From Pseudomonas syringae KCTC 12500 (lineage in GTDB: Bacteria; Pseudomonadota; Gammaproteobacteria; Pseudomonadales; Pseudomonadaceae), in contig NZ_AYTM02000002.1 in assembly GCF_000507185.2 (NCBI RefSeq), positions 1,883,501 to 1,947,500 of the forward strand: 64,000 nt of DNA, given 5' to 3'. The notes beneath the pieces were generated by a model. The model was given only the letters and a program-made list of their open reading frames with translations, did no database searches and was not told the DNA's origin. A program made the position numbers and the translations under genes. This document shows, piece after piece, positions 1-64,000 of this stretch (position 1 is its first letter; the number at the start of each line of letters is the position of its first letter).

Positions 1-256
1 TGACGGTATCGAGCAAAGGAGCCTTGTGCATCGCCGCATCCGGCGTGATCTGCAGACCATCGCTGGCCCAGACCTGGCCGCCGTCGACACTCAGCGTGGT
101 CCAGCGATACAACTCGCGGCCCGACAGCTGGTTGGCCATGCGAAGGGGTTCTACCGCCGATGCGAGGGAGATCAGGGTGAAGTTATCCAGCAGCAGAAAG
201 CCGATGGACTGTGGCGCGCGATTCTGGGGTTGAGTCCCTTGATTGAACGATGTCAT
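1..256 (-). CDS. gbdR: GbdR, AraC-family regulator of glycine betaine catabolism (5' part)
   Basis: Only the first 85 codons lie in the window; the gene runs off the left edge. Reading leftward from the ATG at 256, the protein begins MTSFNQGTQPQNRAPQSIGF and continues with FLLLDNFTLISLASAVEPLR. This is the opening of the DJ-1/PfpI-like sensor domain of GbdR-type AraC regulators. A GAGGAGATAGTG ribosome site precedes the ATG. In Pseudomonas, GbdR activates choline and betaine uptake and catabolic genes in response to betaine or dimethylglycine (family knowledge). Its position beside the cbc transporter and sox genes fits that role. The C-terminal helix-turn-helix domain is outside the window. 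Confidence 0.85.
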   Translation of the reverse strand, partial: MTSFNQGTQPQNRAPQSIGFLLLDNFTLISLASAVEPLRMANQLSGRELYRWTTLSVDGGQVWASDGLQITPDAAMHKAPLLDTV

Positions 257-1038
257 CACACTATCTCCTCTCATATGGCATACGGTTGGCCCCAGTACAG
301 GCTCTTGTTGTAGCCCTCGTCACTGAAGGCGCTGTGATGACATCGCAAATCCCATGCCGGAATTTGATCGCTCATTCAAGAACACCCGAAAGCGACGTCG
401 CGAAGCGTCTAACCGGCTGCGACCCACTTACCTGTTTGCGACAGCGAGGCCGCGGATCGCGCAGCTCGATGAGCAGTTCGGTAGCACTTGACGGAAACGA
501 CCAAAGGGTCTTGTCACGCCGAGTGCTACTCAAGGCACACCTCGAGGAAACGCTGCGCAGGGTAGACGCTCGCGCTAAAAAGTGGCGGCCTGCAGGGCGC
601 GTGATCGAAAAGCGCGCAGCCACCAAAAATGACACCCTACATGGCGTGACCACTGCCGGATCCGACCCGATAATGAACTTGTCGGCGTTACTCCCCTCCA
701 AAACACCGCGTTCGCGCAGGCACCGACCTGCCAACCGACCGCTGCCGATCTGCGCAGCGACTGTGTAACGTACTGGCCGTTTTTTCGCAGTTCCGACACT
801 GCAACCGGGCGTGCGTACGATGCAACGAATCTGTAAGCGACCTTGCGCGCACTGGATACGACGCCTCCTGCACTGGATACGACGCCCCCTGTAGGCGTTT
901 GATTTTCCCTGTTACATGATCGGTTCCGACTCGATCGCCCGGCGCAGTGATGGAGCTTCGCGAAAAGCCTCGCCAACCCATAAGCCGCGTCAGCGTTCAC
1001 CTGCTGATGACTAAAAGAAACTCACAGGAGTCCACCCC
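257..1038. other. Long gbdR-cbcX divergent intergenic region
   Basis: This 780-base gap between the divergent gbdR and cbcX starts contains no convincing gene. The overlapping open frames here (for example 250-768 on + and 372-734 on -) have no recognisable protein features and lie on both strands over the same bases. The one notable element is an exact 17-base direct repeat at 849-886. The right end carries the cbcX ribosome site (CACAGGAG). Confidence 0.6.
849..886 (+). promoter_or_regulatory. Exact 17-bp direct repeat, candidate activator half-sites
   Basis: The sequence GCACTGGATACGACGCC occurs at 849-865 and again, without a mismatch, at 870-886. The centres are 21 bases apart, two helical turns, so both copies would face the same side of the DNA. 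AraC-family activators often bind such direct repeats upstream of their targets. With gbdR divergent on the left and cbcX starting 153 bases to the right, GbdR is the natural candidate. The assignment is inference. Confidence 0.5.
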
Positions 1039-1986
1039 ATGAAAGGTTCCAAATCGTTGCTGTTGGCCGCTACGCTCTGTATGCCGGTGCTAGCCCAGGC
1101 AGCCGAGCCAGAGGCCTGTCATACGGTCAACTTCTCCGATGTCGGCTGGACTGACATTACCGTCACCACTGCGGTAACCAGCGCCGTACTCGAGTCACTG
1201 GGTTACAAGACCAAAACCACCATGATTTCCGTACCGGTGACCTACAAGTCGCTGGCCGACGGCAAGAACATGGACGTGTTCCTCGGCAACTGGATGCCGA
1301 CCATGGAAAACGACATCAAGCCCTATCGCGAAGCAGGGACCGTCGAAACCGTGCGTGCCAATCTGGAGAACGCCAAGTACACCCTCGCGGTGCCGGAAGC
1401 GCTTTACGACAAAGGTCTGCATGACTTCGCCGACATCGCCAAATTCAAGAAGGAACTGGGCGGCAAGATCTACGGCATCGAGCCTGGCAATGACGGCAAT
1501 CGCCTGATCCAGAGCATGATCGACAAGAACGCCTTCCGCCTCAAAGACGCAGGTTTCAAGGTCGTGGAGTCCAGCGAAGCCGCAATGCTGTCGCAGGTCG
1601 ACCGCGCCGTGAAACGCAAAAACGATGTGGTGTTCCTCGGCTGGGAACCGCACCCGATGAACACCCGTTTCAAGATGAAATATCTGACTGGTGGCGATGA
1701 CTTCTTCGGCCCCAACTATGGCCAGGCGACGATCTACACCAACACCCGCAAAGGCTACAGTCAGGAGTGCAGCAACGTAGGTCAGCTGCTCAAGAATCTG
1801 TCCTTCACGCTGAACATGGAAAGCACCCTGATGGGTAACGTGCTGGACGACAAAATGAAGCCTGATGCCGCCGCCAAGGCGTGGATCAAGAAAAACCCTC
1901 AAGTACTCGACACCTGGCTCGCAGGCGTGACCACCGTCGATGGCAAGCCAGGCCTGGAGGCCGCCAAAGCCAAGTTGACCCAGTAA
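1039..1986 (+). CDS. cbcX: Choline/betaine ABC transporter substrate-binding protein CbcX
   Basis: A periplasmic OpuAC-type binding protein of 315 residues that captures choline or betaine for the CbcWV importer. A Sec signal peptide is visible (MKGSKSLLLAATLCM... ending AQA-AEP near residue 21). The mature start, HTVNFSDVGWTDI, is typical of quaternary-amine binding proteins, as are the Trp and Tyr residues that build the cation box in this family. The start follows CACAGGAGTCCACCCC. It is first in cbcXWV and lies 67 bases upstream of the permease, next to gbdR. The choline assignment (CbcX rather than the carnitine- or betaine-specific CaiX/BetX) rests on synteny with the cbcXWV locus. Confidence 0.85.
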   Translation: MKGSKSLLLAATLCMPVLAQAAEPEACHTVNFSDVGWTDITVTTAVTSAVLESLGYKTKTTMISVPVTYKSLADGKNMDVFLGNWMPTMENDIKPYREAGTVETVRANLENAKYTLAVPEALYDKGLHDFADIAKFKKELGGKIYGIEPGNDGNRLIQSMIDKNAFRLKDAGFKVVESSEAAMLSQVDRAVKRKNDVVFLGWEPHPMNTRFKMKYLTGGDDFFGPNYGQATIYTNTRKGYSQECSNVGQLLKNLSFTLNMESTLMGNVLDDKMKPDAAAKAWIKKNPQVLDTWLAGVTTVDGKPGLEAAKAKLTQ

Positions 1987-2053
1987 GCCGACAGCAGGCG
2001 GGGCTGACCCGCCTGCTGCCCTCTTCACCTTCCGCAAGCGGACACCCGAAATC

Positions 2054-2899
2054 ATGCTGACTGACCATAAAATCCCTCTGGGCGAGTACATCGCCGCATT
2101 TGTCGATTGGTTGACGGCCAACGGCGCCGATTACTTCGACGCAATAGCCTCGACACTGGAAATGATGATCCACGGGTTCACTTTCGCGCTGACCTGGTTC
2201 AATCCATTCGTACTGATCGGCCTTATCGCAGCCCTCGCGCACTTCATCCAGCGCAAGTGGGGCCTGACGGTTTTCGTCATCCTTTCGTTTCTGCTGATCC
2301 TCAACCTGCATTACTGGCAGGAAACCATGGAAACCCTGGCGCAGGTGCTCTTCGCCACGCTGGTGTGTGTCGTCATCGGCGTGCCGCTGGGCATCATTGC
2401 CGCGCACAAGCCGCTGTTCTACACCATCATCCGGCCGATACTCGACCTGATGCAGACCGTGCCTACTTTCGTCTACCTGATTCCGACGCTCACGCTGTTT
2501 GGTCTGGGCGTGGTACCCGGCCTGATCTCGACGGTGGTTTTCGCCATTGCCGCGCCGATTCGCCTGACCTACCTGGGTATTCGCGATGTGCCTCAGGAGT
2601 TGCTGGATGCCGGCAAGGCCTTCGGTTCGTCACGTCGCCAGTTGCTGACGCGCATTGAACTGCCCTACGCGATGCCCAGCATTGCAGCCGGGATTACCCA
2701 GTGCATCATGCTGTCGCTGTCGATGGTGGTCATCGCGGCCCTGGTCGGTGCCGACGGCCTGGGCAAACCAGTGGTCAACGCGCTGAACACGGCCGACATC
2801 GCGCTCGGTTTCGAAGCCGGTCTGGCAATCGTATTGCTGGCCATCATGCTCGACCGCATCTGCAAACAACCCGAAGCCAAGGTAGGGTCCGACGCATGA
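2054..2899 (+). CDS. cbcW: Choline/betaine ABC transporter permease CbcW
   Basis: An inner-membrane permease of 281 residues of the ProW/OpuAB type. It has six or more hydrophobic segments and the conserved cytoplasmic coupling (EAA-like) stretch DVPQELLDAGKAFGSSRRQL near residues 185-204. Other family landmarks are QTVPTFVYLIPTLTLFGLG and the C-terminal ALVGADGLGKPV. The stop codon overlaps the start of the ATPase gene as ATGA, so the two are translationally coupled. No strong Shine-Dalgarno sequence precedes the ATG, but the frame opens in the expected N-terminal leader. Confidence 0.86.
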   Translation: MLTDHKIPLGEYIAAFVDWLTANGADYFDAIASTLEMMIHGFTFALTWFNPFVLIGLIAALAHFIQRKWGLTVFVILSFLLILNLHYWQETMETLAQVLFATLVCVVIGVPLGIIAAHKPLFYTIIRPILDLMQTVPTFVYLIPTLTLFGLGVVPGLISTVVFAIAAPIRLTYLGIRDVPQELLDAGKAFGSSRRQLLTRIELPYAMPSIAAGITQCIMLSLSMVVIAALVGADGLGKPVVNALNTADIALGFEAGLAIVLLAIMLDRICKQPEAKVGSDA

Positions 2900-4074
2900 G
2901 TATCATCAAGTTCGACAAGGTAGACGTCATCTTCTCCAAGGACCCGCGTGAAGCCCTCAAGCTGCTCGACGAAGGCCTCACGCGTGACCAGATCCTCAAG
3001 AAAACCGGACAGATCGTCGGCGTCGAGAACGCCAGTCTGGACATCGAAAAAGGCGAAATCTGCGTCCTGATGGGCCTGTCGGGCTCCGGCAAATCCAGCC
3101 TGTTGCGCTGTATCAACGGCCTCAACACCGTCAGCCGTGGCTCACTGTTCGTCGAGCATGAAGGCTCGCAGATCAACATCGCCAACTGCAGCGCAGCCGA
3201 ACTGAAAATGATGCGCACCAAGCGCATTGCCATGGTCTTCCAGAAGTTCGCCCTGATGCCCTGGCTGACGGTGCGCGAGAACATCAGCTTCGGCCTGGAG
3301 ATGCAGGGTCGCCCCGAAAAGGAACGGCGCAAGCTGGTGGATGAAAAGCTCGAGCTGGTGGGCCTGACCCAATGGCGCAACAAGAAGCCCGACGAACTGT
3401 CTGGCGGCATGCAGCAACGAGTGGGCCTGGCGCGGGCACTGGCGATGGATGCCGACATCCTGCTGATGGACGAACCGTTCTCGGCGCTCGACCCCCTGAT
3501 CCGCCAGGGGTTGCAGGACGAACTGCTCGCCCTGCAAAGCAAGCTGAGCAAGACCATTGTGTTCGTCAGCCACGATCTGGATGAAGCACTGAAGCTCGGC
3601 AGCCGGATCGCTATCATGAAAGACGGCCGTATCGTGCAATACAGCGTGCCGGAGCAGATCGTGCTCAATCCGGCAGATGAATACGTGCGCACCTTCGTTG
3701 CACACACCAACCCGCTCAACGTGCTGTGCGGGCGCAGTCTGATGCGCACCGTCGACGAGTGCACCCACGTCAACGGTTCGGTGTGCCTGGACCCGAGCGG
3801 CGACTCATGGCTCGATCTGGCCGACGGCAACGTAATCAAAGGCGCGCGGCAAGGTGCTACGGCCCTCGATCTGCAGAACTGGGCCCCCGGTCAGGACGTC
3901 GCCACTCTGGATCGACGCCCTACACTTGTGCATTCCAACATCGGCATGCGCGACGCGCTGCAGATCCGCTACCAGACCGGTAACAAACTGGTCCTGCAGG
4001 AAGGCAATAAAGTGGTCGGCATTCTGGGTGATACCGAGCTGTATCACGCGTTGCTGGGCAAAAACCACGGCTGA
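2896..4074 (+). CDS. cbcV: Choline/betaine ABC transporter ATPase CbcV
   Basis: A 392-residue ATPase that powers the CbcXW importer. The Walker A motif GLSGSGKS is at residues 60-67, the signature LSGGMQQR near 168-175, Walker B ILLMDEP near 188-194, and the switch His in VFVSHDLDEA. The N-terminal extension (about residues 1-40) and the C-terminal region of about 120 residues after the nucleotide-binding domain match the ProV/OpuAA group, where the tail is regulatory. The chosen ATG at 2896 overlaps the cbcW stop by four bases; an upstream in-frame ATG would lie deep inside cbcW. A rho-independent terminator follows the stop. Confidence 0.87.
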   Translation: MSIIKFDKVDVIFSKDPREALKLLDEGLTRDQILKKTGQIVGVENASLDIEKGEICVLMGLSGSGKSSLLRCINGLNTVSRGSLFVEHEGSQINIANCSAAELKMMRTKRIAMVFQKFALMPWLTVRENISFGLEMQGRPEKERRKLVDEKLELVGLTQWRNKKPDELSGGMQQRVGLARALAMDADILLMDEPFSALDPLIRQGLQDELLALQSKLSKTIVFVSHDLDEALKLGSRIAIMKDGRIVQYSVPEQIVLNPADEYVRTFVAHTNPLNVLCGRSLMRTVDECTHVNGSVCLDPSGDSWLDLADGNVIKGARQGATALDLQNWAPGQDVATLDRRPTLVHSNIGMRDALQIRYQTGNKLVLQEGNKVVGILGDTELYHALLGKNHG

Positions 4075-4091
4075 CAAGGCCTGTAACCGAC

Positions 4092-4144
4092 AAGCCCGCT
4101 CCACCGCGCTGGACTCATCCAGCCGGGAGCGGGCTTTTTTTCGT
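4092..4144 (+). terminator. Rho-independent terminator of cbcXWV
   Basis: The arm AAGCCCGCTCC (4092-4102) pairs perfectly with GGAGCGGGCTT (4126-4136), followed by a run of eight T. It lies 18 bases after the cbcV stop and separates the transporter from the glyA-sox operon. Confidence 0.85.
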
Positions 4145-4335
4145 CCACAGCCTTGTCCCCCGGGCAACTCCCCCTACCGCTATTTCTGCTCCCTCAGCCC
4201 CCATGTCGTAAACGCACCTTTGTGTGGCGTCCATAGGCATTTGGCGTCTTCGGTGCGGCCCTACCATCGCTCTCAGAGGGCTCTGTTCCGCCCGAACGAC
4301 AAGTCAGGCGCCGCGCCGCCGCTGGGAGATCCGCG

Positions 4336-5589
4336 ATGTTCAGCAAGCAAGACCAGATCCAGGGTTATGACGATGCACTGCTGTCGGCGATGAACGCCGA
4401 GGAGCAGCGTCAGGAAGACCATATCGAGCTGATCGCCTCGGAGAACTACACCAGCAAACGCGTGATGCAGGCGCAGGGCAGCGGTCTGACCAACAAGTAC
4501 GCAGAGGGCTATCCCGGCAAGCGTTACTACGGCGGTTGCGAGCACGTCGACAAGGTCGAGCAGCTGGCCATCGAGCGCGCCAGACAGCTGTTTGGTGCCG
4601 ACTACGCCAACGTTCAGCCACACTCCGGCAGTCAGGCCAACGCAGCGGTCTATCTGGCGCTGCTCCAGGCCGGCGATACCGTGTTGGGCATGAGCCTGGC
4701 GCACGGCGGCCACCTGACCCACGGTGCCAAGGTCAGCTTCTCGGGCAAGCTCTATAACGCCGTGCAGTACGGCATCGACACCGCGACCGGGCTGATCGAT
4801 TACGACGAAGTCGAGCGCATTGCCGTCGAATGCCAGCCGAAAATGATCATTGCCGGGTTTTCGGCCTATTCCAAGACCCTCGACTTCCCGCGCTTCCGTG
4901 AAATCGCCGACAAGGTGGGCGCTTACCTGTTCGTCGACATGGCGCACGTCGCCGGTCTGGTTGCCGCCGGTCTTTACCCGAATCCGCTGCCCTACGCAGA
5001 CGTAGTCACCACCACGACCCACAAGACCCTGCGCGGTCCACGCGGCGGCCTGATCCTGGCCAAGGCCAACGAAGAGCTGGAGAAGAAATTCAATTCCGCC
5101 GTCTTCCCTGGTGGTCAGGGCGGCCCGTTGATGCACGTCATCGCCGCCAAGGCCGTGTGTTTCAAAGAAGCCATGGAGCCCGCCTTCAAGGTCTATCAAC
5201 AGCAGGTCATCGACAACGCGCAAGCGATGGCGCAGGTGTTCATCGATCGGGGCTTCGACGTGGTCTCCGGCGGCACCGACAACCATCTGTTTCTGGTCAG
5301 CCTGATCCGTCAGGGTCTGACCGGCAAGGACGCCGACGCAGCGCTCGGGCGTGCGCACATTACCGTCAACAAGAACTCGGTGCCCAACGACCCGCAGTCG
5401 CCGTTCGTGACGTCCGGCCTGCGCATCGGTACACCAGCTGTTACCACCCGCGGCTTCAAGGTGACCCAGTGCGTCGAGCTGGCAGGCTGGATCTGCGACA
5501 TCCTCGACAACCTCGGTGATGCCGATGTCGAGGCCGACGTCGCCAGCCAGGTCGCCGCCCTGTGCGCCGATTTTCCGGTTTATCGCTGA
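4336..5589 (+). CDS. glyA: Serine hydroxymethyltransferase (sox-operon copy)
   Basis: A PLP enzyme of 417 residues that interconverts glycine plus methylene-tetrahydrofolate with serine. The motif [14 protein letters not shown] carries the PLP lysine (K230). The N-terminal IASENYTS and the [11 protein letters not shown] substrate and cofactor segments are intact. As first gene of glyA-soxBDAG-purU-fdhA it can capture the methylene-THF made by sarcosine oxidase and turn the product glycine into serine. It lies 17 bases before soxB. The 190 bases before it, after the cbcV terminator, should hold the operon promoter; a TGGCGTC heptamer repeats there at 4225 and 4242. Confidence 0.93.
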
Positions 5590-5606
5590 GTCAGGAGTAG
5601 CCTCAC

Positions 5607-6857
5607 ATGCAGCATTACTCAGGCTTCGGCCTTCTCAAGCATTCCCTCAGCCACCATGAAAACTGGCAGCGCATGTGGCGCACGCCCACCCCGAAAAAGG
5701 TCTATGACGTGGTCATCGTCGGCGGCGGCGGGCACGGTCTGGCCACGGCCTATTATCTGGCCAAGGAGCATGGCATCACCAATGTGGCCGTGGTCGAGAA
5801 AGGCTGGCTGGGCGGCGGCAACACTGCGCGCAACACCACCATCGTGCGCTCCAACTACCTGTGGGACGAGTCGGCCCACCTCTATGAACACGCGATGAAA
5901 CTGTGGGAAGGCCTGTCCCAGGACCTTAACTACAACGTCATGTTCTCCCAGCGCGGCGTTTACAACCTGTGCCACACCCTGCAGGACATGCGCGACTCCG
6001 AGCGCCGCGTCAGCGCCAACCGGCTTAACGGCGTGGACGGTGAATTGCTCAACGGCCAGCAGGTCGCCGAGGAAATCCCGTACCTGGACTGCTCGAAAAA
6101 CACCCGTTACCCGATCATCGGCGCAACGGTCCAACGCCGTGGCGGCGTCGCCCGCCACGATGCGGTGGCCTGGGGCTTCGCCCGCGCGGCCGACGCGCTG
6201 GGCGTCGACCTGATTCAGCAGACCGAAGTCATCGGCTTTCGCAAGGAAAACGGCGTGTGCATCGGAGTGGAAACCAACAAGGGCTTCATCGGTGCAAAAC
6301 GTGTCGGTGTGGTAACCGCCGGTAATTCCGGGCAGATGGCCAAGCTGGCAGGCTTCCGTCTGCCTATCGAATCACACCCGTTGCAGGCACTGGTTTCCGA
6401 GCCGATCAAGCCGATTATCGACAGCGTCATCATGTCCAACGCGGTACACGGCTACATCAGCCAGTCCGACAAGGGCGACCTGGTGATCGGCGCCGGTATC
6501 GACAGTTGGGTCGGTTACGGCCAGCGCGGCTCGTACCCGGTGATCGAACACACCGTCCAGGCCATCGTCGAGATGTTCCCGGTGCTGTCCCGCGTGCGCA
6601 TGAATCGTCAATGGGGCGGTATCGTCGACACCACGCCGGACGCCTGCCCGATCATTTCAAAGACCCCGGTGCCGAACATGTTCTTCAACTGCGGCTGGGG
6701 CACAGGCGGCTTCAAGGCCACGCCGGGCTCGGGCAACGTATTTGCCGCCAGTCTGGCCAAGGGCGAGATGCATCCGCTGGCCAAGCCGTTCTCCATCGAC
6801 CGTTTCCACAACGGCGCACTCATCGACGAACACGGCGCTGCAGCCGTAGCCCACTAA
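5607..6857 (+). CDS. soxB: Sarcosine oxidase subunit beta
   Basis: The catalytic flavoprotein subunit, 416 residues, of heterotetrameric sarcosine oxidase, which oxidatively demethylates sarcosine to glycine. The FAD-binding [18 protein letters not shown] is near residues 35-52. The segment [12 protein letters not shown] places His174 where the covalent FMN link occurs in characterised SoxB proteins (His173/175). The C-terminal [16 protein letters not shown] completes the FAD site. TCAGGAG precedes the ATG. soxD follows after 15 bases, in the standard B-D-A-G order. Confidence 0.94.
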
Positions 6858-6872
6858 CAGGAGAACCCGACC

Positions 6873-7169
6873 ATGCTGCATATCTTCTGTCCTCACTGTG
6901 GCGAACTGCGCTCCGAAGAGGAATTCCACCCGTCCGGTCAGGCGCACATCCCGCGCCCGCTGGACCCCGGTGCCTGCACCGATGAGCAATGGGGCGACTA
7001 CATGTTCTTTCGCGATAACCCGCGCGGCCTGCATCACGAACTGTGGATACACGCCGCCGGTTGCCGCCAGTATTTCAACATGACGCGTAATACCGTGACC
7101 TACGAGATTCTCGAGACCTATCCGATCGGTACCAGGCCGCAGTTCACGGATCAGGGAGACAAGGTATGA
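6873..7169 (+). CDS. soxD: Sarcosine oxidase subunit delta
   Basis: A small structural subunit of 98 residues. Its expected zinc ligands are all visible: the N-terminal CPHC pair (C6, C9) and the HAAGC pair (H60, C64), a pattern seen in SoxD structures. Its TGA overlaps the soxA ATG (ATGA), so the two are coupled. An AGGAG site lies upstream of the start. Confidence 0.93.
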   Translation: MLHIFCPHCGELRSEEEFHPSGQAHIPRPLDPGACTDEQWGDYMFFRDNPRGLHHELWIHAAGCRQYFNMTRNTVTYEILETYPIGTRPQFTDQGDKV

Positions 7170-10100
7170 GCCAGACCCATCGCCTGCCCAACGGCGGCCG
7201 TATCAATCGCAGCAAGGTGCTCAACTTTACCTTCAACGGCCAGACCTACCAGGGCTTTGAAGGTGACTCGCTGGCCTCTGCCCTGCTCGCCAACGGCGTC
7301 GATATCATCGGCCGCAGCTTCAAATACTCCCGCCCGCGCGGCATCTTCGCAGCGGGTTCGGAAGAGCCCAATGCCGTGCTGCAGATCGGCGCGACCGAAG
7401 CGACGCAGATCCCCAACGTGCGTGCCACGCAACAGGCGCTCTATGCCGGACTGGTGGCGACCAGCACCAACGGCTGGCCGAGCGTGAATACCGATGTCAT
7501 GGGCATTCTGGGCAAGGTCGGCGGCAAGCTGATGCCGCCGGGTTTCTACTACAAAACCTTCATGTACCCGCAATCGTTCTGGATGACTTACGAGAAGTAC
7601 ATCCGCAAGGCTGCAGGCCTCGGTCGCTCGCCGACCGAGAACGACCCGGACAGCTACGATGCAATGAACCAGCACTGCGACGTGTTGATCGTCGGTGCGG
7701 GCCCGGCCGGTCTGGCCGCTGCCCTGGCAGCAGGTCGCAGCGGTGCCCGAGTGATCATTGCCGATGAACAGGAAGAGTTCGGCGGCAGCCTGCTCGACAG
7801 CCGTGAAAGCCTCGACGGCAAACCCGCCACTGAATGGGTGTCGACGGTCGTCGCCGAGCTGAAAAGCCTGCGCAACGTCACCCTGCTGCCGCGTGCCACG
7901 GTCAATGGCTATCACGATCACAATTTCCTGACCATCCACGAGCGCCTCACCGACCACCTGGGTGATCGCGCGCCGATCGGCATGGTCCGCCAGCGCATGC
8001 ACCGGGTACGTGCCAAACGTGTGGTGCTGGCCGCGGGTACTCACGAGCGTCCGCTGGTCTACGGCAACAACGATGTGCCCGGCAACATGCTGGCCGGTGC
8101 CGTATCGACTTACGTTCGTCGTTATGGCGTGGCGCCGGGCAAGAAACTGGTGCTTTCCACCAACAACGATCACGCTTATCGCGTCGCTCTGGACTGGCTC
8201 GACGCCAGCCTGCACGTGGTCGCGATTGCGGATGCACGGCATAACCCGCGCGGGCCGCTGGTTGAAGAAGCGCGGGCCAAAGGCATTCGCATCCTGACCG
8301 GCAGCGCGGTCATAGAGGTCCGCGGCAGCAAGCGCGTGACGGCTGCCCGCGTTGCCGCCATCGACCTCAAGACGCACAGCGTGACCAGCCCAGGCGAATG
8401 GCTTGAATGCGACGTGGTTGCCAGCTCCGGCGGCTACAGCCCGATCGTGCATCTGGCCTCGCACCTGGGCGGCAAGCCGGTCTGGCGCGAGGACATCCTC
8501 GGCTTCGTACCGGGCGAAGCACCACAGAAACGTATCTGCGTAGGCGGAGTCAACGGCGTCTACAGCCTGGCTGACAGCCTGGCCGATGGCTTCGAAGGCG
8601 GCGTGCGCGCTGCCAGTGAAGCGGGCTTCAAGGTGGTCGAAGGCGTGATGCCCAAAGCCCTCAGCCGTGCTGAAGAACCGACGCTGGCACTGTTCCAGGT
8701 GCCGCACGAAAAAGGCACCGCACGCGCCCCCAAGCAGTTCGTGGACTTCCAGAACGACGTCACCGCCGCCGCCATCGAACTGGCAACCCGCGAGGGTTTC
8801 GAGTCGGTCGAGCACGTCAAGCGCTACACCGCGTTGGGTTTCGGCACCGATCAGGGCAAGCTGGGCAACGTCAACGGTCTGGCCATCGCCGCCCGTTCAC
8901 TGAACGTGACGATCCCGGAAATGGGCACCACTATGTTCCGCCCCAACTACACGCCGGTGACCTTCGGCGCGATAGCCGGGCGTCATTGCAAACACATCTT
9001 CGAACCCGTGCGGTTCACCGCGCTGCACGCCTGGCATGTCAAAAACGGCGCCGAGTTCGAGGACGTCGGCCAATGGAAACGGCCGTGGTACTTCCCGAAA
9101 AACGGCGAAGACCTGCCCGCAGCCGTCGCTCGCGAATGCAAGGCGGTGCGCGACAGCGTTGGCCTGCTGGACGCTTCGACGCTGGGCAAGATCGATATTC
9201 AAGGCCCGGATGCACGCGAGTTCCTCAACCGCATCTACACCAACGCCTGGACCAAACTGGACGTCGGCAAGGCCCGCTATGGCCTGATGTGCAAGGAAGA
9301 CGGCATGGTCTTCGATGACGGGGTCACTGCCTGTCTCGCTGACAACCACTTCCTGATGACCACCACCACGGGCGGCGCAGCGCGTGTCCTGCAATGGCTG
9401 GAAATCTATCAACAGACCGAATGGCCGGACCTGAAAGTGTATTTCACCTCAGTGACCGATCACTGGGCGACCCTGACACTGTCCGGCCCCAACAGCCGCA
9501 AGCTGCTCAGCGAAGTCACCGATATTGATCTGGGCCGTGAAGCCTTCCCGTTCATGACCTGGAAGGAAGGTCTGGTCGCCGGTGTGCCGGCCCGGGTATT
9601 CCGTATCTCGTTTACCGGCGAGCTGTCCTACGAGGTCAACATTCAGGCCGACTACGCCATGGGCGTTCTGGAAAAGATCGCCGAGGCAGGCAAGCAGTAC
9701 AACCTGACGCCTTACGGCACCGAGACCATGCACGTGCTGCGCGCAGAGAAGGGTTTCATCATCGTCGGTCAGGATACTGACGGCTCGATGACGCCCGACG
9801 ATCTGAATATGGGCTGGTGTGTGGGCCGTACCAAACCGTTCTCCTGGATCGGCTGGCGCGGCATGAATCGCGAAGACTGCGTCCGCGAACAGCGCAAGCA
9901 ACTGGTCGGCCTCAAGCCGGTGGACCCTGCCAAATGGCTGCCGGAAGGTGCGCAACTGGTGTTCGATACCAAACAGACGATTCCGATGAGCATGGTCGGC
10001 CACGTGACCTCCAGTTACGCGCACAACTCGCTGGGCTATTCGTTCGCGATGGGCGTGGTCAAAGGCGGCCTGGCGCGTATGGGCGAGCGGGTCTTCGCAC

Positions 10101-10186
10101 CCTTGGCCGATGGCAGCGTGATCGAAGCCGAGATCGTTTCTTCGGTGTTCTTCGATCCGAAGGGCGAGCGGCAGAACATCGAGTAG
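7166..10186 (+). CDS. soxA: Sarcosine oxidase subunit alpha
   Basis: The large subunit, 1006 residues, binds NAD and tetrahydrofolate and passes the methyl group as methylene-THF. Domains in order: an N-terminal ferredoxin-like region (about 1-100), a dinucleotide-binding domain with VGAGPAGLAAALAAGRSG near residue 175, and a C-terminal GcvT-like aminomethyltransferase half from about residue 620 (WYFPK..., later FTGELSYEVN and LRAEKGFIIVGQDTDG). Length and domain order match characterised SoxA. The long minus-strand frames opposite it are codon shadows. Confidence 0.94.
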   Translation: MSQTHRLPNGGRINRSKVLNFTFNGQTYQGFEGDSLASALLANGVDIIGRSFKYSRPRGIFAAGSEEPNAVLQIGATEATQIPNVRATQQALYAGLVATSTNGWPSVNTDVMGILGKVGGKLMPPGFYYKTFMYPQSFWMTYEKYIRKAAGLGRSPTENDPDSYDAMNQHCDVLIVGAGPAGLAAALAAGRSGARVIIADEQEEFGGSLLDSRESLDGKPATEWVSTVVAELKSLRNVTLLPRATVNGYHDHNFLTIHERLTDHLGDRAPIGMVRQRMHRVRAKRVVLAAGTHERPLVYGNNDVPGNMLAGAVSTYVRRYGVAPGKKLVLSTNNDHAYRVALDWLDASLHVVAIADARHNPRGPLVEEARAKGIRILTGSAVIEVRGSKRVTAARVAAIDLKTHSVTSPGEWLECDVVASSGGYSPIVHLASHLGGKPVWREDILGFVPGEAPQKRICVGGVNGVYSLADSLADGFEGGVRAASEAGFKVVEGVMPKALSRAEEPTLALFQVPHEKGTARAPKQFVDFQNDVTAAAIELATREGFESVEHVKRYTALGFGTDQGKLGNVNGLAIAARSLNVTIPEMGTTMFRPNYTPVTFGAIAGRHCKHIFEPVRFTALHAWHVKNGAEFEDVGQWKRPWYFPKNGEDLPAAVARECKAVRDSVGLLDASTLGKIDIQGPDAREFLNRIYTNAWTKLDVGKARYGLMCKEDGMVFDDGVTACLADNHFLMTTTTGGAARVLQWLEIYQQTEWPDLKVYFTSVTDHWATLTLSGPNSRKLLSEVTDIDLGREAFPFMTWKEGLVAGVPARVFRISFTGELSYEVNIQADYAMGVLEKIAEAGKQYNLTPYGTETMHVLRAEKGFIIVGQDTDGSMTPDDLNMGWCVGRTKPFSWIGWRGMNREDCVREQRKQLVGLKPVDPAKWLPEGAQLVFDTKQTIPMSMVGHVTSSYAHNSLGYSFAMGVVKGGLARMGERVFAPLADGSVIEAEIVSSVFFDPKGERQNIE

Positions 10187-10236
10187 CACGCGATGAGTCG
10201 ATCATCCGCAGCACACAGAATTCAAGCAGGTGAATC

Positions 10237-10869
10237 ATGAGCACAGCCAACGTTTACCAGCAGCGCCCGACCACCGACGTCAAAGCCGAGTCGCCGCTGT
10301 TCCATGCAAACCTCGACAGCCTGATTGGCAAGGGGCGCGCCAGCCCGGGGGTTTTCCTGCGCGAGAAAAAGCTGCTGGGGCACCTGACGATTCGTGGCAA
10401 TGCCCACGATCCGGCCTTCGCCGCTGGCGTACACAAGGCGCTGGGCATGGAGCTGCCCGCCGCGCTGATGCTGGTCATCAACGGCGAAAGCTCACTGCAA
10501 TGGCTTGGCCCGGATGAATGGCTGCTGATCGTGCCGAGCGGCGAAGAGTTCGCGGCAGAACAAAAGCTGCGTGAAGAACTGAGCGGGCAGCACATCGCGA
10601 TCGTCAATGTCAGCGGCGGGCAGTCAATCCTTGAACTGAGCGGGCCGAAGGTACGCCAGGTACTGATGAAGTCAACCAGCTACGACGTGCACCCGGACAA
10701 CTTCCCGGTGGGCAAGGCAGTCGGCACTGTGTTCGCCAAGTCGCAACTGGTGATCCGCCGGACCGGTGAAGAAACCTGGGAGCTGCTGGTCCGCCGCAGC
10801 TTCTCGGATTACTGGTGGCTGTGGCTGCAGGATGCGAGTGCCGAGTACGGGCTGAGTATTCAGGCGTGA
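10237..10869 (+). CDS. soxG: Sarcosine oxidase subunit gamma
   Basis: A subunit of 210 residues that lies against the GcvT-like part of SoxA. The family patterns are present: ESPL in the N-terminal part, GPDEWLLIVP, and near the end the TGEETWELLVRRSFSDYWW stretch. It starts 50 bases after soxA, preceded by CAGGTGA. The following 205 bases contain a REP-type repeat before purU, so the operon may be partly insulated there. Confidence 0.9.
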   Translation: MSTANVYQQRPTTDVKAESPLFHANLDSLIGKGRASPGVFLREKKLLGHLTIRGNAHDPAFAAGVHKALGMELPAALMLVINGESSLQWLGPDEWLLIVPSGEEFAAEQKLREELSGQHIAIVNVSGGQSILELSGPKVRQVLMKSTSYDVHPDNFPVGKAVGTVFAKSQLVIRRTGEETWELLVRRSFSDYWWLWLQDASAEYGLSIQA

Positions 10870-10910
10870 AGCGCCGGGGACCTGGGCTGAAACCTTAGCG
10901 TCAGTCTTAA

Positions 10911-11008
10911 TGAGGACTCCTGCTGGAGCATTGGCACGATAGCCGATACGGTGATTATCGTCCCCACGCTCCGCGTGGGAATGCAGTTCCGGACGCTCTG
11001 CGTCCTGC
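10911..11008. repeat. REP-type palindromic repeat cluster between soxG and purU
   Basis: Two adjacent short palindromes are visible: CCCACGCTCCGCGTGGG (10963-10979) and GGACGCTCTGCGTCC (10991-11005), joined by AATGCAGTTCC. The left flank includes TGCTGGAGCATTGGCACGAT. The same family recurs near 25.7, 29.6, 34.0 and 58.7 kb. In Pseudomonas such elements are non-coding and can stabilise 3' ends or bind gyrase/IHF; their effect here is not known. Confidence 0.8.
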
Positions 11009-11074
11009 TTGAGCATGCTGGCTGACACTGTCAGTCAGATTTGCGGATAACGAATACTCTGGAGCATTCATTTA

Positions 11075-11932
11075 ATGAGCCGCGCGCCCGACACATGGAT
11101 TTTGACCGCCGACTGCCCCAGCATGCTGGGCACGGTAGACGCAGTGACGCGCTTTCTGTTCGAGCTGGGTTGCTACGTCACAGAACACCACTCCTTCGAT
11201 GACCGCCTCTCGGGACGCTTCTTCATCCGTGTGGAGTTTCGTCAGCCCGAGGCTTTCGACGAACAGGGATTCAGGGCCGGGCTGAGTGAGCGCGGCGAAA
11301 CGTTCGGCATGATCTTCGAACTCACGGCGCCCAACTACCGGCCAAAAGTCGTGATCATGGTCTCGAAAGCCGATCACTGCCTCAATGACCTGCTCTATCG
11401 CCAGCGTATCAATCAACTGTCCATGGACGTGGTCGCGGTGGTGTCCAATCACCCTGATCTTGAGCCACTGGCTGGCTGGCACGGCATTGCGTACTACCAT
11501 TTCCCACTGGACCCCAACGACAAGCCCGCGCAGGAAGCCAAAGTCTGGCAGGTCATCGAAGAGTCTGGTGCAGAACTGGTGATTCTTGCCCGCTACATGC
11601 AGGTCCTGTCTCCGGACCTGTGTCGCAAGCTGGACGGCAAGGCGATCAATATCCACCACTCGTTACTGCCCGGTTTCAAAGGCGCCAAGCCTTACCATCA
11701 GGCTTACAACAAGGGGGTGAAGCTGGTCGGTGCCACGGCGCATTACATTAACAACGATCTGGACGAAGGTCCGATCATTGCCCAGGGCGTGGAAGTGGTC
11801 GATCACAGCCACTATCCCGAAGACCTGATCGCCAAGGGTCGAGACATCGAAGGACTGACACTGGCCCGCGCGGTGGGTTATCACATCGAACGGCGGGTGT
11901 TCCTCAACGCCAACAGGACGGTGGTTTTATAG
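11075..11932 (+). CDS. purU: Formyltetrahydrofolate deformylase
   Basis: Hydrolyses 10-formyl-THF to formate and THF, recycling folate while sarcosine methyl groups are oxidised. The 285-residue protein has an N-terminal ACT domain (about residues 7-90, WILTADCPSMLGTVDAVTRF) and a C-terminal formyltransferase-fold domain. That domain contains INIHHSLLPGFKGAKPYHQA with the catalytic Asn/His and LDEGPIIAQG with the catalytic Asp. This is the C1 partner copy (purU2-type) by position between soxG and fdhA. Confidence 0.93.
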   Translation: MSRAPDTWILTADCPSMLGTVDAVTRFLFELGCYVTEHHSFDDRLSGRFFIRVEFRQPEAFDEQGFRAGLSERGETFGMIFELTAPNYRPKVVIMVSKADHCLNDLLYRQRINQLSMDVVAVVSNHPDLEPLAGWHGIAYYHFPLDPNDKPAQEAKVWQVIEESGAELVILARYMQVLSPDLCRKLDGKAINIHHSLLPGFKGAKPYHQAYNKGVKLVGATAHYINNDLDEGPIIAQGVEVVDHSHYPEDLIAKGRDIEGLTLARAVGYHIERRVFLNANRTVVL

Positions 11933-11934
11933 GC

Positions 11935-11998
11935 GCAAGCTGCAAGCTGCAAGCTGCAAGCGATCCGTATTTCTTGCCGCTTGAAGCTTGCAACTGTT
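11935..11998. repeat. AAGCTGCAAGCTGC direct and inverted repeat
   Basis: The heptamer AAGCTGC/GCAAGCT is iterated three times directly after the purU stop (AAGCTGCAAGCTGCAAGCTG), then an inverted arm CTTGAAGCTTGCAACT follows near 11978-11996. The two arms can fold into a hairpin between purU and fdhA. The family is common in Pseudomonas intergenic DNA. It may serve as a processing site or weak terminator. Confidence 0.6.
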
Positions 11999-12047
11999 CT
12001 TCTCTGCTCTAAATCTGTTTCACCACAATAAAAGCGAGGTGACATGT

Positions 12048-13247
12048 ATGTCTGGTAATCGCGGTGTAGTGTATCTCGGCGCTGGCAAGGTCGAAGTGCA
12101 ATCAATTCCTTTCCCGAAAATGGAAGATCCACGCGGCAAGCGCATCGAACACGGCGTGATTCTGCGCGTGGTCTCCACCAACATCTGCGGCTCCGACCAG
12201 CACATGGTACGCGGCCGCACCACGGCGCAAACCGGGCTGGTGCTCGGTCATGAAATCACTGGCGAGGTGCTGGAAGCCGGTCGTGACGTGGAACATCTGA
12301 AAGTCGGTGATCTGGTTTCTGTGCCATTCAACGTGGCGTGCGGTCGCTGCCGCAGTTGCAAGGAACAGAACACCGGCGTCTGCCTGACGGTCAATCCGGC
12401 GCGTCCCGGTGGTGCCTATGGCTATGTCGACATGGGTGACTGGGTTGGCGGCCAGGCTGAATACGTGCTGGTGCCTTACGCGGACTTCAACCTGCTCAAA
12501 CTCCCGGACCGCGACGCGGCGATGGAGAAAATTCGCGACCTGACCTGCCTGTCCGACATCCTGCCCACCGGCTACCACGGCGCAGTGACTGCCGGGGTTG
12601 GCCCTGGCAGCACGGTTTATGTTGCAGGCGCCGGCCCGGTCGGCCTGGCTGCGGCGGCGTCAGCACGCTTGCTGGGCGCTGCCGTGGTGATCGTCGGCGA
12701 CGTGAACCCGACGCGTCTGGTTCATGCCAAGGCCCAGGGCTTCGAAATTGCCGACCTTTCCCAGGACACTCCCTTGCACGAACAGATCGCTGCCTTGCTC
12801 GGCGAGCCTGAAGTGGATTGCGCCATCGACGCCGTAGGCTTCGAAGCACGCGGTCACGGTCATGCTGGCGCTCAGGCCGAAGCACCCGCCACCGTTCTCA
12901 ACTCGTTGATGGGCGTAGTGCGCGTCGCAGGCAAGATCGGCATCCCCGGCCTGTACGTCACCGAAGACCCGGGAGCCGTGGACGCCGCCGCAAAAATGGG
13001 CAGCCTGAGCATCCGCTTCGGTCTGGGCTGGGCCAAATCCCACAGCTTCCACACCGGCCAGACCCCGGTCATGAAATACAACCGCCAGTTGATGCAGGCG
13101 ATCATGTGGGACCGCATCAAAATCGCCGACATAGTGGGTGTCGAGGTGATCAGTCTGGATGATGCTCCGCGGGGGTATGGAGAGTTCGATTCGGGCGTGC
13201 CGAAGAAGTTTGTGATTGATCCGCATGGGTTGTTTGGCGGGAGTTAG
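12048..13247 (+). CDS. fdhA: Formaldehyde dehydrogenase, glutathione-independent
   Basis: A zinc- and NAD-dependent dehydrogenase of 399 residues, the length of the characterised P. putida enzyme. It oxidises formaldehyde released by demethylation steps. The catalytic zinc site is NICGSDQH (Cys46), the structural zinc loop is CGRCRSCKEQNTGVC, and the NAD-binding GAGPVGLAAAA is near residue 194. The start at 12048 was chosen over an in-frame ATG 60 bases upstream because GCGAGGTGA lies at the right spacing and the protein then begins MSGNRGVVYLG as in homologues. Degraded copies of its 3' end recur downstream between the rhs genes. Confidence 0.93.
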   Translation: MSGNRGVVYLGAGKVEVQSIPFPKMEDPRGKRIEHGVILRVVSTNICGSDQHMVRGRTTAQTGLVLGHEITGEVLEAGRDVEHLKVGDLVSVPFNVACGRCRSCKEQNTGVCLTVNPARPGGAYGYVDMGDWVGGQAEYVLVPYADFNLLKLPDRDAAMEKIRDLTCLSDILPTGYHGAVTAGVGPGSTVYVAGAGPVGLAAAASARLLGAAVVIVGDVNPTRLVHAKAQGFEIADLSQDTPLHEQIAALLGEPEVDCAIDAVGFEARGHGHAGAQAEAPATVLNSLMGVVRVAGKIGIPGLYVTEDPGAVDAAAKMGSLSIRFGLGWAKSHSFHTGQTPVMKYNRQLMQAIMWDRIKIADIVGVEVISLDDAPRGYGEFDSGVPKKFVIDPHGLFGGS

Positions 13248-13282
13248 TCTCGCACTGGCAACATTGATCTACCTCATCAATC

Positions 13283-13320
13283 CTAGGGTGCAATGTGGAT
13301 TATTCCACTCTGCACCCTAG
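13283..13320. terminator. Large hairpin between convergent fdhA and rhs gene 1
   Basis: CTAGGGTGCA (13283-13292) pairs exactly with TGCACCCTAG (13311-13320), and TGGA/TCCA extends the inner stem. The right arm contains the stop codon of the minus-strand rhs gene. No T run follows on either strand, so intrinsic termination would be weak. A bidirectional 3' stabiliser is equally possible. Confidence 0.5.
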
Positions 13321-14246
13321 CGACGTATAGACTCAATAGACTCGCTAATTGTTTTATTTTTTAAATCTTTCCCATAAGTAGGTAGCCAAACGAGCAAGTC
13401 ATTACCTGGCAGGCTGTTCATAGCCCGCTCAAAGGTCGGAAGAATCGCTTCCGGCGCATGAACGGGCTTATTTTCGATAGCCCAATAATAGTTCGGCGGA
13501 GGTACATCTTCTTTATAGACCGAGCTTGAAAGTCGATCTAACCGTGCCTTGTAAACTTCTTTCAACTCACCGGGAACGGTCAAACCTTTCTGATCATACT
13601 TTGCTATGACTTGGCTCGCACGATCTACATTTTTCCGGGCAGCAATTATTTTTTCATAGTGATTATTCAACACGCGCCTCGGGTTTTTAATCACCCTCAC
13701 TGCTCTCAATATAGGTTTAAAAATATTAGGTATATGTCCATTTTTATCCTCTCGATTAACCGGATCCCCCTCACAGTACCCATACGCATTCACCCCACCC
13801 TCACCAAACGGGCTCAGACTGTCCGGGCTGTTAAACCTCATCAACACCGGGTTAAACGCCCGATACCCGTTACCCAGCAAATAGTGCCCCGTCACCGGGT
13901 CAACCCGCTGGCCGGTAAAGCCCGGCAGGCTTGCGGGGCCTGAAGGATGACGATGTCCGTAAGGCGTGTAGGCAAATTCCAACCCCTGAGCGGCGGTCAC
14001 TGACTGCTGTTGATCCGTCGCCAACAACACGCCGTCGCGCTGATTATTTTCTGCACTCAGGCACGCCAGCAAATGCTCATCCGTGCGCATAAGCGTGTGC
14101 TGGACCTGCCCCTGAATCTGCGTAGCCAGGTGTGTCTTCTGATAAAAAAGGCGAGTGCTATCCTGCCCCGCAGGCGCGCAATCGGCCAGGCGATCCAATG
14201 GATCGTAGCGATAGACACAGAGCACGGACTGCCCGGACGAAGCCAT
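13317..14246 (-). CDS. Short Rhs-core protein 1 with variable C-terminal tail
   Basis: 309 residues. Residues 1-171 are a compact Rhs core: YRYDPLDRLA, then YTPYGHRHPS, LPGFTGQRVDPVTGHYLLGN, NPVLMRFNSPDSLSPFGEGG and NAYGYCEGDPVN. Residues 172-309 form a private tail (VPPPNYYWAIENKPVHAP, FERAMNSLPGNDLLVWLP) that I do not recognise. There is no signal peptide, and the many upstream YD repeats of full-length Rhs/TccC shells are absent. The usual core-tail junction DPSGH is DKNGH here, so self-cleavage may be lost. AAAGGAGTGACAAC precedes the ATG. The tail has lower GC than the core, typical of exchanged toxin tips. The toxin role is inference. Confidence 0.8.
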   Translation of the reverse strand: MASSGQSVLCVYRYDPLDRLADCAPAGQDSTRLFYQKTHLATQIQGQVQHTLMRTDEHLLACLSAENNQRDGVLLATDQQQSVTAAQGLEFAYTPYGHRHPSGPASLPGFTGQRVDPVTGHYLLGNGYRAFNPVLMRFNSPDSLSPFGEGGVNAYGYCEGDPVNREDKNGHIPNIFKPILRAVRVIKNPRRVLNNHYEKIIAARKNVDRASQVIAKYDQKGLTVPGELKEVYKARLDRLSSSVYKEDVPPPNYYWAIENKPVHAPEAILPTFERAMNSLPGNDLLVWLPTYGKDLKNKTISESIESIRR

Positions 14247-14309
14247 GTTGTCACTCCTTTGAAATCACCCATGGCAGCAAGTCTGGGCTGACTCCGTGCT
14301 TGCGCCCAG

Positions 14310-14325
14310 CTAGCAGAACTACTAG
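14310..14325 (-). promoter_or_regulatory. Imperfect palindrome in shared rhs leader (one of three)
   Basis: CTAGCAGAACTACTAG lies about 65 bases upstream of the rhs 1 start. Identical copies occur before rhs 2 (15643-15658) and rhs 3 (17015-17030). The surrounding leader of some 90 bases is almost identical in all three, while the DNA beyond the palindrome differs before rhs 3. The palindrome therefore marks the edge of the duplicated unit. It may be an operator or a recombination remnant. Confidence 0.4.
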
Positions 14326-14345
14326 GTGCCAGGCCGAAAGGCGCT

Positions 14346-14456
14346 GGGCACAGTCACGCTGGCACTCAGACCGAAACGCCCGCCATCGTGGAGCCTGATG
14401 CAGACGTGACGAAGAAATTTGTAATTGATCCGTGTGGGTTGTTGGGTATGACTTGA
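14346..14456 (+). pseudogene. Degenerate fdhA 3'-end relic, copy 1
   Basis: In one frame these 37 codons read GHSHAGTQTETPAIV, a short linker, then KKFVIDPCGLLGMT and a stop. FdhA itself has GHGHAGAQAEAPATV and, at its C terminus, KKFVIDPHGLFGGS. At the DNA level 36 of 44 bases of the first block match fdhA 12853-12896, mostly with transitions as differences. The roughly 300 bases separating these two blocks in fdhA are missing. It is therefore an internally deleted, non-functional duplicate. Confidence 0.75.
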
Positions 14457-14562
14457 ACACTGCCACCTTATTATCACCTTCATGATTAAAAGCCCCCACC
14501 TACCCTCTAACCAACTGGGTGGTTGGCCTTTATCGGAATCGACTTGGCACGTCTATCGGCTT

Positions 14563-15579
14563 CTAGGACGATTTATTGCCACCCCGATGTTTTCCAACCA
14601 CCCTCTCATAATATTTTTGATCATTATCCATAACATACGGCACCCGACCATCTCTTCGAACAACTGCTTGATTATCTCGGACCTGCTTAATAAGCAGTTC
14701 ATTAGCTCCGTGAATGTCTATTGCATTACCATGCGCATCCACGTAGTTATATCGACGAGGAACAGGCGGCGTGATATCGCTCAGTTGCCCTTGCTTGGGA
14801 GGAAGGGCCGGCGGAATGCCGTTCAGCTGCCCTGTCTTGGGAGGGCGGGGTGGTGGGACAACAAGGTGTGACGCATCAATAACACCAGATGCAGACAAAG
14901 GTACGCTCACCGACTTAGTTGAAGTAGCAACCTGTGTGGACCCGGAACTCTCCGCAGAAGTAACCAACGGGGAAGACATAGAATCTTGGCTACCTCTTCG
15001 ACCAAGTAAACGCTTTTTTACACTGCTTGCTCTTTTCAAAAACTTCACTAAAACCGTTGGCCAATGCCCGCTCGGATCAACCCGATTAACCGGATCCCCC
15101 CCACAATACCCATACGCATTCACCCCACCCTCACCAAACGGGCTCAGACTGTCCGGGCTGTTAAACCTCATGAACACCGGGTTAAACGCCCGATACCCAT
15201 TGCCCAGCAAATAGTGCCCCGTCACCGGGTCAACCCGCTGGCCAGCGTAGCCAGGCAGGCTCATCGGCCCTGCTGACGGATGACGATGCCCGTAAGGCGT
15301 ATAAGCAAACGCCGCCCCCTGAGCCACAATCACGGACTGCTGCTGATCCGTCGCCAACAACGCGCCGTCGCGCTGATTATTTTCTGCGCTCAGGCACGCC
15401 AGCAAATGCTCATCCGTGCGCATAAACGTGTGCTGGATCTGCCCCTGAATCTGCGTAGCCAAGAGTGTCTTCTGATAAAAAAGGCGAGTGCTGCCCTGCC
15501 CCGCAGGCGAACAATCGGCCAGACGATCCAACCCGTCGTAGCGATAGACGCAGAGCACGGATTGCCCGGACGAAGCCAT
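14563..15579 (-). CDS. Short Rhs-core protein 2 with proline-rich tail
   Basis: 338 residues. Residues 1-172 are nearly identical to the Rhs core of its two neighbours, with the junction NRVDPSGH intact. The tail (173-338) begins basic (KFLKRASSVKKRLLGRR), passes through a Ser/Thr-rich linker, then has a proline-rich block at 241-276 with PPPRPPKTGQLNG and PPALPPKQGQLSD as a repeat. It ends in a charged domain (YNYVDAHGNAIDIHGANELL, DNDQKYYERVVGKHRGG). The PxxPxK pattern resembles SH3-binding peptides, suggesting interaction with a eukaryotic-type adaptor, but this is inference. CAAAGGAATGAGACC precedes the ATG. No immunity gene lies downstream. Confidence 0.8.
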   Translation of the reverse strand: MASSGQSVLCVYRYDGLDRLADCSPAGQGSTRLFYQKTLLATQIQGQIQHTFMRTDEHLLACLSAENNQRDGALLATDQQQSVIVAQGAAFAYTPYGHRHPSAGPMSLPGYAGQRVDPVTGHYLLGNGYRAFNPVFMRFNSPDSLSPFGEGGVNAYGYCGGDPVNRVDPSGHWPTVLVKFLKRASSVKKRLLGRRGSQDSMSSPLVTSAESSGSTQVATSTKSVSVPLSASGVIDASHLVVPPPRPPKTGQLNGIPPALPPKQGQLSDITPPVPRRYNYVDAHGNAIDIHGANELLIKQVRDNQAVVRRDGRVPYVMDNDQKYYERVVGKHRGGNKSS

Positions 15580-15678
15580 GGTCTCATTCCTTTGAAATCA
15601 CCCATGGCAGCAAGTCTGGGCTGACTCCGTGCTTGCGCCCAGCTAGCAGAACTACTAGGTGCCAGGCCGAAAGGCGCT

Positions 15679-15786
15679 GGGCACAGCCACGCCGGCGCTC
15701 AGACCGAAGCGCCCGCCATCGTGGAGCTTGATGCGGACGTGACGAAGAATTTTGTTATTAATCTGCCTGGTTTTTTGGTACAACTT
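15679..15786 (+). pseudogene. Degenerate fdhA 3'-end relic, copy 2
   Basis: Same layout as the relic between rhs 1 and rhs 2: GHSHAGAQTEAPAIV, a linker, then KNFVINLPGFLV, corresponding to FdhA GHGHAGAQAEAPATV and KKFVIDPHGLFG. The C-terminal block is more diverged than in copy 1 and the stop codon is lost, so this copy looks older. It lies on the + strand between the minus-strand rhs 2 and rhs 3. Confidence 0.7.
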
Positions 15787-15859
15787 GACCACCTGCAGTA
15801 TGGGTAACCTATAGCTACCCGCCCCTATCACAACGCAGCAATACGCAACAACATTCACG

Positions 15860-16951
15860 CTACTTATTTCGAAGCTTAGTAGGCTTATAGATAACAGGAT
15901 TATAACTAAAGCTGGAATATTCGGAAGAGCCAGGCACGTGAATATTACTTTTAAGAAGCAACAGCCCTTGATCATACCGATTTTTACCGCTACCCAGCCA
16001 GCGAATAGAGGCAGACTTCCCAACAATCATGGATGAAATTTTTTCCGGATCCGGATAGGCAAACACCTCTGAAATATAGCCTTTAACAGGCTTTTTTGTA
16101 ATTTTCGAAAAAGAGGCCGCAAAGGAGTTATCTCCCCCTGTAGCTGAATAACACATAACCAACCTTATTTGCTTATACTTATCAAAATTCACACCAGACG
16201 CCACCACTGAGTTGTATAGTTGCTCAGGACCTAAGCCTTGGTTCGCTGCTCTCATCTGATGATATCCATGTTCTTTGATTGGTACTTTGTAGCCGTGCGC
16301 GTAGAAATTAATTCTTTTCGCACCGTTGGCGGTGTCTTCAAAACTTATTAAACCCTCTGAGACAATTTTCATATTTTTTAACGGTTTAGGTTTGAAAAAA
16401 CGCATAACGTTCACCAGTGGCCTGAAAAGCGAGAACATATGCCCGCTCGGATCAACCCGATTAACCGGATCCCCCCCACAATACCCATACGCATTCACCC
16501 CACCCTCACCAAACGGGCTCAGACTGTCCGGGCTGTTGAACCGCATTAGCACCGGGTTAAACGCCCGATACCCATTCCCCAGCAAATAGTGCCCCGTCAC
16601 CGGGTCAACCCGCTGGCCAGTAAAGCCCGGCAGGCTTGCGGAGCCTGAAGGATGACGATGTCCGTAAGGTGTGTAGGCAAATTCCAACCCCTGAGCGGCG
16701 GTCGCGGAATGCTGTTGATCCGTCGCCAACAACGCGCCGTCGCGCTGATTATTTTCTGCGCTCAGGCACGCCAGCAAATGCTCATCCGTGCGCATAAGCG
16801 TGTGCTGGATCTGCCCCTGAATCTGCGTAGCCAAGAGTGTCTTCTGATAAAAAAGGCGAGTGCTGCCCTGCCCCGCAGGCGAACAATCGGCCAGACGATC
16901 CAACCCGTCGTAGCGATAGACGCAGAGCACGGATTGCCCGGACGAAGCCAT
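15860..16951 (-). CDS. Short Rhs-core protein 3 with His-Cys tail domain
   Basis: 363 residues. Residues 1-171 are the shared Rhs core with the junction NRVDPSGH. The 192-residue tail contains RINFYAHGYKVPI (H219, G220), then 48 residues later IRLVMCYSATGGDNSFAASF (C267). A hydrophobic strand ending HG and a second ending in Cys, about 40-50 residues apart, is the clan CD (caspase/C80/CHAT-like) arrangement. A cysteine peptidase or related fold is therefore plausible but not proven. GACTTCAAAGGAGTGAAACC precedes the ATG. It is the rhs gene nearest the giant gene, 119 bases downstream of it, and probably co-transcribed with it. Confidence 0.8.
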   Translation of the reverse strand: MASSGQSVLCVYRYDGLDRLADCSPAGQGSTRLFYQKTLLATQIQGQIQHTLMRTDEHLLACLSAENNQRDGALLATDQQHSATAAQGLEFAYTPYGHRHPSGSASLPGFTGQRVDPVTGHYLLGNGYRAFNPVLMRFNSPDSLSPFGEGGVNAYGYCGGDPVNRVDPSGHMFSLFRPLVNVMRFFKPKPLKNMKIVSEGLISFEDTANGAKRINFYAHGYKVPIKEHGYHQMRAANQGLGPEQLYNSVVASGVNFDKYKQIRLVMCYSATGGDNSFAASFSKITKKPVKGYISEVFAYPDPEKISSMIVGKSASIRWLGSGKNRYDQGLLLLKSNIHVPGSSEYSSFSYNPVIYKPTKLRNK

Positions 16952-17070
16952 GGTTTCACTCCTTTGAAGTCACCCATGGCAGCCAGTCTGGGCTGACTCC
17001 CTGCTTGCGCGCAGCTAGCAGAACTACTAGGCCGTTCCGCCTGCAGGACGAAAAACGCCGGGGACGCGCC

Positions 17071-20000
17071 CTACTCCCGCACAGCCCTCACCCATACCGA
17101 ATAATAATGCTCCTGCACGTAGGCGTTGCTGTCAGGTTCCGGCGACCCGCGCATGCTGTCGATTGACGGGAAAAGACCAAGGTTCCAGTTCCGTCTGGCG
17201 GGCAATTGCGGCGTGACTCCATTTTGATCAGGCTCACGTGCAGGCTCGGACAAATCCGAGGCCAGCACGCCGGTAATCTGCCCGTTCTGGTCCAGCACTT
17301 TCCCGGCCACGAACATGAAATGAAACGGGTAGTCAGAGGACGGGCTGCCCTCCAGCCCACCTCGCTCGATGAAACCGATACCTTCGCCGATCTCGGGAAA
17401 TGACTGCTCGCCGACAAAGTAGTCAGAGTGGTCGCGTGCACTTATCCAGTCATCGAGCGCTGTTGTCGTGATATTCAGGCTCACCGGCTGGCCATCCTGC
17501 AGGGCGACGACCTCGACATTGGGCACCAGGGGCGTCGGATCGCCCAGGCTCTCGCCCCGGTAATCGAACGCGACTTGCCCACCGGCATATTTCGAGACCA
17601 GAAATTCGGTGCTGGAGATGCAGCTTTCAGGCACCGCTGCCTTGGCTTCAAGCCTCACATAACCGTCACGATCCGCTGCGATGGAGTGGAACAGACTCAA
17701 TGGCACATTGAGCTTGCCGGGCACCAGAACGTCGTCGTTCATGATGTGCAGGTCTTCATGGTGAACCTGAAGCGTTCCGCTCGCCGTGTCATGAGCGGAA
17801 TGGGTTTCGTGGGTTGCCAAACTACCGGCCGGCCGCCGGGTGCGGATGCTGCAGATCATCTGATCGATGACATTGCCGCCCTTGAGCGCTGGCCGGTTGA
17901 TCAGCGTGAACTCATGCCCGCCGATGTGACGCACCCAGGGCAGTGCCAGGGTCTCGGCGCGCGACCGGCCTTGCGGCGGCACCAGCAGAAACACCCCGTT
18001 GCGCTCATCCCAGTCGGCCCGGTAGATCCTGCCATTATCCAGCTTGATGTAGTCACGCCCTTCAATCGAGTAACTGCCGCGCTTTGGCCCGCTGCTGATC
18101 GCCTCGGCACCGGTCAGGTCGACAGCCGCGCTGGCAATCCCCACACCTCGGGTGCGCTCGGGATAAAGGGCGTCGTCGATGTGCAGTTGCAGTTGCGCAC
18201 CGCTCAGATGTGCATGCTCGGCCGGCTGCTCCAGGCTGGTGACCGACTCATAGGTATAGCCGCGCTGCGAGGAGAGAAAAATGCGTCGCGCATCGGTTTC
18301 CGAGACATCATCAAGGGACAGCACCGCGATACTTTCGATTCTCGACGGGTCGGTAAAACAGGCTTCGATATCATCGATGACAGACCCCGAATGACTCAGG
18401 TAAAACTCGTCGTGGAGATGCCCCGCCAGCATGCCGAGATGCCTGGCAGGCGAATGGGCGAACCAGGCTTTCTCGCCTGACTTCAGGCTGACTTCTGCCA
18501 TCATCAGGTTGTTCCGGGCCAGCTTCTCCTGAAGCTGACTGACGAAGCCGCTCCGCTCGCTGGCGAGCGGCGGAATGTTTTCCTGTGCAGCCAGAAGCGG
18601 CTCGTTCAAACGAAGCTGTTTGAGGATATTTTCCCCCAGGCTCAACTCCCGAGATCTCGATGCCGCCCCCCACTCAATGGTATGGCCCAGCAAGGTGTTG
18701 GCCAGCGCCGCCTGGTTACGCGCAGCAAAAAGAATGGCCAGTTCCGCGGGGGTATCGAGTACATAAAAGGGATTTTCCACCGTGGTAATGGACGAGGGCA
18801 GCCGCGATTTGATTTTGGCCACAGCGTCGATGTTCCTGGCAACCCACTGAGGGTTGCGTGCGTAGGCTTCGTTCGCTGCCTTCGAACCGTAGAACAGCTC
18901 CAGCGCAAAGTCATCATGGGCAATCCCGTTGCGATAATCCGACTGGTCGCGCCACAGGTGGGGCAACGCTCGCTTGGGATCTGCTTTCGGACTGATTTTC
19001 TGCAAAGTCAGAGCAACAGGTGGCTGGTCGTGCAACGTCTCGCCCGGCGCCAGCGCCAGGAAGTTCTCGATGGGCACAGTGCCGCGGTAGTGAACACCGC
19101 GATCCGCTTCGATCACCAGTTCCTGTCCGCTGCCATCACTGAGCGTCGCCAGGACACCCGCCACGGTCTTTCTGCCGACCAGACCTTGCAGCGTGTCGCT
19201 TAGCCGGACGGTCACGAACATGCCTTGAGCCGCGACGATCTCTGCCTGGATTTCAGGCTTGTAGGCCGGTATGGCAGGCAACATTCTGGCGACTTCCATG
19301 CGGCTGCCGTCAGCGCGAATGAAGGCGGTCGTCTCGACATCGGTGCCCGCATGTTCGAGTACTTCGACATGACCATTACGCTCGGTGACGTATTTGTGCT
19401 CGATCACACCAAGCGCCATGGTCTGCTGGCTTACCCTGCTATCTGCGTCGATGACCCGCACGGAGACTGTTTCAAGCGTCGCCACGCAGTTGTCATACCA
19501 GCTGACCGTGTTAGCGGGAGCCAGAAAACGTTCCGGGCGACCGCTGAAGCCAAGCGGAAAATCTTCGGTGTGGGCAAAACGTGAAAGCTGCGGGGCGTCG
19601 ACCGTTGACTGCGGATGCCTGCGCCATTGCCCTGCTTCCAGGTCCAGCGCATGCAGAGGTCGCAATTCCGTTCCTGCCACCCCGCTGACCGCCCGGCAGG
19701 CAAAGCCGTTGAGCATGTAGATCTTCTCGCTGATGCCACCCAGCAGCACCGCCCGAGCGCCACCTTCGACCATCGCGTTGCCGTTCCAGTCGAGGCGCGT
19801 GACCTTTCTGCCCGTCGGCCGCTCGGATATCTGCCCATCCTCGGAAACCCGCCAGTGAGAGCTGCTTGTGGACGGCCGACGCCGCGCGAGGTGTTCGCCC
19901 TCGATGGCATCGCTGTGCTCAGGGTGTCGAACCGTTTCGGTCAGATCAGACCGGTCAGACACGGCGTGCTGGCTGACGGTCGGTTGATCATGCGGTCTCG

Positions 20001-22887
20001 CGGACCGGAGCCCCTTCACCGCTGATATGCCGCAATGCAGCGCCGAATGCAGACCGACCAGCATAAAGCCGAAGTTCTTCACAGACTCCTCGTAGTCGTT
20101 GGCCTTGATCGACTCGCCGAGGGCCTGGACCTGCTGGCTCATCGTCCAGATATTGGTGCCTTGCAGCATCAGTACACCCAGCACCCTGGGAGGGACCGTG
20201 CGCATTTTGCACAGCACCAACTCGGCAATGATGTTGACTGCATCCATCGCGATGCCTTCATCATTGCCGTCGTAAATATCGAATCCCAGGTTGATGAAGT
20301 TGCCCAGCACAGGAATCAGTCCGCCGACCTGATGCACCAGTTGCAGCACATGCTGTGCGCTGGTCGACATGTTCTGAATGTCATCGTCGTTCGCCCGGGC
20401 GCTCAACATCTGCCTGAACGCCAGAGCACTGGCTTCAAGCCGGACCTTCTCGTCGGCGTTCAATAACTCGATGCAATGAACCGGTCTGTCACTGTCCGAC
20501 AGCGCAGTCCCTTCCAGAGTCTGCAGGCGCAAGGCGGCCGTACCTGAAACCAGCACGAGCCGCTCGGCCTCCAGCGCCCGGTAGGTTTCGGTCGCCCGGA
20601 TCGCGTAATTCTCGGCCTCAAGTTTGAACGCTGCCTGTGGCGCGGTCAGTCGAGCAGGCAGCTGGCCGTTGTTGACGAAGGCAATGTTCGCGTCGAATAA
20701 GCCGGTCAGCTTCGCTTGCAGGGCGTCCAGACTTGCTGTGTAACGGGTTTTATCGGCGAGCGCCTGAGCCAGTCGCCCGAGCCGTTCATCACGATTGTCG
20801 GCAAGCGCCAGCTCGCGGCGCAGGTCTTCGTCATACACCACACTCAGCAGTGTTCGATAACCGGCCGACTCTTCATGCTTGAAAAACGTGCCGGTATTGA
20901 TCCAGCCGGCCTGGTAGCTGATATCGAACGAAGACCGCGCAATCACCGGCCAACAGGATTCGTTCAGCCCCAGATAACGACACAGTTCACGCGCCACGAA
21001 CTCCGGCTGGGTAGGCTGCAGAACGACTTGCAGTCGCTGTTGATCCTCGAGGTTCTGCGCAATCACTCTGTAGTAGGTGTTGACTGCGTCATTCAAGCGC
21101 CGCGCATAGGCCGCCTGACGCTGCGCGTGCGGCAAAGCCGGCAGGTCCTCCTGGTAATGGGCCAGCAGATAACGGACCGCGCGCTGCAATGTCACCGAGT
21201 GGCCGACGTCCCATTGCACCTCGCGCAACTCCTCGGTCAGTTCCACGAACCGCGACCTGATGACGTCATAAGCCCCAAGCGCAAGGGGATCCACGTACAG
21301 AAACGGAGGTTCTTTGCTGCGGATATCGAAGGCTTCGATGTCGATATCGCTCAGCGAATGGCTACGCTGGACAGGATTGGGCACGATCACTTCCACGATC
21401 AGCCGTTCGATATTGATCGCCCCCTCGGCTTCGCCATAGCGAATGGTGTTGATCATGTAAGACGACAGTTCCTGGCGCGCCGCGTCGAAGTATCCGGCAA
21501 GATCCTTCGCGCGCCAGGGATTGACGGTGTGCTGCTCGCGGTAGACATCGTGGTGGCCGTCGCTGTCGTAGACAACCAGTTTCAGGGTGATGCCACCGGC
21601 TTGCTGGAACATTGCCAGCAGCGCGTTTTCGTTGTCTTGCAGCGATGCACCGAAATGCCGGTAGCTGTTCAGCAAAGTGCGACATCGATCAAGATGCCAC
21701 CGCATCTCCTTCTCCAGCTCAAGGTCGATGACACCGTAATCGTCAGTTCCATGCGCCTGGACCTTGTGCTGCCGAAAGGTGTAGACCTGCGACGTATCGA
21801 GCATAAAATGCTGGTGTTCTGCGAGGGTGAAAGGCAACGCGCGCGCAAGCATCGCGAGATGGGCTTCGCGCTCTCCGGGCAACAGCGCAGTGATCACCTG
21901 CAGCAGATCGTCTCGTGTGGCAGCCAAGGGAATGTCGACACCGTAGTAATCGAGCAGACCATGCAGTGAAACGGCTTGATCGTCGCGAATGGCCAGAATG
22001 CACCTGGCATCCGCCGACTCCAGATGCGGCGCCAACGGGGTCAGGCTGTCCGTGAAACGGATGACCCGCAGGTGCAGGTCTGACAGCGTGGCATACGCAG
22101 GTTGCCGCCCTCTGGAGACGCCCTGCAGTTGCAGCAAGTGAACCGGCCTGCCTTCATTCATCCTGACATGCAGCACACAGGTGAAAGGCTGTCTGAAATC
22201 CATCTGAGTCTTGTCGACCAGATCAAGAACGTAGCGCAGGTCTTTACGGCGTACCCCGGGCAACAGATCTTCATCGATATCGCCAGCCGGATCCACGCGG
22301 GCGATAACCCGCAGCAACGTCTTGAACTGCTGCAATATCGAACTGCCAAAAGCGACGCCGGCAAACAGCGGCGAGTCGTCAGCTACGGCCATGAACACGC
22401 TGTTGGTCATACAGGTGCCGGTCTTCACGTCCCGCAGGCGTGCGCGCAGCGTATTCAGCAACCTGGGGTAATCGCCCCGGGCGCGATCGATGCGCTCGGC
22501 TCGGACGCTCGGCGAATGGGACTCGCGCTGATGACTCTGCGCAATATCGAACACCGCCTTGGCCAGTTCGTGCTCGGGGCCCGCATCCGATACTGGCGAA
22601 TCGACGGAACGGGCAACACGTTCGGTGCTGTCGCCAAGCGCGTTAAGCTCATCGTCAAACAGCACTGATTTCAGGGTATTCAGGAGTTCGATGTCGTCGG
22701 CCCATCGCCCGAACGAGCTGGCTGCTCCGAGTACCTGGATCTCGTCCAGAAGCGTGAAACCTTCAGGCCGGGGCCGTTGGAGAATGGCGGCCAGCTGCTC
22801 GCTACCCTCAGTTGTCAGCATGTGCTGAAGACTTTCCCGGCCGGCAGCTGATATGGAAGGAAGTGATGCGGTGTAGGTGTCGGTCAT
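17071..22887 (-). CDS. Very large toxin-like protein of unknown family
   Basis: 1938 residues, no signal peptide. The ATG at 22887 (MTDTYTASLPSIS) is preferred to one 18 bases upstream because CACGGAGCATCAGC precedes it. A mid-protein hydrophobic segment (LVHQVGGLIPVLGNFINLGF and following, about residues 860-980) could insert into membranes. After it come beta-rich segments with WYDNCVATLETVSV and WDERNGVFLLVPP. The last 185 residues contain C1756 (ESCISSTEFL), H1856 (DYPFHFMFVAGKV) and D1878, an order compatible with a papain-like Cys-His-Asp deamidase or protease. Size, layout and position upstream of three Rhs proteins suggest a dermonecrotic- or Mcf-like toxin, but I cannot name the family. 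A hypothetical large secreted effector is the safe reading. Confidence 0.75.
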   Translation of the reverse strand: MTDTYTASLPSISAAGRESLQHMLTTEGSEQLAAILQRPRPEGFTLLDEIQVLGAASSFGRWADDIELLNTLKSVLFDDELNALGDSTERVARSVDSPVSDAGPEHELAKAVFDIAQSHQRESHSPSVRAERIDRARGDYPRLLNTLRARLRDVKTGTCMTNSVFMAVADDSPLFAGVAFGSSILQQFKTLLRVIARVDPAGDIDEDLLPGVRRKDLRYVLDLVDKTQMDFRQPFTCVLHVRMNEGRPVHLLQLQGVSRGRQPAYATLSDLHLRVIRFTDSLTPLAPHLESADARCILAIRDDQAVSLHGLLDYYGVDIPLAATRDDLLQVITALLPGEREAHLAMLARALPFTLAEHQHFMLDTSQVYTFRQHKVQAHGTDDYGVIDLELEKEMRWHLDRCRTLLNSYRHFGASLQDNENALLAMFQQAGGITLKLVVYDSDGHHDVYREQHTVNPWRAKDLAGYFDAARQELSSYMINTIRYGEAEGAINIERLIVEVIVPNPVQRSHSLSDIDIEAFDIRSKEPPFLYVDPLALGAYDVIRSRFVELTEELREVQWDVGHSVTLQRAVRYLLAHYQEDLPALPHAQRQAAYARRLNDAVNTYYRVIAQNLEDQQRLQVVLQPTQPEFVARELCRYLGLNESCWPVIARSSFDISYQAGWINTGTFFKHEESAGYRTLLSVVYDEDLRRELALADNRDERLGRLAQALADKTRYTASLDALQAKLTGLFDANIAFVNNGQLPARLTAPQAAFKLEAENYAIRATETYRALEAERLVLVSGTAALRLQTLEGTALSDSDRPVHCIELLNADEKVRLEASALAFRQMLSARANDDDIQNMSTSAQHVLQLVHQVGGLIPVLGNFINLGFDIYDGNDEGIAMDAVNIIAELVLCKMRTVPPRVLGVLMLQGTNIWTMSQQVQALGESIKANDYEESVKNFGFMLVGLHSALHCGISAVKGLRSARPHDQPTVSQHAVSDRSDLTETVRHPEHSDAIEGEHLARRRPSTSSSHWRVSEDGQISERPTGRKVTRLDWNGNAMVEGGARAVLLGGISEKIYMLNGFACRAVSGVAGTELRPLHALDLEAGQWRRHPQSTVDAPQLSRFAHTEDFPLGFSGRPERFLAPANTVSWYDNCVATLETVSVRVIDADSRVSQQTMALGVIEHKYVTERNGHVEVLEHAGTDVETTAFIRADGSRMEVARMLPAIPAYKPEIQAEIVAAQGMFVTVRLSDTLQGLVGRKTVAGVLATLSDGSGQELVIEADRGVHYRGTVPIENFLALAPGETLHDQPPVALTLQKISPKADPKRALPHLWRDQSDYRNGIAHDDFALELFYGSKAANEAYARNPQWVARNIDAVAKIKSRLPSSITTVENPFYVLDTPAELAILFAARNQAALANTLLGHTIEWGAASRSRELSLGENILKQLRLNEPLLAAQENIPPLASERSGFVSQLQEKLARNNLMMAEVSLKSGEKAWFAHSPARHLGMLAGHLHDEFYLSHSGSVIDDIEACFTDPSRIESIAVLSLDDVSETDARRIFLSSQRGYTYESVTSLEQPAEHAHLSGAQLQLHIDDALYPERTRGVGIASAAVDLTGAEAISSGPKRGSYSIEGRDYIKLDNGRIYRADWDERNGVFLLVPPQGRSRAETLALPWVRHIGGHEFTLINRPALKGGNVIDQMICSIRTRRPAGSLATHETHSAHDTASGTLQVHHEDLHIMNDDVLVPGKLNVPLSLFHSIAADRDGYVRLEAKAAVPESCISSTEFLVSKYAGGQVAFDYRGESLGDPTPLVPNVEVVALQDGQPVSLNITTTALDDWISARDHSDYFVGEQSFPEIGEGIGFIERGGLEGSPSSDYPFHFMFVAGKVLDQNGQITGVLASDLSEPAREPDQNGVTPQLPARRNWNLGLFPSIDSMRGSPEPDSNAYVQEHYYSVWVRAVRE

Positions 22888-23067
22888 TGCTGATGCTCCG
22901 TGCATTCCAAATGACCGACACCATGCTGTTTCGCGGAAAAAGCCGGGTAATACATAGATGTTCTATGACAACGCCGGGCACACCGGGAACAAGCTTCTGT
23001 TCCTCCAGTCAAACCCTCTGCTTCATCGCCCACTCACGGGCGGTTCCGGTTCGATAAAGGTGACGCA

Positions 23068-23631
23068 ATGAAAACTGCACGCGCAATGGCTTTGGCAACG
23101 TTGATGGCGGTGGGTGCAAGCCCTGCATTCGCCTTCAATCTGAATGACGCCGCGAACGCGGTCTCCAATGCCACCAATGGCAATCAGAAAGCCACGGCGG
23201 CACCCGAAGTCGCGGGGCTGCTCAATACCCTCGGTACGCAGCTCAATGTCACCCCGGAACAGGCGGTTGGCGGGACGGGCGCATTGCTGGGGCTGGCGAA
23301 AAACAAACTGACCAGCACCGATTATTCGCAGTTGGCCAAATCGGTTCCGGGACTGGAGCAAATGTCCGGAACGTCCGCGCTGGAAAGCCTGGGCGGCGCC
23401 AACGGGCTGGGCAGCCTGCTGGGCGGCAAATCGGGCAATAGCTCGATGCTCAACAGCGCGCTGGGCAACGTGCAGAGCATGGGTGATGTGAATAACGCCT
23501 TCAAGGCGTTGGGCATGGACAGCACAATGGTCAGCCAGTTTGCCCCGCTGATTCTGCAGTACCTGGGGCAGCAAGGTGCCAGCGGTTCGGCGTTGCAGAG
23601 TTTGAGTGGGTTATGGGGTGCCGGGAGCTGA
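23068..23631 (+). CDS. DUF2780 (VcgC/VcgE-type) secreted protein
   Basis: 187 residues with a clear Sec signal peptide (MKTARAMALATLMAVGASPAFA). The mature part is Ala/Gly/Ser/Asn-rich and alpha-helical, with LLNTLGTQLNVTPEQAVGGTGALLGLAKNKL as the family landmark (NVTPEQAxGGxGALLxxAK). Function is unknown in the family. It is transcribed divergently from the giant toxin-like gene across 180 bases and is preceded by AAAGGTGACGCA. It appears to belong to the conserved chromosome at the right border of the accessory block. Confidence 0.85.
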   Translation: MKTARAMALATLMAVGASPAFAFNLNDAANAVSNATNGNQKATAAPEVAGLLNTLGTQLNVTPEQAVGGTGALLGLAKNKLTSTDYSQLAKSVPGLEQMSGTSALESLGGANGLGSLLGGKSGNSSMLNSALGNVQSMGDVNNAFKALGMDSTMVSQFAPLILQYLGQQGASGSALQSLSGLWGAGS

Positions 23632-24028
23632 ACCGGACCTTATACGCGTAGCCGCCCTCAATATATCTCCGCTTTTGTACTGCTTTTTTTGCATAGCGCC
23701 TGAGATCAACGCACCCGCTGAATTGAAGGCCGCGCCAACCATGGCGGTGCTGCGGTCTTCAGGTAATTGCCGAGCAAGTAATATCCAGTGATCGGATCAA
23801 TCGTCTGCCCTGTAAAACCGGGTACGCCCAGTGCGGATGTTTGCAGGGATAGCATGCCCTTTAGACAAACGCATGGCGGCGCAGGGGCCAGGCTTGCCAG
23901 TCGGTCCAGTGCGTCGTAACGGTATGAGCCGATCAGCGAAACGTCGGGCGATGACATGAGAGCGGATTCCGGCAATATTAAAGGCCAGTCTCACCCGCCA
24001 GTTTCGCCTCGTCTACCTGTCAGAACTG
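23632..24028. other. Intergenic region with rhs relic
   Basis: About 400 bases between the DUF2780 gene and the acyltransferase. It contains the rhs fragment described at 23706-23975 and otherwise short unassigned DNA. No intact gene is visible. Confidence 0.6.
23706..23975 (-). pseudogene. rhs core remnant with internal deletion
   Basis: The 89-codon minus-strand frame reads SYRYDALDRLASLAP, then after a short unrelated stretch VPGFTGQTIDPITGYYLLGN. These match the opening (YRYDPLDRLA) and middle (LPGFTGQRVDPVTGHYLLGN) of the intact Rhs-core proteins 7-10 kb away. About 75 residues in between and everything after LLGN are missing or out of frame. It diverges clearly from the three intact copies, so it is an older member of the family, not a recent duplicate. 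Confidence 0.75.
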
Positions 24029-24922
24029 TCAGTGCCCAGGCAACTCCAGCCGCAACGCCGCAATGCGTGCATCTTTCTCGACCCAGAGCTGATTGACCCA
24101 ACCCTGCACTTTCTCGCGAAACACAGGGTCGTTTTCGTAATCGCCCTGCCACAGCGCCGGGTCCAGCTCGCGGGTCCGGATGTCGACGATCACGTTGGAA
24201 ACCCGGCCGCAGAGCATGTCCCAGAAACCGGGAATGCCTGATTCGGGATACACGACCGTGACGTCCAGGATGGCATCGAGTTGCTCGCCCATTGCCGCCA
24301 GCACGAAGGCAACGCCGCCGGCCTTGGGTTTGAGCAGATGGGTATACGGCGAGCCCTGGGCCGCATGTTTGGCCGCGGTGAAGCGCGTGCCTTCCAGGTA
24401 ATTGACGATGGTCACCGGCTGGCGCTTGAACAGCTCACAGGCGGCCTTGGTGATTTCCAGGTCCTTGCCCTTGAGCTGCGGATGCTTCGCCAGGAACGCC
24501 TTGCTGTAGCGCTTCATGAACGGGTAGTCCAGCCCCCACCACGCGAGGCCCAGCAACGGTACCCAGATCAGTTCTTTTTTCAGGAAGAACTTGAAGAACG
24601 GTGTGCGCCGGTTGAGTGCCTGGACCAGCGCGGGAATATCCACCCACGACTGATGATTGCTGATGACCAGGTAGGAGGTGTCACCACGCAGCCCTTCATC
24701 GCCACGAATGTCCCACTGCGTCGGTATGCAGGTGGCGAAGATGACCTTGTCGATCTCGGCCCAGGTTTCGGCGATCCACATCACCGCAGCCGAACAGCGA
24801 TCGCGCATCCGGCCTCTGAACAGCAGCTTGAGCAGCGCAAAAACCAATAGCGGACCGATCAGCACCAGCGTATTGATCAGTAACAGCAAGGCAACAAAAC
24901 AGCCGGTGAGCAGACGGCGCAT
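24029..24922 (-). CDS. YihG/PlsC-type acyltransferase
   Basis: 297 residues. A hydrophobic N-terminal anchor (LLTGCFVALLLLINTLVLIG, followed by a second segment) is followed by the acyltransferase motif NHQSWVD (residues 89-95; HX4D), FFKFFLKKEL, and VNYLEGTRFT, the phosphate-binding motif III. This matches the YihG-like branch of the 1-acyl-glycerol-3-phosphate acyltransferase superfamily, which acts at the inner membrane on lysophospholipids. The ATG at 24922 is used; a TTG ten codons upstream is an alternative, but TCAAGAG lies properly before the ATG. Confidence 0.85.
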   Translation of the reverse strand: MRRLLTGCFVALLLLINTLVLIGPLLVFALLKLLFRGRMRDRCSAAVMWIAETWAEIDKVIFATCIPTQWDIRGDEGLRGDTSYLVISNHQSWVDIPALVQALNRRTPFFKFFLKKELIWVPLLGLAWWGLDYPFMKRYSKAFLAKHPQLKGKDLEITKAACELFKRQPVTIVNYLEGTRFTAAKHAAQGSPYTHLLKPKAGGVAFVLAAMGEQLDAILDVTVVYPESGIPGFWDMLCGRVSNVIVDIRTRELDPALWQGDYENDPVFREKVQGWVNQLWVEKDARIAALRLELPGH

Positions 24923-25115
24923 AACGGACTCTTGAAGGTTCAGGGGCGGCAATAATAAAGACCCACGCGTTTTACGCCAATTACACAGGTGCTTACAAAT
25001 GTTTCACGTCTCGGCCTTTATGCTGACGTCATATTTATCCTGACGAACCTACAGCAGGTTCGCTGTCTAAACCCGGGCGCCAATCAGGCGCTGACTATTG
25101 CGAGGAACCTCTCAC

Positions 25116-25619
25116 GTGAAACCGATCCTGGCGCTATTGTCTTTGCTGGCCCTGCCGGTCATGGCTGCTGAACCGACGTTGTATGGTCGCTACGAGAACA
25201 TCAAGGTTGCGGAAATAGGCCAGACCTTCAAGGCCAAGATGGACACCGGCGCACTGACCGCCTCGCTGTCGGCAAAGGACATCGAGTTGTTCAAGCGCGA
25301 TGGTGATGACTGGGTACGTTTCCGCCTGGCAACCAAGGGTGCGGACGACAAGGTGTATGAGCACAAGGTCTCGCGGATCAGCAAGATCAAGGGACGCGCC
25401 GAAGGTGATGACGATGATGACGAAGGCATCAACCCTGCCAAGCGTCCTGTCGTTGACCTGGAACTGTGCCTGGGCGACAAGAAGCGCACGGTCGAGGTCA
25501 ATCTGGTGGACCGCAGCCACTTCAACTTCCCGCTGTTGATCGGTGCCAAGGCACTGCGTGAATTCGACGCCGCGGTCAATCCGGCCCGTCGCTACACCGC
25601 TGACGAGCCTGATTGCTGA
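25116..25619 (+). CDS. Secreted retropepsin-like (RimB/DUF785 family) protein
   Basis: 167 residues from a GTG at 25116, preceded by GCGAGGAAC; this gives a clean signal peptide (MKPILALLSLLALPVMAA). The mature protein has AKMDTGALTASL with an aspartic-protease-like DTGA (D43) and later FPLLIGAKALREFDAAVNP, both hallmarks of the family annotated as ATP-dependent zinc protease but structurally retropepsin-like. An acidic loop (EGDDDDDEG) interrupts the middle. A periplasmic or outer-membrane role is inferred. Some family members partner with RimK, but no rimK is adjacent here. Confidence 0.82.
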   Translation: MKPILALLSLLALPVMAAEPTLYGRYENIKVAEIGQTFKAKMDTGALTASLSAKDIELFKRDGDDWVRFRLATKGADDKVYEHKVSRISKIKGRAEGDDDDDEGINPAKRPVVDLELCLGDKKRTVEVNLVDRSHFNFPLLIGAKALREFDAAVNPARRYTADEPDC

Positions 25620-25639
25620 GGTTGTTCAGAGTCCCAGCG

Positions 25640-25795
25640 ATCATACGACGCTCCGCAGATCTGTGACGCAGAGCGTCACCCACGGCATTCCCACGCTGGA
25701 GTGAGGAACGATAGGTGACCGTAAGAACACCATCGTGCCCATGCTCCGCGTGGGTATGCCGTTCAGGACGCTCTGCGTCCTATCCTGAACATAGG
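25640..25795. repeat. REP-type repeat cluster
   Basis: Between the retropepsin-like gene and the GST gene are several copies of the palindrome family: GACGCAGAGCGTC, CCACGCTGGAGTGAGGAACGAT, CATGCTCCGCGTGGGTATG and AGGACGCTCTGCGTCCT. They are arranged head to tail and inverted, like a Pseudomonas bacterial interspersed mosaic element. Confidence 0.75.
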
Positions 25796-25812
25796 GCGCG
25801 GCGCAGATTGAC

Positions 25813-26442
25813 TCAAACCGGCGGCTGGGTCGCGATCATCGATGGCCGTTGACTGACGTCCAGGTACCAGGCGGACAGTCGCGGATAAGTACTGCGCCAG
25901 TTGAGATCCGGCTGGCGAAAATCCAGATATCCAAGTGCAACGGCAACGCTGATCGATGCGACATCGAAGCAAGTGCTGAGCTCGGTGATCGCGTCGCTTT
26001 CGAAGTAATGCAGCGAGCGTTCAATCTTCTGCTGCTGGTTGTCCAGCCACTGGTCCCAGTGTTTTTCCTGCGGACGCAAGGCGGTTTCGTAGCGGATCAG
26101 CACCGCCGCATCCAGCAACGCATCGGCCAGCGAAGCCAGGGTCAGGCGCCTCCAGCGGGCCGAGCCTTCCCGGGGGATCAGTGGCAGGCCAACGTGCTGA
26201 TGGTCGAGATAATCAAGAATCACCCGGCTGTCATGAATGACATTACCGTCGGCCAGCCTTAACGCGGGAAGCTTGCCGGCCGGGTTGTCTTCGTTGAGCT
26301 CGGCAGACGGGCTGACCGGTGTCAGTACTGTGGTCTGTAACTCGACGCGATCGAGCTGAGCCGTTTCATGCAGCATCACCATCACCTTGCGGGCGAAGGG
26401 TGAAGCCGCGTTGAAGTACAACGTCATCGTGGGCGCTGACAT
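25813..26442 (-). CDS. Glutathione S-transferase family protein
   Basis: 209 residues from the ATG at 26442, which follows CGAGGAATACCC. The thioredoxin-fold N-terminal domain begins TMTLYFNAASPFARKVMVML with the active-site Ser of the SPFARKV motif, and contains NPAGKLPALRLADGNVIHDS, the glutathione gamma-glutamyl site with the conserved cis-Pro and D-S. The C-terminal helical domain follows from about residue 85. The substrate is unknown; it resembles the many detoxification GSTs of Pseudomonas. Confidence 0.88.
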   Translation of the reverse strand: MSAPTMTLYFNAASPFARKVMVMLHETAQLDRVELQTTVLTPVSPSAELNEDNPAGKLPALRLADGNVIHDSRVILDYLDHQHVGLPLIPREGSARWRRLTLASLADALLDAAVLIRYETALRPQEKHWDQWLDNQQQKIERSLHYFESDAITELSTCFDVASISVAVALGYLDFRQPDLNWRSTYPRLSAWYLDVSQRPSMIATQPPV

Positions 26443-26511
26443 GGGTATTCCTCGAATGAGACAGGATCCTAGACTAGTCAGCCTGTGACGCGTCTGCAAT
26501 CAGCGTTTCAA

Positions 26512-26694
26512 TCAGCCCCGCCGCACCAGCAAGCCCTTGATACTCAACAGGGCTGCCGTCCCCATGCCCAGCCACGCCAGCGTATCCCACCAGCCGTCAC
26601 CCAGCAGCGCGGCGAACAAGCCGACGCCGATAAGCAGCGCTATCACGGTGGGTATCGCAAAGGTCTTCCAGAATCGCGATGGCCTGGAGCTCAT
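26512..26694 (-). CDS. Small membrane protein coupled to the PepSY protein
   Basis: 60 residues with two hydrophobic segments (TFAIPTVIALLIGVGLFAAL and DTLAWLGMGTAALLSIKGLL). The start at 26694 overlaps the stop of the upstream PepSY gene (ATGA), so the two are translationally coupled. Such small partners commonly follow PepSY-TM genes in Pseudomonas iron-uptake loci. The function is not known. Confidence 0.75.
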   Translation of the reverse strand: MSSRPSRFWKTFAIPTVIALLIGVGLFAALLGDGWWDTLAWLGMGTAALLSIKGLLVRRG

Positions 26695-27824
26695 TGCGCC
26701 ACCTGAGCCTGAACAGTGCTCACCGAGCGCGCGGCACGACGCCTTACCCACCACAGATAAACGCCGCTGCCGAGCACGATGATGGTCAGCACGTCCAGCA
26801 CGGCCCAGAGAATCTTCATAGGCATGCCGCCGTAATCACCGAAATGCAGAGGTTGCGACATGCCCAGTGCGTCCATGTACCAGGGACGTTCGACCACGGC
26901 GGTGACTTGCAGGGTCCGGGCGTCGATCAGCACCGGGGTGGCGAGGTGCGCAGTCAGGTGCGTATTGCCTTTGAGGAACACCGCGTAATGATGCTCGCTG
27001 GAGAAGCGCGTGCCGGGGAAGGCAATGAAATCGGCCTGCATGCCGGGCGCAGCGGATTCGGCAATCTCCAGCAATCGTGTCGCCGGGGCGCGCTGGCTCA
27101 ATGGCGGCGCGTCTTTGTAAGGAGCGATCATGGTGGCCAGCTCGTCATTGCGCCAGGAGGCAATCAGCAGATCGGCACAGGCGCTGATCACCCCGGTCAC
27201 GCCGACCACCAGCGCCCAGGTCAGTGTCACTACGCCGATCAGGTTGTGCAGGTCCAGCCAACGCGTACGCCTGGATTTATTGACCCGCACCTGGCCGAAC
27301 TCCAGCTTGCGCATGAACGGCGCATACAACACGGTCCCGGAAACGATCGCCACCACAAACAGCAAGCCCATGAACGCCAGCAACAGTTTGCCGGGCAGGT
27401 TGGCGTACAGGTCTACATGCAGACGCAGCATGACCATCATGAAGCCGCCGTTGGCAGAAGGCATCTCCAGTGCCTCACCGGTGCGCGCATCGAGGGCGAA
27501 GGTGTGCGACGAGTTGGGCTCGGTGCCGGCGGTTGCAGCGGTGATTGCCATTACGCCATTGGGGTCTTCGTCGTCCCAGCCAAAATACTGCATCACCTCG
27601 CCGGGGCGATGCGCTTCGGCAGCCCTGGCCAGTTGCTCCAGGTCCAGGCGTGGCGTATCGGCAGGCATCTCTTTGTAATGCGGAGCGTCGCCGAGCAGAT
27701 GATCGATTTCATGATGAAAGATCAGCGGCAGGCCGGTGACAGCCAGCATCAACAGGAACAGGGTGCAAATCAGGCTGCTCCAGGTATGCACGATGGACCA
27801 GCGGCGCACGGTTTGGCTTTTCAT
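26691..27824 (-). CDS. PepSY-associated TM helix protein
   Basis: 377 residues, about four transmembrane helices: LICTLFLLMLAVTGLPLIF near 20-38, LLLAFMGLLFVVAIVSGTVLY mid-protein, LIGVVTLTWALVVGVTGVIS, and IIVLGSGVYLWW near the C terminus. Conserved histidines lie at HTW, HHEID, HVDLYAN and LHNLIG. This is the PiuB/FoxB-like family of inner-membrane proteins linked to siderophore use, where some members reduce ferric siderophores using haem. It lies downstream of an ECF sigma/FecR pair, which supports an iron role. No TonB receptor lies between them. Confidence 0.85.
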   Translation of the reverse strand: MKSQTVRRWSIVHTWSSLICTLFLLMLAVTGLPLIFHHEIDHLLGDAPHYKEMPADTPRLDLEQLARAAEAHRPGEVMQYFGWDDEDPNGVMAITAATAGTEPNSSHTFALDARTGEALEMPSANGGFMMVMLRLHVDLYANLPGKLLLAFMGLLFVVAIVSGTVLYAPFMRKLEFGQVRVNKSRRTRWLDLHNLIGVVTLTWALVVGVTGVISACADLLIASWRNDELATMIAPYKDAPPLSQRAPATRLLEIAESAAPGMQADFIAFPGTRFSSEHHYAVFLKGNTHLTAHLATPVLIDARTLQVTAVVERPWYMDALGMSQPLHFGDYGGMPMKILWAVLDVLTIIVLGSGVYLWWVRRRAARSVSTVQAQVAQ

Positions 27825-27945
27825 GGTTTATCCACAGACGAAGAGACGCAGCGCTGAGCGCGTCCCCGAAATGACTTGTAAGACTAAGCCGCTCGAAACC
27901 GAAAAAGTGTCAGGGCGATACGCTGTCTGCATGAACAGGTATGTT

Positions 27946-28929
27946 TCAGAGTTTTGCCGGAGGATTACCGGGCTGTTGATCCCTGGGCAGCACGGACACC
28001 CACCACGCTGTGTGTTGTTCTATCTGCACAGGCAAGGTCGGCAGCAGCGCCGTGAGCGCCAGGTCTGTGTCATTCAACGGGAAGGTGCCGGTCACCCGCA
28101 GATCAGCCACCTTCGGATCGACGCCCAGATGTCCTGTCCGGTAGCGCCCCAGTTCAGCGAGCATGTCCGCCAGCCGCGCGTTGTCCACCACCAGCATGCC
28201 GTGCGTCCAGGCATCGGCGCCGGAAGGCATGCCAAGCAACGGGCCAAGTCCGTTGCGGCTCAGCAGCACCTGTTGGCCTTCGCGCAGAACCTGTTCACCG
28301 GGAGCATTGCGCGGGTGGGCGACAACCGCCGATTGCAACACGCTGAGCAGGGTTCCATCAGACTCACGCCGGACCAGAAAACGCGTTCCCAGGGCGCGCA
28401 TCTTTCCATCCGCCGTCTCGACGATGAAGGGCCGCGGGTCGTCATGATCGCCGGTCTGCACCAGTATTTCACCGTCCTGCAGAATGACCCGACGTTGCTG
28501 CGCATCGAAGCGCACATCGATTGCGCTGTGGGTGTTCAGACGAATCAGGGTGTTGTCCGCCAGACGCACGTCGCGCTGTTCACCGGTGGCAGTGCGCTGG
28601 TCGGCAAGCCAGTAATCTATCGGTAGATAGCGGTCGCCGACGAACAATGCCAGGCCCAAGGCCATGAACACTCCGGCCAGACCGCCACCGAGCTTGCGCA
28701 AACTGTGTCGCAGGGCACCCGGTGACTGTTGCAACGCCTTGCGTGCCGGACCTGCGGGCAAAGCAAAGCGCTGATTGACCATGCCCAACTGGCTCCAGGC
28801 CCGGGCATGCTCTTCGTCGGCGGCCAGCCAGCGCGCCAGCTCGGCGTCATTGCCGCCGTTGCTGTCCATGGTCAACTGCCACTCGATGGCCGCATCGAGC
28901 ACACGGGCAGAGACCGGTCTGGTGTTCAC
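27946..28929 (-). CDS. FecR-family anti-sigma factor / sensor
   Basis: 327 residues. The N-terminal cytoplasmic DUF4880-like domain (AAIEWQLTMDSNGG, FARWLAADEEHARAW pattern, residues 10-50) binds the sigma factor. A single membrane helix (LAGVFMALGLALFVGD) lies near residues 83-98. The periplasmic FecR domain follows (TATGEQRDVRLADNTLIRLN, GEILVQTG, ALGTRFLVRR), and a C-terminal STN-like region receives the receptor signal. The start overlaps the sigma-factor stop by four bases. It would normally relay siderophore binding at a TonB receptor, but none is encoded next to it. Confidence 0.9.
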   Translation of the reverse strand: MNTRPVSARVLDAAIEWQLTMDSNGGNDAELARWLAADEEHARAWSQLGMVNQRFALPAGPARKALQQSPGALRHSLRKLGGGLAGVFMALGLALFVGDRYLPIDYWLADQRTATGEQRDVRLADNTLIRLNTHSAIDVRFDAQQRRVILQDGEILVQTGDHDDPRPFIVETADGKMRALGTRFLVRRESDGTLLSVLQSAVVAHPRNAPGEQVLREGQQVLLSRNGLGPLLGMPSGADAWTHGMLVVDNARLADMLAELGRYRTGHLGVDPKVADLRVTGTFPLNDTDLALTALLPTLPVQIEQHTAWWVSVLPRDQQPGNPPAKL

Positions 28930-29444
28930 GTCGGCTCACCGTAGAGCGCCACGTAGCACTGCCGCATGGCCTGAGCCAGGTACTGCCTGACGCGCGAGAC
29001 CGAAACGCCCAGCTTCTCGGCAATCTCGGCGTGACTCATGCCGTCGAGGCGACTGTACAGAAAGGCCGCCCGCGCCTTGCTGGACAGCGTGCCGAGCATG
29101 CGGTCGATGGCCTTGAGGTCTTCCAGAATAAGAATCTGCTTTTCCGGAGAGGGCTGCTCGGCCTCAGGCACCAGCATCAGTTCCCCGAGATAGGCCTGCT
29201 CCAGCGCAGCGCGCCTGAAGTGATCGAACATCAACCCTTTGGCGACGGTTGCCAGGAAAGCACGCGGCTCTCTGGGCGCAAGCAATTCATGGCGCCCCAG
29301 CAAACGCAAGAACGTGTCCTGACTCAAATCCTGAGCACGTTGCGGGCAGGCGACATTGCGTCTGAGCCAGGCCAGCAGCCAGCCGCGATGATCGCGATAC
29401 AGCGCACCAACGATCTCGCTATGAGTGCTTGGGACTGACGACAC
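28926..29444 (-). CDS. FecI-like ECF sigma factor
   Basis: 172 residues. Region 2 (LYRDHRGWLLAWLRRNVACP, AQDLSQDTFLRLL) and region 4 (LGTLSSKARAAFLYSRLDGMSHAEIAEKLGVSVSRVRQYL) are complete and typical of iron-starvation sigma factors. It is followed by a coupled fecR gene. A Fur-type site would be expected upstream (29445-29520); AGAGAATCATTCGCGATT near 29473-29490 has the AT-rich GAATCATT look but is not a clear match. The likely target operon, a TonB siderophore receptor, is not in the window. Confidence 0.9.
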   Translation of the reverse strand: MSSVPSTHSEIVGALYRDHRGWLLAWLRRNVACPQRAQDLSQDTFLRLLGRHELLAPREPRAFLATVAKGLMFDHFRRAALEQAYLGELMLVPEAEQPSPEKQILILEDLKAIDRMLGTLSSKARAAFLYSRLDGMSHAEIAEKLGVSVSRVRQYLAQAMRQCYVALYGEPT

Positions 29445-29544
29445 GAATGGCCTCGATGAGAAAGTTCTAACTAAAGAGAATCATTCGCGATTGTGGCAGA
29501 GCGGAGGGGTAGTGGCAATTCGCGTCTGTCGGGAGGAGGGTCTG

Positions 29545-29692
29545 AATCGAGTCGGCGCTCGTAACTATGCTCCGCGCCCATTGCGACGCGGAGCGTAGGA
29601 AAATGCATTGCTGGAGCGTGAGGAACGAGAATCTCGTAACTATCGTGCCAATGCTCCAGTGTGAAATACATTCCACGCTGGAGCATGCACAA
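29545..29692. repeat. REP-type repeat cluster
   Basis: Inverted units of the local palindrome family lie between the ECF sigma gene and betA: ATGCTCCGCGCCCATTGCGACGCGGAGCGT and CAATGCTCCAGTGTG...CACGCTGGAGCATGC. TGGAGCGTGAGGAACGAGAA is a spacer also seen near 33.96 kb. No protein-coding signal is visible. Confidence 0.75.
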
Positions 29693-29696
29693 TCAA

Positions 29697-29717
29697 AGGC
29701 GTCCCGGAAGGACGCCT
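29697..29717 (-). terminator. Probable terminator of betIBA
   Basis: AGGCGTCC/GGACGCCT form an eight-pair stem with a five-base loop, lying 11 bases beyond the betA stop. Read on the minus strand it is followed by TTGATTG, a short T-containing tail, so termination may be partial. Confidence 0.65.
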
Positions 29718-29727
29718 GGGCGTTAGA

Positions 29728-31434
29728 TCAGGCCTGGTGGCTGATCTCGCGCAGCGGCTTGCCGCGTGCCGGCTTGTCGCCTGCTACGAAGTAGTCGGCC
29801 GTGCTGCGTGGCAGAGGCTGGCGACCACGAATCTTGTCGGCGATTTTCTCGGCGATCATGATCGTCGGTGCATTCAGGTTACCGGTGGTGATGATCGGCA
29901 TGATCGAGGCATCGACCACACGCAGGCTTTGCAGGCCATGCACGCGACCCTGTCCATCGACAACCGCCATCTCGTCGGTGCCCATCTTGCACGAGCAGGA
30001 CGGGTGATAAGCCGTTTCGGCATGCTCACGCACGAACTGATCCAGCGCCTCGTCGGACTGCACGTCGATGCCGGGGCTGATTTCGCGGCCACGGTACGGG
30101 TCCAGTGCCGGTTGCTGCATGATCTCGCGAGTCAGGCGGATGCCGTCGCGGAACTCCTGCCAGTCCTGCTCGCTGGCCATGTAGTTGAACAGGATGCTCG
30201 GGTACTCGCGCGGGTCTTTGGATTTGACCTGCACACGACCACGGCTCGGCGAACGCATGGAGCCGACGTGAGCCTGGAAACCGTGTTCCTGAACGCCCTT
30301 GGTGCCGTTGTAGTTAATCGCGACCGGCAGGAAGTGGTACTGAATGTTCGGCCATTCGAACGCTTCACTGGAGCGAATGAAACCACCGGCTTCAAACTGG
30401 TTGCTCGCACCGATACCTGTACCGAGGAACATCCACTCGGCACCGATAGCAGGCTGGTTCCACCACTTCAGCGAAGGATACAGCGACACCGGCTGGGTGC
30501 AGGCGTACTGCAGGTACATCTCCAGGTGATCCTGAAGGTTCTGGCCAACGCCCGGCAGGTCATGAACCACCGGAATATCCAGCTTGTTCAGCACTTCGGC
30601 CGGGCCGACGCCGGAACGCTGGAGAATCTGTGGCGAAGCGATTGCGCCGCCACACAGCAGCACTTCCTTGCGGGCACGGGCCTGGATGCGCGTGTCGCTG
30701 TCGCCCACCAGGTACGCCACGCCGACGGCACGCTTGCCTTCGAACAGGATGCGATCGGTCAGCGCGTGAGTGACGATAGTCAGGGTCGAGCGCTTCTTGG
30801 CCTCGTCCAGATAACCACGGGCGGTACTGGCGCGACGGCCATTAGGCGTCACGGTGCGGTCCATTGGACCAAAACCTTCCTGCTGGTAACCGTTGAGGTC
30901 GTCAGTGCGCGGGAAACCGGCTTGTACGCCTGCCTCGACCATCGCGTGGAACAGCGGATTGTTGCCCGCCTTGGGTGTGGCCACGCTGACCGGACCTTCA
31001 CCACCGTGGTAGTCATTCGGGCCGATGTCGCGGGTTTCCGCCTTGCGGAAGTACGGCAGGCAATCGAGGTAGCTCCAGTCTTCGAGACCCGGCTCCTTGG
31101 CCCAGCCATCGTAGTCCATCGCGTTGCCGCGGATATAGCACATGCCGTTGATCAGCGATGAGCCGCCCAGGCCTTTACCACGACCGCATTCCATCCGGCG
31201 GTTGTTCATGTGCGGCTCTGGCTCGGTCTCGTAGGCCCAGTTGTAGCGACGGCCCTGCAGCGGGAATGCCAGGGCGGCAGGCATCTGGGTACGGAAATCC
31301 AGACGGTAGTCTGGACCACCGGCTTCGAGCAGCAGAACAGTGACGCCTGCGTCTTCGGTGAGACGGGCTGCCAGGGTGTTACCGGCCGAGCCGGCACCAA
31401 TGATGATGTAGTCGTATTCGGATTGAGTTGTCAT
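29728..31434 (-). CDS. betA: Choline dehydrogenase
   Basis: A membrane-associated GMC oxidoreductase, 568 residues, oxidising choline to betaine aldehyde and on to betaine. FAD-binding [17 protein letters not shown] is near residues 9-25. GMC signature 1 is around [20 protein letters not shown], and the active-site His lies in [13 protein letters not shown]. The C terminus [17 protein letters not shown] is standard BetA. It is the last gene of betIBA, 140 bases after betB. GAGGGAGCCTCT precedes the ATG. Confidence 0.95.
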
Positions 31435-31514
31435 AGAGGCTCCCTCATAGAGCTGCGAGTTTCAAGCCTTGGCCGCAAGCAGAAGCAGCCAGGCGATACT
31501 CGTGAAAATGGGGT

Positions 31515-31556
31515 GCGGCAGGCAGCTTTTGAGTGCGTCTGCTTGAGGCCTGCCGC
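31515..31556 (-). promoter_or_regulatory. Inverted repeat between betB and betA
   Basis: GCGGCAGGC (31515-31523) and GCCTGCCGC (31548-31556) can form a nine-pair stem with a 24-base loop in the betB-betA spacer. It lacks a T run, so it is more likely an mRNA processing or stabilising structure than a terminator. It could set different levels of BetB and BetA from one transcript (inference). Confidence 0.4.
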
Positions 31557-31574
31557 GTGCCACTGAAAACGTGT

Positions 31575-33047
31575 TTAGAAAACCGAGGCGTAATCGCCCA
31601 GCTCGATCTGTACCGACTTGATGCGCGTGTACTGGGCCAGCGAGCTGATGCCGTTCTCACGACCAACGCCCGACTGTTTGTAACCGCCGACCGGCATTTG
31701 TGCCGCCGACTCGCCCCAGGCGTTGATCCAGCAGATACCGGCTTCCAGCAGATGAATCACGCGGTGGGCGCGGTTCAGGTCGCGGGTCACGATGCCAGCG
31801 GCCAGACCGAAGTCGGTGTCGTTGGCGCGGCGCACCACTTCATCTTCGGTGTCGTAACCGAGGATGCTCATCACCGGGCCGAAGATTTCTTCACGCACGA
31901 TGGTCATCTCGTCGGTGCAGTCGGTGAACACGGTCGGCGCAACGAACGCGCCCTTGTCGAACACACCGCCAGTCAGGCGATCGCCGCCGCACAACAGACG
32001 TGCGCCCTGCTCTTTGCCCTTGGCGATATAGCCCAGCACGCTTTCCATGTGCTCGAAGCTGACCAGCGGGCCGAAATTGATGTTTTCGTCTTCCGGGTTG
32101 CCAGCGCGGATGCGCTTCACACGCTCGAGGATTTTCGCTTCGAACTCGGCCTTCAGGGCGTTCGGCACGAACACGCGGGTGCCGTTGGTGCAGACCTGGC
32201 CGGAACTGTAGAAGTTGGCCATCATCGCGATGTCAGCGGCGCGGTCCAGATCGGCGTCATCAAACACGATCAGCGGTGACTTGCCGCCCAGCTCCATGGT
32301 CACTTCCTTGAGCGACGAGCTCGAGGCGCTGGCCATGACTTTCTTGCCGGTGTCGGTGCCGCCGGTGAAGGAGACTTTCTCGATGCGCGGGTGCTCGGTG
32401 ATCCAGGTGCCGACTTCACGGCCGCTGCCGGTCAGCACGTTGAATACGCCGTTCGGTACGCCTGCTTCGGTGTAGATTTCTGCCAGCTTCAGGGTGGTCA
32501 GCGAAGTGACTTCACTCGGCTTGAAGATCATCGCATTGCCTGCCGCCAGTGCCGGGGCGGATTTCCACAGTGCGATCTGGATCGGGTAGTTCCAGGCGCC
32601 GATACCGGCTACCACACCCAGCGGCTCGCGACGGGTGTACACGAAGGAAGAATCGCGCAACGGGATCTGCTCGCCTTCGATGGCGGGCACCAGACCTGCG
32701 TAGTATTCCAGCACGTCGGCGCCGGTCACGATATCCACGTAGCGGGTTTCGGAGATGGCCTTGCCGGTGTCCAGCGTTTCCAGAGCAGCCAGTTCATCGT
32801 TGCGCTCACGCAGGATGTCGACGGCACGGCGCAGGATGCGCGAACGCTCGACCGCAGTCATGGCGGCCCAGATTTTCTGACCCTTTTCGGCCGCGACGAC
32901 GGCGCGCTCGACATCGTCCTTGCCTGCACGCTGGATCTGCGCCAGGACTTCGCCGTTCGCCGGATTGATGGCGTCGAAAGTTTCAGGGTTGCTGGCATCG
33001 ACATAACCGCCATCGATGTAGAGTTTCTGCAGTTCAAAACGGGCCAT
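31575..33047 (-). CDS. betB: Betaine aldehyde dehydrogenase
   Basis: 490 residues, the length of P. aeruginosa BetB. It oxidises betaine aldehyde to glycine betaine with NAD(P)+. The N-terminal YIDGGYVDA, the catalytic Glu in [10 protein letters not shown], the catalytic Cys in [14 protein letters not shown], and the C-terminal [13 protein letters not shown] are all present. It lies between betI and betA; detoxifying betaine aldehyde is essential during growth on choline. Confidence 0.96.
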
Positions 33048-33148
33048 AAAGTCCTCGCAAATTCAGTGGGGGACGATGACTGTTTTCAGTGTGCCGGGGT
33101 GGTTCGGCACGGGCTTATACAGTCGTTCGGTGAGGCGCTTCGAAAGCG

Positions 33149-33742
33149 TCAGCTCGCCGATTTCGCCAATTGAAAGTCCATGTACTCGTAAGCGATCCGT
33201 TGCGCTTGCTCGGTGTCGAATGCATCGCCTGACAGCGCGCCTCTCAGCCACAACCCGTCTATCAGGGCTGCCAGCCCGCGGGCGGCGCTGCGTGCCTGTT
33301 CCAGTGGCAAGGTGCGGCGGAACTGACAGCACAGGTTCGAATACAAACGGTGGTCGTTGATACGCTGCAATCGGTGCAGCGAAGGGTGATGCATGCTGGT
33401 CGCCCAGAAGGCCAGCCAGGTTTTCATGGCCGGGCCGCTGACCTGACTGGCGTCGAAGTTGCCTTCGATGATCACTTGCAGGTGAGCCCTGGGGCTGTCT
33501 TCGGTCAGCGCCTGACGGCGTTCGCGGACGTTCTGGATCAAGGCGTTCATCAGATGCCGCATCGTGGCGGCGATCAGGCCGTTCTTGTCCTGAAAATAAT
33601 GACTGATGATGCCGTTTGATACGCCTGCCAGTCGCGCGATCAGCGCAATGCTGGCATCGCCCATACCGACCTGATCGACCGCAGTCAGCGTGGCCTGGAT
33701 CAACTGTTGGCGGCGGATGGGTTGCATTCCGACCTTGGGCAT
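33149..33742 (-). CDS. betI: Choline-responsive repressor BetI
   Basis: A TetR-family repressor of 197 residues. The N-terminal helix-turn-helix is at about residues 10-60 ([38 protein letters not shown]). The ligand domain contains [12 protein letters not shown], which is characteristic of BetI. It is first in betIBA, with CGGGAGAACC before the ATG, and its probable operator lies about 65-95 bases upstream. BetI is released from DNA by choline in characterised systems. Confidence 0.95.
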
Positions 33743-33805
33743 TGGCGCGGTTCTCCCGGGTGTCTGCAGTGATCGTTGTAACGAAAAGACGAGACCAGTC
33801 TAAAG

Positions 33806-33837
33806 ATTTTTTATTGAACGATCAATCAATAAAAAAT
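33806..33837. promoter_or_regulatory. BetI operator, AT-rich palindrome
   Basis: ATTTTTTATTGA (33806-33817) and TCAATAAAAAAT (33826-33837) form a perfect 12-base inverted repeat around ACGATCAA. On the minus strand the core reads ATTGATTGATCGTTCAAT, close to the BetI site I recall from the E. coli bet promoter (ATTGATTGGACGTTCAAT). It lies 64 bases upstream of betI in an otherwise GC-rich stretch. Confidence 0.75.
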
Positions 33838-33916
33838 CCGTGCCCAGTTTTAGCGGCAAGCGACACGTTGAAAAGCGCCTGAATGCGGGTGTGCTGGAGG
33901 ATGCGTCAAGGCGCAT

Positions 33917-34050
33917 ATGTGTGACGCGGAGCGTCACGACAGGCATTGCCACGCTGGAGCGTGAGGAGCGATGACCTCAACTATCGTGCTCTTCAACTAT
34001 CGTGCGACGCTGCGCGTCGCATGCCGTTCTGGACGCTCTGCGTCCGGTCT
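33917..34050. repeat. REP-type repeat cluster
   Basis: Four local palindromes, GTGACGCGGAGCGTCAC, CCACGCTGGAGCGTGAGGAG, GTGCGACGCTGCGCGTCGCA and GGACGCTCTGCGTCC, fill the space between the bet promoter and the 3' end of the DUF3482 gene. The AACTATCGTGC spacer is itself duplicated (33979 and 33994). Confidence 0.75.
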
Positions 34051-34066
34051 TCAGCGCCGGAACAGT

Positions 34067-35455
34067 TCAATCCTGCAAAACCACAGCCGCCAGCTCATCA
34101 ATCGCTTCCTGCCGCTCAGCCTGATTCGGTTTGGGCTGCGGGTTGAGTGTCGACCACTGCGGGTGGGCGCGGGCGCGTGACAAGGGCTCGGGGATTTTGC
34201 CTTTGCGCCAGGTCTTGTCCTGCGGCGTGGTCAGTTCGATGCTGTGCAGGGCAGCGTGGCCCCTGACACCCAGCGCCAGCAGCAAGTGGCGCTGACGCAG
34301 GGCGAGCAGGCGCAGTACCGCATCGTCGACGGTCAGTTCTCTGCGCCCCTTGAGCTTGCCGAGCAACCGGCCTCCGTAACTGCGCGCTGTGGATAACGCA
34401 CCACCGGCAATCGCCCCGACCAGCGCCGCCGCACCCAGCGTCACACCGCCGACCATCAGGTCGACACCTGCTCCAGCCGCCGCACCAGCCGCTACACCGC
34501 CGCCAACGCGCACGCCCATCAACTTCAGGGTTTCCGGGTTGAAAAGGTCATCGCCCCAACGGCCGTCCATCAACGGCAAATCGCTGCTGGACACGTCATC
34601 CTTGCGAAACGCATACAGCTTGAGCAGCGCCTCGACACATTGCTGCTCGCGCTGCCGAACCGCCTTGCGCAGCGCTTCCACCGCCTGCTGCTCCTGGTCG
34701 GCGGTGGTTTCGACACTGCGCCGGCAAGCTGCGCAATCAATCAGCAGTTCGGCGATCAGGCGAGCGGCGCTGTGGCGTTTGGCTGTGCGCTGTTTTTCCT
34801 GATCATCAATCAAACGTTCGAGCCGCGGCCGCGCGCTTTCCAGCAACAGTGCCAGGCTTTCATACAGACGACGGCCGCCGTCTTCCGGGGGCGCCACGCT
34901 GTCGAAACGCACCAGCGCATGCAGGCCCAACCGTGAAAGCGCTTCGCGCCACTCAGGCTCGCGGTGCTGCTGCGCACTGACGAAATTCAGCACCGGCAGC
35001 AGTGGCTTGCCGCAGCTTGCCAAAACCGCCAGCTCGTCACGGTATTTGGCCAGCACCGGCTCACGCGCATCGATCACATAAAGACCCGCGTCCGAGTCGA
35101 GCAACTGGCGCATGACCTTGGCCTCTTGCTCAAAACGCTGGCGTGCCTCGCTGCCCTCCAGAAAACGCGTCAGTCGCGCTGGTCCGTCCAGACGCTCGCC
35201 GGGACGGTCCAGGCGCTCCAGATAATCGAGCAGCGCGATAGCGTCCTCCAGGCCAGGCGTGTCGTACAGCTCGACCAGCGCCTCGCCGTCCACAGAAAGG
35301 CGTGCGCCCTCGACATGGCGAGTCGTGCTGGGGCGATGGGACACTTCGCCAAAGCTGACATCACCCGTCAGGGTACGCAGCAGCGAGGTCTTGCCAACGT
35401 TGGTATGACCGACCACCGCCAGCCTGATCGCACGAACGCTGTCTGCTTCAGTCAT
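34067..35455 (-). CDS. DUF3482-type GTP-binding protein
   Basis: 462 residues. An N-terminal Era/TrmE-like G domain has G1 GHTNVGKTSLL (residues 16-26), a switch Thr in PSTTRHVEG, and G3 YDTPGLED. A helical middle precedes a Gly/Ala-rich hydrophobic hairpin near 320-365 (GVAAGAAAGAGVDLMVGGVT) and the C-terminal DUF3482 region. The start overlaps the end of the DUF2868 gene by eight bases, so the two are one unit. The pair sits beside folA in Pseudomonas genomes. Cellular role unknown. Confidence 0.85.
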   Translation of the reverse strand: MTEADSVRAIRLAVVGHTNVGKTSLLRTLTGDVSFGEVSHRPSTTRHVEGARLSVDGEALVELYDTPGLEDAIALLDYLERLDRPGERLDGPARLTRFLEGSEARQRFEQEAKVMRQLLDSDAGLYVIDAREPVLAKYRDELAVLASCGKPLLPVLNFVSAQQHREPEWREALSRLGLHALVRFDSVAPPEDGGRRLYESLALLLESARPRLERLIDDQEKQRTAKRHSAARLIAELLIDCAACRRSVETTADQEQQAVEALRKAVRQREQQCVEALLKLYAFRKDDVSSSDLPLMDGRWGDDLFNPETLKLMGVRVGGGVAAGAAAGAGVDLMVGGVTLGAAALVGAIAGGALSTARSYGGRLLGKLKGRRELTVDDAVLRLLALRQRHLLLALGVRGHAALHSIELTTPQDKTWRKGKIPEPLSRARAHPQWSTLNPQPKPNQAERQEAIDELAAVVLQD

Positions 35456-36827
35456 GGCCTGTCTCCAGCCAGTTCAAAGGCGCACTGTCGGCGTGCGGCA
35501 ACTGCAATTGATCCAGCGCGACGTGCCAGTCGCCGAGGCGCTCAGGGTCAAGCCTCTGCCCGGCAGGCGCGGGCAGCAGCCAGATGCGCGCTGCACCGGC
35601 GCAGCGTGCCAGTTCGGCGATCAACGCCAGACTGCCACGGTCCGGCGAGCGGCGCGGGTCGCAGGCGATCACCATGCGCGCAGGCGGATACTGGGTCAGT
35701 TGCTCCAGCAGTTTGTGGCGCGACTCACGGCTGTCGAGAATGCCTGCATCGGCCACACCCGACGGCAGCGCTGGCGGCCAGACCTGCTGATCATCCAGCT
35801 CGATGGCCACCAGCAGCGCGCCGTTGCTTTCGGTTGCTCCTGCCCCGGACTGCACCTGATGCAGCGCAGCAGGCTCGGCATCGTTGACACCCAGGCGCTC
35901 GCTGCTGGGCATCAGGCGCTCACGCAATTCAAGGTATTCGGGTAAATCCAGATCGAGGCGCAGCGCTGCCCTGCCCTGCTTCCAGCGCCACAGGCAGAAC
36001 CCGGCCAGCAACAGCCGCGGCACGATGCCGTACACCAGCAACACACCCACCAGCCAGGCCGCCCAGGCCTGACGCGCGTTCTCGATACTCAACGCGCCAT
36101 TGCCGCTGGCACGAATCATGGTTTCGTCCGGCACGCTGAACCCCAGCCACGCCGGGATCGTACTGAGCGTCTGGGTAAGGCTGACGAACGTGTCGCTGCT
36201 CAGAATGGTGGTTTCCCAGACAAACCCGTAGCGTCGGGTCGCCATCAGCATCAACAACAGCACCAGCGCAGTGAGTAACGCCAGCAGCCACAGGCTGTGA
36301 ACCACCAAACCGAGCGCCCAGCGATTCAGGCGCTGGCGTTGCAGCAGCAAAACCAGCGCCGGGGCGAGCTGCGCGGCCTGGGCATCACGGGCGAGCTTTT
36401 CACTCAGCCACAACCACACTCGACCCAGCCCGGTATTACTGCGCCCGGCGAAGATCAGGCCCAGCGCCCAGGTCAGCAACAGCACGAGGTTCAGCCCCAG
36501 CAGGCTGCCCAGCGCCCAGAACACATTGACCGGTGCCTGCCCGTCGCCCATTGCGGCGAACGCCAGGCCCGCGCCACTGATGACCGAGAGCACCGCCAGC
36601 GCAATCAACGCCAGCCGCGCGCCCTGCTTCCAGTGGTGCAGTGCGCCAAGCATGCCGTCGCGCTGCGCCAGGCCGAGGGCGCGGTGGGTAATGCGCGCAG
36701 TCAGGTCGCCTCCGGCAGCGCGGGCACGGCGATTGGCTTCCAGATCATCCAGCACGCCAGCCTGCTGTTCACGCAGGCGCACGGCTTCGGTCAGCCAAAG
36801 GGTATCGAGGGGGGTCAGTGCAGTCAC
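35448..36827 (-). CDS. DUF2868 membrane protein
   Basis: 459 residues. Four or more transmembrane segments are evident: LALIALAVLSVISGAGLAFA, NLVLLLTWALGLIFAG, LWLLALLTALVLLLMLMATR and AWAAWLVGVLLVYGIVPRLL. A C-terminal cytoplasmic domain has a Rossmann-like look (ARMVIACDPRRSPDRGSLAL) and probably works with the overlapping downstream GTPase. The partner family suggests a membrane-linked GTPase module, but no function has been established. Confidence 0.84.
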   Translation of the reverse strand: MTALTPLDTLWLTEAVRLREQQAGVLDDLEANRRARAAGGDLTARITHRALGLAQRDGMLGALHHWKQGARLALIALAVLSVISGAGLAFAAMGDGQAPVNVFWALGSLLGLNLVLLLTWALGLIFAGRSNTGLGRVWLWLSEKLARDAQAAQLAPALVLLLQRQRLNRWALGLVVHSLWLLALLTALVLLLMLMATRRYGFVWETTILSSDTFVSLTQTLSTIPAWLGFSVPDETMIRASGNGALSIENARQAWAAWLVGVLLVYGIVPRLLLAGFCLWRWKQGRAALRLDLDLPEYLELRERLMPSSERLGVNDAEPAALHQVQSGAGATESNGALLVAIELDDQQVWPPALPSGVADAGILDSRESRHKLLEQLTQYPPARMVIACDPRRSPDRGSLALIAELARCAGAARIWLLPAPAGQRLDPERLGDWHVALDQLQLPHADSAPLNWLETGHD

Positions 36828-36936
36828 ACAGTGTCTCTTGATTGAATTCAGCGGTGAGCATAACCGCAGTCATGGGACTGAGCACGGCGCATGTCAGTTC
36901 ATTCGCCTGCCCTGCGACCTCTGATATCCTCGCGAC

Positions 36937-37449
36937 ATGAAAACTCATCTGCCCCTCAGCCTGATTGCCGCCCTCGGTGAAAACCGAGTGATTGGCGTCG
37001 ACAATTCCATGCCCTGGCATTTGCCGGGGGATTTCAAATATTTCAAGGCAACGACGCTCGGCAAGCCGATCATCATGGGTCGCAAGACCTGGGATTCGTT
37101 GGGCCGCCCGCTACCCGGCCGCCTCAATCTGGTGGTCAGCCGCCAGACCGACCTGCAGCTTGAAGGCGCAGAAGTCTTCGCTTCGCTGGACGCCGCCGTC
37201 GTGCGGGCCGAGCAGTGGGCGCAGGAACAGGGTGTCGACGAGGTGATGCTGATCGGCGGCGCGCAGCTTTACGCTCAAGGCCTCCCTCAGGCAGATCGCC
37301 TGTACCTGACTCGCGTGGCGCTGAGCCCTGATGGCGACGCGTGGTTTCCGGAATTCAATACGGCGCAGTGGGCGCTGGTATCCAACACCGAAAACGCCGC
37401 CGTCGATGACAAACCGGCTTACAACTTCGAAGTGTGGGAACGGGTCTGA
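36937..37449 (+). CDS. folA: Dihydrofolate reductase
   Basis: 170 residues; reduces dihydrofolate to tetrahydrofolate with NADPH. Landmarks: SLIAALGENRVIGVDNSMPWHLPGD with the substrate-binding Asp, IMGRKTWDSLGRPLPGR with the NADPH loop, and EVMLIGGAQLYAQGLP. The length is normal for chromosomal FolA. It is divergent from the DUF2868 gene, separated by 109 bases, as in other Pseudomonas. Confidence 0.96.
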   Translation: MKTHLPLSLIAALGENRVIGVDNSMPWHLPGDFKYFKATTLGKPIIMGRKTWDSLGRPLPGRLNLVVSRQTDLQLEGAEVFASLDAAVVRAEQWAQEQGVDEVMLIGGAQLYAQGLPQADRLYLTRVALSPDGDAWFPEFNTAQWALVSNTENAAVDDKPAYNFEVWERV

Positions 37450-37639
37450 TCAGCAATTTCTGGAGCAATTGCGGCCGCTGACGAAAAACTGCAACAAAAG
37501 TGTCGTTTTTGGTTTCACTGTCGCAAATAAAGGGGCAAACGGCGTCATTTGGCCTTTTTCGGGTCGCTGACGTACTTTTGCCTTCACAATAATTTGTTAC
37601 GGTCTGCCCCTTCGTTTTTTCGACAAGGGGAAATCGCCT

Positions 37640-38698
37640 ATGAAACTCGTGCCAAAACTGTTGGCCGCGGCCGTCTGCTTCGGGCTTGCCAGCCAGGCTA
37701 TCGCGGCCACCGAACTGAAGCATTGGCCCGAGCCTGCCGCCAAGGCGCTCGACGCGATGATTGCGGCGAATGCCAACAAGGGCAATTACGCCGTCTTCGA
37801 CATGGACAACACCAGCTACCGCTTCGACCTCGAAGAGGCGCTGCTGCCGTTCATGGAAAACAAAGGCCTGATCACCCGCGAAAAACTCGATCCCTCGCTG
37901 AAGCTGATCCCCTTCAAAGACAACGCCGAGCACAAGGAAAGCCTGTTCAGTTACTACTATCGTCTTTGCGAAATAGACGACATGGTCTGCTACCCGTGGG
38001 TCGCGCAGGTGTTTTCCGGCTTTACGCTTCAGGAGCTCAAGGGTTACGTCGATGAGCTGATGGCCCTGAAAAAGCCGATCCCTGCGACCTACTACGAAGG
38101 CGACACCGTCAAGCAGCTCAATGTCGAACCGCCGCGGGTATTCACCGGGCAGACCGAGCTGTACAACAAGCTGATGGAAAACGGCATCGAGGTGTATGTG
38201 ATGACCGCGGCGTCCGAAGAGCTGGTACGCATGGTCGCTGCCGATCCGAAGTACGGCTACAACGTCAAACCACAGAATGTGATCGGCGTGAGCACGCTGC
38301 TCAAGGACCGCAAGACAGGCGAACTGACCACCGCGCGCAAGCAGATCACGGCGGGCAAATACGATCCAAAAAGCAACATGGGTCTGGAGCTGACGCCATA
38401 CCTGTGGACGCCGGCAACCTGGATGGCGGGCAAGCAGGCGGCCATTCTGACCTACATCGATCAGTGGAAAAAACCGGTCCTGGTCGGCGGCGATACCCCG
38501 ACCAGCGACGGCTACATGCTGTTTCACAGCGTCGACGTGAGCAAGGGCGGCGTGCACTTGTGGATCAACCGCAAGGACAAGTACATGACCCAGCTGAACG
38601 GCATGATCAAGGACAATGCCGCAGCTCAGGCAAAAGAGAAGCTGCCGGTCACGGCCGACAAGAACTGGGTGATCGTAAAGCCGGACGAGATTCAGTAA
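37640..38698 (+). CDS. pchP: Phosphorylcholine phosphatase PchP
   Basis: A periplasmic HAD-superfamily phosphatase, 352 residues, releasing choline from phosphorylcholine. A signal peptide (MKLVPKLLAAAVCFGLASQAIAA) precedes the motif AVFDMDNTSYR. Numbered from the predicted mature end, its residues become D31, D33 and T35, the catalytic positions reported for P. aeruginosa PchP. Motif II (VMTAASEE) and motif III/IV (GGDTPTSDGYML) are intact. It links phospholipid-derived phosphorylcholine to the cbc, bet and sox genes in this window. AAGGGG precedes the ATG. Confidence 0.9.
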   Translation: MKLVPKLLAAAVCFGLASQAIAATELKHWPEPAAKALDAMIAANANKGNYAVFDMDNTSYRFDLEEALLPFMENKGLITREKLDPSLKLIPFKDNAEHKESLFSYYYRLCEIDDMVCYPWVAQVFSGFTLQELKGYVDELMALKKPIPATYYEGDTVKQLNVEPPRVFTGQTELYNKLMENGIEVYVMTAASEELVRMVAADPKYGYNVKPQNVIGVSTLLKDRKTGELTTARKQITAGKYDPKSNMGLELTPYLWTPATWMAGKQAAILTYIDQWKKPVLVGGDTPTSDGYMLFHSVDVSKGGVHLWINRKDKYMTQLNGMIKDNAAAQAKEKLPVTADKNWVIVKPDEIQ

Positions 38699-38709
38699 GC
38701 GACACAACA

Positions 38710-38733
38710 TTGCGGGTTGCCAGCAACCCGCAA
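38710..38733. terminator. Bidirectional terminator between pchP and trmB
   Basis: TGCGGGTTG/CAACCCGCA forms a nine-pair stem with a four-base loop in the 41-base gap between the convergent pchP and trmB stops. T tracts are short on both sides. Confidence 0.6.
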
Positions 38734-38739
38734 GCACAG

Positions 38740-39477
38740 TCAGTCGACTTTCTCGAACTTCAGGTCCCAAACGCCGTGCCCGAGCTTCTCGCCACGGCGC
38801 TCGAACTTGGTGATCGGCCTTTCCGCAGGGCGCGGGACGTACTGGTTGTCTTCAGCCTGGTTGCGATAACCGGGCGCAACGCTCATCACTTCCAGCATGT
38901 ATTCCGCGTAAGGCCCCCAATCAGTAGCCATGTGGAACACCCCGCCGACCTTCAGCTTGCTGCGCACCAGTGCGGCGAATTCAGGCTGCACGATGCGGCG
39001 CTTGTGGTGACGACTCTTGTGCCACGGGTCCGGGAAGAACAGCATCAGGCGATCCAGGCTGTTATCCGCGACGCAGCGGTTCAGCACTTCGATGGCGTCG
39101 CAATCATAGACGCGCACATTGGTCAGCCCCTGGGTCAGGACGCCGTTAAGCAGCGCGCCTACGCCTGGAGAATGCACCTCGACACCGATGAAATCGTGTT
39201 CGGGGGCCGCAGCGGCCATTTCCAGCAGCGAGTGGCCCATGCCGAAGCCGATTTCCAGCGTACGCGGCGCAGAGCGACCGAACACCTGATCGAAATCCAC
39301 CGGCGTGTCGGTCAGCGACAGGCCATACAACGGGAGGCCTTGATCGAGGCCGCGCTGCTGACCTTCGGTCATACGGCCAGCTCGCATCACGAAACTCTTG
39401 ATGCGGCGGTGTGGGCGCTCTTCGCCTTCTTCGACAGCAGGCGACTCTGGGTGCGGAACGTGCGAATCAGTCATCAA
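38740..39477 (-). CDS. trmB: tRNA (guanine-N7)-methyltransferase
   Basis: Methylates G46 of tRNA using S-adenosylmethionine; 245 residues. The SAM motif [15 protein letters not shown], the catalytic-site [15 protein letters not shown] and C-terminal [17 protein letters not shown] are all family hallmarks. It follows thiG with a seven-base gap on the minus strand, the usual thiS-thiG-trmB order in Pseudomonas. Confidence 0.95.
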
Positions 39478-39484
39478 CGGGCTC

Positions 39485-40279
39485 TTACTTGATCAGGCCA
39501 TCCAGCGGCGAAGACGCGCTGGCATAGAGTTTTCGTGGCATGCGCCCGGCGAGGTAGGCCAGACGGCCGGCAATTACGGCGTGCTTCATGGCTTCAGCCA
39601 TCATCACCGGCTGCTGGGCGTGGGCGATGGCCGAGTTCATCAATACGGCTTCACAGCCCAGTTCCATCGCGATGGTGGCATCGGAGGCGGTACCAACACC
39701 GGCATCGACCAGCACCGGCACTTTGGTTTCTTCAAGAATGATCTGCAGGTTGTACGGGTTGCAGATCCCCAGGCCGCTGCCGATCAGGCCGGCCAGCGGC
39801 ATGATCGCGATACAGCCGATTTCGGCCAGCTGGCGGGCGATGATCGGGTCATCACTGGTGTAGACCATTACGTCGAAGCCGTCCTTGACCAGGATCTCGG
39901 CGGCCTTGAGGGTTTCGATCACATTCGGGAACAGGGTCTTCTGATCGGCCAGCACTTCGAGCTTGACCAGATTGCGGCCGTCGAGCAATTCGCGGGACAG
40001 GCGGCAAGTGCGTACGGCCTCGGTCGCATCGAAGCAGCCAGCGGTGTTCGGCAATATGGTGTAGCGATCAGGCGGCAGCACGTCCAGCAGGTTCGGCTCG
40101 CCGGGGTTCTGGCCCAGGTTGGTGCGGCGCACGGCAACGGTCACGATCTCGGCGCCCGAGGCTTCGATGGCCAGACGGGTCTGTTCCATATCGATGTACT
40201 TGCCGGTGCCTACCAGCAGGCGCGACTCGAAAGTCCGACCGGCCAGGACGAAGGGCTTGTCGCTGCGAACATTGCTCAT
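39485..40279 (-). CDS. thiG: Thiazole synthase
   Basis: 264 residues; makes the thiazole ring of thiamine from deoxyxylulose phosphate, dehydroglycine and ThiS thiocarboxylate. The N-terminal [14 protein letters not shown], the mid region [14 protein letters not shown] and the catalytic-lysine region NLVKLEVL (Schiff-base Lys), plus [20 protein letters not shown], are present. It is 51 bases downstream of thiS. Confidence 0.95.
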
Positions 40280-40330
40280 CGGAAATCCTCATAACGTGCA
40301 GATTGGGTTGGGCGCAGTGCGGATTGCGAA

Positions 40331-40531
40331 CTAGCCACCGCCAATGGCATGAACCACTTCGACCTGATCGCCTTCGCTCAAGACGGTCGTCGCATGCTGA
40401 CTGCGCGGCACGATATCCAGGTTCAGTTCTACCGCGACCCGGCGCCCTGCAAGGTCCAGACGGGTCAGCAATGCCGCGACGGTTTCGCCATCGGGCAATT
40501 CATGGGGTTCGCCGTTCAACTGAATGTGCAT
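40331..40531 (-). CDS. thiS: Sulfur carrier protein ThiS
   Basis: A ubiquitin-like sulfur carrier of 66 residues starting MHIQLNGEPHELPDGETV. It ends VEVVHAIGGG, and the terminal Gly-Gly is the thiocarboxylate site. The ATG at 40531 was chosen because the longer frame extends 38 residues without homology. thiG follows immediately. Confidence 0.93.
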   Translation of the reverse strand: MHIQLNGEPHELPDGETVAALLTRLDLAGRRVAVELNLDIVPRSQHATTVLSEGDQVEVVHAIGGG

Positions 40532-40645
40532 GCGAGAGCAGCCATCATTTTTGGGGGGCCAGCATTCTAGCCCGATCAGCCTGTATGACCAAGGCAAAGC
40601 CACGCCATTCGTCTCAAGCGCGCTTGCTTTGCGGGGAGCAGACAC

Positions 40646-41026
40646 TCAAGGAGGCGAACCCAGCCTCCAGGCCGCCAGACCCAGCATCGACCAGCCGAAC
40701 AGAAATGCCAGACCACCGAACGGCGTGATGATGCCCAGCTTGCTGAACCCGGTGAGGGTCAGGGCGTAGAGGCTGCCGGAAAACAGCAGAATGCCGACCG
40801 CGAAGGAGAATCCGGCCCAGGTTATCAGGCGTCCGGGGATGTGCGTTGCCAGGATCGCCACGCCGAGCAGGGCCAGCGCGTGAATCAGTTGATAAAGCAC
40901 ACCGGTGTGGAACACCGCCAGGTACTCGGCACTCAGGCGTTCCTTGAGGCCGTGGGCGGCAAATGCGCCCAGGGCCACACCGGTGAAGCCGAAGAAAGCG
41001 GCCAGCATCAAAAAGCTACGAAACAT
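40646..41026 (-). CDS. DUF423 (YgdD-type) membrane protein
   Basis: 126 residues, four transmembrane helices. The family motif GAFAAHGLKERLSAEYLAVF follows helix 1, and YQLIHALALL lies in helix 2. Function unknown. It is divergent from mtgA, the usual neighbourhood. Confidence 0.9.
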   Translation of the reverse strand: MFRSFLMLAAFFGFTGVALGAFAAHGLKERLSAEYLAVFHTGVLYQLIHALALLGVAILATHIPGRLITWAGFSFAVGILLFSGSLYALTLTGFSKLGIITPFGGLAFLFGWSMLGLAAWRLGSPP

Positions 41027-41106
41027 CAGGAACTCCAGTGAAAAATCGTCGGACGGCGCACGGTCTGTATAATGGCCCGCTCAACGGGTTCGGCCAAGCC
41101 ATCTCT

Positions 41107-41817
41107 ATGCTGCAGTCTATTCTTCGTCGCCTCTTCAAAGCCCTGCTGTGGTTCGCCGCAGGCAGTGTTCTCGTGGTCCTGGTTTTGCGCTGGGTGCCGC
41201 CACCGGGCACCGCGCTGATGGTCGAGCGCAAAGTCGAATCCTGGTTCGACGGCGAGCCTATCGACCTGCAACGCGACTGGGAACCGTTGGACAAAATCTC
41301 CGACAACCTGAAAATCGCAGTCATTGCCGGCGAAGACCAGAAATTCGCCGAGCACTGGGGTTTCGATGTCGACGCGATTCAAGCGGCCATTCTGCATAAC
41401 GAGCGTGGCGGCTCGATACGCGGCGCCAGCACCCTCAGCCAGCAGGTGTCGAAAAACCTGTTCCTGTGGTCCGGCCGCAGCTACCTGCGCAAGGGGCTGG
41501 AAGCCTGGTTCACCCTGCTGATCGAGCTGCTCTGGTCCAAGGAGCGCATCCTTGAGGTGTACCTCAACAGTGTCGAGTGGGACGAAGGTGTATTCGGCGC
41601 CCAGGCTGCGGCGCAACATCACTTCCGCACCAACGCCAGCGCGCTTTCGGCGCAGCAGGCCAGCTACCTCGCCGCCGTCCTGCCCAACCCGCGCCAGTGG
41701 AGCGCCAGTCACCCGAGCAGCTACGTCTCTCGCCGCGCAGGCTGGATTCGTCAGCAGATGCGTCAGTTGGGTGGGGATGAGTATTTGCAGGGGCTGAACA
41801 GCAGCCGTCGGTGGTGA
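41107..41817 (+). CDS. mtgA: Monofunctional biosynthetic peptidoglycan transglycosylase
   Basis: 236 residues; polymerises lipid II into glycan strands at the inner membrane. An N-terminal anchor (ALLWFAAGSVLVVLVL) precedes the GT51 domain with the catalytic Glu in AGEDQKFAEHWGFD, then GASTLSQQVSKNLFLW, and RILEVYLNSVEWDEGVFG. The ATG at 41107 is chosen because the upstream in-frame start would overlap the divergent promoter; a TATAAT box at 41068-41073 lies between the two. Confidence 0.94.
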   Translation: MLQSILRRLFKALLWFAAGSVLVVLVLRWVPPPGTALMVERKVESWFDGEPIDLQRDWEPLDKISDNLKIAVIAGEDQKFAEHWGFDVDAIQAAILHNERGGSIRGASTLSQQVSKNLFLWSGRSYLRKGLEAWFTLLIELLWSKERILEVYLNSVEWDEGVFGAQAAAQHHFRTNASALSAQQASYLAAVLPNPRQWSASHPSSYVSRRAGWIRQQMRQLGGDEYLQGLNSSRRW

Positions 41818-41875
41818 TGTTTGCGCTCGGTTTCAATGGCCTCTCGCTACCTACGTTCGAGCATGAGAACGGGCC

Positions 41876-42204
41876 TTTGTAGGAGCGAACTTGTTCGCGA
41901 AGGCATTGTCTCGAACGACAAATCTTCTGCGACTATACGGGCCCTTTCGCGAACAGGTTCGCTCCTACGTTTGGGCATGGGAGCCGGATGGCTTTTGTAG
42001 GAGCGAACTTGTTCGCGAAGGCTTTGTTTCAAACGGCAAATCTTCTGCGCCTGTACGGGCCCTTTCGCGAACAAGTTCGCTCCTACGTTTGGGCATGGGA
42101 GCCGGATGGCTTTTGTAGGAGCGAACTTGTTCTTGAAGGCTTTGTTTTCAACACCAAATCTTCTGCGACTGTACGGGCCCTTTCGCGAACAAGTTCGCTC
42201 CTAC
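41876..42204. repeat. 118-bp tandem repeat of paired inverted REP-like arms
   Basis: GTAGGAGCGAACTTGTTCGCG begins at 41879, again at 41997 and at 42115, exactly 118 bases apart. Each unit ends with the inverted arm TCGCGAACAAGTTCGCTCCTAC, so each can fold into a long hairpin around a loop of about 50 bases. The third copy has TTCTTGAA for TTCGCGAA in the left arm, and the first has CAGG for CAAG in the right arm. This is a tandemly amplified REP doublet, with its right end about 80 bases from the rpoH stop. Confidence 0.9.
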
Positions 42205-42242
42205 AAAACTATGCAGTCGCACGATAGCTGTCACCAGAAACA

Positions 42243-42271
42243 AAAACGCCCCGATCATCTCGGGGCGTTTT
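42243..42271 (-). terminator. Rho-independent terminator of rpoH
   Basis: The stem AAAACGCCCCGA/TCGGGGCGTTTT has a short loop and T runs on both strands. It lies 16 bases after the rpoH stop and can also stop readthrough from the mtgA side. Confidence 0.85.
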
Positions 42272-42286
42272 CGTTGCCGTTCAGCC

Positions 42287-43141
42287 TTACGCGGCGATCG
42301 ACGTCTTGAGCTTGTTCATCGCGCTTTTTTCCAGCTGACGAATACGCTCGGCAGAGACGTTGTACTTCTGCGCCAGGTCGTGCAGCGTGGCTTTTTCTTC
42401 TGCCAGCCAGCGCTGGTAGAGGATGTCACGGCTGCGTTCGTCCAGCACGTCCAGCGCCTGATGCAGGTTGGCGGTGGAGTTGTCGGTCCAATCGGAGTCT
42501 TCCAATTGACGCGCCGGGTCGTAGCGGTGGTCTTCCAGGTAGTTGGCCGGCGACTGAAAGGCGCTGTCGTCGTCCGCTTCGGCTGCCGGGTCGAACGCCA
42601 TATCGTGGCCCGTCAGACGGCTTTCCATCTCACGCACCTCACGCGGCTCGACGCCCAGGCTTTCTGCGACACGATGCACTTCATCATTGTTCAGCCAGGC
42701 CAGACGCTTTTTCTGGCTGCGCAGGTTGAAGAACAGCTTGCGTTGCGCCTTGGTCGTGGCGACCTTGACGATGCGCCAGTTACGCAGGATGAACTCGTGA
42801 ATTTCGGCCTTGATCCAGTGCACAGCAAAAGACACCAGACGCACGCCCATTTCCGGGTTGAAACGCTTCACGGCCTTCATCAGACCGACGTTACCTTCCT
42901 GGATCAGATCGGCCTGAGCCAGACCGTAACCCGAATAACTGCGCGCGATGTGCACGACGAATCGCAGGTGGGCGAGGACCATTTGACGGGCCGCGTCCAG
43001 ATCCTGCTCATAGTAGAGACTCTCAGCCAGTTCACGCTCCTGCTCGGGCGTCAGCAAGGGAATGCTGTTGACCGTGTGCACATAGGCCTCGAGGTTCGCA
43101 CCCGGGACTAGAGCATAAGCAGGTTGCAAAGAAGTGGTCAT
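42287..43141 (-). CDS. rpoH: RNA polymerase sigma-32 (heat-shock sigma factor)
   Basis: 284 residues. Region 2 ([40 protein letters not shown]), the RpoH box [15 protein letters not shown] that mediates FtsH/DnaK control, and region 4 ([20 protein letters not shown]) are intact. The ATG at 43141 ([14 protein letters not shown]) follows CGCTGGAGG; the longer frame upstream is not conserved. It lies downstream of ftsYEX on the same strand, as in E. coli and Pseudomonas, with its own 118-base leader. Confidence 0.96.
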
Positions 43142-43259
43142 ACGAAAAAACCTCCAGCGCACAGGTAATGTGCAGTTCAGCATTAGCCAGATTGACCCGG
43201 AACCGCTAACCAAGTTCCTTGATATTCGGAGGCCAGTCTGGTGAAACAATAATGTGGCT

Positions 43260-44294
43260 CTACCGGGGCGCCAGTTCACGAAGATGTCGGGCCACCGCAA
43301 TCCAGGCACCGATATACCCTAACAGAACCGCTCCAAGCAAGAGGGAAAGACCATCACCCATCGGCACACCGGCCAGCGCAAAGTCACTTCCATAGAGACC
43401 TGCCAGTCCGACAACCGCGCCGTTCAGCCAGTTCAGGCCGTAAGCCAGAACGCCCCAGGACAGGATGCCTGCCCCGAAGCCGTACAGCGCGCCCATATAA
43501 AGGAAAGGCCTGCGCACGTAGCTGTCGGTACCGCCGACCAGCTTGATGACTTCAATTTCGATGCGGCGGTTTTCAATGTGTAGACGAATTGTGTTACCAA
43601 TTACTAATAGCAAAGCCGAGACCAGCAAAACCGTCAAGCCGAAAACGAAACGGTCACCCAGTTTGAGGATCGCGGCCAGCCTTTCAACCCAGACCAGGTC
43701 CAGTTGCGCCTGCTCTACTTTAGGCAATTCGGCCAGTCGCGTACGCAAGGCTTCCAGCGCAGGTTTGTCCACTTCGTCCGGCGTCACCAGCACCACGCCC
43801 GGAAGCGGGTTCTCCGGCAATTCCTTGAGCGCCTCGCCCAACCCGGACTGCTGCTTGAACTCACCCAACGCTTGTTCGCTGCTGATGTATTCGGCATCTG
43901 CCACACCGGGCATCGCTTTGATTTCATCGCGCAGGCGGGTGCCATCAGCGGTGCTGGCATCCAGATTCAGGTAGATCGAAATCTGCGCCGCGCGCTGCCA
44001 CGAACCACCCAGACGCTCGACATTGCTCAGCAGCAACGACAAGCCCATCGGCAGGCTCAAGGCAATCGCCATCACCAGACAGGTAAAGAAGCTGCCAATC
44101 GGTTGCTTGCCCAGACGTCGCAGGCTGTCCAGCAGACTGGAGCGATGGCTTTCCAGCCAGGCGGACAGCAGCGCGCTGAAATCAGGGCCGTCGTCATCGT
44201 GGTCATGGCGCTGCTTTTTCTGTTTAGGCGGCACCGGATCGGCGGCTTTTGGCGCGACGCGCTCTGAAACCTTGGGGCTGCGTGTGGCACTCAT
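43260..44294 (-). CDS. ftsX: Cell division protein FtsX
   Basis: The permease-like partner of FtsE, 344 residues, coupling ATP hydrolysis to periplasmic amidase activation at the septum. A charged cytoplasmic N-terminal tail ([16 protein letters not shown]) precedes TM1 ([19 protein letters not shown]). A periplasmic domain follows, then three more TM helices with [22 protein letters not shown], the FtsX signature, just after TM2. It overlaps the ftsE stop by four bases. Confidence 0.95.
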
Positions 44295-44962
44295 ACTCCG
44301 GCCTCCCCGTCACCGATCAGACGACCGCGCTGCAGGGTCAGCATGCGATGGCGCATGCGGGCGATCAATGCAAGGTCGTGACTGGCAATCAGCACGCTGG
44401 TCCCCAGTCGGTTGATATCTTCAAACACCCCCATGATCTCCGCCGCCAGGCGTGGGTCGAGGTTACCGGTCGGTTCATCGGCAAGCAGCAGGGCCGGACG
44501 GTGAACAATGGCGCGGGCAATGCCGACACGCTGCTGCTGACCGGTAGAGAGGTCACCCGGGTACAGCTCGGCCTTGTCGGACAACGCCACCCGCTCAAGC
44601 GCCGAGTCGACCCGCTTGGCGATCTCGGGCTTGGACAGGCCGAGGATCTGCAAGGGCAACGCGATGTTGTTGAACACCGTGCGATCGAACAGCAACTGGT
44701 GATTCTGGAACACCACGCCGATCTGACGACGCAGAAACGGGATTTGTGCGTTGCTGATTTGCCCAAGGTCCTGACCGGCCAGCATCAGTTTGCCGGTGGT
44801 CGGACGCTCCATGGCCAGCAACAGGCGCAGCAGCGTGCTTTTGCCGGCACCGGAATGACCGGTGACGAACAAAAACTCGCCGCGACGTACTCGAAAGCTC
44901 AGTTCATGCAACCCGACATGTCCATTCGGGTAGCGCTTACCGACCTGCTCGAATCGAATCAT
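44291..44962 (-). CDS. ftsE: Cell division ATP-binding protein FtsE
   Basis: 223 residues. Walker A is GHSGAGKSTLL, signature LSTGQQQRVGIARA, Walker B LLLADEPTGNLDP. The signature reads LSTGQ, a normal FtsE variant of LSGGE/Q. Its start overlaps the ftsY stop by four bases and its stop overlaps ftsX, a tightly coupled trio. Confidence 0.96.
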   Translation of the reverse strand: MIRFEQVGKRYPNGHVGLHELSFRVRRGEFLFVTGHSGAGKSTLLRLLLAMERPTTGKLMLAGQDLGQISNAQIPFLRRQIGVVFQNHQLLFDRTVFNNIALPLQILGLSKPEIAKRVDSALERVALSDKAELYPGDLSTGQQQRVGIARAIVHRPALLLADEPTGNLDPRLAAEIMGVFEDINRLGTSVLIASHDLALIARMRHRMLTLQRGRLIGDGEAGV

Positions 44963-46443
44963 GGACGCTCCCGCTCCGCAAACAATGCCTGAACAAAGGG
45001 TTCGGCCTCGAAGGTACGCAGATCATCGATACCTTCACCGACGCCGATATAGCGAATCGGCAAGCCGAACTGCTTGGCCAAGGCGAAAATCACGCCGCCC
45101 TTGGCGGTGCCATCGAGCTTGGTCAGCGCCAGCCCGGTCAGCGTGACGGTCTGGTTGAATTGCTTGGCCTGATTGATAGCGTTCTGCCCGGTGCCCGCAT
45201 CGAGGACCAGCAGGACTTCATGAGGAGCGTCTGCGTCCAGCTTGCCGATCACGCGGCGAACCTTCTTCAACTCCTCCATCAGGTTGTCCTTGGTGTGCAG
45301 ACGTCCGGCGGTGTCGGCGATCAGTACGTCGATGCCACGAGCCTTGGCGGCCTGCACGGCATCGAAGATGACAGAAGCCGAGTCGGCACCGGTGTGCTGG
45401 GCGATGACCGGTATGTGATTACGCTCACCCCAGACCTGCAATTGCTCGACAGCTGCAGCGCGGAACGTGTCGCCCGCCGCCAGCATGACCTTCTTGCCTT
45501 CCAGTTGCAGCTTCTTGGCCAGCTTGCCGATGGTCGTGGTCTTGCCCGCGCCATTGACGCCGACCACCAGAATCACGAACGGCCTGTGTTCGGACTTGAT
45601 CACCAGCGGTTGCTCGACAGGCTTGAGCATCGCGGCCAGCTCGCCCTGCAACGAGGTGTACAGTGCCTGGGCGTCGGTCAACTGCTTGCGCGCGACCTTC
45701 TGGGTCAGGCTCTTGATGATCACCGAGGTGGCTTCAACGCCGACATCGGCGGTCAGCAGACGGGTTTCGATTTCTTCCAGCAGGTCGTCATCAATAGCCT
45801 TCTTGCCCAGAAACAGGCTGGCCATGCCTTCGCCAATGCTGGCGCTGGTCTTCGACAGGCCCTGCTTGAGACGTGCAAAGAAGCCGACCTTGCCGGTTTC
45901 CGGCTCAGGTGTCGGCGCAGGTGCCGGCACTGCAAGCTCTTGCGCAGCAGGCTGAACCGGTTGCGGCTCTGGCTCTGCAACAGGCTGAACCAGCACCGGC
46001 TCAGGCATCGCCAGCGGCGCGATATCCGCTACTGATTCCGCTACGACGGGTTCAGGCTCCAGCGGTTCGGGCACAACCTGGGCATGGTTTTGTTCAGGAA
46101 TGGCCGGCGTGACATGCGGCTCGCGCTCGTCGCTCAAGGCCACCGGCTCTTCAGTCACCGGCAAGGTCAACCAGGGCTGAGGCGACGGCGCGCCGGGCTC
46201 TACATGCAGTTGCGATGCAGGCGCAGTTGCTTCGACAGTGACTTCGGGCACCGATTGCGAGGCAACATGAGGCTCAACCTGCGGCGTCGCGGCAACCTGA
46301 TCGGCGATCGGGTCGGGTTGCATCGGGGATGATTCTGCTGGCTTCGGCTCGGCTTGCTGCGGCTTCTTGCGCAGCCATCCGAACAGGCCTTTCTTCTCTC
46401 CAGCCTCGGCTGGGGTCTTCTTGTCGTCGTTGGAACCAAACAT
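44959..46443 (-). CDS. ftsY: Signal recognition particle receptor FtsY
   Basis: 494 residues. The N-terminal A domain (about 1-190) is rich in Glu, Pro, Val and Ala and starts MFGSNDDKKTPAEAGEKKGL. The NG GTPase domain has G1 GVNGAGKTTTIGKLA, DTAGRLHTKDNLMEEL, and TKLDGTAKGG. It docks SRP-ribosome complexes at the Sec translocon. The A domain is low-complexity, common in Pseudomonas FtsY. It is divergent from the M16 peptidase pair. Confidence 0.95.
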   Translation of the reverse strand: MFGSNDDKKTPAEAGEKKGLFGWLRKKPQQAEPKPAESSPMQPDPIADQVAATPQVEPHVASQSVPEVTVEATAPASQLHVEPGAPSPQPWLTLPVTEEPVALSDEREPHVTPAIPEQNHAQVVPEPLEPEPVVAESVADIAPLAMPEPVLVQPVAEPEPQPVQPAAQELAVPAPAPTPEPETGKVGFFARLKQGLSKTSASIGEGMASLFLGKKAIDDDLLEEIETRLLTADVGVEATSVIIKSLTQKVARKQLTDAQALYTSLQGELAAMLKPVEQPLVIKSEHRPFVILVVGVNGAGKTTTIGKLAKKLQLEGKKVMLAAGDTFRAAAVEQLQVWGERNHIPVIAQHTGADSASVIFDAVQAAKARGIDVLIADTAGRLHTKDNLMEELKKVRRVIGKLDADAPHEVLLVLDAGTGQNAINQAKQFNQTVTLTGLALTKLDGTAKGGVIFALAKQFGLPIRYIGVGEGIDDLRTFEAEPFVQALFAERERP

Positions 46444-46699
46444 GGATGACGGCTATCTCAAGGTTGCGGGGCGCCAGAGGGCGACCCGGAAAAATTCTGA
46501 CATGCAAAACAGACTGCGTTTAGGACTTCTTGTTCACTCAACGGCCGCTTGTGCAGCTACCTTTACCTGCGTTTCAGACAGGTTTCACTCGCAATCGGCC
46601 AGTGAAGGCTGTCTCTGAAGCAAACGGATCAGTATCCTAACACCCCCGCGCCCGCCGACGCTAAGTTCAAGCGGGCCGTCCTACAGGTTCAAACTACGA

Positions 46700-48052
46700 A
46701 TGAATGCTTTAGCCCGCCGCGCCGCAGGCCTGCTGCTCAGCACAATTTGTCTGCCTTTGACAGCATTGGCTGCCGATCCGCAACCGACTCACGAATTCAC
46801 CCTCGACAATGGCCTGAAGGTTGTTGTCCGCGAAGACCACCGGGCTCCAGTGGTGGTTTCGCAGATCTGGTACAAAGTCGGCTCCAGCTACGAAACGCCG
46901 GGCCAGACCGGTCTGTCCCACGCGCTTGAGCACATGATGTTCAAAGGCAGCAGCAAAACCGGACCGGGCGAGTCTTCGCTGATTCTGCGCGATCTGGGCG
47001 CTGAAGAGAATGCGTTCACCAGCGACGACTACACCGCTTATTACCAGGTGCTGGCGCGAGACCGTCTGGGCGTAGCGCTGGAACTGGAAGCCGATCGCAT
47101 GGCGACCCTGAAACTGCCCGCCGACGAGTTCAGCCGCGAGATCGAGGTTATCAAGGAAGAGCGTCGCCTGCGTACCGATGACCAGCCAATGGGCAAGGCG
47201 TTCGAGCGTTTCAAGGCGATGGCCTACCCTGCCAGCGGTTACCACACACCGACCATCGGCTGGATGGCGGACCTGGAGCGCATGAAGGTCGAAGAACTGC
47301 GCCACTGGTACGAATCCTGGTATGCGCCGAACAACGCCACGCTGGTAGTGGTCGGTGATGTGCAGCCGGACGACGTCAAAGCCCTGGCAGAACGCTTCTT
47401 CGGATCGATCCCGCGCCGCGATGTACCGCCGTCGAAAAAACCGCTTGAACTGGCCGAACCCGGTGAGCGCAAGATCACCCTTCACGTCAAAACCCAGTTG
47501 CCGAGCCTGATCTACGGTTTCAACGTACCGAGTGTCGCAACTGCTGAGGATCCACGCTCGGCCAACGCACTGCGCCTGATTGCAGCGCTGCTCGACGGTG
47601 GTTACAGCGCACGCATTTCCTCACGCCTGGAACGTGGCGAAGAGCTGGTCTCCGGTGCCTCGTCGCGTTACGACGCGTTCGCTCGCGGCGACAGCCTGTT
47701 CATGATCAGCGCCACACCCAACCTGCAGAAGAAGAAAACCCTGGCCGACGTGGAAGCCGGAATCTGGCGCCTGCTCGATGAGCTGAAAACCAAGGCACCG
47801 TCCGCCGAGGAGCTGGAGCGTGTCCGGGCTCAGGTAATTGCCAGTGTGGTCTACGAGCGCGACTCGATCACCAGCCAGGCAACCATGATCGGAGAGCTGG
47901 AAACCGTCGGCCTGTCCTGGAAGCTGATGGACAATGAACTGGAGGCGCTGCAGAGCGTAACCCCGCAAGACATCCAGAAAGCTGCCAACACCTATTTCAC
48001 CCGTGAGCGCCTCAGCGTTGCGCACGTTCTGCCTGAGGAGAAAGCCAAATGA
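46700..48052 (+). CDS. M16 zinc metallopeptidase, catalytic partner
   Basis: 450 residues with a signal peptide (LLLSTICLPLTALA). The inverted zinc motif HALEH (H74, E77, H78) and the downstream zinc Glu region (EIEVIKEERRLR) are present, so this subunit should be active. The second M16-like domain contains the C-terminal part of the clamshell. It is paired with the next gene by a four-base overlap; such Pseudomonas pairs resemble periplasmic two-subunit M16B peptidases. The substrate is unknown. Confidence 0.92.
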   Translation: MNALARRAAGLLLSTICLPLTALAADPQPTHEFTLDNGLKVVVREDHRAPVVVSQIWYKVGSSYETPGQTGLSHALEHMMFKGSSKTGPGESSLILRDLGAEENAFTSDDYTAYYQVLARDRLGVALELEADRMATLKLPADEFSREIEVIKEERRLRTDDQPMGKAFERFKAMAYPASGYHTPTIGWMADLERMKVEELRHWYESWYAPNNATLVVVGDVQPDDVKALAERFFGSIPRRDVPPSKKPLELAEPGERKITLHVKTQLPSLIYGFNVPSVATAEDPRSANALRLIAALLDGGYSARISSRLERGEELVSGASSRYDAFARGDSLFMISATPNLQKKKTLADVEAGIWRLLDELKTKAPSAEELERVRAQVIASVVYERDSITSQATMIGELETVGLSWKLMDNELEALQSVTPQDIQKAANTYFTRERLSVAHVLPEEKAK

Positions 48053-49539
48053 TCACGCGCAATGCTCCACGTCATGCGCTGCTTGGCCTGATCCTGGCCG
48101 GTTCGCTCGGTGCCTTTGTCGCACTGCCAGCCCTGGCCGACGACGCCCCTGCCGAGCCAAGCCAGGCCGCTCCCGCGCTGGGCAGCAACTTGCAGACTCT
48201 CAAGGAACTGGACGGCAAGGCTCCGGCCCGTCGCGCCCTGAATATCCAGACCTGGAATACCGCCGAGGGCGCTCGCGTGCTGTTCGTGGAGTCCCGCGAG
48301 TTGCCGATGTTCGACATGCGTCTGACGTTCGCTGCGGGCAGCAGCCAGGACCAGAAATCGCCCGGCATTGCCCTGCTGACCAACGCCATGCTCAACGAAG
48401 GCATCAAAGGCAAGGACGTCAACGCGATCGCCCAGGGTTTCGAAGGTCTGGGCGCCGACTTCAGCAACGGATCCTACCGCGACATGGCGGTGGCTTCGTT
48501 ACGCAGCCTGAGTGCTGCGGACAAGCGCGATCCGGCCCTGAAGCTGTTCAGTGAAGTGGTGGGCAAGCCCACCTTCCCTGCCGATTCTCTGGCCCGCATC
48601 AAGAACCAGTTGATCGCCAGCTTCGAGACTCAGAAACAGAACCCAGGCGCTATCGCCAGCAAGGAACTGTTCAATCGTCTGTACGGCGATCACCCCTACG
48701 CTCACCCGAGCGAAGGCGACGCCAAGAGCGTCAATGCCATCACCCTGGCTCAGCTCAAGGCATTCCACGCCAAGGGCTATGCGGCGGGCAATGCAGTGAT
48801 TGCTCTGGTCGGTGACCTGTCGCGAGACGAAGCACAGGCCATCGCGGCACAGGTCTCGGCCTCGTTGCCCAAAGGCCCGGCGCTGGCCAAGGTCGCTGAT
48901 CCGGTCGAGCCCAAGGCCGGCACTACGCACATCGAATTCGCCTCCAACCAGACGCATCAGATGCTCGCGCAGCTGGGTGTCGACCGCAACGATCCGGACT
49001 ACGCGGCGCTGACCGTGGGTAACTCGGTCTTGGGCGGTGGCGGCTTCGGCAGCCGGCTGATGACCGAAGTGCGGGAAAAACGCGGCCTGACCTACGGCGT
49101 GTCTTCCGGCTTCACCGCCATGCAGGTGGCGGGGCCATTCATGATCGGCCTGCAGACGCGCGCGGAAATGAGCGAAAACACCCTCAAGCTGGTGCAGGAC
49201 ATCATTCGAGACTTCCTCGCCAATGGTCCGACCCAGAAAGAAGTCGACGATGTGAAGCGCGAACTGACCGGTAGCTTCCCGCTGACCGCAGCCAGCAATT
49301 CGGCCATCGTGGGACAGTTGGGCGCCATCGGCTTCTACAACCTGCCGTTGACCTACCTCGAGGACTACATGGCCACCGCCCAGAACGTGACCGTCGAACA
49401 GGTGAAAGCGGCAATGAGCAAGCACCTGAGCGCCGACAAGATGGTCATCGTCACCGTGGGCCCGACCGTTGAGCAAAAACCATTGCCGGCGCCGACCGAC
49501 AAACCCGTCCGCCAACCTGCAGGGGTCCCGGAACACTGA
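48049..49539 (+). CDS. M16-family protein lacking the zinc motif
   Basis: 496 residues with a signal peptide ending ALA-DDAP. It has the M16 fold landmarks (RLTFAAGSSQDQKSPGIALL, YGDHPYAHPSEG) and the conserved substrate-side pair VREKRGLTYGVSS. Where the catalytic HxxEH should be it reads LLTNAMLNEG. It is therefore the non-catalytic half that completes the chamber for the upstream active subunit (M16B two-subunit rule). Its TGA overlaps the rsmD ATG. Confidence 0.92.
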   Translation: MITRNAPRHALLGLILAGSLGAFVALPALADDAPAEPSQAAPALGSNLQTLKELDGKAPARRALNIQTWNTAEGARVLFVESRELPMFDMRLTFAAGSSQDQKSPGIALLTNAMLNEGIKGKDVNAIAQGFEGLGADFSNGSYRDMAVASLRSLSAADKRDPALKLFSEVVGKPTFPADSLARIKNQLIASFETQKQNPGAIASKELFNRLYGDHPYAHPSEGDAKSVNAITLAQLKAFHAKGYAAGNAVIALVGDLSRDEAQAIAAQVSASLPKGPALAKVADPVEPKAGTTHIEFASNQTHQMLAQLGVDRNDPDYAALTVGNSVLGGGGFGSRLMTEVREKRGLTYGVSSGFTAMQVAGPFMIGLQTRAEMSENTLKLVQDIIRDFLANGPTQKEVDDVKRELTGSFPLTAASNSAIVGQLGAIGFYNLPLTYLEDYMATAQNVTVEQVKAAMSKHLSADKMVIVTVGPTVEQKPLPAPTDKPVRQPAGVPEH

Positions 49540-50123
49540 TGGCCAATCCACGTCCGAAGGGCCACAACGGCCTGGGTCAGCTTCGTATCATCGGCGGAGA
49601 ATGGGGCAGCCGCCGCCTGACCTTCCCCGACGCCCCAGGCTTGCGCCCGACACCTGATCGCGTGCGCGAAACCCTGTTCAACTGGCTGGCCCCCTACATC
49701 GCCGGTGCCAGGGTGCTGGACGTTTTCACGGGCAGCGGCGCGCTGTATTTCGAAGCCTTGTCGCGTGGCGCCAGCATGGGCCTGGCCCTGGACAGCAACG
49801 CGGCAGCCATCGCCAGCCTGCGCCAGAACCTCAATGCACTGAACTGCACCAGCGGCCAGGTCTCCCAGACCGACGCCCTGCGCCATCTGGAAACCGCCAC
49901 CGCGTCGCCCTTCGACGTCGTGTTCCTCGACCCGCCCTTCCATCAGGGCCTGCTGGCTTCAGCCTGCAACCTGCTGGAAAGCCACGGCTGGCTGGCCGAC
50001 ACCGCCTGGATCTACACCGAAAGCGAAACACCGCCATCGACCACCGGCTTGCCGGGCAGCTGGCGATTGCACCGCGAGAAAAAGGCCGGGCAGGTGTATT
50101 ACGCCTTGTGGCAGCGGGGCTAG
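49539..50123 (+). CDS. rsmD: 16S rRNA (guanine966-N2)-methyltransferase RsmD
   Basis: 194 residues. N-terminal LRIIGGEWGSRRLTFPD, then RPTPDRVRETLFNWL, DVFTGSGALYFEALSRGA (SAM) and VFLDPPFHQGLL (catalytic DPPF) give the full RsmD pattern. It is coupled to the M16 pair by a TGATG overlap. A nine-pair hairpin (50138-50162, AATGGAGCG/CGCTCCATT) lies just after the stop but has no T run. Confidence 0.95.
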   Translation: MANPRPKGHNGLGQLRIIGGEWGSRRLTFPDAPGLRPTPDRVRETLFNWLAPYIAGARVLDVFTGSGALYFEALSRGASMGLALDSNAAAIASLRQNLNALNCTSGQVSQTDALRHLETATASPFDVVFLDPPFHQGLLASACNLLESHGWLADTAWIYTESETPPSTTGLPGSWRLHREKKAGQVYYALWQRG

Positions 50124-50137
50124 CCCAAGTACCACTG

Positions 50138-50162
50138 AATGGAGCGTTTGGCGCGCTCCATT
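50138..50162. terminator. Hairpin downstream of rsmD
   Basis: AATGGAGCG (50138-50146) pairs with CGCTCCATT (50154-50162) around a seven-base loop, 15 bases beyond the rsmD stop. CCTGCCTC follows, not T residues, so an intrinsic terminator is doubtful; a 3' stabiliser is possible. Confidence 0.4.
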
Positions 50163-50188
50163 CCTGCCTCAATCCCCTCCCAGATAAT

Positions 50189-50242
50189 GCGACCTACTTG
50201 AATCAAGATGTCGAACTGGTCGATTATCTGGATTACCACTGA
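50189..50242 (+). pseudogene. higB 3' stub upstream of higA
   Basis: The frame ending at TGA 50240-50242 reads ATYLNQDVELVDYLDYH and stops 12 bases before higA. HigB-type RelE toxins end in ...DVEIVDYH, and higB normally precedes higA at this spacing. No start codon or upstream toxin sequence is present, because rsmD and a hairpin occupy the space. Only the last dozen or so codons of the toxin gene appear to remain, with LDY possibly a small duplication. Confidence 0.55.
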
Positions 50243-50254
50243 GCGGAGGTCCCC

Positions 50255-50548
50255 GTGGAAATGCATAACCCCCCACATCCGGGCGAAATCCTGCTTGAAG
50301 AGGTGATTCCCGGTCTGCAGACCACGGTTTCGGAGTTCGCCAGCCATCTGGGTTTTGCCAGAGAGACCCTTTCGGAAATACTGCATGGCCTTGCGCCTGT
50401 AAGCCCTGACCTGGCAGTAAGGCTTGAACGGGCGGGCATCAGCAGCGCGCGTCTATGGCTGAGCATTCAGGCCGATCACGACCTTTGGCAGGCCGAGCAT
50501 CGCGAGCAGCCGCCAATCGAGCCTTATGTCAGAGCAGGTCAAGGTTAG
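50255..50548 (+). CDS. higA: HigA-family antitoxin, apparently without its toxin
   Basis: 97 residues. The opening MHNPPHPGEILLEEVIPG and an XRE helix-turn-helix (SEFASHLGFARETLSEILHG, about residues 26-45) followed by DLAVRLERAGISSARLWLSIQ are typical HigA. The GTG at 50255 fits the GGAGG site best; an ATG two codons later is the alternative. HigA normally neutralises HigB and represses its own operon. Here it may persist as an orphan repressor or anti-addiction relic. Confidence 0.88.
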   Translation: MEMHNPPHPGEILLEEVIPGLQTTVSEFASHLGFARETLSEILHGLAPVSPDLAVRLERAGISSARLWLSIQADHDLWQAEHREQPPIEPYVRAGQG

Positions 50549-50648
50549 CAACGCGTCGCGGGGACAAGCCACCACGCTACTTGAATTCCCCCCTTACATC
50601 CCGGACTGCTTAGTGGCAACGTATAGCCAGTCACCCCTGAACTGATCG

Positions 50649-51695
50649 TTGAGCAAGCACGTGTCCACACGCCCTACCTTTCTGTCCCATGCCAATCCAT
50701 TCGTCCCGGCCGTCGGCATGGGCAATCCGCATTTGCAGACGCTTTGGGGGCCGCTGCTGCGCAAGCCGACGTTGCTGGCGCGGACGCGCGAGCGGTTGTG
50801 GTTGCAGGATGGGGACTTTCTGGACATGGACTGGCATGGTCCGGATGAGTCCGATAAACCCTTGGTGCTGGTATTGCACGGCCTGACCGGGTCGTCCAAC
50901 TCGCCCTATGTTGCCGGCCTGCAAAAGGCCATGGCTGCGCTGGGCTGGCCGAGTGTGGCGTTGAACTGGCGCGGTTGCTCGGGAGAACCCAACCTGCTGT
51001 CGCGCAGTTATCATTCCGGGGCGAGCGAGGATCTGGCCGAGGTGATCGCCCATTTGCGTTCGCTGCGGCCATTGGCCCCGATTTATGCGGCGGGGTATTC
51101 GCTGGGCGGCAATGTGCTGCTCAAGTACCTCGGCGAATCCGGCGCTGGCAGTGATTTACAGGGCGCCGTGGCGGTGTCTGTGCCGTTTCGTCTGGACGAA
51201 TGCGCCAACCGTATCGGTCAAGGCTTCTCGCGGGTTTATCAGCGCCACTTCATGCGCGAAATGCTGGCCTATATCCGTGACAAGCAGCATCGGTTCCAGC
51301 ATGAAGGCATCAGCGAGGGCCTGGCCGAACTCGCCGCGCTGGGCTCACTGGAGAACATGCGCACCTTCTGGGACTTCGATGGCCGGGTGACTGCGCCGCT
51401 GCACGGTTTTACCGATGCCACGGATTATTACCGCAGGGCGTCCAGCCGCTACTACCTGGGCCAGATTCAGACGCCGACGCTGATCATCCAGTCCAGCGAC
51501 GACCCGTTCGTGTTCCCTCACAGCCTGCCCGAGCCCAGCGAGCTATCGTCCTGCACCGAATTCGAACTGCACACCAAGGGCGGGCATGTCGGCTTCGTCG
51601 AAGGCTCGCTTCGTAATCCGCGCTATTACCTCGAACGTCGCATCCCGCTGTGGCTATGCGCCGCCCAAGAGCGCGACGGCTCGCCCACCAGTTGA
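50649..51695 (+). CDS. YheT-family alpha/beta hydrolase
   Basis: 348 residues from TTG 50649; a GTG at 50661 is an alternative start and neither has a strong ribosome site. Family marks: N-terminal NPHLQTLWGPLLRK, VLHGLTGSSNSPYV, the nucleophile elbow AAGYSLGGNVLLKYLGE (Ser), and SSDDPFVFPHSLP with the catalytic Asp. The catalytic His is in TKGGHVGFVEG. The substrate is not established for this family (esterase-like). Confidence 0.88.
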   Translation: MSKHVSTRPTFLSHANPFVPAVGMGNPHLQTLWGPLLRKPTLLARTRERLWLQDGDFLDMDWHGPDESDKPLVLVLHGLTGSSNSPYVAGLQKAMAALGWPSVALNWRGCSGEPNLLSRSYHSGASEDLAEVIAHLRSLRPLAPIYAAGYSLGGNVLLKYLGESGAGSDLQGAVAVSVPFRLDECANRIGQGFSRVYQRHFMREMLAYIRDKQHRFQHEGISEGLAELAALGSLENMRTFWDFDGRVTAPLHGFTDATDYYRRASSRYYLGQIQTPTLIIQSSDDPFVFPHSLPEPSELSSCTEFELHTKGGHVGFVEGSLRNPRYYLERRIPLWLCAAQERDGSPTS

Positions 51696-51709
51696 TAACT
51701 GATAACGAA

Positions 51710-52567
51710 TCAATCGGCGCCCGTGGCGATTTCACGCTCAGGATCGTTGATCCACTCGCTCCACGAACCCGCATACAGCGTTGCCAGCGGATAGCCGGCC
51801 AGACACAGGGCGAACAGGTTGTGGCAGGCGGTGACACCTGAACCGCAATAGGACACCAGGCTCTCGGGCGGGCGGCCCTGCAGCTTTTCAGCGAAACGCT
51901 GCCTGAGCTGCTCGGGCGGCAAAAAGCGTCCATCCGCGCCAAGGTTGTCAGTACAGGCCGCACACTGCGCACCGGGAATATGCCCGGCCACCGGATCCAG
52001 AGGTTCTACGTCGCCTCGAAAGCGGGCTTCGGCGCGCGCGTCGATCAAGGTCATTTCCGGGCGTCCCAGACGACCCTGCAAGCGACTGCCGCTGAGCACC
52101 ATGGACATGTCCGGCTCACCGCTGAAATGACCGGGTTCACGGTTGGGCGCATCGAGGCTCAACGGCAGCCCCGCGGCGTGCCAGGCCTTCAGCCCGCCAT
52201 CGAGCAGGTAGACGCCTTCACGCTTGCCCATCCAGGCCAGCAACCACCAGGCCCGTGCGGCATACATTCCCGGACCATCGTCATAGAGCACCACATCGCT
52301 GTCGGCGTTGATGCCCCATGCCTGAAAGCATTGCAGCAAAGCGGCGGGATCGGGCAGTGGATGACGTCCGGTCTTGCCCTTTATCACAGGCCCGCTGAGG
52401 TCGCGCTTCAGATCGGCAAAAGACGCGCCTTCGATACGCCCCTGGGCATAACTGCGTTGACCATAGTCGGAGTCTTCGAGCGCGTAGCGGCAATCGAGAA
52501 TCACCAGGCCTGGAGTTTTCTGGCGTTCAGCCAGGTGCTCAGGGTTGATCAGTTGCGCAATGGACAT
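51710..52567 (-). CDS. sseA: 3-Mercaptopyruvate/thiosulfate sulfurtransferase
   Basis: 285 residues, two rhodanese domains. The first is non-catalytic (ILDCRYALEDSDYGQRSYAQ). The second has the active loop YCGSGVTACHNL with the persulfide Cys; the loop CGSGVT is the mercaptopyruvate-type sequence, whereas rhodanese proper has CRKGVT. The sulfurtransferase call is firm and the substrate preference is an inference from the loop. The gene is convergent with the hydrolase, 14 bases apart. Confidence 0.85.
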   Translation of the reverse strand: MSIAQLINPEHLAERQKTPGLVILDCRYALEDSDYGQRSYAQGRIEGASFADLKRDLSGPVIKGKTGRHPLPDPAALLQCFQAWGINADSDVVLYDDGPGMYAARAWWLLAWMGKREGVYLLDGGLKAWHAAGLPLSLDAPNREPGHFSGEPDMSMVLSGSRLQGRLGRPEMTLIDARAEARFRGDVEPLDPVAGHIPGAQCAACTDNLGADGRFLPPEQLRQRFAEKLQGRPPESLVSYCGSGVTACHNLFALCLAGYPLATLYAGSWSEWINDPEREIATGAD

Positions 52568-52621
52568 GACACTCTCCCGTGGCAGAGAACCGACAAGCTG
52601 GCTGCTCTTCGGTCCCGGAAT

Positions 52622-53284
52622 TCACATCAGAACCTCTGGCAGCGATGCGTGAAACGTTTCGCACAGTGCATCGAACGCTTCGCGAGCCTGAGGCGCGACA
52701 AAAACAGATTCGAGCATAAGTACCTGATAGACGCCACGTCGAATAGCCGATTGGTTGATCTCCGTAGAGTTTTCCCGATTGGTGCACAGAAAACGCACCC
52801 ACGACGTCAGGACGATCCAGGTGTTGAGACTGGTCCATTCGATCTGCGACTCATCCATCTTCAGGATGCCTGCCTTGATGAATCCCCGGTAGATGGTCAT
52901 CGCCTGCATCAGGCAGCGGTATGAAAAACGCCGATAACGCCGCGCCAGTTCCTCATCCGACGTCAGCAGGTGCTCAAGGTCACGGTGCAGAAAACGATAG
53001 CGCCACATGGCGTCGATGATCGCCAGGAAGTAATCGCGCTTGTCCTCGATGGTCGGCGTACGGTCGGCTGGCAGGGTCAGGAAACTGCCGATCAGCACCT
53101 CGTATTCGGAGAACAGTTCGGCGATGATCGCCTGCTTGTTGGCGAAGTGGTAATAGAGATTGCCGGGCGAAATTTCCATGTGCGCAGCGATGTGATTGGT
53201 GGTCACACTACGCTCGCCCTGCTGATTGAACAGTTCCAGACTGGTTTGCACGATTCGTTCACGGGTTTTGGTACGCGGTGCCAT
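52622..53284 (-). CDS. TetR-family transcriptional regulator
   Basis: 220 residues. The N-terminal helix-turn-helix (RERIVQTSLELFNQQGERSV, TNHIAAHMEISPGNLYYHF; about residues 8-55) is canonical. The ligand domain begins ANKQAIIAELFSEYE and contains DAMWRYRFLHRDLEHLL, as in regulators near coaD in Pseudomonas. The ligand and targets are unknown; the oxidoreductase and aldehyde dehydrogenase genes that I recall beside the P. aeruginosa homologue are absent here. Confidence 0.88.
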   Translation of the reverse strand: MAPRTKTRERIVQTSLELFNQQGERSVTTNHIAAHMEISPGNLYYHFANKQAIIAELFSEYEVLIGSFLTLPADRTPTIEDKRDYFLAIIDAMWRYRFLHRDLEHLLTSDEELARRYRRFSYRCLMQAMTIYRGFIKAGILKMDESQIEWTSLNTWIVLTSWVRFLCTNRENSTEINQSAIRRGVYQVLMLESVFVAPQAREAFDALCETFHASLPEVLM

Positions 53285-54132
<848 letters not shown>

Positions 54133-54167
54133 ACTCGCTGCATGTGAAGGTGCATCCCGAAGCCTAA

Positions 54168-54491
<324 letters not shown>

Positions 54492-54492
<1 letters not shown>

Positions 54493-54830
54493 TACTGCTG
54501 CTTGCCGTACCCGTCGCCCGTGCAACCCAGGCAACGCACGAAGGCTGCCTTGCCCGGATCCACCACCAGCGCCTTGCCCGTTGCCCCAAGGTTGCCGCCT
54601 GCCGCTGCAAAAGGCGCGGCGATCACGAACAGGCCTGTGCCGATAACGGTGGCCGCGATCAACAAGGGTCGGGCAATCAGCAAGTCACCGATCATGGCAA
54701 ACGCCGGCGGGTTCTGGATGGTGTAGACCGGATCGCCGCTGCCTGTGGTGACATCGGCGGCAACCGCTGGCAGCGCCTGCAGGCCGGTGAACAACACCAG
54801 CGTGGCAGCGAGAATACGAAACGGGCTCAT
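54492..54830 (-). CDS. Secreted/membrane hypothetical protein
   Basis: 112 residues from the ATG at 54830. A signal peptide ([21 protein letters not shown]) is followed by a short exported part and a hydrophobic segment ([20 protein letters not shown]), then [25 protein letters not shown]. Similar proteins in Pseudomonas carry the label multidrug transporter, which nothing in the sequence supports. Function unknown. Confidence 0.75.
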
Positions 54831-54927
54831 GGCTTGATCCTTCAGGCGTAGCAAATAATTAAGGTGCCATCACTATAAACAGGGCTGTGGGTTAAGCAAA
54901 TGGCCCAGAGCCCCTGTCATGCGTATT

Positions 54928-55740
54928 TCAGCGCTGACATTTCGGGCAGTAAACGCTGGCGCGCTGGCCCAGCTTGACCTCACGCAGCGTCGTACCGCAT
55001 ACCTTGCATGGCTGACCGCCACGCCCATACGCAAACAATTCCTGCTGGAAATACCCGGGCTTGCCGTCGCCGCCAATGAAGTCACGCAGGGTGGTGCCGC
55101 CACGCTCTATCGCGTAGGCCAGAATGCGCTTGATCTCGATGGCCAGCTTCAGGTAACGCGCCCGGGACACACTCCCGGCTTCGCGGCGCGGGTCGATGCC
55201 CGCGGCGAACAGCGCTTCGGTCGCATAGATATTGCCCACCCCGACCACAACGGCGTTGTCCATGACGAACGGCTTGACCGCGATCGACTTGCCACGCGAA
55301 CGCTCGTAAAGACGTTGACCATCGAACAGATCGGTCAGCGGCTCCGGCCCCAGGCGGATCAACAGTTCGTGGTTGTGCGGATCAAGGCTCCAGAGCATCG
55401 CGCCGAAGCGACGCGGGTCGGTGTATCGCAAGGCCAGCCCGGACTCCAGTTCGATATCGACGTGCTCATGCTTGAGCGCCGGAAGCCCGGCTTCGACCAG
55501 ACGCAGATTCCCGGACATGCCCAGATGGCTGATCAAGGTGCCCACCTCAGCCTGGATCAGCAGGTACTTGGCGCGCCGATCGACCTGCACGATGCGCTGG
55601 CCGGACAGGCGAACGTCCAGATCTTCGGGAATGGGCCAGCGCAAGCGGCTGTCGCGCACGATCACGCGGCTGACGCGCTGACCTTCAAGATGCGGCGCAA
55701 TGCCGCGACGGGTGGTTTCGACTTCAGGTAATTCAGGCAT
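54928..55740 (-). CDS. mutM: Formamidopyrimidine-DNA glycosylase
   Basis: Excises 8-oxoguanine and related lesions; 270 residues. The start at 55740 leaves Pro2-Glu3 as the catalytic N terminus ([13 protein letters not shown]); an ATG two codons upstream would bury it and is rejected. The beta-hairpin lysine region (GHLGM-type, [10 protein letters not shown]), [20 protein letters not shown] (H2TH) and zinc finger [12 protein letters not shown]...YCPKCQR are intact. Confidence 0.96.
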
Positions 55741-55785
55741 GGACAACTCGGTCGTGCAGAAAGGACAGGCCGGGACGGCGCCGGA

Positions 55786-56652
55786 TCAGCGCGCGCCCAG
55801 CTCGCGAATGCTTTCCCTCAGGTATTCAAAGTCATATTCGGACAGCGCGACGTAATCCAGCACCAGCGGCCCGACACTTTCCCACTCGTGATCAACATCC
55901 TGACTGCCCAGCACACGGTAGGACTGGCAGATATGTTCAGCCATTTTCAGCGGAGCCAGCAGATTCTTGAGCGTGGGATCGCGGCTTGAGTCGTCCTGAA
56001 AGATCGCCAATGCGTTGTGATGATTGGCGATGGCGTTGGTGACGTGCTCCGGCAAACGCCAGGATTTGGCCGTGTAATAACCCACCACAGAATGGTTGGT
56101 GTCGAACGCACGGTTTTCAGTGTCGACCACCCGACAGTCAGGTCCGGCATTGGCGTAGGCCTCCTCCAGCACCGTCATGTAATCGGGAAAGCGCTTGAGC
56201 ATCAGCGGGATACCGCAGTCATGAAACAGACCCAGCGCATAGGATTCATCCACCGTTTGCGAGCCGATGCGCTTGGCCAGCGTCAGACTGGTCATCGCCA
56301 CATCCTGGGCCGTGTCCCAGAAGCGGTTCAACGTCACAATGGCCTCGTCAGTCATCTCGCCTCTGATCGACTGTGCGTTGATCAGATTGATGACGGTACG
56401 ACTGCCGAGCAGATTTACCGCCTTATCGATCGAGGCGATCTTGCTGGACAGACCGTAATGCGCCGAGTTAACGATCTTCAGCAGCGCCCCGGACAACCCC
56501 GGATCCTGTGCAATCAAGCGCGCGATGGCACCCAGATCCGGATCAGGCATGTACTGCTCCATCTGCAGATCAACCATGATCTGTGGCTGGGGAGGCACGC
56601 TGATGCCCTGCAACGCTAGCTGTATCTGCTCGGAGGTAAGCTCTTCGGACAT
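55786..56652 (-). CDS. HDOD-domain protein
   Basis: 288 residues. A HDOD domain fills about residues 20-220: IARLIAQDPGLSGALLKIVNSAHYG, VNLLGSRTVINLI and ALGLFHDCGIPLML. The metal-binding HD is largely retained as FHDCG. Such proteins are signalling components, often linked to c-di-GMP or stress, but no partner domain is present. The gene is monocistronic by spacing. Confidence 0.88.
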   Translation of the reverse strand: MSEELTSEQIQLALQGISVPPQPQIMVDLQMEQYMPDPDLGAIARLIAQDPGLSGALLKIVNSAHYGLSSKIASIDKAVNLLGSRTVINLINAQSIRGEMTDEAIVTLNRFWDTAQDVAMTSLTLAKRIGSQTVDESYALGLFHDCGIPLMLKRFPDYMTVLEEAYANAGPDCRVVDTENRAFDTNHSVVGYYTAKSWRLPEHVTNAIANHHNALAIFQDDSSRDPTLKNLLAPLKMAEHICQSYRVLGSQDVDHEWESVGPLVLDYVALSEYDFEYLRESIRELGAR

Positions 56653-56837
56653 AGGTATTCACTCGCAGTAATGGCTGGATTCTCCCCTCTTGGACGTGAA
56701 CGGTCCATCACTCCGGACGAAGATTTTCTCGGAACTTTGCCTTGTATATAGCTTCGGACCCTAAGTACATGGCGTAGACGGCAGCCTCAAAAAGGCCTGC
56801 CGTGCGTCATCCATCAAGCCTGACACTGGAGGATCCC

Positions 56838-57377
56838 ATGTCCAAAGCACTGACTGGCAAGCGCATCGCAATACTTGTAACCGACGGTTTCGAACAGGTT
56901 GAATTGACCGGTCCGAAAGAAGCGCTGGAGCAAGCAGGCGCCACCGTGGAAATCCTTTCCGCTGAAGAAGGCAAAGTCAAAGGCTGGAATCACGACAAGC
57001 CAGCTGACGACTTCAAGGTAGACCGGACTTTCAAGGCTGCCAATGCCACCGACTACCACGGCGTAGTCCTGCCGGGCGGCGTACAGAATTCCGACACCAT
57101 TCGCGTCGACACTGACGCGCAGCAAATCGTCAAAGACATAGACGCTGCCGGCAAACCGCTGGCCGTCATCTGTCATGGCGGCTGGCTGTTGATTTCTGCC
57201 GGCCTGGTTAAGGGCAAGACGCTGACGAGCTTCAACTCCCTGAAAGACGACCTGGTCAACGCGGGCGCAAAATGGGTCGATCAGGAAGTCGTCACCGACG
57301 ACAAGCTGATCAGCAGCCGCCAGCCCGACGACATCCCCGCCTTCAACAGCAAACTGATTGAAGCACTGTCTGCCTGA
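56838..57377 (+). CDS. pfpI: PfpI/DJ-1 family protein
   Basis: 179 residues, the length of P. aeruginosa PfpI. The fold marks are RIAILVTDGFEQVELTGPKE with the conserved Glu, VVLPGGVQNSD, and the nucleophile elbow AVICHGGWLL (Cys-His). In the family it has been described as a protease/deglycase-type stress protein. CTGGAGGATCCC precedes the ATG at 56838; the upstream in-frame ATG is not needed. Confidence 0.9.
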   Translation: MSKALTGKRIAILVTDGFEQVELTGPKEALEQAGATVEILSAEEGKVKGWNHDKPADDFKVDRTFKAANATDYHGVVLPGGVQNSDTIRVDTDAQQIVKDIDAAGKPLAVICHGGWLLISAGLVKGKTLTSFNSLKDDLVNAGAKWVDQEVVTDDKLISSRQPDDIPAFNSKLIEALSA

Positions 57378-57462
57378 CAGATTCCGTCAGTTAATTGCAG
57401 TCATCCCGGCCCAGCGCCGAGATGACGCGCTATAATCCCGCTCTTTTTTCAGGAGCGACGTC

Positions 57463-58659
57463 ATGTCCCTGCCTAGCTTGCGCCTCAAAGCCAACGCCGA
57501 CCGCCGCCTGCGCGCCGGTCATCTGTGGGTCTACAGCAACGAGATCGATGTAGCCGCCACCCCACTGCATGGTTTTGCAGCCGGTGATCAGGCCATCCTC
57601 GAAGCTGCGGGCGGCAAGCCGCTGGGCATCGTCGCCATGAGCCCCAACAACCTGATCTGCGCACGCCTGCTGTCCCGCGACATCAAGCTGCCGCTCGACA
57701 AGTCTCTGCTCGTCCACCGCCTCAATGTTGCGCTGTCGCTGCGTGAGCGTCTGTTCGACAAGCCCTTCTATCGCCTGGTCTACGGAGATTCCGACCTGCT
57801 GCCGGGTCTGGTGGTCGATCGTTTCGGTGACATTCTGGTCGTTCAGCTGGCCTCGGCCACGATGGAAAACCACAAGGAAGACATCATTGCGGCGCTGGTC
57901 CAGGTCATCAAGCCAAGCGGTATTCTGTTCAAAAACGATTCGGCGGCTCGCGACGCGGAAGGCCTGAATCGTTACGTCGAAACCGTGTTCGGTCTGGTAC
58001 CGGAATGGGTCGCGCTGGAAGAGAACGGCGTGAAGTTCGAAGCACCGGTCATGGCCGGGCAAAAAACCGGCTGGTTCTATGACCACCGCATGAACCGCGC
58101 GCGCATCGCCCCTTACGTCAAAGGCAAGCGTGTGCTCGACCTCTACAGCTATATCGGTGGCTGGGGGATTCAGGCAGCGGCTTTCGGTGCCAGCGATGTC
58201 ACCTGCGTCGACGCGTCGTCCTTCGCCCTGGATGGCGTGGAGCGCAACGCAGCCCTGAACGGTTTTGCAGAAAAGATGACCTGCATCGAAGGCGATGTCT
58301 TCGAAGCACTCAAGGAACTGAAAGCCGCTGAAGAACGTTTCGACGTGATCGTCGCCGACCCGCCGGCGTTCATCAAACGCAAGAAAGACATGAAAAACGG
58401 TGAAGGCGCCTACCGCCGCCTGAACGAGCAAGCCATGCGCCTGCTCAGCAAGGACGGCATTCTGGTCAGCGCGTCGTGCTCGATGCACCTGCCGGAAGAC
58501 GACCTGCAGAACATCCTCCTGACCAGCGCCCGCCATCTGGACCGCAACATCCAGCTGCTGGAACGCGGCGGCCAGGGCCCGGACCATCCGGTACACCCGG
58601 CCATTGCCGAAACGCGCTACATCAAGAGCATCACCTGCCGGCTGCTGCCCAACAGTTGA
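57463..58659 (+). CDS. rlmI: 23S rRNA (cytosine1962-C5)-methyltransferase RlmI-like
   Basis: 398 residues. An N-terminal PUA domain (LRLKANADRRLRAGHLWVYS) precedes the Rossmann methyltransferase: GWFYDHRMNRARIAPYVKGK, VLDLYSYIGGWGIQAAAFGA (SAM), VIVADPPAFIKRKKD, and the catalytic Cys in VSASCSMHL. CAGGAGCG precedes the ATG. A TATAAT hexamer at 57431-57436 may serve as its -10. Confidence 0.9.
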   Translation: MSLPSLRLKANADRRLRAGHLWVYSNEIDVAATPLHGFAAGDQAILEAAGGKPLGIVAMSPNNLICARLLSRDIKLPLDKSLLVHRLNVALSLRERLFDKPFYRLVYGDSDLLPGLVVDRFGDILVVQLASATMENHKEDIIAALVQVIKPSGILFKNDSAARDAEGLNRYVETVFGLVPEWVALEENGVKFEAPVMAGQKTGWFYDHRMNRARIAPYVKGKRVLDLYSYIGGWGIQAAAFGASDVTCVDASSFALDGVERNAALNGFAEKMTCIEGDVFEALKELKAAEERFDVIVADPPAFIKRKKDMKNGEGAYRRLNEQAMRLLSKDGILVSASCSMHLPEDDLQNILLTSARHLDRNIQLLERGGQGPDHPVHPAIAETRYIKSITCRLLPNS

Positions 58660-58704
58660 CACCGAAGCGCCCGGCCTCGTCGCGCCTACAAGCGCTCGCT
58701 GTTC

Positions 58705-58766
58705 CTGACTATAGTGCCAATGCGCTGCATTGGCATGCCGTTCCGGACGCGCAGCGCGACAGCGCA
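58705..58766. repeat. REP-type repeat
   Basis: CCAATGCGCTGCATTGG and GGACGCGCAGCGCG are two small palindromes joined by CATGCCGTTCC, the same junction seen in the REP clusters at 25.7 and 34.0 kb. They lie between rlmI and the TraX-like gene. Confidence 0.65.
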
Positions 58767-58863
58767 AAGTCATGCTTTGCCTGTAGTCACTGGTCATAAA
58801 AACGCTCTTTTATCACAGTGGCACTGACGACGCAGAGTGTGTGGGATAACTGCACACTCCCGA

Positions 58864-59610
58864 TCAAACCCTGCCCAACACTCCCCGCACGCCCAGCAAC
58901 AGCAGAAAGTGCAGCGGATAGATCGCATAGGCCCAGCGCCGCATCGGGATCACTGCGAACCCGGGCTTTGCCCGCAGCAGCGCGATGCCCAGCAAAGGCG
59001 CCAACACGCAAGCCACTATCGAACCGATGGAAATCGGATCGCCCCAGCTCGCACCGGCAAACATCTGGGGCCAAGCATTACCCGCCAGACAAAAGACCGC
59101 CGGGAACAACGCATACCAAAGTCGCTTTTCCAGCACCAGCACAAAGACCAGCGGCAGCAGCACACCGGCAAAGCCAAACATCAGGTATTTCTGGAAGATC
59201 GCCGTCAGCAGCAAGGCGACAAGGGCCATCACTCGGGTTGTCGGATTGCGCTGCTGCCAGCCCTGAGCAATCACCAGCCCCAGCAGCAGGGTCGGCATCA
59301 CATTCAGCACGCTCGCGTCAGCCATGAACAGCCGATACGGGATCTCCGACAACCCGGCAAACACCAGCAGCCAGCCCAGATAGCGCCATTGCACCCGCGG
59401 GGCCACAATCGCTGCGCTGCGCCGGGAAAGATTCACGGCAATTGCCAGGCAGAACCAGGGAAAGGCAAAACGCCCCGGCACGTAAAGAAAATCGACTGAC
59501 CAGCCCACATAGCGAAGGTGGTCAAGCACCATACTCAACATCGCCAGCCACTTGAGCAGGTCCAGCGCCTTGTTGCGTCCGGGCAGAAAAGGCGGGTTGG
59601 AAAGATCCAT
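58864..59610 (-). CDS. TraX-family membrane protein
   Basis: 248 residues with about eight hydrophobic segments. LDLLKWLAMLSMVLDHLRYV near the N terminus and WAYAIYPLHFLLLLGVRG at the C terminus are the TraX hallmarks (His in MVLDH and YPLHF). TraX of the F plasmid N-acetylates pilin; chromosomal homologues such as this have no conjugation genes around them and their acceptor is unknown. It is divergent from ltaE. Confidence 0.88.
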   Translation of the reverse strand: MDLSNPPFLPGRNKALDLLKWLAMLSMVLDHLRYVGWSVDFLYVPGRFAFPWFCLAIAVNLSRRSAAIVAPRVQWRYLGWLLVFAGLSEIPYRLFMADASVLNVMPTLLLGLVIAQGWQQRNPTTRVMALVALLLTAIFQKYLMFGFAGVLLPLVFVLVLEKRLWYALFPAVFCLAGNAWPQMFAGASWGDPISIGSIVACVLAPLLGIALLRAKPGFAVIPMRRWAYAIYPLHFLLLLGVRGVLGRV

Positions 59611-59709
59611 AGTGCTCCTGAATAGGGAATTGCGTCATGCAGCCAACACATGACCGAACCTTATATTGTCGCTACAGTGCGCACCATAATTGCCCATAAG
59701 GAATCGGCC

Positions 59710-60750
59710 ATGACAGACCAAAGCCAACAGTTCGCCAGCGACAACTATTCCGGTATCTGCCCTGAAGCCTGGGCAGCCATGGAGCAGGCGAACAAGGGCC
59801 ATCAACGCGCTTATGGTGATGATCAATGGACTGCACGCGCCTCGGATGATTTCCGCCGACTGTTCGAAACCGACTGCGAAGTGTTTTTCGCCTTCAACGG
59901 CACGGCGGCCAACTCGCTGGCGCTGTCATCGCTGTGCCAGAGTTACCACAGTGTCATCTGTTCGGAAACGGCTCACGTCGAAACCGATGAATGCGGTGCG
60001 CCGGAGTTTTTCTCCAACGGCTCCAAACTGCTGACCGCACGCAGCGCGGGCGGCAAGCTGACCCCGGAATCGATTCGTGAAGTGGCGCTCAAGCGTCAGG
60101 ACATTCACTACCCCAAGCCGCGCGTGGTGACCCTCACCCAGGCCACTGAGGTGGGCGGCGTCTATCAGCCGGAAGAACTCAAGGCGATCAGCGCGACCTG
60201 CAAAGAACTGGGCCTGCATCTGCACATGGACGGTGCCCGCTTCTCCAATGCCTGCGCCTTTCTGGAGGCCTCCCCGGCTGAACTGACCTGGAAGTCCGGC
60301 GTTGACGTGTTGTGCTTCGGCGGCACCAAAAACGGTATGGCGGTGGGCGAAGCCATTCTGTTTTTCGACCATGATCTGGCTGAAGACTTCGACTATCGCT
60401 GCAAGCAGGCCGGGCAACTGGCGTCGAAAATGCGCTTCCTGTCTGCACCGTGGGTCGGCCTGCTGGAAAACGACGCCTGGCTCAAACACGCCCGCCACGC
60501 CAACCGCTGTGCGCAACTGCTCGCCGAACTGGTCAAGGACATTCCTGGCGTGGAGCTGATGTTCCCGGTGCAGGCCAATGGCGTGTTCCTGCAGCTGTCG
60601 GAGCCGGCCATTGCTGCATTGACCGCGCGAGGCTGGCGCTTCTATACCTTCATCGGCAACGGCGGCGCACGTTTCATGTGCTCGTGGGACACCGAAGAAG
60701 AGCGCGTGCGTGAACTGGCCGCCGATATCAGGCTGGTAATGCAGGGCTGA
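59710..60750 (+). CDS. ltaE: Low-specificity L-threonine aldolase
   Basis: 346 residues; PLP enzyme cleaving threonine or allo-threonine to glycine and acetaldehyde. FASDNYSGICPEAW starts the fold, ETAHVETDECGAPEF binds PLP, HMDGARFSNA holds the ring Asp, and CFGGTKNGMAVGEA carries the PLP lysine. The start at 59710 begins the conserved sequence. It connects to the glycine/serine theme of the sox operon but is 45 kb away. Confidence 0.93.
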   Translation: MTDQSQQFASDNYSGICPEAWAAMEQANKGHQRAYGDDQWTARASDDFRRLFETDCEVFFAFNGTAANSLALSSLCQSYHSVICSETAHVETDECGAPEFFSNGSKLLTARSAGGKLTPESIREVALKRQDIHYPKPRVVTLTQATEVGGVYQPEELKAISATCKELGLHLHMDGARFSNACAFLEASPAELTWKSGVDVLCFGGTKNGMAVGEAILFFDHDLAEDFDYRCKQAGQLASKMRFLSAPWVGLLENDAWLKHARHANRCAQLLAELVKDIPGVELMFPVQANGVFLQLSEPAIAALTARGWRFYTFIGNGGARFMCSWDTEEERVRELAADIRLVMQG

Positions 60751-60873
60751 GGCGTCTGGATCAAGCTTGCAGGTGCAGCCTGACGAGCGACGGGGTAATC
60801 TCCTTCTCAATGGCAAACGGCCCGCAAGGCCGTCCGGACTTTACCGACCGCCCTCAAGAAGGAGCTTGTCTGC

Positions 60874-62316
60874 ATGTTCGATTTCTCCGCCCGGCTCAAG
60901 CAGCATTTCGCTGCCCTGCAGAGTGAAGCGCAATTCTTTTCCGTACGTTACGTGCACCGCACCGGCCAACGCCTGTGCGTGCGCAAGAATGTGGCCGAGC
61001 CGCCGTCACTGATCAGCGACGAGGGCGCCATGCTGACCGTGCGCCTGAATGGCGTTGAAGCCTACGCCGCCACCAACGACATTTCCCTGAAGGGTTTGCA
61101 GGCTGCCTTGCAGCAGGCCGAAACCCTGGCCCGCCGTCTGGCACCGCATGCGCTGCTGGACCTGAGCGATCAGGCGGTCTCGAGCGCCAAGGCTGACTAC
61201 CTGTCGCCAAACATGGATCAAGCCTTCCCATCGCTGAGCGACTGCATCGGCCTATTGATGGCCGAGTGCAGCGCGGTCCCTGTGGACGAACGTCTGGTCA
61301 ACTGGCAGGCCATACTGGGGCTGGAAACCGTCGAGCAAATCTACCTCAACAGCGCGGGCGCGCAATTGCGTCAGGCGCAGCGCTTTGTGTTTCCGGGCAT
61401 GAGCGTGACGGCCTACGACGGTCGCGACAGCCAGACGCGCACTCTGGGCGGGCATAACTTCGGCCAGCAAGGTGGCATCGAAGTGCTGAGCAGTTGTGGC
61501 CTGATCGGGTCTGCCGCCAACGTCGCCGACGAAGCGTTGCAGCTGATCCTCGCCCCCAATACGCCATCAGGCCCACGCGACCTGCTGCTGATGCCCGATC
61601 AGATGGTCCTGCAGATTCACGAGTCCATCGGCCATCCCCTGGAGCTGGACCGGATTCTCGGTGACGAGCGCAATTACGCAGGCACCAGTTTCGTCAAAAC
61701 GACTGACTTCGGCACCCTGCAATACGGCTCCAGCCTGCTGAACGTAACTTTCGACCCGGAGATTCCCGAGCAGTTGGCCAGCTACGCGCACGATGACGAT
61801 GGTACGTCAGCCAGCAAGCAGTTCCTGATTCGTGACGGCCTGCTGCAACGCCCGCTCGGCGGTGCCCTGTCGCAATACCGCAGCGGCCTGGCGGGCGTCG
61901 CCAACAGCCGCGCCTCCAGCTGGAACCGTGCCCCCATCGATCGCATGGCTAACCTGAACATCGAACCGGGTGACCAGTCGCTGGACAGTCTGATCGGCAA
62001 CATCGAGCACGGCATTCTGATGTCGAGCAATCGCTCCTGGTCCATCGACGATGCACGCAACAAATTCCAGTTCGGCTGCGAATGGGGCCAACTGATCGAG
62101 AACGGCGAGCTCAAGGGCTTGGTGAAAAACCCCAATTATCGGGCGATCTCTGCGCAGTTCTGGAAAAACCTCAGCGCAGTCGGTGATGCCAGCACCTTTC
62201 AGGTCCTCGGCACGCCGAATTGCGGCAAGGGCGAACCCAACCAGGTGATCCGTGTAGGTCATGCCTCTCCGGCGTGCGTGTTTGCCAATGTCGATGTGTT
62301 TGGAGGAGATGCCTGA
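60874..62316 (+). CDS. TldD-like metallopeptidase subunit
   Basis: 480 residues. The zinc motif HESIGHPLELDR (HExxxH) is intact, and the domain preceding it and the C-terminal beta domain match TldD. TldD/TldE heterodimers cleave unfolded or modified peptides. This pair looks like a second, more diverged TldD/E set, because the canonical tldD and pmbA in Pseudomonas are longer-range housekeeping genes. It is coupled to the next gene by TGATG. AAGGAGC precedes the ATG. Confidence 0.86.
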   Translation: MFDFSARLKQHFAALQSEAQFFSVRYVHRTGQRLCVRKNVAEPPSLISDEGAMLTVRLNGVEAYAATNDISLKGLQAALQQAETLARRLAPHALLDLSDQAVSSAKADYLSPNMDQAFPSLSDCIGLLMAECSAVPVDERLVNWQAILGLETVEQIYLNSAGAQLRQAQRFVFPGMSVTAYDGRDSQTRTLGGHNFGQQGGIEVLSSCGLIGSAANVADEALQLILAPNTPSGPRDLLLMPDQMVLQIHESIGHPLELDRILGDERNYAGTSFVKTTDFGTLQYGSSLLNVTFDPEIPEQLASYAHDDDGTSASKQFLIRDGLLQRPLGGALSQYRSGLAGVANSRASSWNRAPIDRMANLNIEPGDQSLDSLIGNIEHGILMSSNRSWSIDDARNKFQFGCEWGQLIENGELKGLVKNPNYRAISAQFWKNLSAVGDASTFQVLGTPNCGKGEPNQVIRVGHASPACVFANVDVFGGDA

Positions 62317-63641
62317 TGTCGCACCAACAGCAGTTCGAGGCGCTGGTCGCCGTGCTCAAGGCTGCCATCAGCCCAACGGAACACTTCACTCTGGCCTACG
62401 ACGCCGAGGCGTCTGACTTCATCCGGTTCAACCACGGCCAGGTTCGACAGGCCGGGAGCGTCCAGCAGGTCATCGTGACGTTCAAACTGATCGATGACGG
62501 CCGGCATGCCAATCTGGAACTGACCTTGTCCGGCGACGCCGAGACCGACCAGCAGCGCCTTGTCGACGCCCTGCAACAACTGCGCGAAACACTGCCGTCG
62601 CTGGCCAGGGATCCCTATCTGTTGCCAAACACGAATGCCTGGCAAAGCAGCAACGTTCAAGACTTGCCGCTGCCGGACAGCGCCCGGGTCGTCGAGCAGA
62701 TCAGCGAACTGGCAGGCGATCTGGACCTGGTAGGTTTCTATGCGGCAGGCCCGCTTTACCGCGGCTTCGCCAGTTCGTGGGGCGCGCTGGGCTGGCATCA
62801 GGCCAACAGCTTCAATTTCGACTGGAGCCTGTTTCACGAAAACGGCCAGGCAGTGAAAGCCAACTACGCGGGTCACCACTGGAGCGACGAAGCCTTCGCG
62901 CAGCGTTTTCAGCAGGCCCGCGAACAGCTGGAATTTCTCGGCCGCCCGCTGCATGCGCTAAAGCCCGGACAATACCGCGCGTACCTGGCGCCAGCGGCTC
63001 TGGACGAAGTCATCGGCATGCTCACCTGGGGCGGATTTTCCGCGCAGTCACTGGCCAGTAAACGCAGCCCGCTACAAAGGCTGTATGACGGCGAGACACT
63101 TTTCAGCCCGCTGGTCAACTTCGACGAGCAAGTCAGCGGTTCGCTCTCGCCGGCGTTTTCACGCGAAGGCTACCCACGCAAGGACCTGAAACTGATCGTC
63201 GACGGGCAAGCCCGCGATCGACTGGTGGATTCGAGCAGCGCTGCCGAATACGACCTGCCTGCCAACGGCGCGGATGATGGCGAAGGTCCAAGCGCGTTGA
63301 GCATTGCCGGCGGTTCGCTGGAGCTGGATCAGATCCTTGCAAGGCTCGGTACCGGTCTTTACATCAGTAACCTGTGGTACCTGAACTTCTCCGACCGCGC
63401 CGCTGCGCGCCTCACCGGAATGACACGTTTCGCAACGTTCTGGGTCGAAGAGGGCAAGATCGTCGCGCCGGTGAGCACCATGCGTTTCGATGACAGCGCC
63501 TACAGCCTGCTGGGCAGCGCACTGGAGGACCTGACCAAAGAAAGGGAACTGATTCTCCAATCGAGTACCTACAGTCAGCGCCAGACTGGTTCAATCCAGT
63601 TGCCTGGCGCATTGATCAGCCGACTTACCCTCACGCTATAG
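62316..63641 (+). CDS. TldE/PmbA-like partner subunit
   Basis: 441 residues. It has the two-domain TldE architecture without a HExxxH motif; the C terminus LYISNLWYLNFSDRAAARLTGMTR, followed by FWVEEGKIVAPVSTMRFDDS, is the PmbA pattern. It completes the heterodimer with the overlapping TldD-like gene. No small precursor-peptide frame was seen near the pair. Confidence 0.86.
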   Translation: MSHQQQFEALVAVLKAAISPTEHFTLAYDAEASDFIRFNHGQVRQAGSVQQVIVTFKLIDDGRHANLELTLSGDAETDQQRLVDALQQLRETLPSLARDPYLLPNTNAWQSSNVQDLPLPDSARVVEQISELAGDLDLVGFYAAGPLYRGFASSWGALGWHQANSFNFDWSLFHENGQAVKANYAGHHWSDEAFAQRFQQAREQLEFLGRPLHALKPGQYRAYLAPAALDEVIGMLTWGGFSAQSLASKRSPLQRLYDGETLFSPLVNFDEQVSGSLSPAFSREGYPRKDLKLIVDGQARDRLVDSSSAAEYDLPANGADDGEGPSALSIAGGSLELDQILARLGTGLYISNLWYLNFSDRAAARLTGMTRFATFWVEEGKIVAPVSTMRFDDSAYSLLGSALEDLTKERELILQSSTYSQRQTGSIQLPGALISRLTLTL

Positions 63642-63650
63642 CAGGAGCCT

Positions 63651-64000
63651 ATGCAGAACTCAGCAGCGCCGATCATGGACGAAAAGACCCTGCGCTGGAT
63701 GCCCTGGGTCATCGCCATCGCATTCTTCATGCAAAGCCTGGACGGCACGATTCTCAACACCGCCTTGCCGTCCATGGCCCGCTCGCTGGCAGAAGACCCA
63801 TTGCGCATGCAGTCGGTCGTCATCGCCTACATGCTGACCATTGCGCTGCTGATCCCGGCTTCGGGCTGGATCGCCGACCGGTTCGGGATCAAGCGCATCT
63901 TCTTCAGCGCCATCCTGCTGTTCAGCTTCGGATCGTTGCTGTGTGCGCTGTCCTGGTCATTGAACGTATTGGTGGCCGCCCGGGTGATTCAGGGGCTGGG
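63651..64000 (+). CDS. DHA2-type MFS transporter (5' part)
   Basis: The first 116 codons before the window edge. [20 protein letters not shown] and [14 protein letters not shown] are the TM1/motif D1 region of 14-TM EmrB/QacA or MdtD-like pumps; [14 protein letters not shown] is motif A. It starts nine bases after the TldE-like gene, preceded by GCAGGAGCCT, and may be co-transcribed with it. Confidence 0.9.

Follow-up and report, generated by a model that had tools for sequence, protein, structure and literature searches.

Displaced ends of the fdhA gene between rhs cassettes of Pseudomonas as probable scars of repeated insertion

The 3' end of fdhA, a housekeeping gene, recurs between rhs genes in a stretch of 64,000 nucleotides from Pseudomonas syringae KCTC 12500 (the window), and this raises the question of how the end of an enzyme gene came to lie in an array of toxin-like genes. 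A preliminary description of this DNA proposed that a unit of fdhA 3' end plus rhs was duplicated in tandem, or that new cassettes entered by recombination between regions of homology. Our analysis of fdhA loci across Pseudomonas favors entry from outside: the fragments, which we call relics, are most probably the scars of successive insertions into the fdhA 3' end, a reading to which we give a probability of roughly 0.83.

The rhs array downstream of fdhA

The intact fdhA gene (12048..13247, + strand; start codon read from the sequence) encodes glutathione-independent formaldehyde dehydrogenase (TIGR02819 equivalog, 753.5 bits), and its 3' end would be the dock discussed below. It is followed by a terminator-like inverted repeat (13283..13320, read from the sequence), which differs from the flank behind either relic. 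Three rhs cassettes come next, all on the minus strand: cassette 1 (13317..14246, 309 aa), which adjoins the intact fdhA gene, cassette 2 (14563..15579, 338 aa) and cassette 3 (15860..16951, 363 aa). The array is bounded by a large gene of 1944 aa (17071..22905, minus strand) for which neither Pfam nor NCBIfam gave a match above cut-off. All three cassettes contain the Rhs repeat-associated core TIGR03696 above cut-off, and each carries a tip of its own. These tips show no mutual similarity at E 1e-3, that of cassette 1 has no match at this threshold among 117 tips, and a tip-family search of the window cassettes returned no match. With a core followed by a variable tip, the cassettes appear toxin-like and would fit the polymorphic Rhs toxins; ORF positions, the sole criterion applied, revealed no immunity gene beside them. 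Cassette 1 would be the newest member of the array and cassette 3 the oldest.

The leader of the cassettes (14247..14334, minus strand, for cassette 1, as delimited by gap alignment) is present in three copies genome-wide, all of them in this array. It contains a dyad, CTAGCAGAACTACTAG, at 14310..14325, 15643..15658 and 17015..17030, and a genome-wide search found these three sites only with fewer than three mismatches. The dyad is close to CTAGCAGAACTGCTAG, 16 bases situated about 65 bases before the core start, in the leaders of related loci too. It was found within 4 mismatches in 84 of 119 surveyed cassettes (46 genomes) versus 3 of 119 shuffled leaders, these sequences being related and not independent, and it appears to be a common operator or promoter site for some regulator.

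The similarity of the intervening sequence to fdhA is real. Gap 1 (14247-14562) and gap 2 (15580-15859) align in two pieces to fdhA at about 12842-12895 and 13182-13237 with 78-82% identity, and the score was reached by none of 500 dinucleotide shuffles for each of six segments, lying 12 to 18 SD above the mean. These shuffles, together with controls using the fdhA 5' part, the fdhA middle and purU (see below), rule out chance similarity. The internal deletion, previously put at about 300 bases, measures about 290 bp (98 to 385-391 in the numbering of the final 450 bases) and its split is identical in relic 1 (14335..14456, + strand) and relic 2 (15668..15788, + strand). The two relics are 86% identical, have nearly identical leaders and both end in TGA near the expected end of fdhA. 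The order fdhA, rhs1, relic 1, rhs2, relic 2, rhs3 given in the preliminary description is correct; its statement that the matching blocks lie in one frame holds for relic 1 and fails for relic 2, which has a one-base gap near its end. This gap and the frame-shifted counterpart in another species make the relic unlike a gene. Gap 3 (16952-17070) contains the leader, and its alignment to fdhA revealed no relic.

Relics at fdhA loci across the genus

To place the window in context, we assembled 181 loci: the window itself, 80 FdhA loci (the best 80 of 532) and 100 stretches from 99 further Pseudomonas genomes. The latter genomes were drawn from the best 150 (window's own included) of 398 searched, 50 of these not being taken in; 24 of the 99 were chosen for two or more fdhA matches and the rest came from the same ranked list. 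After exclusion of one locus without usable fdhA, eight duplicates and eight loci with less than 3 kb downstream, 164 remained. A strict relic had to match in direct orientation at E 1e-5 or better, lie within 6 kb and extend into the last 70 bases of fdhA.

Strict relics were found at 17 of the 164 loci, a rate that is not a prevalence, since loci were partly chosen for second matches. Related genomes with varying rhs numbers, which the preliminary description had pointed to as a check, showed relics to be enriched where there are two or more rhs cores (15/35 loci, versus 2/129 with fewer; Fisher p 5e-10, a guide only, as the loci are related). Split cores were counted as two, and merging them did not change the number of relic loci that have at least two cores (15). 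The trend was the same in the FdhA-match set plus the window, where relics occur at 5 of 74 loci, corresponding to 5/15 with two or more cores versus 0/59 with fewer (p 2e-4). Loci picked for a second fdhA match had a strict relic in 12 of 23 cases and none near fdhA in 11 of 23, and the remaining unpicked loci of the further genomes had none (0/67). No minus-strand relic at E 1e-5 or better was seen among the 164 loci. Several matches were not counted as strict: an internal piece of 69 bp in L176, three that fall short of the gene end (L188, L205, L226) and six with E above 1e-5, three of them inverted (L062, L096, L099, L103, L180, L214). Relic-like sequences outside the strict count include one in P. 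amygdali (L162), the internal piece of L176 and a 40-base match about 1.2 kb past fdhA in G105.

The same loci gave no match to the 5' 450 bp of fdhA (0/149) or to the 3' 450 bp of purU (0/146), while the middle of fdhA matched in 2 of 163, both matches being extensions of the L095 and L151 relics. A 450-bp piece from upstream of fdhA matched in 21 of 148 loci; the coordinates of the 12 loci listed suggest that these matches represent rhs cores upstream of fdhA together with short repeat-like pieces.

Relics attached to rhs leaders away from fdhA, named in the preliminary description as evidence against its reading, were absent from 30 whole genomes searched with the fdhA end, in which the 3'-end pieces sit at the fdhA locus. 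Matches elsewhere in these genomes were near-full-query matches (second fdhA-like genes) and five of 29-49 bases missing the 3' end, plus one 209-base fdhA-like piece (75%) away from the fdhA locus at G289:C1:5427604-5427812. Locus L162, assigned to P. amygdali because a sister contig is identical to L035, has a leader and relic without fdhA on the contig, which is a draft fragment. The occurrence of fdhA ends among rhs cassettes is confirmed and extends well beyond the window, to a number of Pseudomonas species.

The relics are in fdhA orientation. They start between -691 and -59 within fdhA, and at 10 loci a total of 11 continue beyond the stop as far as +29..+52, which roughly equals the length of the fdhA terminator. 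The direct repeat ranges from about 50 to about 735 bp with differing starts. The variable starts and the run-on through the terminator argue against a fixed attachment site. Grouped by leader and fdhA boundary, the 21 junctions comprise about 18 different ones by our own reading, with the caveat that decay can move boundaries and that L137 and L145 have one leader in common. A single junction is shared by L136, the window (twice) and L162; about 145 bp are missing at this junction in L136, where the relic is frame-shifted, about 290 in the window and the 3' part in L162. The tip of window cassette 2 is related to the tip behind the same junction in L162 (53% over 163 aa), and the cassette in front of the L162 relic has a tip related to the fdhA-adjacent tip of Pseudomonas sp. 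KUIN-1 (64% over 125 aa). The presence of one junction before different tips may reflect later recombination via relic, fdhA end and core homology.

Pre-insertion alleles and the origin of the relics

The direction of the events is indicated by alleles in which the sequence behind a relic lies beside intact fdhA; these come from other species, the collections holding one genome per species rather than sister strains. P. congelans (L027) has a single cassette between fdhA and the large gene, an ortholog of window cassette 3 (tip 58.8% over 187 aa). The first base after its fdhA stop aligns with window position 15789, right behind relic 2, and from there about 1.4 kb are similar at 77.5%; adding fdhA to the comparison extends the alignment across relic 2 and into the end of the P. 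congelans fdhA gene. The preliminary description's view that copy 2 is the older one is supported by this position of relic 2 at a site common with P. congelans. In L143, one cassette stands between fdhA and a sequence that in L167 comes immediately after fdhA and in L215, L148 and L199 is located 93-221 bases downstream of it. In L154, a 0.74-kb piece parts fdhA from sequence directly after fdhA in L213 and L223; this insert contains, about 61-600 after the fdhA stop, a cold-shock gene (PF00313) and small ORFs, with no rhs. In 13 of 168 loci, cold-shock genes like that of L154 are found no more than 3 kb downstream of fdhA, and the dock may thus not be reserved for rhs.

Over the whole survey, 6 of 19 relic right flanks match sequence beside intact fdhA in another genome, four of them starting within 18 bases of the stop (window/L027, L143/L167, L154/L213 and L152/L087); 10 of 19 have no match and 1 of 19 matches only cassette DNA. 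An empty allele in a relative and an insert between long direct repeats of the target are thus found together in four pairs. The flank behind the relic, and not that behind the intact fdhA gene, is common with relatives in L143 (5/6), L154 (2/4) and the window (1/4, P. congelans), the other relatives scored for these loci matching neither flank. This shared flank is the reason why, in these cases, we take the relic for the native end and consider the intact gene to carry the end of the newcomer. L152 and L087 are also collinear, but the terminator comparison was opposite for 3/3 relatives.

These observations suggest that the relics are best read as former fdhA ends, displaced by DNA that brought another fdhA end and a cassette. 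Incoming DNA from a related Pseudomonas would contain an fdhA end, often with terminator, followed by a complete short rhs cassette with its leader. A homologous crossover within fdhA would keep the enzyme gene whole, now with the donor's end, and the other end of the fragment would join illegitimately inside the resident fdhA; a circle entering by single crossover would give the same outcome. The old fdhA end, cut off and pushed outward with its old neighbour behind it, would then decay by deletion and frame shift. Later use of relics as additional regions of homology would account for the single junction and single deletion that relics 1 and 2 have in common before different tips. As expected for one homologous junction, the fdhA 3' end, often with terminator, is present in both insert and target; the second junctions differ and have no obvious common site, and are too decayed for microhomology to be judged. 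Two proposals of the preliminary description, that new cassettes entered via fdhA homology and that the fdhA end is a repeated landing site, are supported. The relics are indeed fdhA sequence, as it stated, and would be displaced former ends rather than decayed copies of the present gene.

Some results count against insertion, among them the flanks with no match, the picked loci that have no strict relic and the L152 comparison described above. In addition, of 15 relics measuring 100 bp or more, 11 have the fdhA of their own genome as their closest relative among 156 genes (three tied), which would also fit copying within the genome. In the last 60 bases of relic 2, P. congelans has 46 identities, KUIN-1 and P. 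caricapapayae 45 and the window's own fdhA 43, a small margin. A mosaic test of intact fdhA genes gave p 0.067 for all pairs and 0.095 for close pairs, with one strong outlier pair, L151/L155. Closeness to the own genome and the weak mosaic signal would fit donors that are close kin, and do not prove them. Between L151 and L155, which both have relics, the similarity of the fdhA genes falls from about 97% in the 5' part to 88% over the final 300 bases, likely the mark of a recombined gene end.

The closeness of relics to their own fdhA is what unequal crossing over would yield if it had copied the unit of fdhA 3' end plus rhs, with the copies later diverging or swapping tips, and the junction, deletion and nearly identical leaders common to relics 1 and 2, as well as the two relics of L152 with a common leader and nearly the same boundary, can be accounted for in the same way. 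We nevertheless consider this origin improbable: tips within arrays are mostly unrelated, only 9 of 105 within-genome pairs being similar (at most 40% identity except for one 16-residue stretch), and the L143 and L154 inserts, with genes missing from the pre-insertion allele, are absent from relatives in which fdhA directly precedes the post-relic sequence. Tandem duplication, proposed earlier as one of two possible origins, may instead be a second step behind twin relics, and the relic junction was probably copied inside the window array by local duplication or by relic-to-relic recombination.

Integrases integrate at tRNA genes, and site-specific integration at the fdhA end, leaving a duplicate of the attachment site at each insertion, would likewise yield a complete gene end accompanied by a direct repeat. 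This is very unlikely here given the variation in repeat length and starts described above, and no recombinase was seen in the two simple inserts, those of L143 (one rhs gene) and L154. Such variable boundaries led us to set aside an integrase-borne element specific for a gene 3' end, and a short fixed target duplication of the transposase type was not found either (starts -691..-59, ends up to +52). It is equally hard to credit that the relic is a conserved functional element between cassettes (a small peptide, terminator or regulatory RNA), despite the open fdhA frame of relic 1 and the similarity of the two copies, as its counterpart has a frame shift in L136 and is largely lost from L162, its extent varies between genomes, none adjoins the leader of cassette 3, and the conserved item is the leader dyad beside it.

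Insertion into the fdhA 3' end thus remains our preferred reading. A broader proposal, on which we are evenly divided, is that the fdhA end acts genus-wide as an integrase-free homology dock, to which any short DNA with an fdhA end could be added with the enzyme unharmed, displaced cassettes staying readable from their leaders and the scars both recording the order of arrival and acting as further docks.

Relation to known insertion systems

The type of event is already known; what is new is a recurrent and apparently integrase-free dock at one housekeeping gene. Among the open-access papers listed (titles and abstract starts), none reported this arrangement linking fdhA or formaldehyde dehydrogenase with Rhs or islands, and the available part of PMC5006985 does not mention fdhA or formaldehyde. 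The following comparisons concern portions of the cited papers. Long target duplication, described for restriction-modification genes of Helicobacter pylori (Nobusato et al., 2000; via PMC1643837 and PMC2749054), likewise places an insert within a long direct repeat of resident sequence, with filled and empty alleles. By comparison, the fdhA case recurs at one gene end in several species, brings in rhs or, in one instance, a cold-shock gene, and involves stacked insertions that leave old ends as scars.

Displacement of Rhs C-termini, in which new tips enter and old ones are pushed aside into strings, possibly through a circle and crossover (Jackson et al., 2009; PMC2935791), resembles our arrays in this succession. 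That process is anchored in the rhs core, and the pieces it displaces, core fragments plus tips, come to lie in a silent position, whereas the fdhA array is anchored on its tip side by a housekeeping gene next to it, and displaced cassettes of the window keep core, start and leader. That model was set aside for the window, the displaced cassettes being full ORFs with a leader and its dyad. The effector-immunity arrays of type VI secretion systems (T6SS), possibly formed by homology-facilitated illegitimate recombination (Kirchberger et al., 2017; PMC5361080), are alike in having one homologous anchor, one illegitimate end and successive insertions with older modules further back. Their anchor is the region upstream of the module and they retain old immunity genes, whereas the fdhA array retains whole cassettes, with no immunity gene recognised from ORF positions. 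Orphan cdiA-CT/rhs-CT modules (Poole et al., 2011; PMC3150448) also form arrays of polymorphic toxin modules at one locus; they are gene fragments paired with immunity genes, and the available parts of that paper do not mention scars of a housekeeping gene.

The growth of toxin repertoires such as Rhs arrays without mobile-element enzymes has so far been argued mostly from models. The fdhA locus, with filled and empty alleles at hand, a single housekeeping anchor and scars that give the order of events, allows a model with one homologous and one illegitimate junction to be tested. It also calls for caution, as a core gene may owe its 3' end to a donor.

Two further observations concern the cassettes themselves. 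Rhs cores are also found upstream of fdhA in L065, L061 and L068. Some cassettes in the arrays of L045, L095, L139 and L029 look broken, with a core split over two frames or an early stop, so that the arrays contain dead members too.
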